The position numbers and the translations under genes were made by a program. From Desulfobacterales bacterium (GTDB lineage: Bacteria; Desulfobacterota; Desulfobacteria; Desulfobacterales; SpSt-501): 56,205 nucleotides of DNA. This document shows positions 1-56,205 of this stretch, piece by piece (the first letter of the stretch is position 1; each line of letters begins with the position of its first letter). The stretch is from contig JAUQXK010000076.1 in the NCBI GenBank assembly GCA_030834695.1, positions 1 through 56,205 on the forward strand, in the 5' to 3' direction. The notes below the pieces were generated by a model. It had not been told where the DNA came from and did no database searches. It saw only the letters and a list, made by a program, of their open reading frames with translations.

Positions 1-1683
1 GCCGCCGGTTTTCTCACCAAGCCGTTCACCCCCCACCTGATCGACGTCCACATCCTCCGGGCGTGCGAGCGGGCTTCGCAGCGGCGACGGCTGCGGGAGA
101 TGCCCCGCGACGCCACCCGCCGGATCGAGAAAACGGTTGTCGAACGCCTGGAGACCGAGCGGTTTCTCACCGTCAAGCAGATCGTCGACAAACTGTCCAC
201 CTTCATCGGCCAGATCGCCCGGGACGTGGAGGGCGGTGTCCGCTATTTCAACGAGATTCCCTATTTTGTCGCCATTCACGACCGTCACGGCCGGGTGCTG
301 GCTGCCAACCGGTCCTACCGTTTGCTTCTCGGGGGCCGCGCCGGCGACGCCAGCTGTCTCATCTATGAAGGCCGATCCGGCGGGTCGAGTGAAAGTCCCA
401 CCGGCCGCACCCTGCTCACCGGCAATGCGCAGGAATCCCGGGAGGTCGTCCGGTACCGCAGCGGGTCGAGCGTGCCGGTGATCGTCCACACGGCGCCGAT
501 CTACAATAATGACGGCGAGGTGGAACTGGTGCTCGAGGTTTCCGCCGGCACTCAGGACGTGAAGCAACTCCGGGACGAGCTGCAGAACACGCAGCAGCGT
601 TACCAGCTGCTGTTCGACGCCGTTCCGTGCTACGTGGTGGGGTTGGATCCCAACCTGCGGGTGACAACGGTCAACCGTCTTTTTACGAACGAATTCGGAG
701 AAGGAACCGGGGCATCCTTTCGGGAGGTTTTTCTGATTGATGACGACGCCTTCGCCGAGTCCCCGATCCAAAAGACGCTAAAGGAAGGCAAGCCCTTCAA
801 CGGGGAGGTGGCGCTGACGGGCCCGAACGGTCGGAGCTACCACATGCTGATGTGGACTTCGCCCATGACCACGGCCGCCGGAAAACTCATGCAGGTGCTG
901 GTGATCTTTCTGGATATCACGCAGATCCGCGAGCTGCAGAGCAACTTGGCGTCCCTGGGTCTCATGATCGGCTCCATTTCTCACAGCATCAAGGGGGTCC
1001 TGACGGGTCTGGACGCGGGGCTCTATCTGCTGAACAAGGGGCTTTTCAAGCGCGACGATGCCCAGGTTCAAAGCGGCCTGGAGATCGTCCGCAATATCGC
1101 CGAGCGTATCCGCAAGATGGTCATGGACATCCTCTTCTGCGCCAAGGAACGGGAGCTGCAGCGCGAGGCCATCGATATCCGGGCCTTTGTCGAGGACGTG
1201 GTGCGAAGCGTACAGCCCCTGTTCCGCAGCAAAAACGTGGAGCTGGTGTGCGAGTTTGAGCGCGACCTGGGATTTTTCGAGGTTGATTCCGGCATGTTGC
1301 GATCGGCGTTCATCAATCTGCTGGAGAATGCGGCAGAGGCCTGCGCGGCCGAAGGCTCCGCCAAGACCTACCGTACGGTTTTCAGCACGGAAGCCAACGC
1401 CGACGTGGTGGGCTTCCTGGTGGAAGACAACGGCATCGGCATGACTCCCGAGCAGCTCAAAAACCTGTTTACCGTCTTTTTCTCGACCAAGGGAAGCAAG
1501 GGGACCGGGCTGGGGCTTTTCATTACCGACAAGATTATTCGCCAGCACGGGGGCACGATCACGGTCGATTCGGACGTCGGGCGCGGAGCCCGCTTCGGAA
1601 TCATGATCCCGCGCCGCGAGCCAAGCCCCGGGGGCGCAGGGAAGAGGGCGGAGAAGGCAGAGGGCATAGGGCAAAGGGCTTAG
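1..1683 (+). CDS. Receiver-PAS-PAS sensor histidine kinase, 5' end cut by window edge
   Basis: The open frame continues to base 1 and has no start in the window. Its first residues, AAGFLTKPF, are the end of a response-regulator receiver domain including its conserved KPF lysine. Two PAS-like domains follow, at about visible residues 85-165 and 200-315. A kinase core then shows a divergent H-box (ISHSIKG, His about 328), an N-box (ENAAEAC), G1 (VEDNGIGM) and G2 (GTGLGLF). The protein has no membrane segment in the visible part, so it is probably a cytoplasmic hybrid kinase acting inside a phosphorelay. The C-terminal tail after IMIPRRE is encoded by a degenerate heptamer repeat array, so the stop codon may have moved recently. 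The domain calls are from motifs; the signal sensed is unknown. Confidence 0.85.
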   Translation, partial: AAGFLTKPFTPHLIDVHILRACERASQRRRLREMPRDATRRIEKTVVERLETERFLTVKQIVDKLSTFIGQIARDVEGGVRYFNEIPYFVAIHDRHGRVLAANRSYRLLLGGRAGDASCLIYEGRSGGSSESPTGRTLLTGNAQESREVVRYRSGSSVPVIVHTAPIYNNDGEVELVLEVSAGTQDVKQLRDELQNTQQRYQLLFDAVPCYVVGLDPNLRVTTVNRLFTNEFGEGTGASFREVFLIDDDAFAESPIQKTLKEGKPFNGEVALTGPNGRSYHMLMWTSPMTTAAGKLMQVLVIFLDITQIRELQSNLASLGLMIGSISHSIKGVLTGLDAGLYLLNKGLFKRDDAQVQSGLEIVRNIAERIRKMVMDILFCAKERELQREAIDIRAFVEDVVRSVQPLFRSKNVELVCEFERDLGFFEVDSGMLRSAFINLLENAAEACAAEGSAKTYRTVFSTEANADVVGFLVEDNGIGMTPEQLKNLFTVFFSTKGSKGTGLGLFITDKIIRQHGGTITVDSDVGRGARFGIMIPRREPSPGGAGKRAEKAEGIGQRA

Positions 1684-1810
1684 GGATATGGCCAGAGGCA
1701 AAGAAAGACAGGCTTTTTTATTTTATACCCTATGCTCCATGCTCTATGCCCTCTGCCATGTAGATTGAAGAGGGTCACCCTGCATCCAGTATCCAGCATC
1801 CCGCATCCGG
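1656..1810. repeat. Three degenerate heptanucleotide arrays between kinase gene and miaA
   Basis: Array 1 (about 1656-1686) repeats AGGGCAT-like units with a 7-bp period. Array 2 (about 1726-1760) repeats ATGCCCT-like units, the reverse complement of array 1. The two share a perfect 14-bp inverted repeat, 1656-1669 with 1744-1757. Array 3 (1783-1810) is four tandem heptamers: CATCCAG, TATCCAG, CATCCCG, CATCCGG. A T-rich stretch (1713-1725) lies between arrays 1 and 2. The arrays encode the tail of the upstream protein and any N-terminal extension of MiaA. They resemble the short tandem heptamer repeats known from cyanobacteria in style only. Confidence 0.75.
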
Positions 1811-2739
1811 CCGAAGTTGGCCGGCCGCGCGTCATCGTGATCTGCGGGCCGACGGCCGTCGGGAAGACCGCCGCCGGGATCGAGGTGGCCAACGCCTTCA
1901 ACGGCGAGATCGTCGGCGCGGATTCCATGCAGGTGTATCGGTACCTGGATATCGGAACGGCCAAGCCGACCGAGATGGAACAGCGCGCGGTCCGACACCA
2001 TCTGATCGATGTCGTGGACCCGGATGAGCCGTTTGATGCCGCGGCCTACATGACTCTGGGCCGCCAGGCGCTGACGGGATTGTTCCGCCGCGGCAAAACC
2101 CCTGTCGTGGTCGGCGGCACCGGCCTGTACATCAAGGCGCTGCTATACGGACTCTTCCGCTCGGATGCGCGCGACCCCGCGGTGCGGGCGCGGTTGCGGG
2201 CCGAGGCCGAGTTGCAGGGCGCCGCCGCCCTGCACGCCCGGCTGGCGCAATGCGATCCGCAGACCGCCGGGCGGCTGCACTCGAACGACACGGTCCGCAT
2301 TCTGCGGGCGCTGGAGGTTTTTGAGGTGACCGGCCGGCCCATCTCCGCGCTGCAGCGCGAGCACCGGTTCGGGGACGCGCCGTTCCGCGCGCTGAAAATC
2401 GGCCTGGCCCTCGACCGTGAGACGCTTTATCGGCGCATCGACCGGCGCGTCGAGGCCATGATAGCCGGCGGGCTGGAAGACGAGGTGCGCGCGCTTTTAT
2501 CCCGAGGCTACGGCCCGCAGTTCAAACCCATGCAGTCCATCGGTTACAGCCACATGGCGGCTTTCATCACCGGTGCGGTCAGCCGTGCGGAATGCATCCG
2601 CACCCTCCAGCGCGACACCCGCCGCTTCGCCAAGCGACAGCTGACCTGGTTTCGGGCGGATCCCGATATCCGGTGGATGTCTCCCGATCGAATGACGGAT
2701 TTGATTCGGGTGGCGAATGAGTTTTTGAGCGGCGCCTGA
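1732..2739 (+). CDS. miaA: tRNA dimethylallyltransferase
   Basis: MiaA transfers a dimethylallyl group to N6 of A37 in tRNAs that read UNN codons. The sequence shows the P-loop GPTAVGKT, then DSMQVYRYLDIGTAKP, HHLIDVVDP, VVGGTGLYIKALLYG and the C-terminal KRQLTWFR motif, all typical of the family and of normal total length. The start is uncertain. The ATG at 1732 gives about 30 residues encoded by heptamer repeats, whereas family homology begins only at about residue 32 (RPRVIVICG). A TTG at 1765 or a rare start near 1780, which follows GAAGAGGG, would give a more normal protein. The gene is not obviously in an operon with its neighbours. Confidence 0.93.
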   Translation: MLHALCPLPCRLKRVTLHPVSSIPHPAEVGRPRVIVICGPTAVGKTAAGIEVANAFNGEIVGADSMQVYRYLDIGTAKPTEMEQRAVRHHLIDVVDPDEPFDAAAYMTLGRQALTGLFRRGKTPVVVGGTGLYIKALLYGLFRSDARDPAVRARLRAEAELQGAAALHARLAQCDPQTAGRLHSNDTVRILRALEVFEVTGRPISALQREHRFGDAPFRALKIGLALDRETLYRRIDRRVEAMIAGGLEDEVRALLSRGYGPQFKPMQSIGYSHMAAFITGAVSRAECIRTLQRDTRRFAKRQLTWFRADPDIRWMSPDRMTDLIRVANEFLSGA

Positions 2740-3082
2740 CAGCTTCACTGCTCTTGCCTTTATCGTTTTCTTCTTTGCGGGAGTGGCTTCCGGCTGCGAT
2801 GTCATCGCGGCAAGATGCCGTTCCCACCGAAAAACCAGTTATCCCTCCGGCGATTGATAACATGCAAGCCTGATCCGAGATCCGCCAGGGCGGGTATTCG
2901 AGCGCAGCGCGCCGCAGCCATAACTTTTGCCGGCGGAACCAGCTTCCGCAGAACGTGTTGGGGCATTTGGCACCTTGGAAAAAAGGCTGACACCGGCGTC
3001 AACGCCCAGGGACCTTTCCAAGGATTCGCATCAAGATAAGGTATTATTTCAGATGGCTGGAAGAAATGCCGGCGCCACCTTG
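2740..3082. other. Intergenic region with no recognised gene
   Basis: Several short overlapping frames exist here on both strands, but none has a ribosome-binding site plus a recognisable domain. I see no RNA gene. The stretch leads into the sigma-54 promoter of the hydrogenase operon. Two copies of a GCCGGCGCC-type palindrome (3068-3076 and 3116-3125) flank that promoter; only the first is upstream of it. Confidence 0.5.
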
Positions 3083-3098
3083 TGGCATGGCTCTTGCT
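3083..3098 (+). promoter_or_regulatory. Sigma-54 (-24/-12) promoter of ech operon
   Basis: The sequence TGGCATG-N4-TTGCT matches the sigma-54 consensus TGGCAYR-N4-TTGCW at every defined position. The invariant GG (3084-3085) and GC (3096-3097) are separated by exactly 10 bases. Transcription would start near 3109, giving a leader of about 110 nt before echA. Formate hydrogenlyase operons of enterobacteria are also sigma-54 dependent, which fits a hydrogenase of this group. No activator gene lies next to it. Confidence 0.75.
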
Positions 3099-3217
3099 CA
3101 ACATTTCTCACCCGTCCGGCGCCGGGGGTGCAATGCCACAATCCGCGGCAGCGCGGTTAGCCAACGGCCTGGTTGCATGCTTTTCAAGGGTTCCTTTCAC
3201 GGAGAGGGTTCCGCGCT

Positions 3218-5140
3218 ATGGACATCCGAGCCATGCTGACGGTCATCCTGGTGATGGCCCCTTTCGGCGGCGCGATTCTGTGCATCGTTCTGGGGTCAAG
3301 CAAAGCCATCCGCTCCGCCATCGTGCTCGCGACAGGCGCCGTGCTGATCGTAAGTGCGCTGATGCTTGCACCGCTGGTTCCCTTCCGGCTGAGCGCCGCC
3401 ACCTTCCTGGGTGTGGATCTGCACCGGATCATCCAGGTCGCAGACGTGGCCCTTCTGCTGATCATCCTCTACTACGGCTTCAAACACAGACAACTAACGG
3501 TCATCGTCCTGGCGGCCCTCCAGCTGGGCCTGACGATCTATCTGGAGGGCTTTCTGGTCAAGGGACCGCTGCCGGTCGAGCGCATATTCTGCGATCACCT
3601 TTCGCTGATGATGGTGCTGATCATTTCCATCGTGGGGTCCATCATCTGCTTCCAAGCCATCCCCTATATGGAAAACCATGAGCACCACTACCATGTGATG
3701 CGATCGCGCCAGCCCCGGTTTTTCTTCGTCATGCTCCTGTTCCTGGGCGGAATGAACGGGCTGGTGCTTTTCGACGACCTGGTGTTCATGTATTTTTTCT
3801 TTGAAATGACCACGTTGTGTTCGTTTTTGCTGATCGGGCATGACCGCACCACCATCGCGACCCGCAATGCCCTGCGGGCGCTGTGGATGAACAGCGTCGG
3901 CGGAGCCGCCTTCATCCTCGGGATCATCGCGGCCTACCACGAGACCGGCAGCCTCGGGCTGCAGAAGATCCTGACGCCCTGGCTGGCCGGCTCCGGGGTC
4001 TATCTGCTGGCCCTGGCGCTGCTGTGCCTGGCGGCCTTTGTCAAGGCCGCCCAGTTTCCCTTTCAGAGCTGGCTGCTCGGCGCCATGGTGGCGCCGACGC
4101 CGGTTTCGGCCCTGCTGCACTCCAGCACCATGGTGAAAGTGGGCGTCTACATGGCGCTGCGCCTGGCGCCGGGTTTCACGGGAACGCTGCTCAGCCAGAG
4201 CGTGGCCGTGTTCGGCGCCTTCAGCTTTTTGGCCGGCGCGGCCCTGGCGGTGGGCCAGAGCAACGGCAAGAAGGTGCTGGCCTATTCGACCATCAGCAAC
4301 CTCGGGCTGATCTTCGCGTGCACCGGCCTCAACACGGCCGAGTCCATGATCGCCGCCATGCTCCTGCTGGCCTTCCACGCCGTGGTCAAGGCCATGCTTT
4401 TCCTGAGCGTGGGGGCCATCGAGCAGCACATTGAAAGCCGCGACATCGAGGACATGCGCGGGCTGTACGCCGTCATGCCGCTGACGGCTCTGATCACGGT
4501 CTCGGGCGTCATCATGATGATCATGCCGCCTTTCGGCGTGCTGCTGAGCAAATGGATGGCCATGGAGGCGGCGGCCCAAAACCTGTATGTCATCGTGATG
4601 GTCGCCCTCGGCAGCGCCCTGACCGTCATCTACTGGGCGCGCTGGGCCGGCACCCTGATGAGCGATCCCTTCGCCGGCCGATTCCGACCCGAGCACCAGC
4701 CGGCGCTGACCTGGCTGGCATTGGGGCCGCTTTGCATCGGATCGGCGCTGTTGAGCGTCGGCGCCCCATGGCTGTATTTACGCATGATCGCGCCCATGAT
4801 GATGGGACCCTATAGCCCGGCCTATGCCTTCAAGGCCGGGGGCCTGGAGAACGCTTACGGCACCTTTGCCATCCTGCCGCTCAGCGTGGTGGCGACCCTC
4901 GGCCTGGTGGTGGCCGCCGTCGCCCTGAAGCGCGCCTTTCGAGCCAAGATCGTTTCGCCCTATTTGAGCGGACTCCAGACGGGAGAACCGTCCATGTTCC
5001 GGGGCCCGATGAACCAGTCCGTCAAAGCCGAAGCCAAGAACTACTACCTGGACACCATCTTCGGGGAGGCCCGGCTGACGGATTGGGTCAACCTCGGAGG
5101 CGGAATTCTGCTGACCTTGATTCTGGGAGGTGCCCTGTGA
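3218..5140 (+). CDS. echA: Ech-type hydrogenase antiporter-like membrane subunit A
   Basis: This 640-residue, highly hydrophobic protein of the NuoL/MrpA/HyfB family forms the proton- or sodium-translocating arm of a membrane-bound group 4 [NiFe] hydrogenase. A long run of membrane helices carries the Proton_antipo_M core at about residues 180-470, including conserved charged residues in FFFEMTTL, and in AAFVKAAQFPFQSWL followed by HSSTMVKVG. The ATG at 3218 is preferred because GGAGAGGG lies 9 bases upstream; a longer frame from 3173 has no such site. The stop overlaps the GTG start of the next gene by 4 bp, showing translational coupling. The order that follows, NuoH-, NuoB-, NuoC-, NuoD- and NuoI-like, is exactly echABCDEF. 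Confidence 0.9.
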   Translation: MDIRAMLTVILVMAPFGGAILCIVLGSSKAIRSAIVLATGAVLIVSALMLAPLVPFRLSAATFLGVDLHRIIQVADVALLLIILYYGFKHRQLTVIVLAALQLGLTIYLEGFLVKGPLPVERIFCDHLSLMMVLIISIVGSIICFQAIPYMENHEHHYHVMRSRQPRFFFVMLLFLGGMNGLVLFDDLVFMYFFFEMTTLCSFLLIGHDRTTIATRNALRALWMNSVGGAAFILGIIAAYHETGSLGLQKILTPWLAGSGVYLLALALLCLAAFVKAAQFPFQSWLLGAMVAPTPVSALLHSSTMVKVGVYMALRLAPGFTGTLLSQSVAVFGAFSFLAGAALAVGQSNGKKVLAYSTISNLGLIFACTGLNTAESMIAAMLLLAFHAVVKAMLFLSVGAIEQHIESRDIEDMRGLYAVMPLTALITVSGVIMMIMPPFGVLLSKWMAMEAAAQNLYVIVMVALGSALTVIYWARWAGTLMSDPFAGRFRPEHQPALTWLALGPLCIGSALLSVGAPWLYLRMIAPMMMGPYSPAYAFKAGGLENAYGTFAILPLSVVATLGLVVAAVALKRAFRAKIVSPYLSGLQTGEPSMFRGPMNQSVKAEAKNYYLDTIFGEARLTDWVNLGGGILLTLILGGAL

Positions 5141-5988
5141 CGGAGACCGCCGTCTTGATCCTCTGCGGGTTGATTGCCGGGCCGGTCGTCGGGGGACTCG
5201 TCAGCGGACTGGACCGCATCCTGACCGCCCGCATGCAGTCGCGCATCGGACCGCCTTTGCTGCAGCCGTTTTTCGACGTAGTCAAGCTGCTGGCCAAGGA
5301 GCCGCTGGTGGTCAATGTCTGGCAGGCCTTCTGCGCCTACTGTTACATTGCCGCCGCCTCCATCGCACTCGTGCTCTTTTTTCTGCAGTCCGACCTGCTG
5401 CTGATCTTTTTCGTCCAGGCCGTGGGCGCGGTGTTTCTGGTGGTGGGTGCGTTGTCGTCCACTTCGCCCTACAGTCAGATCGGCGCGCACCGCGAGTTGC
5501 TGCAGATCCTTTCCTACGAGCCGCTGCTGGTGCTGGTGGTGGTGGGGTTTTATCTCGAAACCGGCAGCTTCAAGCTGACCGATATCTACGCCTGGCCTCA
5601 TCCCATGCTGCTGAAGCTGCCGTTTTTGTTCATCGTGCTCGGGTACGCCCTGACCATCAAGCTGCGCAAGTCGCCCTTTGACCTCTCGACCTGCCACCAT
5701 GCCCACCAGGAGCTGGTCAAAGGGTTGCTGACGGACTACTCCGGGCCCTTCCTGGCGCTGACCGAAATCGGCCACTGGTTCGAGGTGGTGCTGATGCTGG
5801 GCGTCTGCACGTTGTTCTGGGCCACCAGCTGGATCGGCATGGCGGTCCTGCTGGCGGTCACTTACTTCCTGGAGGTGCTGGTCGACAATGTCACCTCCCG
5901 GATGAACTGGCGTTGGATGCTGAGCTATGTCTGGGGGGTCGGACTGACGCTGTCACTGGTGAACCTCATCTGGCTGCACCAAGGATAA
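5137..5988 (+). CDS. echB: Ech-type hydrogenase membrane subunit B (NuoH/HycD family)
   Basis: EchB is the integral membrane anchor that links the hydrogenase module to the antiporter-like subunit. The family hallmark SRIGPPLLQPFFDVVKLLAKE is visible near residues 31-51, followed by helices and the acidic loop YSQIGAHRELLQILSYEP. The start is the GTG at 5137, inside the echA stop, with GGGAGG just upstream. The length (283 residues) is normal for EchB. echC begins 6 bp downstream. Confidence 0.92.
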   Translation: MTETAVLILCGLIAGPVVGGLVSGLDRILTARMQSRIGPPLLQPFFDVVKLLAKEPLVVNVWQAFCAYCYIAAASIALVLFFLQSDLLLIFFVQAVGAVFLVVGALSSTSPYSQIGAHRELLQILSYEPLLVLVVVGFYLETGSFKLTDIYAWPHPMLLKLPFLFIVLGYALTIKLRKSPFDLSTCHHAHQELVKGLLTDYSGPFLALTEIGHWFEVVLMLGVCTLFWATSWIGMAVLLAVTYFLEVLVDNVTSRMNWRWMLSYVWGVGLTLSLVNLIWLHQG

Positions 5989-5994
5989 CGACGT

Positions 5995-6459
5995 ATGCAG
6001 GGGATCAAGCGCTTTATCAACCAGCTGCGGGCCAAGTCTCCCTGGCTGCTGCATTTCGACTGCGGCAGCTGCAACGGGTGCGACATCGAAATCCTGGCCT
6101 GCCTGACGCCGGTCTACGACGTGGAGCGTTTCGGCATCATCCACGTGGGCAATCCCTTCCACGCCGATCTGCTGCTGACGAGCGGCACGGTCAATCATCG
6201 CAACAAGAAGGTTCTGGCCAACCTGTACAGCCAGATGCCGAGCCCCAAAATCGTGGTGGCCATCGGGGCCTGCGGCCTTTCAGGGGGGATCTTCCGGGAG
6301 GCCTATAACGTGGTGGGCGGGATCGACAAGGTCATCCCGGTGGACGTCTACGTGCCGGGCTGTCCACCCAAGCCGGAGGCGATCATCGACGGGGTCGTTC
6401 TCGGCCTGGGCAAATTGCAGGCGCCCCAGGAGCGCAACGGGGAACGGAAAGAGGCGTAG
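5995..6459 (+). CDS. echC: Ech-type hydrogenase small subunit C (NuoB family)
   Basis: This is the 20-kDa electron-transfer subunit that holds one [4Fe-4S] cluster next to the NiFe site. The cysteines are visible in DCGSCNGCDIEI, AIGACGLSGG and VPGCPPKPEA, the NuoB/EchC pattern. At 154 residues it is of normal length. The gene sits between the membrane subunit and the NuoC-like subunit, with AAGGA as ribosome-binding site. Confidence 0.93.
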   Translation: MQGIKRFINQLRAKSPWLLHFDCGSCNGCDIEILACLTPVYDVERFGIIHVGNPFHADLLLTSGTVNHRNKKVLANLYSQMPSPKIVVAIGACGLSGGIFREAYNVVGGIDKVIPVDVYVPGCPPKPEAIIDGVVLGLGKLQAPQERNGERKEA

Positions 6460-6462
6460 GAT

Positions 6463-6891
6463 ATGCGCGAAGAGATCATGGCCGTCAGCGCGGAGGCGCT
6501 GGTGGGGGAGGTTGCGAAGCTCAAGGTCCTCGGCTATCGGCTGGTGACGCTGTCCTGCACCGAGCTTGATGCGTCCAACCTGGACATCCTCTACCACTTC
6601 GACAAGGACCTCGGCTTGAAACACCTGCGGCTGACCGCGCCGAAAGCCGCAGCGGTTCCGAGCATTTCACCGGTCTACTTTGCCGCGCTGCTGGTGGAAA
6701 ACGAAATCCAGGACTTCTTCGGCCTGCGATTCGAAGGTCTGGTCGTGGACTACCGCGGTACGCTCTACCTGGAAGAGGAGGCGCTCAAGACGCCGTATTG
6801 CCGCTTCAGCCTGCGGAGCGCCGACCAACGCGAGGGGCCGGCGGCGGCGCTCGATGCAGAGACCAACCATCCGAACGCGGAGAAATTCTGA
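6463..6891 (+). CDS. echD: Ech-type hydrogenase subunit D (NuoC family)
   Basis: A small NuoC/HycE-N-like subunit that helps assemble the large and small hydrogenase subunits; it carries no cofactor ligands. Recognisable parts are the fold region LVTLSCTELD...LYHFDKDLG and the ENEIQDFFGLRFEGL segment. The ATG at 6463 is only a few bases after the echC stop and has a tight ribosome-binding site; an ATG at 6478 is an alternative. The stop overlaps the echE start by one base. Confidence 0.85.
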   Translation: MREEIMAVSAEALVGEVAKLKVLGYRLVTLSCTELDASNLDILYHFDKDLGLKHLRLTAPKAAAVPSISPVYFAALLVENEIQDFFGLRFEGLVVDYRGTLYLEEEALKTPYCRFSLRSADQREGPAAALDAETNHPNAEKF

Positions 6892-7973
6892 TGCGCAAAA
6901 CCGTGATCCCCTTCGGTCCCCAGCACCCCGTGCTGCCCGAACCCATCCATCTGAAGCTGACGGTGGAGGATGAACGCATCATCGAAGCCATTCCGAATCT
7001 GGGCTACGTGCACCGGGGCCTCGAGCGGCTGGCCGATATCCGCGACTTCCACCAGATGATCCAGGTCGTCGAGCGGGTCTGCGGCATCTGTTCGGTCATC
7101 CACGCCCTGTGTTACTGCCAGGGGATCGAGGAGATCATGGGCGTCGAGGTGCCGCCCCGGGCCCGGTATCTGCGGGTGATGTGGTCCGAGCTGCACCGGA
7201 TTCAGAGCCACCTGCTGTGGCTGGGGCTGTTCGCCGACAGTTTCGGCTTCGAGAGCCTGTTCATGCAGTTCTGGCGCGTACGCGAAAAAATCATGGACAT
7301 CAGCGAAGCGACCACCGGCAACCGGGTGATCGTGTCGGTTAACGTGATCGGCGGCGTGCGCCGCAACCCGGACCCCGAACAGATCCGCTGGGTGCTGGCG
7401 CAGATCGATTGGGTCGAGGCGGAGCTGCAGCGCCTGGAAGACACGATGCTGGAAGACTACACGGTCAAGAAGCGCACCGTGGGCAAGGGGGTCCTCACGC
7501 GGCAGCAGGCCTATGAGCTCGGGGCCGTGGGGCCGGTGCTGCGCGGCAGCGGGGTGGCCCAGGACGCGCGCCAGACGGGCTACGCCGCCTACGGCGAGCT
7601 GCACTTCGAACCGGTCGTTGAAACCGACGGGGACTGCTATGCGCGCAATAAGGTCCGGTTCCGGGAAACCCTGGCGAGCATCGACCTGATCCGTCGGGCC
7701 ATCCACCGCCTGCCGGATGGCGAGGTGCGCACCAAGATCAAGGGCATCAAGCCTCCCCAGGGGGAAACCGTCAACCGCGTGGAGCAGCCGCGGGGCGAAC
7801 TGCTTTACTACCTCAAAGGGTCCGGTCAGAAGACGCTCGACCGCGTGCGCATCCGCACCCCCACCTTCGCCAACATTCCGCCGCTGCTGGTGATGCTGCC
7901 CGGCCATTTCCTGTCCGATGTGCCGGTGGTGACGCTGTCCATCGACCCGTGCATCAGCTGCACAGAACGATGA
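6891..7973 (+). CDS. echE: Ech-type [NiFe] hydrogenase large subunit E
   Basis: This is the catalytic subunit, 360 residues. Both nickel-binding CxxC motifs are present: RVCGICSVIH (C64, C67) and DPCISCTER (C354, C357). This separates it from complex I NuoD, which has lost them, and supports real H2 evolution or oxidation coupled to ferredoxin. The protein ends directly after the second motif. It therefore has no C-terminal extension for a maturation endopeptidase, as reported for some Ech and CooH enzymes. The stop codon lies within the left end of a palindromic element that separates it from echF. Confidence 0.95.
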   Translation: MRKTVIPFGPQHPVLPEPIHLKLTVEDERIIEAIPNLGYVHRGLERLADIRDFHQMIQVVERVCGICSVIHALCYCQGIEEIMGVEVPPRARYLRVMWSELHRIQSHLLWLGLFADSFGFESLFMQFWRVREKIMDISEATTGNRVIVSVNVIGGVRRNPDPEQIRWVLAQIDWVEAELQRLEDTMLEDYTVKKRTVGKGVLTRQQAYELGAVGPVLRGSGVAQDARQTGYAAYGELHFEPVVETDGDCYARNKVRFRETLASIDLIRRAIHRLPDGEVRTKIKGIKPPQGETVNRVEQPRGELLYYLKGSGQKTLDRVRIRTPTFANIPPLLVMLPGHFLSDVPVVTLSIDPCISCTER

Positions 7974-8096
7974 TGACTTCGTCAGAAACCCTATTTCGGC
8001 GTTGCGTTCGCTCCGCGCTCCCTGCGGCGTACTGGGAGTACGCCTCGCTCGGCGGAAGCTCACGCGGCTTGAACTTGGGCTTCCGGCGAAGTCATC
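7972..8096. repeat. 125-bp MITE/REP-like palindromic element between echE and echF
   Basis: The element is bounded by perfect 10-bp terminal inverted repeats, GATGACTTCG (7972-7981) and CGAAGTCATC (8087-8096), whose similarity extends imperfectly to about 20 bp. At the centre is a perfect 8-bp hairpin, GGCGTACT-GGG-AGTACGCC (8026-8044). It encodes no protein. It has inserted so that its first base is the second base of the echE stop codon. The folded RNA may change processing or stability of the ech message around echF. Confidence 0.75.
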
Positions 8097-8115
8097 CAAC
8101 GGAAGGTTTTCGCCC

Positions 8116-8547
8116 ATGTTCAGGATGACGCCCAACATCGTACGCAATCTGGTGGTCAGGAAGTCCACCCGCATGTATCCGGTCGAGGTGCGCGAGCCCT
8201 TCGCCCAGGTCCGCGGCGAGCTTTTCAACGACATCGAACGCTGCATTTTCTGCGGCACCTGCGAAGTCAAGTGCCCCTCCCAGTGCATCCAGGTGGACAA
8301 AAAGGCCTGCATCTGGACCTGCGATCCCTTCGCCTGCGTCTTTTGCGGGGTCTGCGTGGACACCTGTCCGGCCAAGAGCCTCTACCAAAAAACCAAATAC
8401 CGCAGCCCCACCGGCGAACGCATCATCATCAGCCAGCAGGGTCAGCCCCGGAAAAAGGACAAGGCCAAAGACAGGGCCGGGGAGAGCGGCACGCCGAAAG
8501 GGTCCGGCGAAGAAAAAGCGGACCCCGGTGGCGACCCTGCAACTTGA
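8116..8547 (+). CDS. echF: Ech-type hydrogenase ferredoxin-like subunit F
   Basis: EchF is the polyferredoxin subunit that receives electrons from ferredoxin. Two [4Fe-4S] motifs are visible, CIFCGTCEVKCPSQC and CVFCGVCVDTCPAKS. The lysine-rich tail is unconserved. The ATG at 8116 has GGAAGG seven bases upstream; the longer frame begins inside the palindromic element and is not credible. This completes the six-subunit complex. Translation of echF is not coupled to echE because the repeat element pushes it 142 bp away. Confidence 0.92.
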   Translation: MFRMTPNIVRNLVVRKSTRMYPVEVREPFAQVRGELFNDIERCIFCGTCEVKCPSQCIQVDKKACIWTCDPFACVFCGVCVDTCPAKSLYQKTKYRSPTGERIIISQQGQPRKKDKAKDRAGESGTPKGSGEEKADPGGDPAT

Positions 8548-8709
8548 CGCTTCGAGAAGCGAGCCATTGGCCTGCCGCGCCACGCCCGGTGTAACATCAT
8601 CGGCAGGTTTGCGTTCTCTCGGGGTCGAAAAGGGGGGAGGCTGGGTTTTAGAATCGATTTCCCCGGATGGCATGAATTCGGCGATGGGAGTGCCCGGGAT
8701 CTCCGGGCT

Positions 8710-9555
8710 TCAGCGGTGGAAGCGCATTAAACCGATGCCCACCAACGTGCACGCCGTGGCGAGCACTTTCATGAGATCCAGCCGTTCCTTGAGTACCACC
8801 ACCCCCAGCAGCAGCGCAAAGACGATGCTGGTTTCCCGCAACGCCGTCACCAGCGCTATCGGCGCGACGGTAAAGGCCCAGGTGGCCATCGCGTAAGCCA
8901 GAAACGAAGCTCCGCCGGCACCCAGGGCAAACCGCCAATCCTGGCAAATCACTCGCTTCACAACGCCCGGACGAATCACGCGCATGATGACCGCAAAAAT
9001 GACCGCATTTAGGATCGACAGGCAACCGTAGTAACCGAGGGCGGTGCCGGCCGCGCGCGCCCCCAGACCGTCGACCAGCGAATATCCGGCGATGAACCCT
9101 CCGGTGACGACCGCCAACGCGGCCGCTGGGCCGTTGCGAAGGCCGTCACGCCTGCGCACCATCGCCAGGCTCATGATGCCGGCTGCAATCACGCCCACGG
9201 CCGCGAGTTCGATCCTGGATAGATGCAGCCCCAGCAGAGTTACCGAGACGCCTGCGACCATGAGGGGGGCAACCCCGCGCGCCAGGGGGTATACCTGAGT
9301 CAAATCGCCGATGCGGTAGGACGCCAATAGGAACAATTGATACCCCACGTGCAGAACCGCTCCCGCGAGCAGAAACGGCAGCGCGTCAGGGTCGGGCATC
9401 GGAGCGAGCAGCAGGGCGGCCGCCGCAAAAGGCGAATGCCCGATCACCACCGCACTCATGCTCTGATACTTATCGCCCGTGCGTTTGACCAGAAAATTCC
9501 AGGAGGCATGCAAGAGCGCTGCAAACAGGACAACGATCATAACCGAGAGAGACAT
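8710..9555 (-). CDS. EamA/DMT-family membrane transporter
   Basis: A 281-residue protein with about ten hydrophobic helices arranged as two EamA repeats, the fold of drug/metabolite exporters. Features include an N-terminal helix with LLHASWNFLVKRTG and a C-terminal half ending LVGIGLMRFHR. The substrate cannot be read from sequence. A GCCCGG-AGATC-CCGGGC hairpin follows the stop on the coding strand but has no T-run. It stands alone between the ech and TRAP operons. Confidence 0.85.
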   Translation of the reverse strand: MSLSVMIVVLFAALLHASWNFLVKRTGDKYQSMSAVVIGHSPFAAAALLLAPMPDPDALPFLLAGAVLHVGYQLFLLASYRIGDLTQVYPLARGVAPLMVAGVSVTLLGLHLSRIELAAVGVIAAGIMSLAMVRRRDGLRNGPAAALAVVTGGFIAGYSLVDGLGARAAGTALGYYGCLSILNAVIFAVIMRVIRPGVVKRVICQDWRFALGAGGASFLAYAMATWAFTVAPIALVTALRETSIVFALLLGVVVLKERLDLMKVLATACTLVGIGLMRFHR

Positions 9556-9779
9556 CCGCGGACTTCGCCTTTCTTATTCTGCAAGCCGGCCCCACCGATT
9601 CGGTTTCGTCTGGACTCCCGAAGAGAAGACACTTCCCTATCACGCCCGGCCGCCGTTCCGCAATTCCCATCAATTTTACATAGCACGGTCGGGGTGAGAT
9701 GATGCGTTAGCGGTTGCCCGCAGGACGGAGTTGAGGGGCAGGTCATAGAAACAGGGCGGTCCGACGCCTCCGGCGCGCA

Positions 9780-11666
9780 TCAACCCACCAATCGGGGAAG
9801 CCAGAGCGAAAGCGGCTCGATGTAGACCACGAGCAGGATCGCGGCCACCATCAACAGCGCAAACGGCAATACGCCTCTGACCACCTCATCAAATTTGGCG
9901 TCCTTCCAGATGCCCTGCACCACGAAAACGTTGATGCCGACCGGCGGAGCCACCAGGCCGACCTCAAGGGTGAAAACAAAGACCAGCGCAAACCAGATGG
10001 GATCGAACCCGAAATTCCTCACGAAAACATGATAGAGCGTCGGGTAGGTAATCAATAGGATGGAGGCTTCATCCATTAGAGCGCCCAGCACCAGAATCAG
10101 AAAAAGGGCGAGGAAGAGGATGGTCATCCGTGAAAAGGGCAATGCCGCCAGAAAACCGACGGTTTTGTCCGGAATCTGGAGCAGGCTCACGAGCTGGCCG
10201 AAGACGATCGCCCCGGCCACCATGAATAGAATGGCGGAGGTGAGCTTCGCGCTGTCCATGACGACTTTGTGCAGGTCTTTCCAGGAGAGGGAGCGGTGGA
10301 TCAGGCAGCAGATCAGAAGGCTGTAGACCATGCCGACAGCGGCCGCCTCGCTGGGAGTGAAAACGCCGCTGTAGATACCTCCCAAAACAAGGGTTGGGGC
10401 CATGAGGCCGGAAAGCGATTTCCGGAAAGCGTCCCCGCGCTCTTGCCAGCTCGCCGGCGCAATCCGTGAAAAACCCTTGCTCCGCATGGCGCGAACGGCG
10501 ATGTACCCGCTGAAAATAGCCGCCAGAAGGATCCCCGGCAGCATGCCGGCCATGAAGAGTTTGCCCACCGAATCCCCGGTGATGGCGCCAATCAGAATCA
10601 TGTAAATGCTCGGAGGGATCAGGGGCCCTAAGACGCCTCCGATCGCCACCGTGCCAAAGACCAAGGGGCGATCGTAGCCCCTTTTGAGCATTTCGGGGAT
10701 TGCGATCAGGCCGATTGTCGCCACGGTGGCAACCGCGGAGCCGCTCATGGCGGCAAAAATAGCCGCTGCAAAAATCGTCGCCACCCCGAACCCGCCGGGC
10801 AGGTGCCGGACCCAGACACTGGCAAATTCGTAGAGAAGCGCCCCGATTCGGCCCTGGCTCAAAATCGCCGACAGCATGAGGAAAAGAGGAACGGCCACGA
10901 TGATGAAATCATCCAGAATCTTGTACGTCACCGTGGGCACCTGCGCCAGCATGGGGCCGCCCCCGAAGGTGATGGCAAAGCCCATCAAACCGAGAAGCCC
11001 CAGGGCAAAGGCGATCGGCATGCCGCTGAAGATCAGAACAAAAAGAAGAATGGTGAGGCCGAGAGGGGTCAGCCCTTTCGAGAGGAAAAACGACCCGCAT
11101 CCGAGGACCAGCACGATCAAGGCGATAGGGGGAAGATGATCCGTCCATCCATGGACCTGGTTTTTTTCTTCGCGAACGATTTTCGCGAGCATGGAAAAAC
11201 GCTTCAGCATCTGCCGGAGGAGTTCGATGAGGAGCAACAGCCCGCCCAGGGGCAACATGCTCCGCGGGATAACCACGGGAATGTTCAGCACCGTGGGCGA
11301 TACTTCGTTCAGGCGAAATGAGTGGAAGGCAATTTCAGCGCCTTTCCAGGTCAAGACAAAGCAGTAGGCAAAGATGAGGACGTCGCAAATGAGTTCCAGG
11401 AGGATCTGATTGCGGCGGGAAAAGCGTCGCGTCAGGGCGTCCACCTGGATGTGGCTGTTTTCCCGCAAGGCATAGCCACTGGCCAGAAAGACGCTGGCGA
11501 GGGTGAGAATAATGCTGATTTCCAGGACCCATGTCGTGGGGGCCAGGAAAAAATAGCGCATCATCACCTCGTACGTGACGATGAGGCCTGTAACAAGAAT
11601 GCAGATTCCGCTTGAAAAGCATCCGACGGTGTTGACACCGTCCGACAGACGCCCGATCCATCCCAT
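9780..11666 (-). CDS. TRAP transporter fused small and large permease (DctQM)
   Basis: One 628-residue chain joins the four-helix DctQ domain (about residues 1-165) and the DctM ion-coupled transport domain (about 190-628). DctM-type segments are visible, such as GLLGLMGFAITFGGG, AAIFAAMSGSAVATVATIG, GGVLGPLIPPS and LGALMDEASILLITYPTLY. It works with the periplasmic binding protein encoded just upstream to import an organic acid using a sodium gradient. It is the last gene of the minus-strand operon that starts at the GntR regulator. Confidence 0.93.
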   Translation of the reverse strand: MGWIGRLSDGVNTVGCFSSGICILVTGLIVTYEVMMRYFFLAPTTWVLEISIILTLASVFLASGYALRENSHIQVDALTRRFSRRNQILLELICDVLIFAYCFVLTWKGAEIAFHSFRLNEVSPTVLNIPVVIPRSMLPLGGLLLLIELLRQMLKRFSMLAKIVREEKNQVHGWTDHLPPIALIVLVLGCGSFFLSKGLTPLGLTILLFVLIFSGMPIAFALGLLGLMGFAITFGGGPMLAQVPTVTYKILDDFIIVAVPLFLMLSAILSQGRIGALLYEFASVWVRHLPGGFGVATIFAAAIFAAMSGSAVATVATIGLIAIPEMLKRGYDRPLVFGTVAIGGVLGPLIPPSIYMILIGAITGDSVGKLFMAGMLPGILLAAIFSGYIAVRAMRSKGFSRIAPASWQERGDAFRKSLSGLMAPTLVLGGIYSGVFTPSEAAAVGMVYSLLICCLIHRSLSWKDLHKVVMDSAKLTSAILFMVAGAIVFGQLVSLLQIPDKTVGFLAALPFSRMTILFLALFLILVLGALMDEASILLITYPTLYHVFVRNFGFDPIWFALVFVFTLEVGLVAPPVGINVFVVQGIWKDAKFDEVVRGVLPFALLMVAAILLVVYIEPLSLWLPRLVG

Positions 11667-11723
11667 CAGAAGGTTCCCTTCAGCAGGCCAGCGCTCGATT
11701 TCGCTCGGCGTCCGTGCCGGCGG

Positions 11724-12728
11724 CTATCGGAGTTTTTCGGCGGCTTCCAACATCTTTTTGCCCGGCTCACCGGTCTTCCCCGCTACGACATCGTAAACCG
11801 GTTTGCAGGCAGCCCGCCATCGCTCCCGTTCCGCCTTCGGAAGGATGAAGATGTCCATTTTCTGGTTCTTGAGTTCCTTGAGAAGGGTGGCTTCCACTTC
11901 CAGGACTTCCTTGCGGCCCCATTCCTGGACCTCCCGGCCCGCCGCAAGCATGACCTCCTGCTGATCTTTGGAGAGTTCGTTCCACTTCTTCAAATTGACC
12001 AGAACCCCGTAGACCGCAAAGCTGATTCCGGGCTCGGTGATGTATTTGGTCACTTCCGAGAATTTCCGGTCATACATGGCATTGACGCCGGTGATCGCAC
12101 CATCCACCGTTCCTCTCTGGAGGGCCATATAGACCTCGCCGCCTCCCAGGAACGTCGGTGCGGCACCCAGGGATTTGATGGTATGAGAGGTGATCTCGGA
12201 ATAGGCCCTGATCCGCTTTCCCTGCCAATCTTCGAGTTTGTGCAACGGCATTTTCGAGGTGAACCCGAGCGAGGTGTCCTGCATCCAGAACAGATGCTTT
12301 ACCCCGGTTTTCTCGAAATCCTTTTTAATCACTTCGCCCATGTCTGAATCGAGCACGCGCCAGATGTGCGGCAGGCCATCGTAATAAAGTGGAAGATCGA
12401 GCGTGGTGATCAGCGGCACCAGGCCGCTCCACTGCGCCAAGGCGCACTGCGCGATTTCAACGGCCCCGCCGGGGACCGCGGTGGGGTAATCCTTGGCGGA
12501 GAAAAGCTGACCGGCCGGATAGACTTCCAATTTCAAGCGGCCCTTTGAAAGCTCTTGAACACGCTGCGCGTATTTTTCCTGGGCCAGAGACAGCCAGTTC
12601 CCGATCGGCAGATCACCGGCGTACCGCAGGGTGACTTCGGGATCAGCGGCGCGTGAAGGTTCAGGAACGCTGACACCGGTGAGACAAAGGGCCAAAAAGA
12701 AAAACAGGAAAGTTGCGCTCTTTTTCAT
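11724..12728 (-). CDS. TRAP transporter substrate-binding protein (DctP family)
   Basis: An exported solute receptor. The ATG at 12728 gives a classic signal peptide (MKKSATFLFFFLALCLTGV...SRA) before the mature domain. The DctP signatures DLPIGNWLSLAQEKYAQRV, EVYPAGQLF and GGEVYMALQRGTVDGAITG are present. A longer frame starting upstream is rejected because it would bury the signal peptide. The arginine in KRIRAYSEI is the usual place for a carboxylate-binding residue, so an organic acid ligand is likely. Placement between CoA-transferase and permease genes supports shared substrate. Confidence 0.92.
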   Translation of the reverse strand: MKKSATFLFFFLALCLTGVSVPEPSRAADPEVTLRYAGDLPIGNWLSLAQEKYAQRVQELSKGRLKLEVYPAGQLFSAKDYPTAVPGGAVEIAQCALAQWSGLVPLITTLDLPLYYDGLPHIWRVLDSDMGEVIKKDFEKTGVKHLFWMQDTSLGFTSKMPLHKLEDWQGKRIRAYSEITSHTIKSLGAAPTFLGGGEVYMALQRGTVDGAITGVNAMYDRKFSEVTKYITEPGISFAVYGVLVNLKKWNELSKDQQEVMLAAGREVQEWGRKEVLEVEATLLKELKNQKMDIFILPKAERERWRAACKPVYDVVAGKTGEPGKKMLEAAEKLR

Positions 12729-12798
12729 GGCGAATACGTCCTTTCGAAGGAATCCACAAGAAAAGGGGGTGGGGGTTACACCCAACTCCATCACTGTT

Positions 12799-13977
12799 TT
12801 AGATGATTTTCGTCTTTTTCAATTCTGCTATCGAGCGGTCGCTATATCCAATCCCTCGCAACACGTCCGCGGTGTGTTCGCCCAGTTTGGGCGCCGGTGA
12901 CTGAATCCGGCAAGGAGTTTCAGACAATTTGAGCGGAAAGCCGGTCATGTTGACCGTTCCGTGGCCGGGATGCTCAACACGCAAAAGCATGTCTTGGTGA
13001 ATAACCTGTTTGTCGTCGAAGACTTCTTCCAAATTCATCACCGGCCCGCATGGGACGCCGGCTTCATTCAGCACTTTAATCCAATGAGACATGGACTGCT
13101 TTGCCGTCTTTTCCTGCACAATGGCCTTGATTTGGTGCCTGTTTTTCATTCTTAGATCGTTGGTCGCGAATTCCGGCACGGTCTTCAAGTGGTCCAGATC
13201 GAGAACCGCCAAAAATTTGGAGTAAACCGCATCGTTGCTGGGAGCGATGGCAACTTGACCGTCGCTGCATTCAAAGAGCCCGTAAGGGGCTACGATTAAA
13301 TGATCGTTGCCGGTCCGCACGGGCAATCGGCCGCTGGCAAGATAGTTGGCTGCGGTAAAACTCAAAAAGCTTATAAGCCCATCCACGAGAGATGTCTGAA
13401 CTTCCTGGCCTTTCCCCGTGTGGGCGCGGTTGAACAAGGCCGACACAATGCCCAAAGCGGCATAGAGGCCTGCAATCAAGTCGCTTATTGGAATACCGGC
13501 CCTCAGCGGTTTATCGTTTTCTTCGCCGTTGACGCTCATGAAGCCGCTCATCGCTTGAGCAATAAAATCGAACGCGGGCCGATCCTTATAAGGGCCGGAT
13601 TTCCCAAAGCCGGTCACGCCGCAGTAAATGATGTCCTTCTTAAGGCGTTTCAGGCGTTCGTATCCGAAGCCCATTTTCTCCATCACGCCGGGGCGAAAAT
13701 TCTCCACCACCACATCGCTGTTCTTGATCAGCGACGACAGTATTTCCTTTCCCTCCGGGGTATACAAATCAACCGTGACCGATTTCTTGTTTCGGTTATA
13801 GGATGCGTAATACCAGCTCAAGCCGTCTTTGATAACTCCCTGGGCCCGCAGCGGGTCTCCCTCCCTTGGCGGTTCGATCTTAATGATTTCAGCCCCCATG
13901 TCGCCAAGCAAGAGCGTACAGAAAGGCCCGGCGATGATCCGCGTGAGATCGATAACTTTTATACCGGATAACGGCAT
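12799..13977 (-). CDS. CaiB/BaiF family (class III) CoA-transferase
   Basis: Transfers CoA from a donor thioester to a free acid through an aspartyl-CoA anhydride. The N-terminal signature (LTRIIAGPFCTLLLGDMGAE), VVVENFRPGVM and the PISDLIAG segment are visible. The aspartate of that segment, about residue 166, aligns with the catalytic Asp169 of formyl-CoA transferase. At 392 residues it is of normal length. It is 22 bp downstream of the HMG-CoA-lyase-like gene, so it most likely activates the imported acid that the lyase then cleaves. Confidence 0.92.
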   Translation of the reverse strand: MPLSGIKVIDLTRIIAGPFCTLLLGDMGAEIIKIEPPREGDPLRAQGVIKDGLSWYYASYNRNKKSVTVDLYTPEGKEILSSLIKNSDVVVENFRPGVMEKMGFGYERLKRLKKDIIYCGVTGFGKSGPYKDRPAFDFIAQAMSGFMSVNGEENDKPLRAGIPISDLIAGLYAALGIVSALFNRAHTGKGQEVQTSLVDGLISFLSFTAANYLASGRLPVRTGNDHLIVAPYGLFECSDGQVAIAPSNDAVYSKFLAVLDLDHLKTVPEFATNDLRMKNRHQIKAIVQEKTAKQSMSHWIKVLNEAGVPCGPVMNLEEVFDDKQVIHQDMLLRVEHPGHGTVNMTGFPLKLSETPCRIQSPAPKLGEHTADVLRGIGYSDRSIAELKKTKII

Positions 13978-13999
13978 CCTAAAGCCTCGCTTCCAAACT

Positions 14000-14923
14000 T
14001 CAGCGGCAAACAGGTTTTGAAAGATTGTCTCGCTTGCCGGATTTCATAATCTGTCCCGGAAGCGTTCGCCCGATAATTCTTTCAACGTTTCTGGAGACCG
14101 TAATGAGGCCATCCAGATCAATCCCGGTTTCCATGCCCATCTCGTGGAGCATATAGACCATGTCCTCCGTGCAGACATTCCCGGTTGCTCCCGTTGCGAA
14201 CGGACATCCGCCCAATCCCGCAACCGACGACTCGAACGTCGCCAGACCCAGCTGGAGAGCCGCATACACGTTGACCAATCCGATTCCCCGGGTATTGTGG
14301 AAATGCAGAGACAGGTTCAGCTCACCGAATTTTTGAAGCAAATGCTCGCACGTCGTCTGGACGATTCGAGGGGTCGCCATGCCGGTCGTGTCCCCCAATG
14401 TGATGGCGCTGACGCCCAGGCCCAGGACGCTGTCGACGATTCTCTCGACCCGCTCCGGCGCGACATCGCCCTCGAACGGGCATCCAAACGCCACGGCAAT
14501 TCCCGTTGCGACTTCAATTTTTGAGCTTGTGGCGATATCAAGAACCGTGGCGAAACCCTTAAGTGATTCATCGATCGAGCGATTGACGTTGCTTTGGTTG
14601 TGGCTCTCCGTGGCCGAAACGAAGGTGACCATCTCGTCGACGCCCGCCCGAGCCGCGTTTTCGGCCCCTTTCGGGTTTGGGACCAGTGCGGCGATTTTGG
14701 CTCCGGTGCTGCGATCGACCGCGGCGATGACGTCAGCGGCGTCTTTCATCTGAGGGATGGCTTTCGGCGAAATGAAAGACGTCGCTTCGATTTTCTTGAA
14801 GCCGCATTTAAGCAGGGAATTGATGATCTGAACTTTTGTTTCAGTGGGGATGAAGCTTTTTTCCATCTGAAACCCGTCGCGGGGCGCCACCTCCACCACA
14901 CGAACGGACTTGGGCCTGATCAT
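14000..14923 (-). CDS. Hydroxymethylglutaryl-CoA lyase family enzyme
   Basis: A TIM-barrel aldol-type lyase that cleaves a 3-hydroxy-acyl-CoA to acetyl-CoA plus an oxo acid. Family marks are EVAPRDGFQ with the catalytic Arg-Asp, the metal ligands in LHFHNTRG, and the active-site loop SVAGLGGCPFATGATGN with its cysteine. The substrate may be HMG-CoA, citramalyl-CoA or a related compound; the sequence alone does not decide. The start overlaps the GntR stop by 4 bp (ATGA), showing co-transcription and coupling. Confidence 0.9.
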   Translation of the reverse strand: MIRPKSVRVVEVAPRDGFQMEKSFIPTETKVQIINSLLKCGFKKIEATSFISPKAIPQMKDAADVIAAVDRSTGAKIAALVPNPKGAENAARAGVDEMVTFVSATESHNQSNVNRSIDESLKGFATVLDIATSSKIEVATGIAVAFGCPFEGDVAPERVERIVDSVLGLGVSAITLGDTTGMATPRIVQTTCEHLLQKFGELNLSLHFHNTRGIGLVNVYAALQLGLATFESSVAGLGGCPFATGATGNVCTEDMVYMLHEMGMETGIDLDGLITVSRNVERIIGRTLPGQIMKSGKRDNLSKPVCR

Positions 14924-15675
14924 GGCTGTCTTCCTTTTCGGGATAGAGGCAGAACGGGCGTTACGGATAACAGGTCCATCTTGGACTGCAACAACACCAT
15001 GAACCGTTTTGAGCTCTGAGAAACATGCTCTTTGGCGAGCGTTCCGGCTTTCTCGGCATCCCGCTTGATGATGGATTTCATTATGGCGCGATGCTCTGTC
15101 TGGGACTGCTCCATGTGGTTTTCCAACTGGAAGATGATTCGAGCGAGCATCGAGATCTTTTCATTCAGGCTCCGAACCAAGTCGCACAGGATCTCGTTCT
15201 TGCTCATGACGGCTATTCTATGGTGAAACTCGATCCCTAATTTGATCGACGGTTCGAATTCTCTCCGGTGGATCGCCTGGTCGAGCCCATTGACAAAGAG
15301 TTGGAACTCCTTGAGTTCCTCTGACGATGCATGCTGGCAGGCAAGCTGAGCGGCAGGTACTTCAAGAAACTCCCGGACCTGGAATAGAGATTGAACATGA
15401 TGAAGGCGTATGTCCCGAACAAAATAGCCGTAACCGGGCCTATGCGAGACCAGCCCTTCCTGCTCAAGCTTGCACAAGGCCATCCGCACGGGTGTGCGGC
15501 TAACCTCGAATTCGGTCCGCAGGTTCTCTTCCAACAGGTTCTGCCCAGGAACAAAAACCAAGCTGATTATTTGGTCTTTAAGCTTTAAATATACATCTTG
15601 GGCCAGGGTTGCCTGCGATTCTTTGGCCCGGGTGCGTTTGTGTATCCGCTTCGTATCCACCATGGATTCAACCAT
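14920..15675 (-). CDS. GntR-family (FCD) transcriptional regulator
   Basis: The protein has an N-terminal winged helix (about residues 25-90) with LLEENLRTEFEVSRTPVRMAL, the typical GntR recognition helix. A helical FCD ligand domain follows, whose histidines (EFHHRIAVM, TEHRAIM) suggest metal-assisted carboxylate binding. It heads the operon it probably represses, so the imported acid or its CoA ester is the likely effector. The start is ambiguous. The ATG at 15675 overlaps the -10 box of the only good promoter, so the second ATG at 15663 may be used, perhaps leaderless. Confidence 0.9.
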   Translation of the reverse strand: MVESMVDTKRIHKRTRAKESQATLAQDVYLKLKDQIISLVFVPGQNLLEENLRTEFEVSRTPVRMALCKLEQEGLVSHRPGYGYFVRDIRLHHVQSLFQVREFLEVPAAQLACQHASSEELKEFQLFVNGLDQAIHRREFEPSIKLGIEFHHRIAVMSKNEILCDLVRSLNEKISMLARIIFQLENHMEQSQTEHRAIMKSIIKRDAEKAGTLAKEHVSQSSKRFMVLLQSKMDLLSVTPVLPLSRKGRQP

Positions 15676-15700
15676 AATTAGGATTGAGATCCGCTGTCAA
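15671..15700 (-). promoter_or_regulatory. Sigma-70-type promoter for gntR-lyase-CoA-transferase-TRAP operon
   Basis: On the minus strand TTGACA (15700-15695) is followed by an 18-bp spacer and TATGGT (15676-15671). The predicted transcription start falls at about 15663, which is also the A of an in-frame ATG, so the message may be leaderless. Confidence 0.5.
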
Positions 15701-15868
15701 GGGAAAAGAGGGATGCGGTTCGGACCGGCTCGGAAAAGGGTTTCAAGGCTGGATGAATCGAAAGGGCGGCTCCGGACAGATAGTCCTTTCAACCCGTGCG
15801 GCGAACTATTCAGCGGGCGGCCTCAGGAGGGGTGAAAAAGCAGGATCCGTCTCTATGGATGATTCACT

Positions 15869-15908
15869 GAGTGCTTAGAGCGTCGACGGGGCGATGCTCT
15901 AAGCACTC
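15869..15908 (+). terminator. Perfect 13-bp hairpin followed by TATTTTT
   Basis: GAGTGCTTAGAGC (15869-15881) pairs perfectly with GCTCTAAGCACTC (15896-15908), with a 14-nt loop and then TATTTTT. The orientation is that of a plus-strand intrinsic terminator, yet the genes on both sides are on the minus strand. On the minus strand it lies 40 bp after the stop of the papain-like gene and could still act as a 3' end or barrier. Confidence 0.5.
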
Positions 15909-15948
15909 TATTTTTAGGGGACGATCTTGCTGCCGGGCGATGCGGTAT

Positions 15949-16830
15949 TCAGAGCTTGAACGCTCCCGTGTCGATCCATTCATTCTTGATCAGCGACCAC
16001 CAATCAACGGCCAGCCCCTTCAGAATATAGTCATAGGGCAGCCAGCCATAACCACTGCTACCCCATCCAACTCCCCACGAGTTTCGGATGAGCAGGGCGC
16101 CTTTCGTTTCGGCGGCATTCGGACTGGCGTTCTTGATCTTCAGGCCGTCGTCGTAGCCCACGGCAACGACGGCATGGCCGCCCACAATCTTCTCGCCGGA
16201 AGTCGGGTATGGTATCTTCCCGGTTGCCGCTGCCTGCGTGTAGGAGTTGTAAACGGTAAATCCGAAAATCGAGGGAAGGCCTGCCGCCAGGTTGGTCCGG
16301 ATCGCCTTCAGCAGGCTGTCCGCGGCCGTCCCGGGTGGATCCAGACGGTAGTAGCTGATCGCCTGGTAGTTCTGGGCAAAGGCATAGCAGAAGGCCGGCG
16401 GTTCTTTTTCATAATCACCGACGACATACGGCCAATACTCTTCCGGCGGAACACCAAAGAGCACCAAGGCGCCCATGGTGGTTCGCAGAAATGCCCCGGT
16501 GTCTCCGGTCCAATGCAGCATGTTTCGCGTGGCCTTGTAGAGGAAGAGCCTGGATGCATCGATATGTTTTCCGAACGCTCGTTTTTCGAAATACTCTACC
16601 ACCCCAACGCCGGCATTTGCCGTGCATGAGCCCAGGGAGCCCTGGTTCTCGATCGGGGAACACCACGCCCTTAAATCCACAGAAGCCGGCAGGCTGGCCT
16701 TTGCCTTCCTGGCCACGCCCGTTTTTACCAGCATGGCCTTTACGGAATCCTTTTTGTCTGCCGTATAGTCCCTGAAATCCGGATAGTCCGGCAACCAACC
16801 CATCCCCAATTTCTCGATCATTTTTTCCAT
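15949..16830 (-). CDS. Papain-like (C1A) cysteine peptidase
   Basis: A 293-residue protease with the full catalytic set: Gln63 and Cys69 in NQGSLGSCTANA, His219 in GGHAVVAVGYDD and Asn250 in RNSWGVGWGSSGYGWLP. The region before the catalytic domain is only about 50 residues, includes DYPDFRDYT, and may act as a short propeptide. There is no signal peptide, so the enzyme may be cytoplasmic or leave by another route. Such bacterial C1A proteins are often poorly characterised; substrate unknown. Confidence 0.88.
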   Translation of the reverse strand: MEKMIEKLGMGWLPDYPDFRDYTADKKDSVKAMLVKTGVARKAKASLPASVDLRAWCSPIENQGSLGSCTANAGVGVVEYFEKRAFGKHIDASRLFLYKATRNMLHWTGDTGAFLRTTMGALVLFGVPPEEYWPYVVGDYEKEPPAFCYAFAQNYQAISYYRLDPPGTAADSLLKAIRTNLAAGLPSIFGFTVYNSYTQAAATGKIPYPTSGEKIVGGHAVVAVGYDDGLKIKNASPNAAETKGALLIRNSWGVGWGSSGYGWLPYDYILKGLAVDWWSLIKNEWIDTGAFKL

Positions 16831-17006
16831 GGCTTCTTACCTCCGTCTTCTTGGGTTGTTCGAGTGGGGTGCTATACCCTGTCGGCTGGCGAGGCATGCC
16901 GCCGGCGCGGACGACAGCGTGCGCCCGAAGCATGCGTGCAGCGTGTTTCGCAAAAGAGGTCTATGGTCGAGATCTTAATAACATCGGGGTTTCCAACCCC
17001 AGGCGG

Positions 17007-17981
17007 TTACAGATCCATCTCAACCCATGCAGGATCGTGGTCGCTCCCGTCGCCGCCGTGCTTGGTCCTGCGGTCGATCCAGGCGGCCCGGAACGCCGGT
17101 GTCAATGCCGGGCTGAGCCAGATCTGGTCGAAGAGCTCGTGCTCGGGCGGTTGCCCCGATTTTTTAAAGCGGTGTGTCCAGGCCGGGCTCTGCGGGTCGT
17201 GCCCGTCGGCCTCGGGCTTGGGCGGCCGGGTTTCCAGCGGGTTGGCCAGGGCGTTGAACAACGGTCGGCCCTCGATCGTCAGCAGGGGTTGAAGCGGCAG
17301 GCCATCCGGCGGGTCGTTCATGTCCCCAACGATGATGTACTTGCTGTCGGGTCTCGTCCGTTGCGCCACGATTTCAGAGATCTTTTCGGCCTGCTGCCGG
17401 CGTCGGGCGTCGTTTGCTGATTTGCCCTGCCCGCTGTCGTCCTCATCGCCGAAATGGCTCTTTAAGTGATTATTGAACAGCGTAAACAGAACCCTGGTGC
17501 TGCTTGAGTTCAGGATCTCAGCCGCCACGAGGTCTCGGCTGAAGACCCGCTGCCCTGGATTTTGGCTGCGCACGGCAGTTTGAAAGGAGGTGACGGCGCC
17601 CACCGGCAACTTGGACAGGAGGCCGATGTCGATGAATCTCGCATCGTTGCCCTCGATGAGCACCTGATACGGGTAAAGGCCCTTCAAGCGGGTGCGGTTG
17701 AACTCCTTCAAAATATCGATGTCCTCGACTTCCTGGACGGCGAGGACATCAACATCCATCGAGAGGATCCGCCGGGCGACGGTTTCGGTTTCCTGCGCAT
17801 CCTTGGCCAGGACCAGCTTTCCCCGAAACGTTCGGATCCGGTAAGTGGCCGGGTCGGTGAACTCGTAGCGGATGGTCAGCGCGCTGGCAGAGCCGCCCGG
17901 CTGAATCGCGTCGACGGCGCCGGCAAAGTTGAAGCGCGAAAACAGGTTGTTCAGATTGAACGTGCCGACCGTGACCTTCAC
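17007..17981 (-). CDS. Endonuclease/exonuclease/phosphatase (EEP) family hydrolase
   Basis: The metal-dependent EEP fold is shown by FNLNNLF at the N-terminus, AVQEVED with the metal-binding Glu, NNHLKSH, GDMNDPP and the C-terminal GSDHDPAW. These provide the complete active site of the nuclease/phosphodiesterase superfamily. The GTG start at 17981 has GGGAGG seven bases upstream. No signal peptide is seen, so it probably acts in the cytoplasm unless an upstream extension exists. Substrate may be nucleic acid or a phospho-ester. Confidence 0.88.
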   Translation of the reverse strand: MKVTVGTFNLNNLFSRFNFAGAVDAIQPGGSASALTIRYEFTDPATYRIRTFRGKLVLAKDAQETETVARRILSMDVDVLAVQEVEDIDILKEFNRTRLKGLYPYQVLIEGNDARFIDIGLLSKLPVGAVTSFQTAVRSQNPGQRVFSRDLVAAEILNSSSTRVLFTLFNNHLKSHFGDEDDSGQGKSANDARRRQQAEKISEIVAQRTRPDSKYIIVGDMNDPPDGLPLQPLLTIEGRPLFNALANPLETRPPKPEADGHDPQSPAWTHRFKKSGQPPEHELFDQIWLSPALTPAFRAAWIDRRTKHGGDGSDHDPAWVEMDL

Positions 17982-18052
17982 GCCGCCACCTCCCGAAGCC
18001 AGGGTGAATCAGCCGGAGCGCAGACGATCGATTCGGACGGTTCCGCTACCGA

Positions 18053-18382
18053 CTACGGCTTTAAATAAAAAGCGTAGATGGGCGGATATTCATCCGGGAC
18101 ACTGATATCGATGGACACCCGCACCGTCATCCCGTTCGACATCGCCGTCAAGGCTACGGCCAAAATCTCTTTGGCCCGGTCCGCAGGCGCCAAAAACCAT
18201 TTGCCCGTGAACGCGGATGTCGAGGCGGTATCGGTCAATTTCACCAGGGTCACCGCGCCGCCCGGGCCGGCTTGCAGAACGCGGCATGTATACCATTGCT
18301 GGGCGGCACTGGATTCATCAGCGGCGAACCATCCTGCCGCCAAAATAAGCAACACCGTCAAAGCGATTCTTCTTGCGATCAT
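18053..18382 (-). CDS. Small exported protein of unknown function
   Basis: A 109-residue protein with a clear signal peptide (MIARRIALTVLLILAAGWFAA...SSAA) and an AGGAGG ribosome-binding site. The mature part is about 85 residues, with one cysteine and a beta-rich pattern (GGAVTLVKLTDTAS, MTVRVSIDISVPDEYP). I do not recognise a family. It sits between the EEP hydrolase and the STN-domain gene on the same strand. Confidence 0.7.
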   Translation of the reverse strand: MIARRIALTVLLILAAGWFAADESSAAQQWYTCRVLQAGPGGAVTLVKLTDTASTSAFTGKWFLAPADRAKEILAVALTAMSNGMTVRVSIDISVPDEYPPIYAFYLKP

Positions 18383-18510
18383 GATAGCCTCCTAAAAGTG
18401 CCAGTCGCGCTGGCGGATTGAAAGGAATGAAAGGTTCGCCGTCGTCCCATCCGAATGCGCCGGGAACTGATTTTGAGAACCGTTGGGCTTGGTCAAATCC
18501 CTCTTTGCTG

Positions 18511-19218
18511 CTAGTTGGACCCTAATTCTTCCGGCGGCACCAGTTGCGAACTCCTTGAAACCGCGGCCGGGGGAAGGCTTTTTTGAGCCCGGATGTCCTT
18601 TGATGTGACGGCTTTCCGGGCCGGCTCGCCCGGCGGGGTTCCCTCCCTGTCGTCCGGGCCGACCTTGATCCGATGCCCGGGTGCCTCGTTTGCTTGGCTT
18701 TGAGTTTTTCCGTCCGGCTCCGGCTCTTCCGGCGGAGCCGCCGGGTTATCCCGCAGGCGGGTCGAATCTTTTGACGGAGCCGTCCTGGGATTCGATTCCT
18801 CCGGCGGGTGACTGTTGATGGCGAGGGGAGCGGTCCCGGCCTTGAGCGTCTCATCATCGGGAGAAGACTTGATGACGATGGCAATCCAGTGGTCGGCTTC
18901 ATTGAAAACGATCGAGTGGTTCAGATTTGACAAGATCCTTCTCAACCCCCGGTTGACCGGTAGATTCTTAAACGATCCGCTCACCGGCCAACCCGCCCAC
19001 TCGGAATCGACCGTGATTTGGTAGCCGGTGTCGTCGGAAATCTTCTTCAATACTTCACCGAGAGGCGCCCCCCTCACATCCAATGAAAACGCCGGCGATC
19101 CGTAATGCCCCGCTGCGTGAAGGAGCGGCGGACCGCTCGGAAGGACGGATAATACTTCAAAAAGGAGAACAATCACGATCCAAAATGCTAAGCGAAAGGT
19201 GCGATTTCTCATCTGCAT
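18511..19218 (-). CDS. Exported protein with secretin/TonB short N-terminal (STN) domain
   Basis: After an N-terminal membrane/signal helix, residues about 43-115 read as an STN domain (FSLDVRGAPLGEVLKKISDD...). This is the small domain at the start of secretins and TonB-dependent receptors. No barrel follows: the remaining 120 residues are a proline-, serine- and charge-rich disordered tail. It may be a stand-alone periplasmic adaptor. The start at 19218 has GAGG six bases upstream. Confidence 0.75.
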   Translation of the reverse strand: MQMRNRTFRLAFWIVIVLLFEVLSVLPSGPPLLHAAGHYGSPAFSLDVRGAPLGEVLKKISDDTGYQITVDSEWAGWPVSGSFKNLPVNRGLRRILSNLNHSIVFNEADHWIAIVIKSSPDDETLKAGTAPLAINSHPPEESNPRTAPSKDSTRLRDNPAAPPEEPEPDGKTQSQANEAPGHRIKVGPDDREGTPPGEPARKAVTSKDIRAQKSLPPAAVSRSSQLVPPEELGSN

Positions 19219-19247
19219 GCAAAGCCTCGCTGGCCAGCCTGACGGTC

Positions 19248-19625
19248 TTACTCATCTTCCTGTAGCAGCAACTGCAGCCACGGAAGGGTCTTGAGTGCCG
19301 GCACCGTGTAGCCGACCTCATTGGAATATCCGCTCTCGTTTCCGGCGCTGTCGTAGACGGAGGCCGCAAAATAGTAGGTTTGCTCTGCCTCCAGGCCGGT
19401 GAGCGTGCAAACGGTCACCTTGTGGACATCGATGTGTACCGAGTAGCTGCCGCTGGCCGTGCCATAATGAATGCGATAGCCCGCCACATCGCTTTCCGTG
19501 CTGGGGTCCCACGCCAACGTGACCTGGCTCGCAAAGGCATTGGAAGCGATGATGACGCCCAGTATGCAAACGGCGCCTGGCAACACCACGCGCCAAATCC
19601 AGTTGATGGGTTGAAATGGTTTCAT
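19248..19625 (-). CDS. Exported fibronectin type III domain protein
   Basis: A 125-residue protein with a signal/membrane helix and one FN3 domain (VTLAWDPSTESDVAGYRIHYGT... and YYFAASVYDSAGNESGYSN). This compact exported FN3 type is common in Desulfobacterota genomes. The ATG at 19625 follows GAGGAG; a longer upstream frame lacks a start site. A structured leader and a 56-codon ORF lie upstream, so expression is probably controlled after initiation. Confidence 0.8.
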   Translation of the reverse strand: MKPFQPINWIWRVVLPGAVCILGVIIASNAFASQVTLAWDPSTESDVAGYRIHYGTASGSYSVHIDVHKVTVCTLTGLEAEQTYYFAASVYDSAGNESGYSNEVGYTVPALKTLPWLQLLLQEDE

Positions 19626-19739
19626 GATGATTCTCCTCTGGTGACCCGTCCCCTGGAGCGACCCGGCGAATTCAGCGTCGGGTCGGAATCCGGGACGGCG
19701 CCGGACGAGTCGGTTCAATGCCGGCAACCACATCGGACC

Positions 19740-19910
19740 TCAAACGGCGTTGTACAGGGCAGGCGGTCCCTGGCCGGTTTCGCCATAGAGCACAACCATG
19801 GCACACCAGGCGAGGGTCAGGATGTGGTATTGCGGAATGTTCAGGTAGGGCGGTTGAGTTGCGGAAAAGCAGGAACAGTGACGAACGAAGACGGATCGCT
19901 TGGGGGACAT
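19740..19910 (-). CDS. 56-codon small ORF in leader of fibronectin-III gene
   Basis: An ATG at 19910 is preceded by GGAGG at ideal spacing (8 nt), giving a 56-residue peptide that begins MSPKRSVFVRHCSCF and ends GPPALYNAV. The middle is mildly hydrophobic (ILTLAWCAMVVLYG). No family is recognised. It may be a small membrane-associated protein or a leader peptide for the FN3 gene 114 bp downstream. Confidence 0.45.
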   Translation of the reverse strand: MSPKRSVFVRHCSCFSATQPPYLNIPQYHILTLAWCAMVVLYGETGQGPPALYNAV

Positions 19911-20126
19911 GCCTTCTACCTCCGGAATCGAATGGGTGGAGGAAAGACCTTGGTTCGATTCCAAAGGTTTTCCTCATCGATGCCTACGAGGTTAGCTGAA
20001 GGGCTAGGGTCGATAAGGTTACCCCTCGCCGTGTGGCGATTTGCCCCAAAAACGTGGGTCCCCCGCTCCTGATGCTTCTTAGGATTAGGCAACCAAATCC
20101 TATCCCGCTTTCTTTTTCTTTGTCAA
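19911..20126 (-). promoter_or_regulatory. Promoter and structured leader upstream of small ORF and FN3 gene
   Basis: Minus-strand TTGACA (20126-20121), an 18-bp spacer and TAGGAT (20102-20097) form a promoter. A perfect 7-bp palindrome TAGGATT/AATCCTA (20080-20102) covers the -10. The transcribed leader contains TCGCC-GTGT-GGCGA (20026-20039), CCTCAT/ACGAGG (19972-19991) and a perfect 8-bp stem GGAATCGA/TCGATTCC (19924-19962) just upstream of the small-ORF ribosome-binding site. I could not match it to a known riboswitch. Confidence 0.45.
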
Positions 20127-20172
20127 GGAAATTTTAGGAGGAACAGGAAAAACCACGATCCAGCGCGGATGT

Positions 20173-20967
20173 CTATCCCCTGGAGCCCAGCCGCAGACCG
20201 CCATGGATGAAATAAACATCCCCAGCCAGGGCTTCGTTTCGGTAAAGCTCCGCGATGAGGCTGGCCACTTCCTCCGGTTCCACCAGGCGGCCGATGGGGA
20301 CATTTTCAACAATCGAATCCAGCGCCTTCGGTTTCATGCCCTTCACCATGGCCGTGCCGACATAGCCCGGGGCGATGGCCACACACCGGATCCGGTCGGC
20401 GATGTTCCGTCTGAAGAACTCGGCCGTGATCACCTTGGGCATCACCGACATGGCCGCCTTCGTGGATGAATAATTGATCTGCCCGGCCGTCCCGAGGGAG
20501 CCGGTCGATGAGATCAGGCAGATCAGTCCTTTGCAGCGGTGGTTGATCATCTGCTCGGCGCACTCGCGCACGGTCAGGAAAACACCGGTCAGGTTGATGT
20601 CGATTACGGACTGGAACTGGTCGAGGGTCATTTTTTTATTGACCTTGCCGGTCGCGCGATCCGGCGACAGAAAAAGGCCGTCCTTGATGATCCCGGCACA
20701 GGGCAGCACCAGGTTGATCGCGCCGAAGCGTTCGACCGCCAGTTCGGCCAGGGCTGCGCAGTCCTCTTCCCGGGTCACGTTGCCGACAATGGTGGCGCAT
20801 TCGCCCCCCATCTGTTTGATGTCGTTCTCGACGCGCGCCAGACCCTCCGGAGCCACATCGCCGAGCACCACCTTGCCGCCCTGTCTGACCCAATACTTGG
20901 CCACGGTTTCGCCGATACCGCTAGCGCCGCCCGTGACGACCGCCACCGCTCCCTTGATGTCCAACAT
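20173..20967 (-). CDS. Short-chain dehydrogenase/reductase
   Basis: An NAD(P)-dependent SDR of classical type: TGGASGIG cofactor motif, LPCAG, catalytic Ser in LISSTGSLG and YSSTK with Tyr and Lys. The aspartate in VVLGDVAP suggests NAD preference. It ends the operon encoding a CoA-transferase, a B12 acyl-CoA mutase and MeaB, so a hydroxyacyl-CoA intermediate is a likely substrate. AAGGAAG is its ribosome-binding site. Confidence 0.9.
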   Translation of the reverse strand: MLDIKGAVAVVTGGASGIGETVAKYWVRQGGKVVLGDVAPEGLARVENDIKQMGGECATIVGNVTREEDCAALAELAVERFGAINLVLPCAGIIKDGLFLSPDRATGKVNKKMTLDQFQSVIDINLTGVFLTVRECAEQMINHRCKGLICLISSTGSLGTAGQINYSSTKAAMSVMPKVITAEFFRRNIADRIRCVAIAPGYVGTAMVKGMKPKALDSIVENVPIGRLVEPEEVASLIAELYRNEALAGDVYFIHGGLRLGSRG

Positions 20968-21033
20968 GTTCGCTTCCTTTCTGGGGGAAAGATAACAAGC
21001 CTATTACTGCGTTGGCAGCAAAAGTGGATGCCG

Positions 21034-21056
21034 GATCACATCCGGCATGACGGTCT
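21034..21056. repeat. Dispersed palindromic repeat, copy 1
   Basis: The core ATGCCGGAT-CAC-ATCCGGCAT plus GACGG matches, in opposite orientation, the element near 43480 (shared core GTCATGCCGGAYGTGATCCGGCATCCA on the other strand). It lies between meaB and the SDR gene. Confidence 0.6.
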
Positions 21057-21090
21057 CTGCGCATTTTGCTGCCGGTTTGCTGAACCGCTG

Positions 21091-22068
21091 TTATTTCGAG
21101 CCGGTCGTTTCGGCGAACCCAGCGGCCACGATCCGGCGTGCGGCGGTCAGGGGGTCTATTTTCCGGGCCCACAACTCTTCCAGCCAACCGGCCGCTTCGA
21201 TCTCGCCCAGAATTTTTTCGCGAACGACCCGTGCCAGCTCCGCCTCGATCTTTTGCTGCAGTTCCGCTTGGAGTCTCGATTTCCGCCGCTCTTCCAGAGC
21301 CGATGTCTTCCGGAGATGGTCGTGATGGTTCCAGATGCACCCATATAATTCCGGCAGCCCCTGCCCCAGGGAAGCCGACGTCAGGCATATGGGGGGACGC
21401 CAGCACGGTGTTCCGCCGGCCATGGTTTTACGGTCGAGCATGACCTGGAGGGCGCGCGACAGGCTGTCGGCTCCGGGGCGGTCGGACTTGTTGATGGCAT
21501 AGACATCCGCAATTTCCAGCAGACCGGCTTTCATCATCTGGACGCTGTCGCCGGACTCGGGGGTCAGGACGACCAGCACCGTGTCGGTCGCTTTCGCCAC
21601 GTCCAGTTCGGACTGGCCCACGCCGACCGTTTCGATGAGGATGATCTGGCGGCCGCTGGCCTCCAGCACCCGCGCGGCATCCTGCGTGGCCCCGGCGAGG
21701 CCGCCCATGGCCTTGCCGGCGCTCATGCTTCTGAAAAAGCAATCCCGGTCGCCGCGGTCATGCTTCATCCGGACCCGATCCCCCAGGAGCGCCCCGCCGG
21801 TAAACGGACTGGCGGGGTCCACCGCGATGACTCCGACGGAATACTGCTGGCCGCAGAAGGCCTGCACCAGCCGGTCCACGAGGGTGCTCTTGCCGGCCCC
21901 CGGCGGCCCGGTGATACCGATGGTGTAGGCGTTGCCGGTGTGGGGGTAGATCTGCTCCAGGATGAAGGGCGCAGCCGGGTCTGCCCGCTCGATGAGGGAA
22001 ATCAGCCGGGCGGTGGAGCGTTTGTCCCCCTGAAGGGACTTTTGAATCAACGCTGGCAGGTCGTGCAC
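21091..22068 (-). CDS. meaB: Acyl-CoA mutase-associated GTPase chaperone MeaB
   Basis: A SIMIBI G3E-family GTPase that protects and reloads the adenosylcobalamin of acyl-CoA mutases. It shows the P-loop GPPGAGKST, AVDPASPFTGGALLGDRVRM, IETVGVGQSE and the base-recognition motif NKSD. The start is a GTG nine bases after the mutase small-subunit stop. The 325 residues include the C-terminal helical dimerisation arm. It clearly serves the mutase encoded upstream. Confidence 0.95.
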   Translation of the reverse strand: MHDLPALIQKSLQGDKRSTARLISLIERADPAAPFILEQIYPHTGNAYTIGITGPPGAGKSTLVDRLVQAFCGQQYSVGVIAVDPASPFTGGALLGDRVRMKHDRGDRDCFFRSMSAGKAMGGLAGATQDAARVLEASGRQIILIETVGVGQSELDVAKATDTVLVVLTPESGDSVQMMKAGLLEIADVYAINKSDRPGADSLSRALQVMLDRKTMAGGTPCWRPPICLTSASLGQGLPELYGCIWNHHDHLRKTSALEERRKSRLQAELQQKIEAELARVVREKILGEIEAAGWLEELWARKIDPLTAARRIVAAGFAETTGSK

Positions 22069-22077
22069 GGGTTCGTA

Positions 22078-22494
22078 TCAGGCTTGCGGTTGAGGCCTCG
22101 GGATGCCGACGCTCGCGTACATGTGCTCGACGATTTTTGCCATGGGCGTGTCGGGGAGAAAGACCTTGTGAATGCCGTGCTCCGTTTCGAGGGCAGCGGC
22201 GTCGTCCGGCGCCATCACTCCGCCCATGTAGACCTTCACATGGTCCAGCCCCTTTTCCCCGAGCATCCGCACCACCTTGGGGCCGAGGGTCATGTGGTTC
22301 CCGCTGAGGGAGGAAAGCCCTACGATATCCGCATCCTCTTCCAGGGCCGCCTCCACGATCTGCTCCGGGAACTGGTTCCCCAGGTAGACAACTTCCATGC
22401 CCGCATCTTTCAGGAACTGGGAGACGAGGTAAACGCCCCGCCAGTGGATGTCCAACCCCAGCTTGGCGATGACCACTCGAACTTTGCGTGTCAT
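22078..22494 (-). CDS. Cobalamin-binding small subunit of acyl-CoA mutase
   Basis: A 138-residue B12-binding Rossmann domain with the base-off motif DIHWRG (DxHxxG), followed by GLSSLSG and MGGVMAPDD, which line the nucleotide tail pocket. Separate large and small subunits are typical of isobutyryl- and 2-hydroxyisobutyryl-CoA mutases and of some archaeal methylmalonyl-CoA mutases. The ATG at 22494 is preferred over a longer frame overlapping the large subunit. It is 24 bp after the large-subunit gene. Confidence 0.93.
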   Translation of the reverse strand: MTRKVRVVIAKLGLDIHWRGVYLVSQFLKDAGMEVVYLGNQFPEQIVEAALEEDADIVGLSSLSGNHMTLGPKVVRMLGEKGLDHVKVYMGGVMAPDDAAALETEHGIHKVFLPDTPMAKIVEHMYASVGIPRPQPQA

Positions 22495-22517
22495 GTGATT
22501 TCCTTTTAAAACGGGTT

Positions 22518-24218
22518 TCAATAAAGCGGAAAGGCCCACAGCCCGAATTCTTCCCGGAAGACCTCTTCGATCTCGCCGAGGGTCGCCAGGTTTTTCACCG
22601 CCGCGATCGTATAGGGGTAGAGGTTTTCATCGCTGTGGCACTTGTCGCGGATGACGGCCAGGCATTCCCTGACCTTCCTCGGATCGCGCTCCCCGCGCAG
22701 CCGCTCCAGCTTGGCTTTCTGGCGGGTGTAGGTTTCGGGATACTTGAACACGTCGATGCTGCAGCAGGCCTCCTTTTCAGCCGGCTGGTAGTTCACTCCG
22801 ACCACCTTGGTCTCGCCGGTTTCAATGGACCGCTGGTACTTGTAGTTGTAGGCGCTGATTTCACGGTGCAGCCAGCCGCTCTCGACCGCCTTGACCAGCC
22901 CGCCCAGATCCTCGATCTGGCCGATGGCGGCCGTGATCCGCTGGGTCATCTGATCGGTCAGATATTCGACATAGTAGGAGCCGGCCAGCGGATCCACCGT
23001 GTTGACGATTCCCGTTTCGGTTTGAATGATCTGCTGGGTCCGCAGGGAAATCAGGGCCGCCTCTTCGGTCGGCGCGGAGTAGGCCTCGTCGTAGGAGTCG
23101 ATGTGCAGCGACTGGCAGCCTCCCAGGACGGCGGCCAGCCCCTGCAGCGCCGAGCGGGCGATGTTGTTGTACGGCTCGGTCGCCGGCAGGGTCACGCCGG
23201 CGGTCTGCACGTGGAACCGCATGAGCAGCGATTTCTGGTTCTTGGCGCCGAAGCGCTCCGTCATGATGCGGTGCCACACCTTGCGGCTGGCGCGGCACTT
23301 CGCAATCTCCTCGAAGAAGTCGTTGTGAAGGTCCCAGAAAAAAGACATGCGCGGCGCAAAGTCGTCGATGTGCATGCCGCGGCGGATCAGCTCTTCGGCC
23401 GTGGCGATGGCGTTGGAAATGGCGATGGCCACCTCCTGCACGGCATCGGTTCCCGCCTCGCGCAGGTTGTAGCCGTTGTAGCTGATGGGATTCCAGCGCG
23501 GAACGTTCTTGCAGATCCACTCCACGACATCGCATTGCAGCCGGAAGGATGCCGCCGGAGGCAGGATCTCCGGAGCGCTGCCGACGCAGGTCTCCATGAT
23601 GAAATCGTTCTGGCAGGTTCCGGCGACCCGGCTCCAGGGGGTCCCGCGCTGCTCGGCCACGGCGAAGTACATGCCCGGAATGACGATGCTGGTGCTGGGC
23701 AGATGGGTGACGATCGATGTGCTGACCTTGCCCAGGTCGATGTCCTTGAAGAAGGCGTCGATGTCCCAGATCGAATCGACGGCCGCCCCGCAGGCGCCCA
23801 CGTTGCCCTCGGCTTCGGGGTCGTCGGAGTTGTAGCCGCGAATCGTGGGCAGGTCGAAGAGGATGTTCACCCCGGTGGCCCCGTGGTCCAGCAGGTATTT
23901 GATCCGCAGGTTGCAGTCTTCGGGCGCCCCCAGCCCCGCCAGCTGGCGCACCGTGAACAGGCGGCCGCGGTACATGTTGGGGTAGACGCCGCGGACAAAC
24001 GGCGCCTGGCCGGGAAACCCCAGGTCTTGCGTGTAATCGAGGTCCTTGATGTCGGCCGGCGTGAAGAGCAGCTTCACGGGAATGCCGGAATGCGTAAAGA
24101 AGCGGCCTTCCACGGCCCGATCGGCTTGGCCCAAGGTCGTCTCGAACCAGGCGGCGTGGTCCGTTTCGATTTGTTGGATGCCGCTCTCATTGAAGAGCGG
24201 ATTCTTCTTGGCAGACAT
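22518..24218 (-). CDS. B12-dependent acyl-CoA mutase large subunit, atypical active site
   Basis: A 566-residue TIM-barrel mutase subunit (PFVRGVYPNMY, RQLAGLG, FDLPTIRGY, QNDF, DDFAPRMSFFW). Using Propionibacterium methylmalonyl-CoA mutase numbering from memory, Tyr89 and Gln197 are kept (Y83, Q203). Arg207, which binds the substrate carboxylate, is Gly (G213), and His244 is Asn (N251, in NGYNLREAG). Isobutyryl- and 2-hydroxyisobutyryl-CoA mutases have Gln at the first site and keep the histidine. The substrate is therefore unlikely to be methylmalonyl-CoA. The start MSAKKN at 24218 is preferred over a frame from 24275. Confidence 0.92.
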   Translation of the reverse strand: MSAKKNPLFNESGIQQIETDHAAWFETTLGQADRAVEGRFFTHSGIPVKLLFTPADIKDLDYTQDLGFPGQAPFVRGVYPNMYRGRLFTVRQLAGLGAPEDCNLRIKYLLDHGATGVNILFDLPTIRGYNSDDPEAEGNVGACGAAVDSIWDIDAFFKDIDLGKVSTSIVTHLPSTSIVIPGMYFAVAEQRGTPWSRVAGTCQNDFIMETCVGSAPEILPPAASFRLQCDVVEWICKNVPRWNPISYNGYNLREAGTDAVQEVAIAISNAIATAEELIRRGMHIDDFAPRMSFFWDLHNDFFEEIAKCRASRKVWHRIMTERFGAKNQKSLLMRFHVQTAGVTLPATEPYNNIARSALQGLAAVLGGCQSLHIDSYDEAYSAPTEEAALISLRTQQIIQTETGIVNTVDPLAGSYYVEYLTDQMTQRITAAIGQIEDLGGLVKAVESGWLHREISAYNYKYQRSIETGETKVVGVNYQPAEKEACCSIDVFKYPETYTRQKAKLERLRGERDPRKVRECLAVIRDKCHSDENLYPYTIAAVKNLATLGEIEEVFREEFGLWAFPLY

Positions 24219-24297
24219 AACGTGTCTCCTGTCGTCGGGTACCGGAAATTCCGGCCGGCTCTTTTGCCTTTCCACTCGGGCGTTCAGCTTGCCGGTT

Positions 24298-25086
24298 TCA
24301 GTACCGCATGTAAATGCCTTCCGGGTCGACCTTCTCCCTCAAGACGGCCAATTCCTCGCGCGTGGGCGGTTTCATCGGCCGTGCGCGGGACAGGTCGATT
24401 TCGAATTCGGTCATGTGACGGATGTCGTCGATCGAGACCCCCAGGTCGTCGTAATAGGTTTCCACAAACATTTCCTTGCTCGATGGGTCGAATTTCATGA
24501 CCCCGAGGGTCGAGACCACGGCGTGCGGCCCACCGTCCAGGCCCACATCGGCGCGCATCACATCGGATTTCCAGTCCAGCGCCCGGCATTTCCATCCCGG
24601 GCTGGTGATGTAGTCGACCCGTTCGACGAAGCGGCGCTTCTCGTGGTTCATGATGATGATGGTGCGCTTGGCGAGCGAAGCGATGTCGCTGGCACCGCCG
24701 GACCCCTCGAACCGTTTCTCGGGTAGCCCGTAGGCCCCGATGCAGGTCGAGTTCAAATTGCCGAAGCGGTCCACCTGGGCGCCGCCCAAAAACCCGACAT
24801 CGATTTTGCCGCTCTGCAGGAAGTGGCACATCACCTCGGCGGATGTGGGCGTCCAGGTGGTGCGGTAGACGGCGCGCGGGTCGGCGACACAGAAGGGCAG
24901 GGATTCCGGATCGCTGTCGAAGGCCACCGCCTCCATCACCATCACCATGCCGCGGGCGTGGGTTTTCTTGGCCAGGATCGCGGCGACCAGCGGAATCCCG
25001 GTGCCCACCAGCACCTTTTCGCCGTCGCAGAGGAGCCGGCTCGCAGCAACCACCATCATCTCCAGCCGGGAGTAGTTCGGGGCCAC
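24298..25086 (-). CDS. gctB: Glutaconate-type CoA-transferase subunit B
   Basis: Class I CoA-transferase beta subunit, closely similar in pattern to glutaconate CoA-transferase: GTGIPLVAAILAKKT, GGAQVDRFGNLNST, RFEGSGGA, HEKRRF and YITSPGW. The catalytic glutamate is kept (E52 in VMEAVAFDSDP), so it should form the glutamyl-CoA intermediate. This separates it from IpdB-like hydrolases that have lost it. It starts 1 bp after the gctA stop. The exact acid is unknown. Confidence 0.9.
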   Translation of the reverse strand: MAPNYSRLEMMVVAASRLLCDGEKVLVGTGIPLVAAILAKKTHARGMVMVMEAVAFDSDPESLPFCVADPRAVYRTTWTPTSAEVMCHFLQSGKIDVGFLGGAQVDRFGNLNSTCIGAYGLPEKRFEGSGGASDIASLAKRTIIIMNHEKRRFVERVDYITSPGWKCRALDWKSDVMRADVGLDGGPHAVVSTLGVMKFDPSSKEMFVETYYDDLGVSIDDIRHMTEFEIDLSRARPMKPPTREELAVLREKVDPEGIYMRY

Positions 25087-25087
25087 C

Positions 25088-26086
25088 TCAGTTTACCTCC
25101 TCCAGCTTGTCCAATCGTCGTTTGATCGTCGCCGAATAGGACAATTCCGGGTCCGCCGTGATTTTTCCCAGCCGGCGCGCCCCGACTTTTTCCAGATACC
25201 CCTTGAATGAGCCCGGCCCAACGATCCATTCGTCCACCCACTTTTGCATGGTGCCCTCGTTCTTGGAGGCCTTCAGATAGTCCCGGAACCACCAGGGATC
25301 GTTGTCGTAGCAGCCGTGGACGGCCGTGGGGTGGGCGCCGAACGGCGCTTCGACGACGGCATCGACCGCTTCGCCCGGGATGGCGTTTTCCTCCCGGGTG
25401 TCTTCCAGCGCCTCTCGCGAGACGATTTTTTCGGCCGATACGATCGTGATCTTGGCCGCAACGGCGGCGTAATAGTCCAGGAACAGCCCGCCCGTAATCC
25501 GTACGGTGCCGTCTTCGCCCGCCTCCTGGGCATGAATGAGGCAGACATCCGGCCGGATGGCCGGGATCAAGACCACCTCTTCACCCTCCCAGAAGGGATC
25601 CTTCAGCATCATGAACTTGCGCTTCGGCACCTTGGGATCGATGCCTCGCAAATCCCGGAATCCGTCCAGTTCGGGGTTCAGAATATCGGATCCCCGCAGG
25701 AACTTGGTCGGAATGAAAGGAATGCCCATCGCACCGGCCATGATCCGCAGGGATCCCGTAGCGACGGTCCAGTCGTCGTGGCGGAAGCCCTGGTTGGACT
25801 CCGGTTGTTCAAACCGCCGCCTGAAGTTGTAAGGATGGCCGAAGAGTTCGTGGCCGATGTAGTTGGTTTCGGTTTTCGCGGCGCAGCCGCAGCCCACCAG
25901 CAGGTCGGTTTCCGGGCCGCCCGGGTTGTTGACCAGATGCAGGTTCTTCTTGCCGGCCCGGATGAGTTCATACGCCATGGCGAACGGCTTGCGGACCACG
26001 GTCCACCCGCCGAGCCACACGGAGTCGCCGTCCTGCACGAATTCGGAGACTCTTTCGATTGGAATCCTCTTCCGCGTTTGGGTCAT
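25088..26086 (-). CDS. gctA: Glutaconate-type CoA-transferase subunit A
   Basis: Class I CoA-transferase alpha subunit of 332 residues: DGDSVWLGGWTVVRKP, LVNNPGGPETDLLVGCG, GSDILNP, and DVCLIHAQEAGEDGTVRI. The ATG at 26086 has GAGGG upstream and lies about 40 nt from the predicted sigma-54 start site. It opens the operon gctA-gctB-mutase large-mutase small-meaB-SDR, which should activate an acid to its CoA ester and rearrange its carbon skeleton. Confidence 0.9.
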   Translation of the reverse strand: MTQTRKRIPIERVSEFVQDGDSVWLGGWTVVRKPFAMAYELIRAGKKNLHLVNNPGGPETDLLVGCGCAAKTETNYIGHELFGHPYNFRRRFEQPESNQGFRHDDWTVATGSLRIMAGAMGIPFIPTKFLRGSDILNPELDGFRDLRGIDPKVPKRKFMMLKDPFWEGEEVVLIPAIRPDVCLIHAQEAGEDGTVRITGGLFLDYYAAVAAKITIVSAEKIVSREALEDTREENAIPGEAVDAVVEAPFGAHPTAVHGCYDNDPWWFRDYLKASKNEGTMQKWVDEWIVGPGSFKGYLEKVGARRLGKITADPELSYSATIKRRLDKLEEVN

Positions 26087-26134
26087 TTCATCCCTCTGCT
26101 TCAGGCAAATTTCAGAGCGGGCTTCAGGGCGATT

Positions 26135-26152
26135 TAGCAATTAACGCGCCAG
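26135..26152 (-). promoter_or_regulatory. Sigma-54 promoter of gct-mutase operon
   Basis: On the minus strand the sequence CTGGCGCG-N4-TTGCT has the invariant GG (26150-26149) and GC (26138-26137) spaced by exactly 10 bases and one mismatch in the -24 box. The start site would be near 26125, about 40 nt before gctA. The divergent gene at 26504 encodes the kind of activator that sigma-54 requires. Confidence 0.78.
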
Positions 26153-26252
26153 GGAAGCCGAGCCGGGCTCACCTGGTTCGCATCGTCGGCGGGATGTTTT
26201 GTTTTTATACATGATAACAGCATATTGGTTTTATCACGCCCTTCTCATGCCG

Positions 26253-26303
26253 AATTGGCGCCGACGGCTCATTCTGCAAAAAAAAGGCGTCGGCCGGCCA
26301 ATT
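26253..26303. promoter_or_regulatory. Imperfect inverted repeat, candidate enhancer site
   Basis: AATTGGCGCCGACG (26253-26266) and CGTCGGCCGGCCAATT (26288-26303) are reverse complements except for a two-base insertion. The repeat is about 130-180 bp upstream of the sigma-54 start, the usual position for enhancer-binding protein sites, and lies between the divergent genes. The remaining intergenic sequence (26304-26503) is AT-rich and holds no gene. Confidence 0.5.
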
Positions 26304-26503
26304 GATTCATTTTTGGCTAAAAACGATTCAATTTAGAATAGGCGTCGTGGACATGAAAAAGCGGTCCAGATCTACCACAACAAATTGAAATTGAAAATAA
26401 AAATTTCTTGATCGCGGGACCAAGGGTTGATACAAAAATGAATCGGACTGCCTTTCATCCGGCAACCGTGCACAGCCTGTTTCAAAAGGAATAGAGGCAA
26501 AAG

Positions 26504-28231
26504 ATGGCAACGGCAATCCTTTCAAAACAAGACCCTGATTTCGGCGTTTGCCGCGAACTTTGGAGTTTCGGATTCGATGCAGTGGCGGTGGTGGACGGCA
26601 CCCTCGACAAAATCGCATTGAATCCCCGCGCGGAAAAATTAATCCAGAGCCTGAACCTCGAGGACCCCGAGCCGGAGTTCGAATTCCTGGGCTTTTTGCG
26701 GAAGCGCGGCATTTTCACCCATGTGCCCTCGTTCGACAATGAGGTTCAATACAGCGACCGCTGGCTCCTGATCAACCTCGTTCAAACCGCGGATGGCGCC
26801 TTCGTGGTCGTCATCAAGGACATCAGCGAAACCAAGGCGCTCGAAATCCAGCTGAGCGCTCTCAAAGCAGCCAACAACGAATTGAACGAAATCATTGAGC
26901 TCAGCGCCGACGGCCTCGTCAGCCTCGACCACACCGGGGTCATTCTCAGAATGAACAAGGCCTATGAGAAAATCGTCGGTATCAAGGCCGAGGACTACCT
27001 GGGAAAACCGGCCAAGCTCATCCAGGAGCGCGGCCACCTCCCGGACCTCGTCTCCCGGTATGTGCTCAAGGACCTCAAGCCCAAAAACATCTTCGTCAAG
27101 CTGAAGGGCCAGGAGGTGCTGCTGACCGGACGGCCGGTGTTCAACGAACAGGGCGCCCTGATTCGGGTGGTCGCCAATATCCGGGACCTCACCGAATTGA
27201 ACGATCTCAAGAACACGCTGAGGGATTATCACGAACGGGCGCATCGTTACGAGACCGAGATTCAACGGCTGCGTGCGCGCGAATTCGAGACGGAGATCGT
27301 CGGCCACAGCGCCGAGACCCATAAAAGCCTGGAGCTGGCCATCCAGGCCTCGACGGTGGACTCCACCGTCCTGATCTGCGGTGAGACCGGAACCGGCAAG
27401 GAGCTGTTCGCCAAAACGATCCACAAGCTCAGCCAACGGGCCAGCGGGCCGTTTATCGCCATCAACTGCTCGGCGCTGCCGGAGACCCTGCTGGAGTCCG
27501 AGCTCTTCGGCTATGAGCACGGTGCCTTCACCGGCGCTCAGAAGGATGGGAAAATCGGCCTCTTCGAAGCGGCGCAGAGCGGGACCCTGTTCCTGGACGA
27601 AATTTCCGAAATCCCGCCGGCCATGCAGGTCAAGCTGTTGCGGGTGATTCAGGACAAGAAGCTGCGCCGGCTCGGCAGCCACCAGGAAAAAGAGATCGAC
27701 ATCCGCATCATTGCCGCCAGCAACAAGGATTTGAAGGAGCAGATCCGCGGCGGCCAGTTCCGCGAGGACCTGTATTACCGGTTGAACATCATCAAGATCG
27801 CCATCCCGCTGCTGCGGGACCGCAAGGAGGACATCCCGCTGCTGGCCGCGCATTTCCTCGAAAAATTCAATAAAAAATTCGGGCGCCATAAAAAAATGAC
27901 GCCGCAGGTCATGTCCATGCTGGTGGCATACGACTGGCCCGGCAATGTCCGCGAGCTGGAGAACGCCGTCGAACGCTTCGTCGTCCTGAGCGACGAGATG
28001 TTCCTGGACGCGGGCGTCCTGGCCGGCGAGGTCGGTGGGGAACGGGTGCTGAGCGCCGATCATGCGGGATTGAGAAATCTTCTGGAATCCGCGGAGAAAG
28101 AGATCATCCTGAATGCCTACCGGGAATGCGGCAGCACCCGCCGGATGGCGCAAAAGCTGAACACCAGCCAGGCGACCATCGTGAGGAAATTGAAAAAACA
28201 CAACGCCGGGCGGAGCCGGCGGATCTCTTAA
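26504..28231 (+). CDS. PAS-domain sigma-54-dependent transcriptional activator
   Basis: A 575-residue enhancer-binding protein. The N-terminal half has two PAS-like domains (about 15-125 and 130-240). The AAA+ domain shows Walker A (GETGTGKE), the sigma-54 contact loop GAFTGA, and [10 protein letters not shown]. The C-terminus carries a Fis/TyrR-type helix-turn-helix ([24 protein letters not shown]). It has no receiver domain, so it probably senses a small molecule, perhaps the free acid or its CoA ester. AGAGG precedes the ATG. Divergence from the gct operon, which has a sigma-54 promoter, makes that operon its likely target. Confidence 0.95.
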
Positions 28232-28316
28232 GGATGCTATGGGTGATTTTCTCTTTGTCTATTTGTTCGAATTCGATAGGCATCTTCTGCCTCGCGGCGA
28301 CCGGCAACATTCATCA

Positions 28317-28634
28317 TCAGCCGCCGAAGAGCCTTTCCAGGATGCTTTTCTTCCGAGCCTTCGGCGCGGGCATTCCTAAGTGCCGGCAAATGGCGGCTGC
28401 TACGTTTTCTTCTGGAATTCCGGAGCCCTCCACCACAATTTCATCACCCACCATGACGGCCGGGGCCACCGGCAGATCCAACTCGAAGTATTCATCGGTC
28501 TGGTAGTCGGCGATGGGTTTGGATGTCACTTCGATCTCGATCGGGTAGTCTGCGCCCAGCCTGGGCATCATGCGCTTGAAGCCCTTTCACGGCTTGCCGT
28601 TGGGTTCGTTCAGGAAAAACCTCACTTTGAGCAT
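28317..28634 (-). CDS. Thioredoxin-fold redox protein with one in-frame UGA (candidate selenoprotein)
   Basis: From the ATG at 28634 (AAAGGA seven bases upstream) the frame reads MLKVRFFLNEPNGKP, UGA at 28589-28587 (residue 16), then KGFKRMMPRL and on to 105 residues. The UGA sits at the end of the first strand and the start of the first helix, where thioredoxin-fold proteins carry their active cysteine. The cis-proline-like segment LPVAPAVMVGD follows. A stem of seven base pairs (28584-28563) and a second hairpin (28566-28554) follow the UGA. The gene is 14 bp after the rhodanese-DsbD gene and ends in three tandem UGAs. Called from the next ATG (28571), it would lose its active site. Confidence 0.75.
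28554..28584 (-). promoter_or_regulatory. Candidate bacterial SECIS element for UGA at 28589
   Basis: The RNA GGGC-U-UCA-AGCGCA-UGA-U-GCCC (28584-28563) forms seven base pairs with one U-U mismatch. An alternative stem GCCCA-GGC-UGGGC (28566-28554) places its loop about 25 nt after the UGA. Bacterial SECIS elements lie inside the coding sequence just after the UGA with a G in the loop; both forms qualify. Confidence 0.5.
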
Positions 28635-28648
28635 ATGCGGTCCTTTCT

Positions 28649-30394
28649 TCACTCGCAGTTTTTTTGAAGCCGGTTCATGCGGGTGAGCATCTCATCGGCC
28701 GGCAGGAAATCCAACAGGCGGAGGTCCCGGCACTCTTTGCCGTCGGCGTTTAAAAAAACAACCGTCGGGACCCCCTTGACGGCATATTCCTGCAAGAGCC
28801 TATCGTACGTCGGGTTTCCGCCCTGGGTGACGTCGACCTTGATCATCGCAAAGTCGCTTGTCTGTTTGACCACGGCGGGGTCATGAAAGGTGGTCTCGTC
28901 GAGTTCCCGGCAGGGAGCGCACCAGGCGGCATAGAAATCGATGACGACCGGGCGCTTCAGCCGTGCGGCCTCTTTGATCATGTCGTCTGAAAAAGGCGTC
29001 CATGCGACTCCCGGTCCGCGCAGGAGCAGCGAGGCGATGATGAAAACGGCCAGGGCGAAGGAAGCGGCCCCCGCCGCCGCCTTCAGCCAGGGGAATGCTC
29101 GGAAGCTCGCCGCGTTCCGGTCGAGCCAAGCCAAATGCACACCGGCCGCCAGCAGGACCGCGGAAAGAGCAGTGGTCGCCGCCGGTTCCCGCAAAAGGGG
29201 CTTGAGGAAATAGGCGGCCATTCCGACCAGCACCCAGCCCATGAGTTTGCGCACCCAGAGCATCCAGCCGCCCGAGCGCGGGAGGCGCTGGATCTGTCCC
29301 GAAAACAGCGCTAACAGGAAAAGCGGCAGCCCGAGGCCGATGCTCAGGGCGAAGAACACGATGAACCCGATCCAGGGGCTGCCCATGCCGGCCACCCAGG
29401 TGAGAAGCCCCAGGACAAAAGGGCCGATGCAGGGGGCCGCGACGACACCGAGGGTGAGCCCCATAAAGAGGCTTCCGAAATAGCCGCTGTACGATTTGGC
29501 CGCCGCCCGGGTCAGGCCGCTGGGGAGGCGCAGCTCCCATAGACCGAACAGGCTGGCGGCGAAAACGACCAGTACGGCCGCAACCGCAATCAGAACGGCC
29601 GGGTGCTGCAGCACGGCTCCCATGAGGCTTCCGGTCAGCGCGGCGATTACTCCGAGGACCGAGTTGGTGAAGGCCAGGCCCAGGAGATAGCAGAGGCCGT
29701 GGACAAACAGGCGGCTTCTGCCGCAGGCGGAATCGGCGGCCGCCCGGCCCCCGAAATACGAAACGGTGATGGGGATCATCGGGTAGACGCACGGGGTGAG
29801 GTTAAGGGCGATCCCGCCGGCGAAGACCCCCAGAAGGGTCCAGATCATGGCCCATCCGTGCAACGCACCGGGCGGCTGGGTCTCCTGAGCGGCCCCGGCC
29901 AGGCCCGCGGGCCGGCTTTCAATCGGCAGGCCCAGTTTCTGCCATTCGGGAAATCCCAGCGGGTCCCGATAGACGTTTTTATAACCCAGCTGGACGGCCA
30001 CCCGGGCCGCCGAGTCGCTGCGGACTCAGGTCAATCCGGTTCAGTAGAAAACGACCCGCCGGTCTTTGTCCGGGCCGAGCAGTTCTTTCAGCGCGTCCGC
30101 CTTGCGCCAGCGCGACCACGCGGTCGGCTCCATGGGGAAGTTGATCGCGCCGCGCATGTGCCCGGTGCGATACTCCCAGTCCTGGCGGGTGTCCACCAGG
30201 AGAAATTCACTGGGGTTCTTGGAATAGGCTGCGGCGAGTTCCGTCGTGGTGATGGTTCGGTATCCGCCGGTTTTGGCTTCGGCCAGGACATCCTCCCAGG
30301 TCGCTTCCCTGGGCGTGACGGCATCATTGGTGAACCACAGTGCGCCCAATGCAGCCGCAACGGCTGCCAGGGTCATGATGAGCGTACGATTCAT
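28649..30394 (-). CDS. Rhodanese-DsbD-thioredoxin fusion with two in-frame UGAs (candidate selenoprotein)
   Basis: Read through two UGAs, this is one 581-residue protein. It has an N-terminal membrane helix (MNRTLIMTLAAVAAALGALW) and a rhodanese domain (LLVDTRQDWEYRTGHMRGAI). Next comes VVFY-U-TGLT-U-VRSDSAA, with UGAs at 30043-30041 (residue 118) and 30028-30026 (residue 123), and then GYKNVYRDPLGFPEWQ. A DsbD membrane domain follows with both transport cysteines (LTPCVYP and AAPCIGP), then a thioredoxin domain (AAWCAPCRE). Both UGAs fall where rhodanese relatives have cysteine; the first is the catalytic position. No other stop or frameshift interrupts it. Conventional calling would split it into a truncated rhodanese and a DsbD starting at a GTG (30001). 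It likely moves electrons or sulfane sulfur across the membrane. Confidence 0.8.
29993..30011 (-). promoter_or_regulatory. Candidate bacterial SECIS element for rhodanese UGAs
   Basis: The RNA GGCGGCC-CGGGU-GGCCGUC forms a 7-bp stem (one G-U pair) with a 5-nt G-containing loop. The loop begins 22 nt after the second UGA and 37 nt after the first, near the spacing accepted for bacterial SECIS. A 7-bp stem (CUGAGUC/GACUCGG) also includes the second UGA itself. Confidence 0.55.
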
Positions 30395-30420
30395 CGACGC
30401 GTGCTCCATGAAATGGAATT

Positions 30421-30870
30421 TCACAGTTTCTTTTCGTTCTTCAGCTTCGTTATGAGAAAAGTTGCGCCGCGCCGGGAAAGCCCCAGATTCGAGGCCAGGC
30501 TGTCCGCGTTCAGGAGGCCATGGGTTCTGGCCAAAGAGACGACCTCGTTCTCCAGCTCTTCCAGCCAATCCTCGAAGAGAGCCAGGATCTCGGGATCGGT
30601 GATCGCCATCAATTGCTTGGACTGCGCCACCTTGTCCACCAGGCTCTGGCACATCTGCGTCGGGTCGACACCTTCGCCCATGCACTCGGCCAGTCAGAGA
30701 TGAACGAGACTGGACACCTTGTCTTCCTGGGATTCGCCGACGAGTTCCAGGAGAAACCGGCCCCGGGATTCCTCGGACGCCACCGGAAAAACGGTTTTTA
30801 ATGCCTGCCCCACCTCGTCGAGAGCCTCTTCCGGATCCATGCGCTGGACGATCTTGAGAATTTCGCTCAT
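30421..30870 (-). CDS. Small protein of unknown family with one in-frame UGA (candidate selenoprotein)
   Basis: From the ATG at 30870 the frame reads MSEILKIVQRMDPEEALDEV and reaches SSLVHL, then UGA at 30696-30694 (residue 59), then LAECMGEGVDPTQMC and on to 149 residues. Two ordinary cysteines follow within 13 residues, so the UGA sits in a cysteine-rich, probably redox or metal-binding, segment. The C-terminal half is helical and charged (LFEDWLEELENEVVSLAR) and ends in a winged-helix-like stretch. Calling only from 30681 would discard 63 residues. It lies 25 bp after the ArsR stop and 26 bp before the rhodanese-DsbD start. Confidence 0.7.
30662..30679 (-). promoter_or_regulatory. Candidate bacterial SECIS element for UGA at 30696
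   Basis: The RNA GGGCGA-AGGUG-UCG-A-CCC forms six base pairs with one bulged A and a G-containing 5-nt loop that begins 21 nt after the UGA. Stem, loop and distance are close to those of the hairpin in the downstream rhodanese gene. Confidence 0.5.
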
Positions 30871-30895
30871 CGTGCGCCTGCCGCCCTTTCAACCG

Positions 30896-31201
30896 TTAAA
30901 TGGTATTCCGTGCCGCCAGGAGATCGGCAGCCAACGCGTCCAAAAGCCGCACCACATCCAGGGTCCGCGGATCGGCGAGCGTGTAATAAATGAAGGGTCC
31001 GCTGCGTTCGATCGTCACCAGAAGGCACCGTTTGAGTTCCTTGAGATGATGGGAAACCAGCGGCTGCGACAGGCCGACCTCTTCTACGATGCCGGTGACC
31101 GACTTCTTTTGGCCGATCAGGCAGAGCAGAATCCGGAGGCGGTTTTCATCGGCCAGGCCCTTGGCCAGCGTCGAGATCGAACGATAGTCGGTTGCAACCA
31201 T
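30896..31201 (-). CDS. ArsR-family winged-helix repressor
   Basis: A 101-residue ArsR/SmtB-type regulator: LADENRLRILLCLIG, a recognition helix in VGLSQPLVSHHLKELKR, and the wing IERSGPFIYYTLAD. The usual metal-binding ELCVCDL motif is absent. Two cysteines (LLCLIG and KRCLL) could act as a thiol or persulfide switch, as in redox-sensing ArsR relatives. The ATG at 31201 has GGAGG upstream, better than a frame from 31294. It is the first gene of the operon with the three UGA-containing genes, so it probably represses them and itself. Confidence 0.9.
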   Translation of the reverse strand: MVATDYRSISTLAKGLADENRLRILLCLIGQKKSVTGIVEEVGLSQPLVSHHLKELKRCLLVTIERSGPFIYYTLADPRTLDVVRLLDALAADLLAARNTI

Positions 31202-31377
31202 CTTGGATCGCCTCCCCCGTGGCGTAAATGGGTGGATGCGATCTTCAGGCTTTTCGGGCCGTGGGGAGGTCTTTTTCTGAATCGCCCTTCGCATAAAACC
31301 ACCCTTCTCCCGGCGGGAGGCCTTCAGTCGATTGGAGTGATGAATTCAACCCGAACAAGGCAGCGAAATAAGATATA

Positions 31378-31411
31378 AACATAAATTAATATGTTGCCGC
31401 TTCCGTGTCAA
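31378..31411 (-). promoter_or_regulatory. Promoter and palindromic operator of arsR-selenoprotein operon
   Basis: Minus-strand TTGACA (31411-31406) is followed, after 17 bp, by TAATTT as a weak -10. An 18-bp palindrome AACATA-AATTAA-TATGTT (31378-31395) overlaps the -10 region. ArsR repressors bind AT-rich palindromes of this sort at their own promoters. The rest of 31202-31605 holds no gene; a short ACCCC/GGGGT hairpin and possible plus-strand promoter bases (TTGACA near 31491) are all I see. Confidence 0.55.
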
Positions 31412-31605
31412 CCGGTTTCGGGTTTTGGCTAAAACCCCTATCGGGGTCCTTCAACCGGGCCCGATTCAGTTCACCCGGCCACGGCCTTCTTGACATGACG
31501 CCGGGCTGGGTTACTTTGGTGCCCTAAGGATCACCGCCCGCAATTCGGTACCAATTCCAGTTTCCGCCGGCAAATCGCGTTGAAGCCATCTTGACGGAGT
31601 TTTCA

Positions 31606-31998
31606 ATGATCAGAGTCGCTGTCATCGATGACAATCCAAAATCCCGCAGGGATCTGGTGAAAACCCTCGGCAAGGCGCCTGACATTCGTGTGGTCGCAGA
31701 AGCAGCCGCCAGCGCCGCCGGAATCAGAGAGGTTGAGGAGCAAAAGCCCGATGTTATTTTACTGGACAACGACAAGCCCTTTACCGACGGCCTGGCTGGC
31801 ACCGAAATGATTGTCTCCCGATTCCAGGATGCCAGAATCATCGTCCTCGCCATGGAATCAAAAACCACCCTGCTGCCGCTGCATTCAAAACAGACTCGGA
31901 CAGCCAGCGCATGCCTGGTCGGGGCATGCTTTCATCTGTGTCAGGATTGCAGTGCCCGGGAGATTCTATCTGCTGTCAGGCAAGGCAGCTCTCTATGA
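31606..31998 (+). CDS. Stand-alone receiver domain protein, degenerate
   Basis: A 130-residue NarL-like receiver domain with the acidic pair (VIDDN), the phosphorylatable Asp in VILLDNDKP and the ser/thr region (IIVLAMES), but no output domain. The conserved lysine after the fifth strand is missing: the region reads GACFHLCQDCS. Two of its three cysteines lie in that loop, which is odd. It may be a phosphate sink, a redox-sensitive variant or a decaying gene. Confidence 0.7.
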   Translation: MIRVAVIDDNPKSRRDLVKTLGKAPDIRVVAEAAASAAGIREVEEQKPDVILLDNDKPFTDGLAGTEMIVSRFQDARIIVLAMESKTTLLPLHSKQTRTASACLVGACFHLCQDCSAREILSAVRQGSSL

Positions 31999-32225
31999 GA
32001 AGGCCCGCCCGCTTCCGCTCCACAGGCATGACCGGAATCGAACCCAAGCGGCTCCGCGCCGGATGAAAATTGTATACGGCAGGATGCTTGCTCTTTGGCG
32101 GATGGACTATGGACTGACGCAATCTGCAAAAATAGAATCTCCGTCGGCGCTGGAAGTTTCAGCTTAACGGCACTAAGTTAATGGTATCGAATCGTATGAA
32201 TCAGGAAAGGACAGAGGAGAAGCCC

Positions 32226-32468
32226 ATGCTGGAATTAGACGGCCGAGAACTTTCTCTCCTGAAGGCGCTCGCCAACGAGTGGGATCAGTCGGGGCCTCCG
32301 GGTTTCCTGGAGACGACCGCAATTGCCGAAACGATTGGAATCACCATCCCGGATGCTAAAAAAACGATTCATTCACTTTTTGTGAAGGGACTTGTCGGCA
32401 CCGACGAAATCGACATTTATGCGGCGTATCTATTGCCGGAAGGATATGAAATTGCCAGAGCGAAATAG
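32226..32468 (+). CDS. Small winged-helix DNA-binding protein
   Basis: An 80-residue protein beginning MLELDGRELSLLKALANEW with AGGAGA upstream. The pattern LETTAIAETIGITIPDAKKTIHSLFVKGLV is a MarR-like winged helix, followed by a short wing (DIYAAYLLPEGYEIA). It is probably a local regulator. The 227-bp gap before it (31999-32225) holds nothing recognisable. The candidate left attachment site lies just downstream. Confidence 0.65.
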   Translation: MLELDGRELSLLKALANEWDQSGPPGFLETTAIAETIGITIPDAKKTIHSLFVKGLVGTDEIDIYAAYLLPEGYEIARAK

Positions 32469-32514
32469 CTGCGCTCATGGGATTCCGACTTCAAGTTCTT
32501 GGAAAGGGCGGAAT

Positions 32515-32532
32515 AAATTTTGTGGAGGCGGC
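32515..32532 (+). repeat. Candidate left attachment site of tmRNA island (direct repeat copy 1)
   Basis: AAATTTTGTGGAGGCGGC matches AAATTTGGTGGAGGCGGC at 53964-53981 in 17 of 18 bases, in the same orientation. The second copy covers the last 13 bases of ssrA plus the sequence just beyond it. Direct repeats of a tmRNA 3' end are the usual scar of integrase-driven island insertion. Confidence 0.5.
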
Positions 32533-32588
32533 ACTCGCTGTCGATTACGATATTCCGATGGACTCATAAACAAGGAATCTCACAGAAA

Positions 32589-33320
32589 GTGACCGCAACC
32601 GTTGTTGTCGTGTTGGGAGCCTTATGTGGAGGGTTTGTCACCGGTCTCGCCGGATTCGGCACCGGCTTGACGGCGCTGGCCTTTTGGTTGCACGTCGTAA
32701 ACCCGGTTGTCGCCGCGGCGCTGGTGGTCGCCTGTTCGGTGGTCGGACAAGTCCAATCCCTCTATACCGTGCGCCGTGCAATCACATGGCGCCGCGCCTG
32801 GCCGTTTCTTGCCGGTGGAATTCTGGGGGTACCCGTCGGGGTGGCGGCGCTTCAGATGATCGCCCCACAGACCCTCAAGGTGGTCCTCGGGATCGTTCTC
32901 ATCGGCTATACCGGTGTGATGCTCGGGCTCAGGCGATTTCCTACCACCGCATGGGGCGGGAAAACCGCAGACGGAATGATCGGATTCGGCGGCGGCGTGC
33001 TCGGCGGCCTCGCCGGGCTCTCCGGCCCATTGCCCACGATCTGGTGCGGTTTGCGGGGATGGACGGCCGATGCTCAGCGCGCCGTGTATCAACCGTTCAA
33101 TCTGATCATTCTCGCCATCGTGCTCGGCACCTATATCACCCAGGGCACGATGACGAGGGAAATTTGGGGGCTGGTTTTCATGTGTATCCCCGCCACCATC
33201 CTCGGAGCCTATCTGGGTATCCGCACCTACGGGCGGGTGAACGATCGCCAGTTTAGATTTCTGGTGCTGTGGCTGTTGCTCGCTTCGGGCATGGTGTTGA
33301 CGGTGTCCAATCTCACCTGA
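32589..33320 (+). CDS. TauE/SafE-family sulfite/organosulfonate exporter
   Basis: A membrane protein of about 243 residues with eight hydrophobic helices and the family marks GGFVTGLAGFGTGL and its repeat FGGGVLGGLAGLSGP. TauE/SafE proteins export sulfite, sulfoacetate or similar anions, or act in sulfur assimilation. The start is uncertain: a GTG at 32589 fits the first helix, while a frame from 32520 begins within the candidate attachment repeat. Confidence 0.85.
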   Translation: MTATVVVVLGALCGGFVTGLAGFGTGLTALAFWLHVVNPVVAAALVVACSVVGQVQSLYTVRRAITWRRAWPFLAGGILGVPVGVAALQMIAPQTLKVVLGIVLIGYTGVMLGLRRFPTTAWGGKTADGMIGFGGGVLGGLAGLSGPLPTIWCGLRGWTADAQRAVYQPFNLIILAIVLGTYITQGTMTREIWGLVFMCIPATILGAYLGIRTYGRVNDRQFRFLVLWLLLASGMVLTVSNLT

Positions 33321-33349
33321 GGAAGCCGATCACCGCTGGGTTGCCGGCC

Positions 33350-33960
33350 TCCCCGCTTCGGCATTCTGGATTGAAGTGCGATAGCATATCCATCTTGTTC
33401 CTGAAAAAACCATCGAACTAAATTTTCGACCTTGTCCCCGGCGTCGTGTAGCCGGCCGAGCATTTTGGTGCAGGAGATATACTGGGCGGGGAGGGTCGCA
33501 GCCAGGGCAAAAAGATGACGCAGCAAAACCGGCTTGGCGACCCTGCTCATCTGAAGGACGTCGCGGGCCAGCACCGGTTCGATGAGTGAATCGACGATGC
33601 TGCGTTTTCAGTCGGTCTCGTTGCCGGCAAACGCCGCCGCACCCGGATAGCCGCCGAAGAAAAGCCAGTGTTCCAGGCTCCAGCCGAAAGCGGGCCGGCA
33701 TTCCGGATAGTCCCAGCGGGTGCAGCGATGGAGAAAGAACCGCCCCGCCCGGCTTTCGCTCAGCCTTTCCTGCATCAACCCGGCCGACGAGCCGAGAATC
33801 AGGACGCGGATCTGCGCTCCGGGGTTGCGGGTATCCCAGAGCCGCTTGAGGGTTTCGCTCCAGCCCCGCTTCTTCTGCAGTTCATCGAGAATGAGCAGCA
33901 CCGGTGAGCCGGATGAAGTCTGCTCCGCAGCCATTCAAGAACATTATCCAACATGAGGGC
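33350..33960 (-). pseudogene. Decayed AAA-family ATPase (DUF4143-type)
   Basis: Fragments of an ATPase of the AAA_14/DUF4143 group are readable: VLLILDELQKKRGW (Walker B) and FFGGYPGAAAFAGNETD. After an in-frame TGA (33610-33608) the frame resumes as VDSLIEPVLARDVLQMSR and YISCTKMLGRLHDAG. Relatives have tryptophan at the TGA, so it is a nonsense change and not selenocysteine. The Walker A end is missing and the frame breaks again after LHDAG. Confidence 0.7.
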
Positions 33961-34050
33961 AACATCGGGATCGAGTGGGCAGGTCGTGGGTGATGCCTGA
34001 ATATCGTCGGGTGAGGCCGGAACTAATCTATAAAAGGCGAGCGAATGCCG

Positions 34051-34449
34051 CTATTTGAACCTGCGGCTGTTCTGCCTGACTTCCTTCGTACTGTTGGCGG
34101 AAGCCCTGCGCTGCTTCAGCTCTTTGGCCAGGTTGCGGCGTGCCCGGATCTCGTCTCTTTGAGCCTTCTCCGGATCTTTGAAGTGCGGTTGCGGCTGTGT
34201 GTTGAGATCGGCGGTTGAAGAGCCGATGCCGGCCAGGCCGGCTTCCAAGGAGGCAACAAAACTGCGGAAACCTGGGTTGTGCCAAAAGGATTTCGACGTG
34301 TTGACCGCTGCGGCCGCAGCTGCGAGCCCGAAAAAAAGGATGAGGATTAACAGACTGGTATTGCGGATAAGCCCGCCAATGAAGAAGGTCAGCACATAAA
34401 AGCAGGCATGTGCTTTGTTGGGAAACGATCTTGGCGGATGGTCCGTCAT
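34051..34449 (-). CDS. Hypothetical membrane protein
   Basis: A 132-residue protein with one long hydrophobic stretch (CFYVLTFFIGGLIRN...LLILILFFGLAAAAAAV), probably two helices, followed by a basic tail (RARRNLAKELKQRRAS). No family recognised. The ribosome-binding site is weak (AGAAGA). Its place next to the STAND gene may be incidental. Confidence 0.45.
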   Translation of the reverse strand: MTDHPPRSFPNKAHACFYVLTFFIGGLIRNTSLLILILFFGLAAAAAAVNTSKSFWHNPGFRSFVASLEAGLAGIGSSTADLNTQPQPHFKDPEKAQRDEIRARRNLAKELKQRRASANSTKEVRQNSRRFK

Positions 34450-34527
34450 ATGAAATCTTCTGGTACTGCAGGATCAAAGTTGAGCGCTTAATCGCCCAAA
34501 AGTTCGTAAGGCCGTACAATAGGCGAA

Positions 34528-34743
34528 TCATTTGGTTCCGTCAAGAAAAGACCTTGTCAAAAAAAATCTCGCCATTCTAGACGAGCCTTCATTGACAACA
34601 TTTCCGTATGCGTCGATATGAAATTTGTATTGCGCATTTTGTTGGTTCGGGCCTCGTGGGTCTTGCGGCGCTCGGTAGGAAACCTTTAAACGGGGCAGTC
34701 TTGATGAGCCTGAAAAGGCTATAGGGTGCCGTCCGCCGTCCAT
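34528..34743 (-). other. Possible gene remnant downstream of STAND gene
   Basis: A 71-codon frame includes the protein-like stretch PRGPNQQNAQYKFHIDAYGN but has no ribosome-binding site. It may be the end of a lost gene. Nothing else is recognised in 34450-34790. Confidence 0.25.
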
Positions 34744-34790
34744 CCGGCGAACCCCGGATCGTGTCCGGCCAAGCCACGGAATCCAGCCAA

Positions 34791-37700
34791 TTAGGGTTTC
34801 TCGTTGGAGGTCGCGGCTTGCAGGCGCTGCGAGATTTCGTACAACTCATCGAAACGCAGGGGTGAAACATGGAAGGTCTTGTCAAGGCTGGCGGTCGCTA
34901 GCCGGGTCCCGTCCGGGCTGAAGGCCACATCGCTCACGGCGTTCTTGTGAACCGTGATGGTCTTGACCATCGCGAGCTGGGTCGTGTCGAAAATCCGCAC
35001 TCCGGCGTCGTTGCAGCCTACCGCCAGTTGCTTGCCGTCCTGACTGTAGGCCATGGATCGGCAGAAATCGGCGTTTTCGACGGTGATGATCCCGAGCGGC
35101 TCGGAGGGGGGGCGTTCGAAGGCTTCGACCGACCACAAATAGACCCAGCGCCGGGCGAGCACCGCGACGACCGTGCCATCGGGGCTGAAGGCGATCCTGG
35201 TGAAATGGTCGCTGCGCTGACGGGAAGCCTCCGGCGGGAGTTCGACCTTCCCGACATTCTTTCCGGAAAAATCCCAAAGCTGAAGCCTGCCGTCGTAGCC
35301 GCCGGTGAGCCATCGGTCTTGCCGCGGATGGAAGGCTACGGCCGAAGCCTGTGCGAAAGGGGTTTCAAAATGGACCACACGGATCGCCTTGAGGTTCGGA
35401 TTTTCGAGATCGTACAGCCAGCCGTAGCCATCGGCGCCGGAGCTGGCCAGGAACTTGCCGTCGGGGCTGAACGCCACGGCCCGCAGTTGATCCGCGTGTT
35501 TTCCCAGAGTGGCGATCTCGGCGCCCGAGCCGACATCCCAGAGCTTAACCGTGTTGTCGTAGCCGGCGGTTGCCAGGCGCTTGCCCGCCGGGTCGAAGGC
35601 CACCCGATCAATCTGATCCTTGTGGCCTCGCAGGGCAAACCGCAGATGGGGTTTGCCGGTTGACAGGTCCCACAATTTGGCTGTCCGATCGCTGCTGCCC
35701 GTGGCCAGCGATCTGCCGTCTGGGCTGAACGCGATACTGGTGACGACGCCGGTGTGTCCCTCGATATTCCAGAACTTCACCGTCTGGTCGCGGCTGGCGG
35801 TGGCGACATGCCGGCCGTCGGGACTGAACTTGACCGTTTCCACATAGCCTCTGTGGCCGGTGAGGGTCAGCAGGTTTTCTCCGGTTTCGGTGTCCCAAAT
35901 CTTAGCCGTTTGATCCGCGCCGGCACTGGCGATGAGCGAGCCGTCCGGGCTGACATCGACATGCCGCACGCGGTCGTAATGGCCGGCAAGGATGCGCTTG
36001 CTCCAGGCGATCGGGTTGGTTTTCCGCGGAGCCGGCACGCCCGTGCGGGGCACCGCTTCGCTGGACGCCGCGAAAAGATCGGGCAGCTCTGCACCGGTCG
36101 GCTGCCAGATACGGACCCGGGCGTCGCGGCTGGCGGTCACCAGCGACTTCCCGTCCGGCGTGAATGCAACCGCATCGCTCGCTTCCGTAACGGGCACAGG
36201 GATCTCATTGCCGGTTTTGATGTGCCACACGCTCGTCGATGTGCGTCCGGCTTCCCCACGTTCCACGCATGCGGTTGCCAGGCAACAGCCGTCGGGACTG
36301 AAGCTCAGACCCATGACCCAGGCGCCGGCCACATCGATGGTGGCGATCGGCTGGGGCGCTGAGTCCGGAGCGTCGAGGTCCCAGACCTTGATCACTCGCC
36401 CTTTGTGGGTGCCGTCGCTGGCGGTCGCCAGGCGGCTGCCGCCGGGGCTCACGGCAAAGGCGCGGTAAATCGGGCTGCCTTGCACGAATGAGCGCAGCGG
36501 CGCTTGCGGTGCGTCGAGGGTCCAGAGGTAGGCCGTATCACCCGAAGCCGTCACCAGCCGGTCGCCCGCTGGCAAAAAAGCGACATCGCGGACCCAATCG
36601 GGATGCTGAAGGGTGAGCTGGGTGGGTTGCGGATAGCCGGCGGAGAGGTCCCAGATCTTCACCGCCTTGTCCCTGCCGGTCGTGGCCAGCCGATGTCCAT
36701 CCGGGCTGATGGCGATGTCGGAGGCCAACATATCGATCGGCAAGGTCCATTCGAGCCGCAAGGCCTGGGTGGCCTGCCGCAGGGCATCCTCGGCCGCCGG
36801 AGTCGGCGGTATGCCGAGCCTGGCCGCCGTCGTGGGCGACAAGCCGAAGGGGGTGGTCCGGACCGCCTCCAACGCAAGATCGAGGCCACGCCCCGGGTCG
36901 GCCGGCAGGGTGTAGATCGATTCCGCCGCTTTCTGGTTGGCTTTGGAACGCAGACCCTCGAACGCTGCGAAGCCCCAGCCCGCGAATGCGATCACGGTCA
37001 TGACCGCGAGCCATAGGAACCACTTGCGCAGAGCGCGCTCCGCCGCCTGCCTGCGGGCCTGCTCCACCGCCACGGCTCGCTCCCGGGCTTCCACGTAGCG
37101 GCGCTGCCAGTCGAGGATGGCGGGGGCCAGCACGTCGTGATAGATCTCGTAGCGCGTCGCCTCCGGGTCTCCGGGCGCCGCCACGGTGCGCAGGATGCGC
37201 TCGCGCGACAGCGATTTCAGGACTTCCGGCACCCGCGGGGCAAGATCGCCGGCCCAACTGGCGAGATCCGCCACCCGGCAGGCGACCTTTCCGCCGGTCG
37301 GGGTAACAAGGCGATCGAAAAAGCTGCCGCAAACCGCTTGGTCGGCTGTGGCCAAGCGGGCCATGACGTCGCCCAGGTGGGTGCGAACGATCTCCTTGGC
37401 GCCTTTCAGACCATCCAGGGTGCTGCGGCGCAGGCGGTTCGAACCGGCCCGCATCTCTTCTTCCCATAAACGCACCATGACCAATTGCAGAAAGGGTGCT
37501 TCGATGAACCCTTCCTCCGAGCGCGCCTCGATCCGGCCGCCGTGACCTCCCGCCGACACCGACACCTCGCCGATCCGCACCTGCTGGACCAGTTCACGAA
37601 CGAGATCGTCCTCGATAGCGAGGGCCGGCCGGCCGGACAGGTGGTTGGCGTTCCAAACCTCCAGCGGTTTACGGATCGCCTTTGCGGCCCCGTCCGCGTC

Positions 37701-38312
37701 GAGGTGGTTCAGCCGCAGACGGTTGTTCAGCAGATTGGGGATGCGCTCCTGGAAGCGATCGAGCTTGGACAATCCGTCTTCGCGCAGCGCGATGAGGAAG
37801 CCGGCATCCACGTCCTCGCGGTTTACGGCGCGCGCGAACTGCGCCTCAAACGACTGCGGGTCCGAGGATTTTGGGTGATAGAGGAAGTACTCCTCGAACT
37901 GGTCCAACAGAACCAACACGGTCTCATGGGCCGCCCCGGCGCAGGCCCGCAAGAGCTCGTCGAGAGGCAGGGCCTCCGCCGGCTTCGGCTGCTCCACTCG
38001 GTTCGACCACACCGACTCGATGCAGGCGCGGCTGAGGGCGGACTGAAACCCCTGGTCGGCCCAGTTGCGGAATACGACGATGGGAGTTCGCGGTCGCTCC
38101 CGGCGCAGCTGCGGCACGACGCCTGCCATCAACACGGAGCTCTTGCCGACGCCGCTCGATCCGTAAAGGATGGTGAGGGGCGCCGTCAGCAGGTTGGAGA
38201 TGATGATGCGCTGATCGCGCTCACGGCCGAAGAAGAACTCGCGATCCGCCTCCTCGAACGGCTGCAGGCCGACGTAGGGGCAACGGTTGCGGTCGTCTTC
38301 GCTGGAGGTCAT
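34791..38312 (-). CDS. STAND NTPase with C-terminal WD40 repeats
   Basis: A 1173-residue signal-transduction ATPase. It opens with the nSTAND hallmark CPYVGLQPFEEADREFFFGR, Walker A YGSSGVGKSS (about 50-59) and Walker B VLVLLDQFEEYF (about 136-147). A helical region and a membrane-like helix (WFLWLAVMTVIAFAGWGF) follow. About fourteen WD40 units (pattern FSPDG...LATAS...VKIWD) could form two seven-bladed propellers. STAND proteins use such repeats to sense a ligand and then oligomerise. It overlaps the SIR2 gene by 4 bp (ATGA), so the two proteins are made together. The start at 38312 is preferred over a frame from 38432. Confidence 0.92.
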   Translation of the reverse strand: MTSSEDDRNRCPYVGLQPFEEADREFFFGRERDQRIIISNLLTAPLTILYGSSGVGKSSVLMAGVVPQLRRERPRTPIVVFRNWADQGFQSALSRACIESVWSNRVEQPKPAEALPLDELLRACAGAAHETVLVLLDQFEEYFLYHPKSSDPQSFEAQFARAVNREDVDAGFLIALREDGLSKLDRFQERIPNLLNNRLRLNHLDADGAAKAIRKPLEVWNANHLSGRPALAIEDDLVRELVQQVRIGEVSVSAGGHGGRIEARSEEGFIEAPFLQLVMVRLWEEEMRAGSNRLRRSTLDGLKGAKEIVRTHLGDVMARLATADQAVCGSFFDRLVTPTGGKVACRVADLASWAGDLAPRVPEVLKSLSRERILRTVAAPGDPEATRYEIYHDVLAPAILDWQRRYVEARERAVAVEQARRQAAERALRKWFLWLAVMTVIAFAGWGFAAFEGLRSKANQKAAESIYTLPADPGRGLDLALEAVRTTPFGLSPTTAARLGIPPTPAAEDALRQATQALRLEWTLPIDMLASDIAISPDGHRLATTGRDKAVKIWDLSAGYPQPTQLTLQHPDWVRDVAFLPAGDRLVTASGDTAYLWTLDAPQAPLRSFVQGSPIYRAFAVSPGGSRLATASDGTHKGRVIKVWDLDAPDSAPQPIATIDVAGAWVMGLSFSPDGCCLATACVERGEAGRTSTSVWHIKTGNEIPVPVTEASDAVAFTPDGKSLVTASRDARVRIWQPTGAELPDLFAASSEAVPRTGVPAPRKTNPIAWSKRILAGHYDRVRHVDVSPDGSLIASAGADQTAKIWDTETGENLLTLTGHRGYVETVKFSPDGRHVATASRDQTVKFWNIEGHTGVVTSIAFSPDGRSLATGSSDRTAKLWDLSTGKPHLRFALRGHKDQIDRVAFDPAGKRLATAGYDNTVKLWDVGSGAEIATLGKHADQLRAVAFSPDGKFLASSGADGYGWLYDLENPNLKAIRVVHFETPFAQASAVAFHPRQDRWLTGGYDGRLQLWDFSGKNVGKVELPPEASRQRSDHFTRIAFSPDGTVVAVLARRWVYLWSVEAFERPPSEPLGIITVENADFCRSMAYSQDGKQLAVGCNDAGVRIFDTTQLAMVKTITVHKNAVSDVAFSPDGTRLATASLDKTFHVSPLRFDELYEISQRLQAATSNEKP

Positions 38313-39859
38313 TTCGGCATCCGCTCCCGCAGCTTCTCGATGAATTCGTCGATGCGGATCTCGTGCGGGCAGACTCCGCGCTTCTGCCAAAACTTGATCT
38401 CCAGTTCGGAGAAGTCCTCGTCGACCGCCCACGACGGGATCTCTTCCTGGTCATAGTCGGCAACGCGTTTGGCAACAAAACGATTGAGACTCTGCAGAAC
38501 CGTGCGGAAGTTCCAGTCCCGAAGGTTGTAGCCGAGGAACAACAGGCTGCGGTCGCGACAGTGAGTGGCGAACAAGGCCGGAATGGCGGACTTGCCGGCG
38601 ATGCGGGAAACAAATTCCACGTAATCCGTCTCGGTAATGACGAAGCTGTCCCACTCGTCCGTTTCGGGCATGATCGAACCGTGCATCTTGAAGATGACGG
38701 TGGTGGTTTCGAGGTCGATGGAAAGCGCATTGGCCGGCGGTGTTTCCGGTTGGGCGGCGCCGTGCGGCCACCAAAGGACGGCGTTGGCCAGGTCCTTGCG
38801 GTCGGTCTGATAGACCACGAGATCGTAAGGTTTTCCGGCGTTTTGAAAGGCCCGCTCGATCTGGGTGTCGTAGTGGGTGGTGACGATTAGAAGCGGCCCG
38901 GGGATTTTCGCCAGAAAGCCGTAAAGAGACGGGACGGCGGCGCCGGCCAGCGCCTCCGGACCCAGAACTTGGCGCAGGCGTTCACGCAGCGTAGCCCGCG
39001 TTTGAAACGCCTCGTAGTAGGAGGCGACCTCGGCCAGCCGCTCCCGCTCCTCCTCGGCCGGAAACCCGGTCTCGTCGGCAAGGAATCGCGAGAGCTCGAC
39101 TCCGCTTGGCAGGAACTGGGGCGACCGCGGGTTCCAGCGGGCCTCCGCCGGGCGCCCGGAATAACTGGCGCCGGCGCCGAGGATCGGCACGACCCGCCCG
39201 GCGGCTAAGGCTTTGGCAATGGCCCCATACGGCGGCGGGGCCTTGATGCGGGCCCCGGGCGAATCCGTTTTCTTTGCAGCGAGCTTGCGCTCGATGAAAG
39301 CCCGCAGGTCGAGCCGCAGGCGGTCGCGAAATGCCTCCGGGGTGTCATACTCGGCGAAGCCGCCTTTCAATGAGCCATCGGGGTTCCGGAACCTTTCGAA
39401 GAATTTCTGCGCCCTGCGGAACTGCTGGACGCGGTCGTCGTAGGCGGGGTCCATGGGATCGCCGAAATCGGGTTTGCCCTTTCGGCGATAAACCAGGATG
39501 TGCGGCGGCGGCTGCGCGCCGGCCGCATCCTCGTACTCCCATTCGGTGCCCGAAAGGTAAGGGCTGCCGTCCGGCCGCCGGCAGGTGTCCGGCAGCGGCG
39601 TCCCGAGCCGCGACCACAGAATGACAATGACGGCATGGCATTCGGACGGCTTAGCGAGCCCGCGATTGATGGCCTCCTGTGGCGTCAAGGTGGCCGGCAT
39701 TGAGACCGGAGCGCTCGGATCGTCCCAGCGCATGGCTTCGCAGGTGACCTGGCCGCGCAGCAGCGGGTCCTTCGGCAGTTCCTGCTCGATCACCTGCTGG
39801 GCGAAGGTGCGTTCGTCGGCGACGTCTCCCGGCGAAGACAAGAAGAAACGGAGATGCAT
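38309..39859 (-). CDS. DUF4062-like plus SIR2-like effector protein
   Basis: A 516-residue protein. The N-terminal 150 residues (MHLRFFLSSPGDVADERTF..., VIVILWSRLG) resemble DUF4062, a domain associated with NTPase-effector systems. The C-terminal part is a SIR2-like domain with VVPILGAGAS, VTTHYDTQIERAF, FKMHGSI and LFLGYNLRDWNF. Prokaryotic SIR2 effectors of this type deplete NAD+ during phage infection in systems such as Thoeris and SIR2-containing Avs. Coupling to the STAND-WD40 gene fits effector plus sensor. The ATG at 39859 (GAGG upstream) is preferred to a TTG at 39904. Confidence 0.88.
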   Translation of the reverse strand: MHLRFFLSSPGDVADERTFAQQVIEQELPKDPLLRGQVTCEAMRWDDPSAPVSMPATLTPQEAINRGLAKPSECHAVIVILWSRLGTPLPDTCRRPDGSPYLSGTEWEYEDAAGAQPPPHILVYRRKGKPDFGDPMDPAYDDRVQQFRRAQKFFERFRNPDGSLKGGFAEYDTPEAFRDRLRLDLRAFIERKLAAKKTDSPGARIKAPPPYGAIAKALAAGRVVPILGAGASYSGRPAEARWNPRSPQFLPSGVELSRFLADETGFPAEEERERLAEVASYYEAFQTRATLRERLRQVLGPEALAGAAVPSLYGFLAKIPGPLLIVTTHYDTQIERAFQNAGKPYDLVVYQTDRKDLANAVLWWPHGAAQPETPPANALSIDLETTTVIFKMHGSIMPETDEWDSFVITETDYVEFVSRIAGKSAIPALFATHCRDRSLLFLGYNLRDWNFRTVLQSLNRFVAKRVADYDQEEIPSWAVDEDFSELEIKFWQKRGVCPHEIRIDEFIEKLRERMPK

Positions 39860-40199
39860 CGCAGCGACCCTCACGTGTTCGTTTGCCTGCCGTCGTTCCG
39901 ACAAGGACGAAAATAGCCCCTAGCAATATAACTTTACTTGTCGATTTCAGTTTTATAGTTCATCTTTCTTTGTATTGCAATCTGGCAATAGAATGATTCA
40001 GCGACCCGAGGCTCTCAGCCGGCGGGTCAACCTCGCTTTTTATTTCAGCCTTCCGGGTTCTGTGGTATCGAATCCGAGTATCATGTTCGCCTTCCATCAT
40101 GCACCCGCTTTTTTCTTGCCCAACCGGAGAATGCCCCCTGGTCGTCCTTATTCGGATGGAAATCATCGCATAAAAGGTGCTGCGAACGGGCTCGGCCAG
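39860..40199. other. AT-rich intergenic region upstream of SIR2-STAND operon
   Basis: The region is clearly AT-richer than both neighbours (for example 39918-39990) and holds no gene. It probably contains the promoter of the SIR2-STAND pair, but I cannot define a confident -35/-10 pair. Confidence 0.4.
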
Positions 40200-41468
40200 T
40201 TAGGGATTGGTCTGTTCCGCCACTGCATTTGGCGCGACGATAGGAGCACATTTCTCACAGGGCGCCCTGCCTATGTCAGGCAGGAAAACCGTCAGCAAAC
40301 CTAATAGCGGCAGAAATGCGCAGACGCGATAGACGAATTCGATGCCCTGCAGATCGGCCAATTTCCCCAGTACTGCTGCACCAATGCCCGCCATCCCGAA
40401 TGCAAGCCCGAAAAACAACCCGGCCACCATCCCCACCTTGCCCGGCAACAGCTCCTGAGCAAAGACCAGAATCGCCGGGAAGGCCGACGCAAGGATCAGG
40501 CCGATGATGAATGTCAAAGGTCCCGTCCATGCCAGGCTTACATAGGGCAATATCATCGTAAAAGGAGCGACGCCCAGTATGGATACCCAGATTACCCGTT
40601 TGCGGCCAATGCGGTCGCCGATGTGCCCGCCAAGGAGGGTTCCTAACGCCACGGCAGACGCAAAGACGAAAAGGTGCATCTGGGCGGATTGGACTGAAAT
40701 GTGGAATTTGCTGATCAGGAAAAAAATAAGATAGCTGTTGATGCTTGCCAGGTAGAAAAACTTCGAAAAAATAAGCACCAACAGAACCAACACCGCCCCT
40801 ATTACCGTACGGGAAGGAAAGGCCTGCTGAGAGGGCTGAGTCTTCCCTGACCGTTTTGTTCCCGATTGCTTGCGCTTGTACCAGCCGCCAACCTGCCACA
40901 GCACCGTCATTGCCAAAAGCGCAGCCAGTGAGAACCAGGCTATGCTTTTTCGACCATTAGGAAGGATGATCAAGGCAGCCAGTAGCGGCCCCGCAGCACT
41001 GCCCGCATTTCCACCCACCTGGAAAATCGATTGAGCCAGTCCATACCGGCCGCCGGAGGCCATTCGTGCAACACGGGAAGATTCCGGATGGAAAATGGAT
41101 GAGCCCGTGCCCACCATGGCAGCGGCAAGCAGCAGAATCCCATAACCAGGCGCGAAGGCGAGAATGATCAAGCCTGTCAGTGTGCATCCCATGCCAATGG
41201 ACAGTGAATAGGGCTTCGGGTGGCGATCGGTGTAAAGCCCGACCATCGGTTGCAAGAGTGATGCGGTGATCTGAAAAGTCAATGTGATCAAGCCGATCTG
41301 TGTGAAGCTGAGGGAAAACGAGCTTTTCAGCAGGGGGTAAATAGCCGGAAGCAGAGACTGGATCATATCGTTTAGAAGGTGAGAAAAGCCGATGGCTCCA
41401 AGCACCTTGAAGGCTGTTCTTTCATTGCTCAAAGGGCGGACATCAGAAGTTGATGGAGAAGTTTGCAT
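40200..41468 (-). CDS. fsr: MFS efflux pump, fosmidomycin-resistance (Fsr) family
   Basis: A 422-residue major facilitator with twelve hydrophobic helices: GFSHLLNDMIQSLLPAIYPLLK at the N-terminus, ASLLQPMVGLYTDR, GTGSSIFHPESSRVARMASGG and GGHIGDRIGRKRVIW. These are typical of the Fsr group of exporters. The ATG at 41468 fits the first membrane segments; the long upstream frame is not credible. The gene is monocistronic. Function as a drug or sugar-phosphate exporter is by family only. Confidence 0.88.
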   Translation of the reverse strand: MQTSPSTSDVRPLSNERTAFKVLGAIGFSHLLNDMIQSLLPAIYPLLKSSFSLSFTQIGLITLTFQITASLLQPMVGLYTDRHPKPYSLSIGMGCTLTGLIILAFAPGYGILLLAAAMVGTGSSIFHPESSRVARMASGGRYGLAQSIFQVGGNAGSAAGPLLAALIILPNGRKSIAWFSLAALLAMTVLWQVGGWYKRKQSGTKRSGKTQPSQQAFPSRTVIGAVLVLLVLIFSKFFYLASINSYLIFFLISKFHISVQSAQMHLFVFASAVALGTLLGGHIGDRIGRKRVIWVSILGVAPFTMILPYVSLAWTGPLTFIIGLILASAFPAILVFAQELLPGKVGMVAGLFFGLAFGMAGIGAAVLGKLADLQGIEFVYRVCAFLPLLGLLTVFLPDIGRAPCEKCAPIVAPNAVAEQTNP

Positions 41469-41543
41469 GACAATTTCCTTATGTGCCCAACAGGGATTAT
41501 GGCCCACAATCCTGAACGAAAATTCTGTCCCCGAACCAACAGG

Positions 41544-41549
41544 ATTATA
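41544..41549 (-). promoter_or_regulatory. Candidate -10 box of fsr promoter
   Basis: A perfect TATAAT lies on the minus strand 75 bp upstream of fsr, but the -35 at 17 bp spacing is weak. The remaining 41469-41848 stretch has no gene. It contains an imperfect hairpin (CAG-GGAGCA / TGCTCC-CTG, about 41772-41800) just upstream of the next plus-strand gene. Confidence 0.4.
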
Positions 41550-41848
41550 TGGTTGACCAGATTTCGGGAAATATATAACGCAGAGGTGCCATGAGCAACG
41601 GCAAAATCGGGTGGATTTAAGCGCCGTTCCGTTTTCCTCCCCAAAGTCTTTCTTAGATTCCCTTCTTCCGGTTTTCTTCCCCGTTTCCTCGTTTCTCTGT
41701 AGTGCTTGCTTTCCGCAACGCTTCCTAATAAAACGGAGGCTAGCGTTTCCGCCCCGCGGCGAGCGTGTGCGACAGTGGAGCAATTTCACTGCTCCGCTGG
41801 CCCACGGGATCGCGGTCTGCCACGACAGCGAATGGCGAGGTGCAACCC

Positions 41849-43312
41849 ATGCGGGCTTACGGTCGGGTTCTGGCTGCTTCAGTTTTGCTCGGCGGCCTTC
41901 TGATTTGTGGACACCAGGCGCGCGCCGCCAACCCAATCACCATTGACATGCCTGGGGGCGCCAGAATCACCTACGGACCTGTGGCCGGCGCCACCACCCA
42001 GGGCGACGCCATGCTCTCGCTGCTCCGCTTCATCCATCGCAGCCACGGCGACAGGCCCAACGTCGGCAACGCCTTTCGCTTTCGTGACACCGATTCAGTC
42101 GGCATCTTCTTCACCCTGGTGAACCGCCAGGCAGGCAATGTCGAGGTGGCGGGTCTGATCATCGTCGCGCAGAACGGCCCCAACCAGGTCGAGGCCGCCC
42201 TGCTTACCGATCGCGCCGACCGTTTCGGCGAAAGCATCAACCCCATGCTCACCAAGGTCTATGAGGTCTGGCACCCGGCCGGACTCGCCAGCGTCAACGG
42301 TCCTTCGACCGGGATCGCCCAGTCCGCCGCTCCCGCCGCGGTCGCCCCTTCCGGCCCGATTCCTCCGATGCGCAAAGTAATCCTGCCCGACAGGACCGCT
42401 TCGATTAGCTTGCCCGACGGCTGGAACATTACCCAAGAAAGTGGCGGGGGCACCATTTTCGTCGCCGGCCCAAGCGGCGAGAAAATCGTTTGCAACGCCA
42501 CGAACAGTGCCCAGGACCCGACCAACCCCGGCTATAAGCGCTTTCGCCAGAACTACCGCGGGCCGGTCCCCGCCAATATCGTCATGGTCCCCTTCAACGC
42601 CGACTTCGTGCGCAACTTCCGCGACCTCTACCTGCGCATCTGCAGCACGATGAAATTCAATCCGGGCGAGGTGCGGGTGGATAGCGCCGAAGCCTTGCCG
42701 GCCGCCCAGGGCGCGCACTGCGTGCGCGCCACGCTGCACATCAACCCGCCCGACAGCGGCCCCACGGAACTGGGCGAGACGCTTTGCGCCTGTGGCCTTG
42801 ACCCTACCACCGGCTTCTATCACTTTGAGGTCTCGCTCTACCGCCTCCCGGTCGCCGTCGCCGACCGCCAGCGCGCCACCGCGGTCGCCATCCTCAGCAC
42901 CTTCGAATGGGATGAAGCCCTGGTCCGCCAACGCGCCAACGCCGACGTCGCTCCGATTCTCGCCTCGATGAAAAAGTCCTGGGACGATCAGCAGCGCGCC
43001 CTCATCGCCGGCAATCAGGCCATCGCTGCGGGCATCCGGCAAACCGGCGAGAACGCTCTGGCCCGAGCCCGCGCTACCCAGCAGATGTACGATCAGCAGC
43101 ACCGCGACTGGGAAAAGGGCCAGGTCGACCGCGACCGCACCCAGCAGGGCTTCCACAACTACATCCTGGACCAGACCGTCATCCGCGACATCCAGGACCC
43201 CAACACCCACGCCACTGTGTGGAACCGGACGGCTGAAGTCTGGCAGAAGGCGTTCCCCGATCGCATCGAACAAGTGCCGGTGCAGCAGTACATCCAGGGC
43301 CGCGACTTTTAG
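41849..43312 (+). CDS. Exported protein of unknown function
   Basis: A 487-residue protein with a signal peptide (RVLAASVLLGGLLICGHQARAA). Two compact regions follow: residues about 26-150 (IDMPGGARITYGPVAGATTQ...) and about 175-370, which includes ISLPDGWNITQESGGGTIFV. The C-terminal third is helical and rich in Gln, Arg and Ala (QMYDQQHRDWEKGQVDRDR) and may be a coiled coil. The PDGW motif occurs in various exported proteins of soil bacteria. I do not recognise the family. GCGAGG precedes the ATG. Its context, between an MFS pump and giant sensor kinases, gives no clue. Confidence 0.7.
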   Translation: MRAYGRVLAASVLLGGLLICGHQARAANPITIDMPGGARITYGPVAGATTQGDAMLSLLRFIHRSHGDRPNVGNAFRFRDTDSVGIFFTLVNRQAGNVEVAGLIIVAQNGPNQVEAALLTDRADRFGESINPMLTKVYEVWHPAGLASVNGPSTGIAQSAAPAAVAPSGPIPPMRKVILPDRTASISLPDGWNITQESGGGTIFVAGPSGEKIVCNATNSAQDPTNPGYKRFRQNYRGPVPANIVMVPFNADFVRNFRDLYLRICSTMKFNPGEVRVDSAEALPAAQGAHCVRATLHINPPDSGPTELGETLCACGLDPTTGFYHFEVSLYRLPVAVADRQRATAVAILSTFEWDEALVRQRANADVAPILASMKKSWDDQQRALIAGNQAIAAGIRQTGENALARARATQQMYDQQHRDWEKGQVDRDRTQQGFHNYILDQTVIRDIQDPNTHATVWNRTAEVWQKAFPDRIEQVPVQQYIQGRDF

Positions 43313-43477
43313 CGGCTGCTTGCCGCCTATCGCCTCGAGGTCCTTCTTCCAGCTTTTCCTTTAGGGCGGGCCGGCGAGCGTGAAGTCGAGCTTCTGCTCC
43401 GGGAGAGCGTCGTGGAAGATCAAGGAGATGTCAGCTTCCTCTAACATTAATTATTACTCGTCTCGAAATAGTACTGT
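43313..43477. other. Intergenic with a possible gene tail on the minus strand
   Basis: On the minus strand the codons from about 43443 to 43360 read EEADISLIFHDALPEQKLDF and then LAGPP plus stop. This resembles the end of a lost gene. No start or ribosome-binding site is seen. Confidence 0.25.
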
Positions 43478-43581
43478 CATGCCGGACGTGATCCGGCATC
43501 CAGAACGGGTTGAATTCACTGGATTCCGGCTAAAAGCCTGCCCCGGAAATCGGTAATCCGGGGCATGCCGGAATGACGACG
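43478..43581. repeat. Dispersed palindromic repeat, copy 2
   Basis: The element begins GTCATGCCGGACGTGATC and ends CATGCCGGAATGAC, so its ends are near-perfect inverted repeats. It contains inner GGATTCCGG and CCGGAAATCGG blocks. The first 27 bases match the repeat near 21034 (opposite orientation) almost exactly. It lies in the gap before a hybrid sensor kinase gene. Confidence 0.65.
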
Positions 43582-43647
43582 TAAAGACAATTATGAGACC
43601 CTTAATAATTTCTATCACTCGGAAGCAATGAAGAGGGGGGTGCTGGT

Positions 43648-46600
43648 ATGATCCGGTTGCGACATTGGGCAACTCGGTACAGCTTCGCCGTGGCCGCGGT
43701 GCTGCTCGGTTACCTGTTGCGGCTGGCGCTGACGGTGTGGGTCGGGCCGGGGTTGCCGCCTTACATCACGTTCTATCCCGCAGTGATGGTGGTGGCGCTG
43801 TTGGCCGATTTTTGGCCGGGAGTGCTGGCAACGGCCTTGGCGGCGGCGGTCGTGGACTACTTCATTGTGCCGCCGGTAGGAGAATGGCTCCCTGACAGTC
43901 CGATAGACGTCGTGGGAGTGGTGCTGTTCCTCTGCATGGGGCTGTTCATGAGCACGGTCGCCCGAGGCTATAGCCGCAACCGGGAGAGGACGGCCGCTTA
44001 CGAGCGCGAACTGGCATTGCGCGAGAAGGAGGAACGGCTGCGGTTAGCCATGGAAGCGTCTCAAGCGGCAGTTTGGGACTGGGACGTAGTTGCCAACAAG
44101 AGCGTTTGTGATGAGCGGTTTTCCTCGCTCTACGGCATACCGGGTGGTGCGCAGCCCCTTCACGAATTATGGCTGAGCCGCCTTCACCCAGATTGCCGGG
44201 ACCGTTTGGTCACGCGCATACGTCGAATGGTCGAGACGCCAGGCGATGACAGGTGGCATGAAGAAATTCCCCTAATGCTGCCGGACGGTCAGCATCGTTG
44301 GGTGGAAGAATATGGGCTGGTTAGTCGTGATGAGGCCGGACAAGCTATCCGGTTCTCTGGCATTAGCATCGACATTACGGCACGCAAGCAGGTCGCCGTT
44401 GCTCTCAAGGAGAGCGAAACGCGTTATCGAATGCTTTTTGAAACGATTGACGAGGCGTTCGTCATCAGCGAAATGATTGAAGGCGCCGACGGGCTGGTCG
44501 ATTTTTGCTTCATCGAGGTCAACCCGGCTTTCGAAAGGCACTCCGGGCTTAGAAGTGTTCAAGGCCAGACCGTGCGGCAGGTGATGCCCGGAATCGAACC
44601 TCGCCTGATTGACCGATACGCTGAAATAGTTCGAACCGGTGTGCCTCAAAGGTTTCAGGATTATGTCGCCCAGCTTAACCGATGGTTTGACATCCTTGCG
44701 TGGCGGTTGGGCGGACCCGATTCCAAGCGTGCCGCAACGCTTTTTTCGGATATAACGAAGCGCCGACAGCAGGAGGAGAAACTTTACCAATCCGAGGCGC
44801 GATACCGGATGCTCCATGAGAGCATGCGGGATGCCTTTGTGTACGTCCGAATGGACGGGCGCATCCTGGACTTCAATAATCTCTATTGCAAGATGCTGGG
44901 GTACTCGCCAGAAGAAATACAAACGCTAACGTACCAGAGCCTTACTCCGGAACGCTGGCATGCGTATGAGGACGCGATTGTTCGGGACCAGATCATCGGC
45001 CGCGGATACTCCGACATTTATGAAAAAGAGTACCGTCGGAAGGACGGCACGATTTTCCCAGTCGAACTGCGAACCATTCTGGCACGTGATTCCGCAGGCA
45101 CGCCCATTGGCATGTGGGGGATCGTACGAGACATCACCAGGCGCAAAGCGGCTGAGGCAGATCTGCGGGAGAGCGAGCGACGGGAACGGGAGAGGGCAAG
45201 CGAGTTGGCGGCTGTGTTGGATGCCGTGCCCGCACCTATCTTCATCGCTCACGATGTGGATTGCCGACACATCTCAGGCAACAGAGCGGCCGATGAACTG
45301 CTGCGGCATCCTTCTGGCTCGGAATCCTCGTTTTCAGCTCCGAAGAATTTACGCCCACGGCATTTCAAACCCTATAAGGACGGACAGGAGCTGCGGCCGG
45401 ACGAATTGCCCGCGCAACGGGCGGCCAAGGGAGAGGTGCTGAGGGATTTCGAGTTCAGCCTCGTCTTTAATGACGGCGAGGTCCGACAAGTGCTCGGCTA
45501 CGGCACGCCTCTGCTCGACGAGCAGGGCCGGTCACGCGGGTCGGTGCTGGTCTTGGCAGACGTTACTGCGCGCAAAGAGACCGAGGACCAGTTGCGCGAG
45601 AGCGAGGAGCGGCTTAGGCTCGCGTGGGAGGCGACCCGCGACGTCATCTGGGACTGGGATGTGGAGCCTGATGAGCAGCGTTGGAGTGCCACCGGCTTTC
45701 AGGTATTTGGCTGGACGGACGCAACCCAGAACTCCGCCTGGTGGATCGAGCGCGTTCATCCCGAAGACCGGCAGCGGTTCGTAGCCGGAATTCGCGCCGT
45801 GCTCGACGACCCCAATCGCACGAAGTGGGAGGACGAGTACCGGTTCCAACGGGAGGATGGCAGCATGGCTCACGTCCTTGACCGTGGGTTTGTCCTTCGG
45901 AATTCCGACGGCAAGCCCCGGCGCATGATCGGGGCGATGCAGGACATCACCGAGCGCAAGACGGCGGAGCAGAAGCTGCGCGAGGCCAAGGAGGACCTGG
46001 AAAAATTAGTCCAGGAACGCACGGCCCAACTTGTCACGGCCAACCGTGAGTTGGAGCAGTTGGCGCGGCAGTTGCGCGCGCTCGCAGGTGAATTGACAAC
46101 GACTGAACAGCGCGAGCGCAAACGTTTGGCGCGGGTCTTACATGATGGCCTTCAGCAACACATTGTAGCCGCCAAACTCCAGGTCGGTGGACTTGTCCGC
46201 CCGGTTAATGACCCCGAGACAAATCAGATCGCAATCGAAGTCGAAATCATCTTGGATGAGGCTTTGAAAGTGTCCAGAACTCTGGCGGCAGAGCTAAGCC
46301 CGCCGATCCTTCATGATTCCGGACTCGGTGCAGGTCTTGAATGGCTGTCGCGCTGGATGTCAGACAGGCACGGAATGAAAGTAGAGGTTCAGACCGAGCA
46401 GACAGATGCCCCAAGATTGGCGGATGATGTGAAGGCATTCTTATTCGAGGCTGTGCGGGAGCTGCTGCTGAACGTGCTGAAACACGCTGGGACAAAGAGC
46501 GCACGAGTTCATCTTGCCACTGAGGGCGGTTCGACCGTGCGGATTACCGTAAGTGATGACGGCGTGGGATTTGATGCCGCCTCCCTGCTTGATACAGGAA

Positions 46601-47217
46601 AGACGACTGGGGGCTTCGGACTCTTCAGCATTCGGGAACGAATAGCTCTCATTGGCGGAGGCTTGCAGTGCGATACTTCTCCAGGGATGGGAGCAAAGCT
46701 CACGCTTACAGCACCTCTTGAAGCCCCTATTCTACCGGATACGGCCCCTCCTAAGCATGGGCGCGGAAAGACCGGCAGGTCGCATGACCCAAGCCCAGGC
46801 GTGGGCAAAATCCGGATCCTGCTCGCGGACGACCATGCGGTGATGCGGGAAGGCCTGGCCCGCCTCCTGGCGCAGGAGCCGGATTTCGAGGTGGTCGGTC
46901 AATCGAACGATGGCCAAGAGGCCATAAATCAGGCGAACGCCCTCATACCAGATGTAATACTCATGGACATTAGCATGCCAATCATGAGCGGCATCGATGC
47001 CACCCGAATCATCCGGCAGCAGCATCCAGGAATCCGGATTATCGGGTTATCCCTATACACAGCAAGCGAGCGCGCCAAAGAGATGTTGGACTCCGGCGCC
47101 ACATTTTATCTATCGAAGAGCGACTCCGCCGCAGACTTAAAAGCCGCCATCCGCTCATGTATGAAGGAGAAAGCGGCAGAAGAGATGATGACGGCTGCCG
47201 AACGCCCAAAGACCTGA
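43648..47217 (+). CDS. Membrane hybrid sensor kinase: DUF4118-like, multi-PAS, HisKA_3, HATPase, receiver
   Basis: An 1189-residue protein. Residues about 10-110 form four membrane helices of the DUF4118/KdpD type (PPYITFYPAVMVVALLADFW). About five PAS/PAC units follow (for example AAVWDWDVVANKSVCDERF and VIWDWDVEPDEQRW). The kinase is NarL-partner type: H-box RVLHDGLQQH (His about 832), SDDGVGF and GGFGLFSIRERI. A C-terminal receiver (about 1053-1170) has LLADDHAVMREGL, phospho-Asp in ILMDISMP and Lys in YLSKSD. It has no DNA-binding domain, so output passes to another protein. An intrinsic terminator follows. Confidence 0.92.
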   Translation: MIRLRHWATRYSFAVAAVLLGYLLRLALTVWVGPGLPPYITFYPAVMVVALLADFWPGVLATALAAAVVDYFIVPPVGEWLPDSPIDVVGVVLFLCMGLFMSTVARGYSRNRERTAAYERELALREKEERLRLAMEASQAAVWDWDVVANKSVCDERFSSLYGIPGGAQPLHELWLSRLHPDCRDRLVTRIRRMVETPGDDRWHEEIPLMLPDGQHRWVEEYGLVSRDEAGQAIRFSGISIDITARKQVAVALKESETRYRMLFETIDEAFVISEMIEGADGLVDFCFIEVNPAFERHSGLRSVQGQTVRQVMPGIEPRLIDRYAEIVRTGVPQRFQDYVAQLNRWFDILAWRLGGPDSKRAATLFSDITKRRQQEEKLYQSEARYRMLHESMRDAFVYVRMDGRILDFNNLYCKMLGYSPEEIQTLTYQSLTPERWHAYEDAIVRDQIIGRGYSDIYEKEYRRKDGTIFPVELRTILARDSAGTPIGMWGIVRDITRRKAAEADLRESERRERERASELAAVLDAVPAPIFIAHDVDCRHISGNRAADELLRHPSGSESSFSAPKNLRPRHFKPYKDGQELRPDELPAQRAAKGEVLRDFEFSLVFNDGEVRQVLGYGTPLLDEQGRSRGSVLVLADVTARKETEDQLRESEERLRLAWEATRDVIWDWDVEPDEQRWSATGFQVFGWTDATQNSAWWIERVHPEDRQRFVAGIRAVLDDPNRTKWEDEYRFQREDGSMAHVLDRGFVLRNSDGKPRRMIGAMQDITERKTAEQKLREAKEDLEKLVQERTAQLVTANRELEQLARQLRALAGELTTTEQRERKRLARVLHDGLQQHIVAAKLQVGGLVRPVNDPETNQIAIEVEIILDEALKVSRTLAAELSPPILHDSGLGAGLEWLSRWMSDRHGMKVEVQTEQTDAPRLADDVKAFLFEAVRELLLNVLKHAGTKSARVHLATEGGSTVRITVSDDGVGFDAASLLDTGKTTGGFGLFSIRERIALIGGGLQCDTSPGMGAKLTLTAPLEAPILPDTAPPKHGRGKTGRSHDPSPGVGKIRILLADDHAVMREGLARLLAQEPDFEVVGQSNDGQEAINQANALIPDVILMDISMPIMSGIDATRIIRQQHPGIRIIGLSLYTASERAKEMLDSGATFYLSKSDSAADLKAAIRSCMKEKAAEEMMTAAERPKT

Positions 47218-47239
47218 ACACTCGGAAAACCAAAATTCG

Positions 47240-47273
47240 ACCCTGCGCGCCTACGAGTGGGCAGGGTTTTTTA
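47240..47273 (+). terminator. Intrinsic terminator after hybrid kinase gene
   Basis: ACCCTGC (47240-47246) pairs with GCAGGGT (47261-47267) around a 14-nt loop and is followed directly by a T-run (GGGTTTTTTATT). It lies 22 bp after the kinase stop. Confidence 0.8.
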
Positions 47274-47288
47274 TTGCCGGAGGACACC

Positions 47289-47567
47289 ATGAGCGAACCC
47301 GATTATTCAACCCATTGGCAAGACATCGGCCTCATCGACGCATTAGCGGAAGAACTGGGCGAAGCGGAACGCGAGCGCCTGCGACTGCTGAAGGAGCTCC
47401 GGACGAGGATGCCGGGTTTCCAGCAGAACCGGACACCAAAGGCCTTGTCACAATCCCGGGTCCTGTTTCTGCGCATATCCGGTTCGATTCCGAAAACAGG
47501 AATCGAATTGACTTGCCTGCCCGGCAGCTCCGTGCCGCGACTCATGATCTCGATATCGCCCGCATAA
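47289..47567 (+). CDS. Small hypothetical protein, possibly truncated
   Basis: An ATG with GGAGG at good spacing starts MSEPDYSTHWQDIGLIDALA, followed by a charged helix (EELGEAERERLRLLKELRTR). After about residue 45 the composition changes (FQQNRTPKALSQSRVLFLR) and no longer looks like one protein. The original 3' part may be lost, in keeping with the debris downstream. No family recognised. Confidence 0.4.
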   Translation: MSEPDYSTHWQDIGLIDALAEELGEAERERLRLLKELRTRMPGFQQNRTPKALSQSRVLFLRISGSIPKTGIELTCLPGSSVPRLMISISPA

Positions 47568-47577
47568 GGTAAATATT

Positions 47578-47835
47578 AAAGGGGGCTTTTCGCACAAAAC
47601 CGCAGCGACAAGAGCAGGATTGGGTTGGGTGGATCGTCACTGCCAACTTATTACGCACTCATTCGGATCATGGGTTCGGTTGGGGACTGTTTTTACCGAC
47701 ATTGAGATTTCATGTGGGCCGCCAATAGAGAGAAACTTCTGCGGTCATTGTCGGCGCTGCGTAGATGCATGCCCGGCAAGGGCATTGAAAGGCAATGCAT
47801 GGCATCCAGGAATCTCTCGTGATGAACTTTTGGAT
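47578..47835 (+). pseudogene. Fragment of an epoxyqueuosine-reductase-like iron-sulfur protein
   Basis: The open frame reads GGFSHKTAATRAGLGW, then [11 protein letters not shown], then the iron-sulfur motif [18 protein letters not shown] and [12 protein letters not shown]. This is the middle of a QueG-like 4Fe-4S protein. Both ends are missing: there is no start, and homology stops at about 47833 where an IS3-type transposase fragment begins on the other strand. Confidence 0.7.
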
Positions 47836-48008
47836 GGACATCGAAACGACTGACCAGCTGCGCGGTGGTCTCTTCGTTCGCCAGCGCGGACAGGGCGACC
47901 TTAGCCTTAAATTGGGCACTGTGCTTCTTGCGTTTCTTGCTCATCCCTGATCCTCCCTTCGGAGTCTGAATCAGAGCTTAGCACACTGTCCAAATTTTGG
48001 GGACCACC
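47828..48008 (-). mobile_element. IS3-family remnant: orfA start plus terminal inverted repeat
   Basis: From the ATG at 47944 (GGGAGG upstream) the frame reads [20 protein letters not shown] and ends RFDVHPK at about 47828, the N-terminal helix-turn-helix of an IS3-type OrfA. The outer end TGTCCAAATTTTGGGGACCACC (47987-48008) has the TG start and composition of IS3 family ends. The other end and orfB are absent, so the element is dead. Confidence 0.75.
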
Positions 48009-48205
48009 GCCTGATCGTTCTGAATGACGGTCAGACCCTCTCGTTAAAACCCGCTCCAATGAACGATTATGTAATTGATTCTCATTGCAAGATCAGCCTG
48101 TTATGGTAGATCCAGCCGTCGCATAACAATAGCATCGAAATGTGATATGTTAAATAGTTGTCGGTTTCACTGAGTCGGATTCAATACCCAAGTAAAGGAT
48201 CAACC

Positions 48206-51200
48206 ATGCGGGAAGATCATCCAACTGTACCCGAAGAAACGGGGGCTTCATCAAATAGTAGAGCATTCTCCTCCATCCAGGGAAGACTCGTCAGCCTGTT
48301 GCTGTTTGTGCTTGTTCCCATCCTGGTTGCACAGGCATACTTCAGCTATGACCGATATCAAAGCGCTAAGAGAGTCGAGGTCGACGCAAACCTCGATCTT
48401 GCCCGAGCTACAGCAAAAGCTTTCGATACTTTTGTTCAGGATGTTCTCCACCAGGAATTGGCAATCGGTCTTGCTTTTACGTCATCACAGACTTTGTCCG
48501 AGGAAGAAAAAAGCAGGATACTTTTAGAGAACCTGGCCGAGAATCAGGCCATTTGGCACCTTTTTTGGGATAATCCTGGAGGGATAGTTGCGGCAGCCAC
48601 GGGATCGCAGTTTATCGGGATGGATGTATCCGACCGTGAATTCTATCGAGAAATTGTAGCCGGTAAGGACTGGGTCGTGAGCGATCTGATCCTTTCCAAG
48701 ACAACACAACAACCAAGTTTTACCATCAGTCGAGGGATTCGAAATGAGCGGGGTGAGCTGCTCGGCATAATAGTAGCCGGAATCTTGCCTGCCAAACTCG
48801 ATAGGGTGCTTGCTGTCAAAAGGCCCGGGGATGCGGGAGTGAGTCTTCTGGACAGCAAGGGGATGAACGTATATCGATACCCCGCAGCTCAGTATACCTG
48901 GGAACAGCGCAACTGGCTAAAGCTCTACCCTTTTCTTGAACAGGTGGCCAAAGGCAAAGAGTTTGTAGACACCAGTCATGAATCTAAAATACGAAGCGGA
49001 ACAAAACGAATTGTGGCCTTCACCCCTGTTCCTTCCATCGGTTGGATCGCCTCTTGCAGCCGCGCCGAAAAAGAGACGGTGGGGCCGATCATCTTAGCTA
49101 CTCTTCAGGAAACAGGGCTTATTCTGCTCGTCGCACTCATATCTCTTCTCACTGCCTTCGCTCTATCTCGAACCATTTCCTCTTCTGTCAAAATCCTCCG
49201 CAACCATGCTCTTTCCATCGGTCGAGGAGGGAAAGATAATCCCTTGACTATCTCCAGGCCGACCGAGATCAGAGACCTCGCCGAGGCTTTCAATAAAATG
49301 GCCGAGGAGTTGAGCTTCCGGGAGGAGGCCTTGCGGGAAAGCGCGCAGCGCTGGGCCGTAACGCTTAGCAGCATCGGGGATGCGGTGATCGCATCCGATA
49401 TGAACGGCCGGGTCACCTTTATGAACCCGGTGGCCGAAAAGCTGACCGGCTGGAGCCTGGCCGAGGCAGCCGGAAGGCCGGTGCAAGAGGTCTTCCGCAT
49501 CGTAAACGAGTACACCCGCGCGGTTGTGGATGATCCGGTGAGCAAGGTGCTCCAGACCAGCCTCATTGTCGGGCTGGCCAATCACACGGTTCTGCTCCGC
49601 AAAGGCGGCGGGGAGATCCCCATCGATGACAGCGGTGCGCCCATCCGCGGCGCAGGGGGACGCGTCTTCGGGGTCGTGCTGATCTTCCGCGACATCACTG
49701 AGCGCAAGCGGGCGGGGGAGGCGCTGAGCGAGAGCGAGGAGCAGTTCCGGGTGCTGACGCAGAACCTGGTGTCGGCGGTGGCGCTGATCAATGAGCGCGG
49801 GGAGATCAGCATCGTCAACCGGTCGTTCCTGCGCCTGTTCGAGCTGAAAGAGGACGCCGACATCCTCAATGTCAACAGCCGGGACTGGAGTCAATGGCAG
49901 GTGTTCGATGAAGCGGGGCGGTTGCTGGAGGTAGACGAGCACCCAGTTCGCAAGGCCGCGCGGACCCGCACGGCTGTCCGAGACGTCCTCGTGGGCGTGC
50001 AGTGTCCGGGCCGCACCGACCGAAAGTGGGTGCTCATCAGCGCAGAGCCGATCCTGGATGCGCGGGGCAACCTCCACCGGCTCATCTGCACGTACCACGA
50101 TATCACCAAACGCAAGCAGGCCGAGGAGGCGCTCCTGAAGGAACGTGACTTCAACACGGCCGTTCTGAACACCGCTGGTGCGTTGGTGGTTGTGCTCGAT
50201 AAGGAGGGCCGGATCACGCGGTTCAACTTGGCCTTCGAAAAAATAACTGGATACCGGGCCAAAGAGGTCTTGGGCCGAGCCATTTTTGACCTCCTGGTTC
50301 CACAAGAGGAAATTCATGGTGTGCTTCAAACCTGGAATTCTCTATGTGCAGGAGATTTCCCCAACCAGCATGAGAACCACTGGGTGGCAAAGGATGGAAC
50401 ACGGCGCTTGATTGCCTGGTCAAATACCGCGCTCACACGCGAGGACGGTGAAATCGACTACATCATCGCGACCGGGCTGGATATCACCGAGCGAAAACAG
50501 GCTGAAGAAGAATTGCGGACCACCCTTCAACGCTTCTATAAAATCCTTTCAGGATTGCACAGCAGTGTCTTGCTGGTAACAGATACGAATCAGGTTGAGT
50601 ACGCGAACCAAGCATTCTGCGACTATTTCGGCCTGCAGGAGTCGCCAGCAGAACTAAAGCATCTTGCTGCACGCGAGATGATACAAAAAATCAAGGACGC
50701 ATATGATGACCCCTCCGGGGCAGTCACTCGCATAAGTCAAATCGTCGCTCAAGGGGAGCCAGTGATAAACGAGGAAGTATCCATGCAAGGCGAGAGGACT
50801 TGCCTTCGCGACTACATTCCTCTTACCCTGGAAGGCAAATCGTATGGCCGCTTATGGCATCACTGGGACATCACTGAACGCAAGAAAGCGGAGGAAGCGT
50901 TGCGCGTTGCGAATGAGCGCTTCGCCCTCGCCTTTGCCGCCAATCCGGCGGGCATCGCGCTTTCGCGTCGCAGGGATGGAATTGTGATAGATGTCAATGC
51001 AACCTGGCTGACGATGTTCGGGTACCGCCGCGAAGAGATCATCGGCAAACCGGTATTGTCCATCAGCTTCTGGCCGACGTCTGAAGACCGGGCGCGAGCC
51101 GTGGCCGAGCTGTTGGAGCAAGGCTCCTACCGGAATCGCGAGCAGCGCATGCTCACCCAATCAGGCGAATCGGTCATGACGCTGGGATCCGCAGACATTC

Positions 51201-52474
51201 TGACGATCGAAGGCGAAGAGGTGATTCTCTCGACCTGGCTGGACATCACCAACCGCAAGCAAGCCGAGGAAGAGCTTCGTAGTTTAAACCAGAACCTGGA
51301 AGATCTCGTGCAGGAGCGGACCGAGAGACTCCGAAGGCTCGCAAGTGAGCTGACCTTGGTTGAGCAACGCGAGCGAAAAAAGTTGAGCACTATTTTGCAT
51401 GACGGATTGCAGCAGTATCTGGTAGCCGCCAAAATGCAGCTAAACGGCCTCGTGCCAGAGGTTGCTGAAGAAGGGCTCAAGCAGTCGATCTCCGACATCG
51501 AACAGATCATTGGCGATGCCGTTCAAGTCTCACGGTCGCTGGCCGCTGAACTCAGCCCGCCCATATTAAGAGACGCAGGGATTCTGGCTGGGCTGGAGTG
51601 GCTCTCTCGCTGGATGCTCGAAAAGCATCAGCTCGAAGTCCAATTGATCATGGAGATGGACGCGCCCGCTCTTGAGGAGGATGTGAAGATTTTGCTGTTC
51701 GAATCGGTTCGCGAGCTGCTGCTCAATACGGTAAAACATTCAAATAGTCGATCGGCAAAGATTCATCTCTTTCAATCCCCGGGCGATCAGTTGGGCCTTA
51801 CGGTAAGCGATGACGGCAAGGGTTTCACGCCAGGGGCATCAAACGATGCGGCCAGTAAAGAGGGGTTCGGCTTGTTCAGCATCCAGGAGCGCCTATCGGT
51901 AATCGGGGGCACGTTCAAAATCGACAGCGCTCCGGGAAAGGGATGCCGGATCACGTTGGCTGCGCCACTCGGACAGCCGAAACTCATGGTCAGTTCTCAG
52001 ACGGCATCAGAGACGAAACCTGTACCTTCTCCGGCCTCTGCCGGGGTCGCGCTCGGAAAGGTTCGGATCTTAATTGTCGACGACCACATCGTGATGCGAG
52101 AAGGCTTGGCTCGGCTGCTCGCGCAAGAACCCGACTTTGACGTGATCGGCCAAGCGACTAACGGACAACAAGCCATCGAAAAGGCGGCATTGCTCCAGCC
52201 TACTCTGATTTTGATGGACATATCCATGCCGGTTCTCGATGGCATTGAAGCCACAAAGATCATTCACCAACAGCATCCACACATACACATAGTTGGTCTG
52301 AGCCTTTACACGGAAGATGAGCGTGCGCGAGAAATGCTCTCCGCCGGAGCTTCCTTCTACCTGAGCAAGAGCAGCCCCCCCTCGGAACTCAGGGCCGCCA
52401 TCCGCTCCTGCTGCGGGGCGATAGGCCCAATCTCCGATCCGTCAAAGAGCCTGACCGGGAAATTGGTTCAATAA
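48206..52474 (+). CDS. Membrane hybrid sensor kinase: dCache, HAMP, multi-PAS, HisKA_3, HATPase, receiver
   Basis: A 1422-residue sensor. A first membrane helix (about 36-55) and a second (about 294-320) enclose a dCache-type sensing domain with GIVAAATGSQFIGMDVSDRE and IVAFTPVPSIGW. A HAMP segment and about six PAS units follow (for example SIGDAVIASDMNGRVTFMNP). The NarL-type kinase core has H-box TILHDGLQQY (His about 1065), SDDGKGF and GFGLFSIQERL. The C-terminal receiver (about 1287-1405) has LIVDDHIVMREGL, ILMDISMPVLDG and YLSKSS. Its kinase-receiver half is strongly similar to the gene ending at 47217, so the two are paralogues. AAAGGA precedes the ATG. Confidence 0.93.
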   Translation: MREDHPTVPEETGASSNSRAFSSIQGRLVSLLLFVLVPILVAQAYFSYDRYQSAKRVEVDANLDLARATAKAFDTFVQDVLHQELAIGLAFTSSQTLSEEEKSRILLENLAENQAIWHLFWDNPGGIVAAATGSQFIGMDVSDREFYREIVAGKDWVVSDLILSKTTQQPSFTISRGIRNERGELLGIIVAGILPAKLDRVLAVKRPGDAGVSLLDSKGMNVYRYPAAQYTWEQRNWLKLYPFLEQVAKGKEFVDTSHESKIRSGTKRIVAFTPVPSIGWIASCSRAEKETVGPIILATLQETGLILLVALISLLTAFALSRTISSSVKILRNHALSIGRGGKDNPLTISRPTEIRDLAEAFNKMAEELSFREEALRESAQRWAVTLSSIGDAVIASDMNGRVTFMNPVAEKLTGWSLAEAAGRPVQEVFRIVNEYTRAVVDDPVSKVLQTSLIVGLANHTVLLRKGGGEIPIDDSGAPIRGAGGRVFGVVLIFRDITERKRAGEALSESEEQFRVLTQNLVSAVALINERGEISIVNRSFLRLFELKEDADILNVNSRDWSQWQVFDEAGRLLEVDEHPVRKAARTRTAVRDVLVGVQCPGRTDRKWVLISAEPILDARGNLHRLICTYHDITKRKQAEEALLKERDFNTAVLNTAGALVVVLDKEGRITRFNLAFEKITGYRAKEVLGRAIFDLLVPQEEIHGVLQTWNSLCAGDFPNQHENHWVAKDGTRRLIAWSNTALTREDGEIDYIIATGLDITERKQAEEELRTTLQRFYKILSGLHSSVLLVTDTNQVEYANQAFCDYFGLQESPAELKHLAAREMIQKIKDAYDDPSGAVTRISQIVAQGEPVINEEVSMQGERTCLRDYIPLTLEGKSYGRLWHHWDITERKKAEEALRVANERFALAFAANPAGIALSRRRDGIVIDVNATWLTMFGYRREEIIGKPVLSISFWPTSEDRARAVAELLEQGSYRNREQRMLTQSGESVMTLGSADILTIEGEEVILSTWLDITNRKQAEEELRSLNQNLEDLVQERTERLRRLASELTLVEQRERKKLSTILHDGLQQYLVAAKMQLNGLVPEVAEEGLKQSISDIEQIIGDAVQVSRSLAAELSPPILRDAGILAGLEWLSRWMLEKHQLEVQLIMEMDAPALEEDVKILLFESVRELLLNTVKHSNSRSAKIHLFQSPGDQLGLTVSDDGKGFTPGASNDAASKEGFGLFSIQERLSVIGGTFKIDSAPGKGCRITLAAPLGQPKLMVSSQTASETKPVPSPASAGVALGKVRILIVDDHIVMREGLARLLAQEPDFDVIGQATNGQQAIEKAALLQPTLILMDISMPVLDGIEATKIIHQQHPHIHIVGLSLYTEDERAREMLSAGASFYLSKSSPPSELRAAIRSCCGAIGPISDPSKSLTGKLVQ

Positions 52475-52944
52475 ATGGTGGCGTCACGCTCTCCATGCTG
52501 AATGACAAACGGACACGGTTCGAAGCGATGAAGGCCGGTGCCTCTCAGTTGCTGTCGCACCACGCAATCCGCGATCAGTTGTTTGGAACCCGTGCTATCG
52601 CGCAATAGAGTTGCTATTGCGCTGGGTGAAGAAAGGGGACGGCGTTTCGCCATGAAAGTTGTGCCGTCTCAATTTCGCACGGCGCGAAATGAATTTTTCG
52701 CAACGTGCGGCTCCGCATTTGCGAAATACCCGTGAAGGGGATGAGGCTTTCGCCTCGACGCCGGCGCACGCTGCCGTCGGACCATCCCCACACCTGTGGG
52801 GGAGAAATGCTGCGGCTATCTATGCTACCGTGCAGGTGTAAGAGCAGCCAAAATATATTACTGGGAGCATGAAGTTGTTTGCATCAACCGGCCGCGTAGC
52901 CGGATCGCCTCGATACCGTTCCCCGGCGCTTTGCTTGTCCTGCC
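52475..52944. other. Intergenic region with two perfect hairpins, no gene recognised
   Basis: GCGCAATAG-AGTTG-CTATTGCGC (52600-52622) is a perfect 9-bp stem. CCCCACA-CC-TGTGGGG (52786-52801) is a 7-bp palindrome within ATCCCCACACCTGTGGGG, which resembles the core of a type I-E CRISPR repeat but occurs once only. Short frames here have no ribosome-binding site or recognisable domain. Confidence 0.45.
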
Positions 52945-53961
52945 TCAATGGCTGTAAAAAGGTTGACCGAACAGAAATTGCAGACTGTGCCCCCATGCGC
53001 TCAAGCATGTCTTGCCGCCATATCGCGCAATATGTTCTCGATTGTGCTGCAAAAGGGATACCTGTCGACTGGATACACGGCTTGGCAGGCGGACCTCCAC
53101 GAAAATGGAATGTGTGCGCGAGCCCTGGCTTGGAACGGTAGGGATCGTCGACGTGAGAATGTTCGCAGATCCACTCTTTTCGACCCCTCGAGCATTCCGT
53201 GCTGTCCATGCTCCCTGTATAAGCGAGACGCACCCTGAAATGATGTCCTCCGTAAGGGAAGCCTCAATATCCATTTCTCCCTGGCTGCCCTGCACGCGCA
53301 CTATGTCCCCGTCTTGTATGCCCCGTCTGCGCCCGTCCAGCACGTTCATGACCAGAACCTGTTTGGCCAATTTGGCTGCCCACGGCAGATTGAAATTCTG
53401 CGAGTTGATCCTGAACTTTGAATGCGGGGTAGTCATTCGGAGCGGGTACACTGTGTCAGGCTGAGCTATTCGGCATTGCGGTATGGCGGATGCCTGCGTT
53501 TCAGCCAAGGCCGCGCATCGGATCTCAATCTTTCCGGTGGGCGTGGATAGGGGGGGGCAGGGGATTCGATAAAACGGCTCAGTCCAATGCGCCGCTGCTC
53601 CTTTCCTTCCAGGATACCGGTCTCCTTCAAGCGTTCAATGTCCTTAATCCCGGGCCGCGCCATCAAGCATGCGAGCCATTGGGCAGCGGTACGTCCATCT
53701 GAGTAGTTCGCCCCGAAGCCAAGTCGATCGGATAGATTACAGAAGATGTCGTAGTCGTTGCGGCAGGAGGGAAGCGGTTTGATCGCCTGGTTTGAATAGA
53801 AGAGGTAATGGTCGGCCGGGAAGATCACGTCATCTCGTTCGACAAGAACCGACTGATCGCCCTGATTTGGCATGCATTCAAAAAAATGGTGTACAAGGTC
53901 TACGCCGAGTACATCGAGGATCTCGAAACGGACGCGGGATTGATCTTGGACTATGTTGGAT
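52945..53961 (-). pseudogene. Frameshifted C-terminal remnant of a molybdopterin oxidoreductase
   Basis: Two overlapping frames carry consecutive parts of a DMSO-reductase-family enzyme. The upstream frame (from about 53961) includes DDVIFPADHYLFYSNQAIKP and DYDIFCNLSDRLGF. The downstream frame includes YPLRMTTPHSKFRINSQNF, DGDIVRVQGSQGEMDI and SGSANILTSTIP, the molybdopterin-dinucleotide-binding C-terminus. The shift lies near 53480-53560. The N-terminal two thirds are missing, and the open frame begins right at the end of ssrA, which marks a recombination junction. Confidence 0.75.
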
Positions 53962-53963
53962 TA

Positions 53964-53981
53964 AAATTTGGTGGAGGCGGC
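53964..53981 (+). repeat. Candidate right attachment site (direct repeat copy 2) at ssrA 3' end
   Basis: AAATTTGGTGGAGGCGGC covers the final 13 bases of ssrA (including CCA) and the five bases beyond. It matches the copy at 32515 in 17 of 18 positions. Confidence 0.5.
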
Positions 53982-54325
53982 GGGAGTCGAACCCGCGTCC
54001 GAAAACATTCAACCCAAGCGTCTACATGCTTTTCCCGGATTTTGAGTCTCGCCTCATGCGACTCCTCCAGGCGGGATGCGCAATCGGCCAGCCCACTAAA
54101 TTTCGCCGATCCGGCCGCAGGCGCACCGGACCAACTATCCCGCTAGTCGACGCCCTTTACCGGGTCTGCAGGAGGAGACCAGGCAGGACGGTAGCTGCGC
54201 TAGGCAGCTACGGCGTAGGCATAATCGTCTGCGATTATGTTTATCCCCATCAGGATTTACGAGCCGACAGGACGCTCGGCATGCAGCTTGAATATCATTG
54301 TCCCCGTCGAAACCGTTTCGCCCCC
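53969..54325 (-). ncRNA. ssrA: Transfer-messenger RNA
   Basis: tmRNA rescues stalled ribosomes by acting as tRNA-Ala and then as a short mRNA. The 5' end GGGGGCGAAACGGTTTCGAC pairs with the 3' end CGCCTCC before ACCA (seven pairs). The T-arm GGGTTCGACTCCC is intact. The tag frame resumes at GCA after ATAATC and encodes ADDYAYAVAA followed by TAG, aligning with the E. coli resume site. The length of 357 nt and encoded CCA are typical. A consensus promoter lies about 100 bp upstream. Confidence 0.97.
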
Positions 54326-54424
54326 AATTTGTTAAGCGCCACGCTCGAAGCCGGCTGCTCTAAGCAAGGTCATCTGCAGGAGCCGCAGGCAAAATGAGGG
54401 TATGTGAAAGACCATCTGTGCTAA

Positions 54425-54453
54425 AAAATAAAGAATTTCGGACAGTTTGTCAA
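54425..54453 (-). promoter_or_regulatory. Sigma-70 promoter of ssrA
   Basis: Minus-strand TTGACA (54453-54448), a 17-bp spacer and TATTTT (54430-54425). Transcription would start near 54418, leaving a leader of about 93 nt to be trimmed from the tmRNA precursor. Confidence 0.75.
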
Positions 54454-54568
54454 GGCCGCCCGTTTCCGGGCCAGGTTGGGCGGCCTATTCGGGAAGCCCC
54501 TACTGATGACGTCGATTCCAAAATCCCCCTTGCCTCCTTTTCCAAAGGGGGGAAAAGGAAGGAAGGGG
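54454..54568. repeat. Two palindromes between hydrolase gene and ssrA
   Basis: GGCCGCCC (54454-54461) and GGGCGGCC (54478-54485) form a perfect 8-bp stem directly beside the ssrA -35 box. CCCCTTGCCTCCTTTTCC (54526-54543) and GGAAAAGGAAGGAAGGGG (54551-54568) pair at 16 of 18 positions around a 7-nt loop. Either may terminate the hydrolase transcript before ssrA. The rest of 54326-54627 holds no gene. Confidence 0.55.
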
Positions 54569-54627
54569 AAGCCGACACATTCGTTATCGGGAGGACGGCG
54601 CCGCACGCCATAACCGGCGGCCTGGCA

Positions 54628-56205
54628 TCACGGCACCGAGAGCCCGGCGCAGGCGTCTTCACTCTCCGCCGGAACCTGCTGGCCAGCGATGGTTTTCAGA
54701 ACCGTGCAGATCGTCGGCCGGTGGTGCGGGAAATTGCCGTGAACCGTCTGCGGCAAAGTGGACGGCACGCCGCTGATCTGGCGGTTGGCCGCATCCGGGG
54801 CGTGCAGCCGCGCCAGCCGCCGGCCGTAGCAGTCCAGGGACTGAGTGTCGCCGCCCACGATGAGGTCTGCGTTGTTGGCCGCATACAGGTTCAGGTAAAG
54901 CACGCCGTCCGGGGTGGTCGGCCGGCTGCGGGGCGCCTCGAGCTCCGGCTGGGCGATGGACCCGCTGCAATCGGCGCTGAACGGGTGGCCGTTCAAGTCG
55001 GTCAGGAAAGTTTCATCACCCGCCAGGTTGGTTGAAAACGCAGCCGGGGCGAGGTTTCCGAGGCAGGCTCCGCAGGGCAAGCCCTGGCTGACCAGCGTCG
55101 CGGTGCGGCCGCCGCACAGCTCGCGTGCGGAGCGGTCGGGCTGGGAGGCGTCCCCGCAGGAGAAGGTCCCGCCCGCGCCGTGGTTCGGGGCAGCGAGCGC
55201 CGCGAACACGGAGACCGTGATGGCCCCGTTGCGGCGGGTCCCCATGAGGCTCTTGAGGTAGTACCGGCTGCTGATGGCTCCCTGGCTGTAGCCCACGAGC
55301 GCGATTTTCTCCACCGAGGCATATTCGGGCCGGTCGAGGATCCCGGTCTGCTGGACGCCCCCGGAGTCCAGCCCGCCCTCGATGGCGGCCAGGATGTCGC
55401 GGGCGTCGTCGGCGATGCTGCGCGCCTGGATGGCGGGATCGCTCCCCGCATGAACCGGCAGCTCCAGGTAGATCGGGTCGATGGACAGGTTGGGGTTGGC
55501 GGTCAGCACCGCCTCAAAGGAGGTGGTCTCCAGGCTGCCGGGCTGCCGCCAGGCGGCCGACGCATTGCCGGAGTGGCCGTGGACGAAGAGCACCGGCACG
55601 CGTGCCGATGCCTGGCGATTGCGGCCGATGGCTACCGGCTGAAAATCGCCGGTCTGGTTCGTGGTCAGTCGCTGCAGATCGGTGCCGTCGAGCTTGATCG
55701 AGAAAACCTCCTGCCGGTTCTGCTGGTTCGGAGCCGTCACGTCAGTGGCTTGGGCAGAGAAAAACAGCCGCTGGTCGTTCCTGGAGAAACCGATTCCTGA
55801 AATATTGATCTCCGCCGGGGGCGGCAGGCTGATTTCACGGATCATCGCCCAGCTTCCCACCTGGTAAATCCGGACGGCATCCCGCGGCGGGGCGTGGTAA
55901 AAAACCCGGCAGGCAAGCAGGCGGCCGTCGTGGGATACGGCCGGAAGCGTCTCGCTGATATCAGCGGTCTGCGTGATGCGTTGGGCCCCGCCGGTCCCAT
56001 CCGCCGCAATCGTGTAAAGATCGTACCTTTGGGAGGTCCGGTCATACCGTGAAAAGACGATTCGCTGCCCGGCCGCGTAAAAGTCGTGGCCGGCGCCGTC
56101 GCTTTCCATCGCACCCGGTGTAGTCACCTGGCGCAGTCCCGTTCCGTCGCTTTTCACCGTCCAGATCTGGGCATTCTGTGAATAGGCCGGGTAGACGAAG
56201 GCGAT
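54628..56205 (-). CDS. Beta-propeller (TolB-like) plus alpha/beta-hydrolase protein, 5' end cut by window edge
   Basis: The frame is open to base 56205 (IAFVYPAYSQNAQIWTVKSD), so the true start lies outside. The first 190 residues contain TolB/PD40-type propeller blades (for example VKSDGTGLRQVTTPG, FSIKLDGTDLQRLT). The rest is an alpha/beta-hydrolase with VLFVHGHSGN as the oxyanion region, the nucleophile elbow VGYSQGAIS, and ALAAPNHGAGG, as in lipases and PGAP1-like esterases. Seven or more cysteines in the hydrolase part suggest an exported, disulfide-bonded protein. Likely an esterase or lipase; substrate unknown. Confidence 0.85.
   Translation of the reverse strand: MAFVYPAYSQNAQIWTVKSDGTGLRQVTTPGAMESDGAGHDFYAAGQRIVFSRYDRTSQRYDLYTIAADGTGGAQRITQTADISETLPAVSHDGRLLACRVFYHAPPRDAVRIYQVGSWAMIREISLPPPAEINISGIGFSRNDQRLFFSAQATDVTAPNQQNRQEVFSIKLDGTDLQRLTTNQTGDFQPVAIGRNRQASARVPVLFVHGHSGNASAAWRQPGSLETTSFEAVLTANPNLSIDPIYLELPVHAGSDPAIQARSIADDARDILAAIEGGLDSGGVQQTGILDRPEYASVEKIALVGYSQGAISSRYYLKSLMGTRRNGAITVSVFAALAAPNHGAGGTFSCGDASQPDRSARELCGGRTATLVSQGLPCGACLGNLAPAAFSTNLAGDETFLTDLNGHPFSADCSGSIAQPELEAPRSRPTTPDGVLYLNLYAANNADLIVGGDTQSLDCYGRRLARLHAPDAANRQISGVPSTLPQTVHGNFPHHRPTICTVLKTIAGQQVPAESEDACAGLSVP

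Follow-up and report, generated by a model that had tools for sequence, protein, structure and literature searches.

The Tso (three selenoprotein operon) system is attributed by a 2026 review (PMC13188914) to Haft and Tolstoy 2025. In its passages on Tso, the review gives the motifs LULAxC for TsoA, UxxxxU for TsoB and GxxU for TsoC, and lists TsoX and TsoY from the same source as these three; those passages give no function for the system, and the adjacency of TsoR and TsoA, the 20-bp palindrome and its copy upstream of tsoY described below were not found in them. The SAO (Sec-assisted organometallic) operon, as presented in passages of the same review, is likewise a multi-selenoprotein operon; it differs in that no Sao-named model is among the matches listed for the four products studied here (in the case of TsoB, among the best 25 of its 28 matches).

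Parts of the locus also recall other proteins. Residues 178-577 of TsoB match the DsbD disulfide reductase model PRK00293 with 250.6 bits, but this is under the cut-off of 330, and the N-terminal domain of TsoB is a seleno-rhodanese. BigR operons contain rhodanese and DsbD-type partners, and thiol-switch ArsR regulators of the BigR/SqrR type carry a conserved cysteine pair. TsoR resembles the BigR-type regulators in its ArsR fold and in its sulfur-transfer and membrane redox partners; however, it scores 38.2 bits against a BigR cut-off of 155 and has no conserved cysteine, and hence no conserved pair of the BigR/SqrR type.

A Tso operon in a relative of sulfate reducers

The window analysed here, a 56,205-nt stretch of DNA, comes from a bacterium related to sulfate reducers and holds a Tso operon of four minus-strand genes in the order tsoR, tsoA, tsoB, tsoC:

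30896..31201, minus strand: tsoR, ArsR/SmtB-type regulator (NF045707, 145.4 bits against a cut-off of 115; Pfam HTH_5)
30421..30870, minus strand: tsoA, LULAXC-motif selenoprotein (NF045695, 224.9 bits against a cut-off of 170; translation)
28649..30394, minus strand: tsoB, double selenoprotein, a fusion of rhodanese, DsbD membrane domain and thioredoxin (NF045694, 980.5 bits against 805)
28317..28634, minus strand: tsoC, NEPxGxxU-motif selenoprotein with a thioredoxin-like fold (NF045708, 143.8 bits against a cut-off of 45)

The intergenic gaps are 25 bp (tsoR/tsoA), 26 bp (tsoA/tsoB; 11 bp if tsoB begins at an ATG five codons upstream) and 14 bp (tsoB/tsoC). The open reading frames of the window thus bear out the first-pass annotation, which had described a four-gene ArsR operon with three UGA-bearing genes and gaps of 14-26 bp, and the translations agree with its count of four in-frame UGAs and no in-frame UAA or UAG in otherwise intact genes. 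Its statement that the gene set had not been described as a unit is wrong, given four dedicated NCBIfam models and the review entry seen in the passages cited above. These curated read-through models span nearly the full length of all four products, each above its cut-off. The gene set is therefore already known and named, though uncharacterised.

The locus shares with the described system all four genes and the UGA motifs given in the passages of PMC13188914. Its gene order matches most of the compared relatives holding all four genes, with TsoR in front and on the same strand as tsoA. Carriers of the system in culture include Desulfoprunum benzoelyticum DSM 28570 (L089) and Desulfacinum infernum DSM 9756 (L156). 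It differs in lacking an adjoining DedA/VTT gene: none was found in the window, whereas 32 of 126 sources searched have one on the same strand at a distance of up to 500 nt (at least five pairs of sources being the same contig). Neither TsoX nor TsoY had a match in the genome of this bacterium, but no control genome matched either, so their absence is unproven. Promoter-like and terminator-like sites were near chance level.

Probable selenocysteine at the four UGA codons

On computational evidence we hold with high confidence that the locus is a Tso operon whose four UGAs are decoded as selenocysteine (Sec) through SelB and a hairpin downstream of each:

30694..30696, minus strand: Sec59 of TsoA, in-frame UGA conserved in homologues
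30041..30043, minus strand: Sec118 of TsoB, at the rhodanese active-site position, in-frame UGA, conserved
30026..30028, minus strand: Sec123 of TsoB, in-frame UGA conserved in homologues
28587..28589, minus strand: Sec16 of TsoC, in-frame UGA conserved in homologues

Since tsoA, tsoB and tsoC also terminate in UGA, the codon by itself cannot tell Sec from stop; the assignment rests on the full-length curated models, the conservation of the UGA in homologues and the intact hairpins. Among distinct homologues at E <= 1e-20, the UGA is kept at the same codon in 99/99 TsoA, in 58/58 TsoB at each position and in 73/73 TsoC; the UGA-free relatives at loci L066-L071 were left out of this count, and the rows were taken as independent although many are related. 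The in-frame stops counted at these positions are all TGA. The TsoA alignment is without L066 and L068, and that of TsoC without one L051 and one L076 copy.

A search of 395 genomes of the phylum gave a similar picture. One TGA was present in 43 of the 52 TsoA matches scored (none in the other nine) and in 41 of 42 for TsoC; two TGAs were present in 22 of the 23 TsoB proteins that scored over the cut-off. The exception reads CAGPDC and is the sole UGA-free TsoB above the cut-off among the three candidates scored per genome (up to 9 or up to 12 in other whole-genome searches); with three per genome, further UGA-free TsoB proteins may have been missed. The comparison proposed in the first-pass annotation, of Cys and Sec at these positions, returned UGA in all aligned TsoA, TsoB and TsoC rows counted and Cys in one TsoB. 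A TsoB-like match reading C/C at locus L107 is a 28% identical rhodanese on the opposite strand.

The genome of this bacterium encodes selA (615.3 bits), selB (375.1 bits), two selD and a tRNA-Sec (selC, 75.2 bits, anticodon tca), which excludes the absence of selB and selC named earlier as an argument against Sec. The placements suggested for the four UGAs also hold: U118 sits at the rhodanese catalytic position; U123 closes a CxxxxC-type loop, at the second rhodanese cysteine (compare the Cys form CAGPDC); in a thioredoxin-like model, U16 of TsoC sits where the first helix starts, at the active position of that fold; and U59 of TsoA lies near the conserved C63 and C74 in a Cys-rich segment.

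At first sight, four stops across three adjacent genes resemble decay or sequencing errors in a disintegrating ArsR operon, and degraded relatives exist (a tsoR with an internal TAA in genome G134 and a two-stop tsoR match beside tsoA at L083), but same-codon TGAs across genera, in dozens of genomes with conserved frames on either side, make this extremely improbable. Genome-wide reassignment of UGA to an ordinary amino acid would also let three genes read through, and has a negligible chance given that tsoA, tsoB and tsoC end in UGA and that selA, selB, selC and selD are present.

SECIS-type hairpins

The hairpins downstream of the UGAs are as follows:

30661..30680, minus strand: tsoA SECIS-type hairpin, loop AGGUG, 20 nt past the UGA, core -7.1 kcal/mol
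30012..30027, minus strand: first tsoB hairpin, GAGUC/GACUC, loop 18 nt past UGA118, core -4.8 kcal/mol
29994..30010, minus strand: second tsoB hairpin, loop CGGGU, 21 nt past UGA123, core -9.5 kcal/mol
28553..28567, minus strand: tsoC SECIS-type hairpin, GCCC/GGGC core, loop 24 nt past the UGA, core -7.7 kcal/mol

The bacterial SECIS model quoted in passages of PMC13188914 has a loop of 3-9 nt, a stem of 4-16 bp, a distance of 16-37 nt after the UGA, a G within the first two loop positions and an energy <= -7.5 kcal/mol. In the order listed, our loops have 5, 6, 5 and 5 nt and our stems 7, 5, 6 and 5 pairs; loop, stem and spacing (18-24 nt) lie within the model, and all four have G second in the loop. 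The bare cores of the second tsoB hairpin and of tsoC lie below the energy limit, whereas those of tsoA and the first tsoB hairpin do not; longer windows fold at -13.8 to -20.8 kcal/mol, other pairings included.

A loose hairpin rule was dropped, as 67-69% of same-gene control sites pass it (204/296, 149/224 and 117/172), and the named structures were therefore counted on alignments and then on all distinct sites. The alignments held, besides the window row, 29 of 58 TsoB, 30 of 91 TsoA and 28 of 72 TsoC distinct sites (31 TsoA sites were listed with 1 dropped, and 36 TsoC sites with 8 dropped); the final count took in all 58, 91 and 72. In it, the pair cells are intact in 98.0% (tsoA), 96.9% (first tsoB), 98.6% (second tsoB) and 95.0% (tsoC). 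The proposal of a SECIS-like hairpin after every UGA is supported, although the counts favour these structures because they were drawn from the sequences' own consensus. When the structures were slid, the second tsoB hairpin shifted by -3 was still 78.7% paired, and all other slides of the four gave 13.8-61.4%.

Compensatory changes are seen in three of the four hairpins. Pair 20-33 of tsoA is GC in 67 sites, AU in 21, GU in 2 and unpaired in 1; pair 36-48 of the second tsoB hairpin is GC in 49, AU in 4, CG in 3 and UA in 1; and pair 24-36 of tsoC is GC in 60, GU in 4, CG in 4 and UA in 1. In a 29-row tsoC set, one pair changed on both sides, against up to two in slid controls. The first tsoB hairpin, which takes in two bases of UGA123, shows zero compensatory change and has the weakest core. 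Many hairpin pairs are invariant, which protein constraint would also produce.

TsoR, TsoA and a putative operator

TsoA, a selenoprotein, appears to be a working partner of the operon's regulator. Of 47 TsoR matches among the candidates scored, 46 have a TsoA match no more than 1.6 kb away, and the exception has an internal TAA. The two genes stand without a detected neighbouring tsoB or tsoC in 26 of 108 loci, a count from which duplicates and loci with TsoA at E > 1e-10 (L067 and L070 among them) were dropped, and in which the 26 include divergent and UGA-free relatives where tsoB or tsoC could be missed. In TsoA, U59, C63 and C74 are conserved among homologues at E <= 1e-20; two divergent TsoA proteins that keep the UGA (L062 and L065) have Ser in place of C74. 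Relatives of the C-terminal part of TsoA, found beside TsoR-like regulators, are without the LULAxC segment, and several have a Met-rich stretch there. The TsoA model (pTM 0.42) had no Foldseek match at E <= 0.001 (best 0.17).

The aligned part of TsoR holds no Cys in 43 of 105 sequences, one in 45 and two or more in 17; the alignment column richest in Cys has this residue in 44 of the 105. The 'ArsR thiol switch' of the first-pass annotation is not supported, TsoR being without a conserved Cys. Because U59, C63 and C74 are conserved and TsoR is found beside TsoA, Sec or thiol sensing, if it exists, would more likely sit in TsoA than in TsoR, to judge from sequence.

A candidate site for TsoR lies upstream of the operon:

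31373..31392, no strand assigned: putative TsoR operator, a 20-bp ATATAAA-N6-TTTATAT palindrome with 1 mismatch of 14

This is the only site in the window at <= 2 mismatches. Of 105 tsoR upstreams, 55 contain the palindrome, against 0.19% of shuffles, with the motif picked after inspection of the same upstreams; about half of the tsoR upstreams have none within 250 nt. An earlier operator guess, CATA-N4..8-TATG, was given up for the longer palindrome, as it fits only 12 of 104 upstreams (2.8% of shuffles). Scanning 15 chosen tso genomes at <= 1 mismatch gave 27 sites in 13 genomes, 10 of them at a tso locus, against 15 sites in 9 genomes for the palindrome read backwards; single far-off sites are thus weak evidence. 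One was nevertheless counted, since it is a perfect copy and precedes a TsoY gene: it belongs to another genome, G301, where it stands on a different contig, some 0.65 kb upstream of tsoY. SLAC1 is matched by a TsoY protein with 35.0 bits (cut-off 27.9). A 105-residue UGA-containing frame between this copy and tsoY (L172:870-1187) was not called TsoX, as no NCBIfam family matched it and its DsrE match, at E 0.11, fell short of the cut-off.

TsoR may repress the operon from the palindrome, with TsoA as the sensing partner that would relieve repression through U59, C63 and C74 and possibly an HTH-like C-terminal segment. It is possible, though we regard it as doubtful, that the two form a switch in which the Sec of TsoA senses a chalcogen or soft metal, and TsoR, having no conserved Cys ligands, reads ATATAAAYRNNYRTTTATAT. 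Equally, it seems unlikely that TsoR itself senses, as a BigR/SqrR-like persulfide regulator or a classical metal ArsR, and that TsoA is an enzyme: TsoR scores above the cut-off of the metalloregulator subfamily (74.5 bits against 55) and has a weak BigR match, and BigR operons come to mind with its rhodanese and DsbD-type partners, but it has no conserved Cys, and TsoA adjoins it even in the 26 loci without detected tsoB or tsoC.

TsoB, TsoC and the chemistry of the system

TsoB contains the Pfam domains Rhodanese (51-153), DsbD_TM (184-400) and Thioredoxin_7 (464-550), and its relay residues are conserved (C202 in 57/57, C322 in 57/58, C492 and C495 in 54/54). Of the membrane selenocysteine relay under an ArsR thiol switch envisaged earlier, the relay thus finds support in this architecture, but the thiol switch is not supported. 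TsoB would move cytosolic reducing power via the DsbD-type membrane pair C202/C322 and the CAPC thioredoxin domain to the rhodanese domain with its UxxxxU active loop. Rhodanese domains usually handle sulfane sulfur; the seleno-rhodanese may reduce or transfer it, or else act on a reactive chalcogen or metalloid thiolate. The TsoC model (pLDDT 90.9) matches thioredoxin in Foldseek (E 2.0e-4), and TsoC may be a small thioredoxin-like selenoprotein, presumably cytosolic, in the same chemistry.

Tso could instead be specifically a response to toxic metalloids (As, Hg, Se, Te) rather than a system of sulfur trafficking, which we consider possible but not probable. Neighbours of tso loci include DedA/VTT genes and arsenite-methyltransferase (ArsM)-type matches at E <= 1e-10, the latter in 6 of 93 downstream proteins (a raw tally of 93 of 112 neighbour proteins, without a random-gene background), and UGA-free TsoA relatives lie near genes that, as read by eye, encode a heavy-metal P-type ATPase at L070 and a permease at L067. 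However, most of the families listed for the 93 downstream proteins have no link to metals, inspection by eye of the neighbours of the window operon revealed no arsenic or mercury gene, and the sulfane sulfur usually handled by rhodanese domains speaks against it. A published passage also ties COG0398, the family in which we place the VTT genes near tso loci by assumption, to aerobic metabolism.

As a tentative mechanism we propose a redox relay for sulfur or metalloids, controlled by TsoR and TsoA as a sensor pair, and give it somewhat less than an even chance. We know of no instance in which selenocysteine serves gene regulation; TsoA, if a sensor, would be one. The close pairing of TsoR with TsoA, the putative operator and the tsoY-upstream copy in G301 offer direct handles on what the Tso system senses and controls.

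Identification of the operon as a Tso system

The four products of the operon were compared with NCBIfam by hmmscan at curated cut-offs, and all four matched models bear Tso system names: TsoR (145.4 bits, cut-off 115), TsoA (224.9 bits, cut-off 170), TsoB (980.5 bits, cut-off 805) and TsoC (143.8 bits, cut-off 45). A 2026 review (PMC13188914), in the portion available to us, spells out Tso as 'three selenoprotein operon', lists TsoA (LULAxC), TsoB (UxxxxU), TsoC (GxxU), TsoX and TsoY, and cites Haft and Tolstoy 2025 (mSystems 10:e0141724) for it. Since the models are named for Tso and the review lists its members, the operon, like each of its four families, is already known, which contradicts the claim of the first-pass annotation that this gene set was undescribed as a unit. 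Its description of a four-gene operon with in-frame UGA codons in three of the genes proved accurate on re-reading of the window, as follows (UGA read as a residue).

31201-30896, minus strand: tsoR
30870-30421, minus strand: tsoA, 149 aa, one internal UGA at 59
30394-28649, minus strand: tsoB, 581 aa, two internal UGAs at 118 and 123
28634-28317, minus strand: tsoC, 105 aa, one internal UGA at 16

The successive intergenic gaps are 25, 26 and 14 bp. The terminal stop codon of tsoA, tsoB and tsoC is UGA as well, and an alternative tsoB start is possible five codons upstream. The window also holds a c-di-AMP riboswitch (RF00379, 89.1 bits; 19966-20101, minus strand), a tmRNA gene (RF00023, 201 bits; 53969-54325, minus strand) and a short frame (52945-53508, minus strand) that by eye resembles the C-terminal part of a molybdopterin oxidoreductase and may be a gene remnant.

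Probable selenocysteine decoding of the UGA codons

Both the identity of the system and the decoding of its UGAs as selenocysteine (Sec) are well supported by computation. The Sec genes that the first-pass reading called for, selA, selB, selC and selD, were all found in the organism's own assembly (5.65 Mb, 149 contigs), which encodes selA, selB, tRNA-Sec and two selD copies with one TGA each. Among distinct tblastn-aligned homologues (E <= 1e-20), the UGA is kept in 99/99 TsoA and 73/73 TsoC proteins, and at both sites in 58/58 TsoB proteins. U59 and C63 of TsoA are present in all 99 and C74 in 98 of them; in L062 and L065, two UGA-bearing rows of greater divergence, Ser stands in place of C74.

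Profiles of TsoA, TsoB and TsoC were also searched against 395 genomes of the phylum. One TGA lies within 43 of the 52 TsoA matches; the nine matches without it start at profile position 44 in one case and no earlier than 58 in the other eight, and U59 maps near position 56. One TGA is likewise found within 41 of 42 TsoC matches, the remaining match being below cut-off, and two TGAs within 22 of 23 above-cut-off TsoB matches. The TGA-free TsoB (genome G278, contig 128) has an open frame with CAGPDC where the window has UTGLTU and, judged by its sequence, is a direct Cys/Sec comparison at both UGA positions; homologues thus carry either UGA or, in this one TsoB, Cys, the alternatives that the first-pass annotation had named. 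This full-length paralogue (locus L078, about 7493-9262) shares its genome with a Sec form and lies near a gene that by eye encodes a methyltransferase.

A 6.3-kb contig of the window's own genome (locus L035, G000:C11:4805-6066) carries another tRNA-Sec (57.6 bits, anticodon tca) and, directly downstream of it, another SelB-like gene (281 bits, covering profile positions 3-360); by eye, lactate-utilisation genes lie beside the pair. The pair may belong to an additional Sec system, or the contig may be contamination (the assembly's stated contamination is 4.96%).

SECIS-type hairpins

One hairpin can tentatively be assigned to each UGA. In tsoA, a 7-pair stem carries the loop AGGUG, starting 20 nt after UGA59; 98.0% of cells pair over 91 distinct sites (98.6% in a 31-row alignment), with one of the pairs occurring as GC in 67, AU in 21 and GU in 2. 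In tsoB two hairpins stand in tandem, the first with its loop 18 nt past UGA118 and the second with its loop 21 nt past UGA123; 96.9% and 98.6% of their cells, respectively, are paired in 58 sites, and only the second shows compensatory changes. For tsoC, the distance from UGA16 to the loop is 24 nt; over 72 sites 95.0% of cells pair, and one of the pairs occurs as GC in 60, CG in 4 and UA in 1. With partners shifted by 1-3 columns, pairing was 13.8-61.4%; a single shift of the second tsoB hairpin lay outside this range, at 78.7%.

In the bacterial SECIS model, as set out in the available portion of PMC13188914, the loop has 3-9 nt with a G in its first two positions, the stem has 4-16 pairs, the spacing is 16-37 nt and the energy is at most -7.5 kcal/mol. 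All four hairpins conform in loop, stem, G and spacing. The bare cores have energies of -7.1 (tsoA), -4.8 (first tsoB), -9.5 (second tsoB) and -7.7 kcal/mol (tsoC), and therefore two of the four satisfy the energy rule by the core alone.

Pairing of TsoR with TsoA and a putative operator

A TsoA match lies within 1.6 kb of 46 of the 47 TsoR matches (TsoR E <= 1e-20), and the TsoR match of the sole exception, G134, is interrupted by a TAA. In the other direction, TsoR is missing at this threshold beside 6 of 52 TsoA matches, four of which (L065, L066, L068 and L070) have an adjoining weaker TsoR-like match. TsoR is present in 105 of 108 non-redundant loci.

Gene content of the 108 non-redundant loci
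tsoR-A-B-C: 31
tsoR-A-B-C with a second tsoC: 20
tsoR-A alone: 26
tsoR-A-C: 10
tsoR-A-C-C: 1
tsoR-A-B: 3
cut by contig ends: 17

TsoR-like genes also adjoin UGA-free TsoA-like proteins, in which the LULAxC segment is missing. A Met-rich N-terminus is seen in such relatives at L067, L069 and L070 and is less clear at L066 and L071; by eye, the neighbours at L067 include a permease and those at L070 a heavy-metal P-type ATPase. Two contigs of one MAG (JACRCN01) differ in content: L104 has tsoR, A, B and C, and in L083 a tsoA 80% identical to that of the window adjoins a partial tsoC and a tsoR match containing two stops.

A 20-bp palindrome, ATATAAA-N6-TTTATAT, was found upstream of tsoR in 55 of 105 loci (within 250 nt, at most 2/14 mismatches), one of which (L067) is a UGA-free relative; under the same rule, shuffles gave 0.19% and random pieces 0.92%.

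31373-31392: palindrome, putative TsoR operator, sole such site in the window

Genome G301 has a perfect copy on a different contig from its tso operon; tsoY (341.4 bits, cut-off 250) follows about 0.65 kb downstream, and between the two lies a UGA-containing frame that matches no NCBIfam family. A backward control pattern gave 15 sites versus 27 for the palindrome, so other single sites at a distance may have arisen by chance. The thiol switch proposed for this ArsR protein in the first-pass annotation is argued against by the TsoR alignment, which has no conserved cysteine.

In the available portion of PMC13188914 we found no mention of the putative operator, of covariation in the hairpins, of counts for the TsoR-TsoA pairing or of the Met-rich TsoA relatives; the primary Tso paper may already report them.

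Protein domains, neighbours and a possible redox relay

Three domains are fused in TsoB, namely rhodanese (51-153), DsbD membrane (184-400) and thioredoxin (464-550), and C202, C322, C492 and C495 are conserved among aligned homologues. The TsoC structure model (pLDDT 90.9) matches PDB thioredoxins (best E 2.0e-4). The TsoA model is all-helical (pLDDT 82.3, pTM 0.42) and had no PDB match at E 0.001; many of its partial matches of about 45 residues are to proteins with winged-helix titles, and a predicted HTH-like fold is therefore a lead only.

A DedA/VTT membrane gene is often seen downstream of tso operons. In raw counts, it accounts for 24 of 93 scanned neighbours, and in 32 of the 126 sources searched it lies on the operon's strand at a distance of no more than 500 nt, at least five pairs of these sources being one and the same contig as judged by length. 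Fatty-acid hydroxylases (7/93), ArsM-type methyltransferase matches (6/93) and pyridine nucleotide-disulfide oxidoreductases (6/93) also occur, again as raw counts, among the downstream neighbours.

Tentatively, and somewhat against the odds as a complete scheme of substrate, compartments, direction of electron flow and sensor, the Tso system would be an inducible redox relay. TsoR would act as repressor with TsoA as its sensing partner, and that TsoA senses through its Sec seems rather doubtful. A seleno-rhodanese in the periplasm would receive electrons through the membrane, and TsoC would be a partner of this relay, whose purpose may be the handling of sulfane sulfur or of reactive chalcogen or metalloid species.
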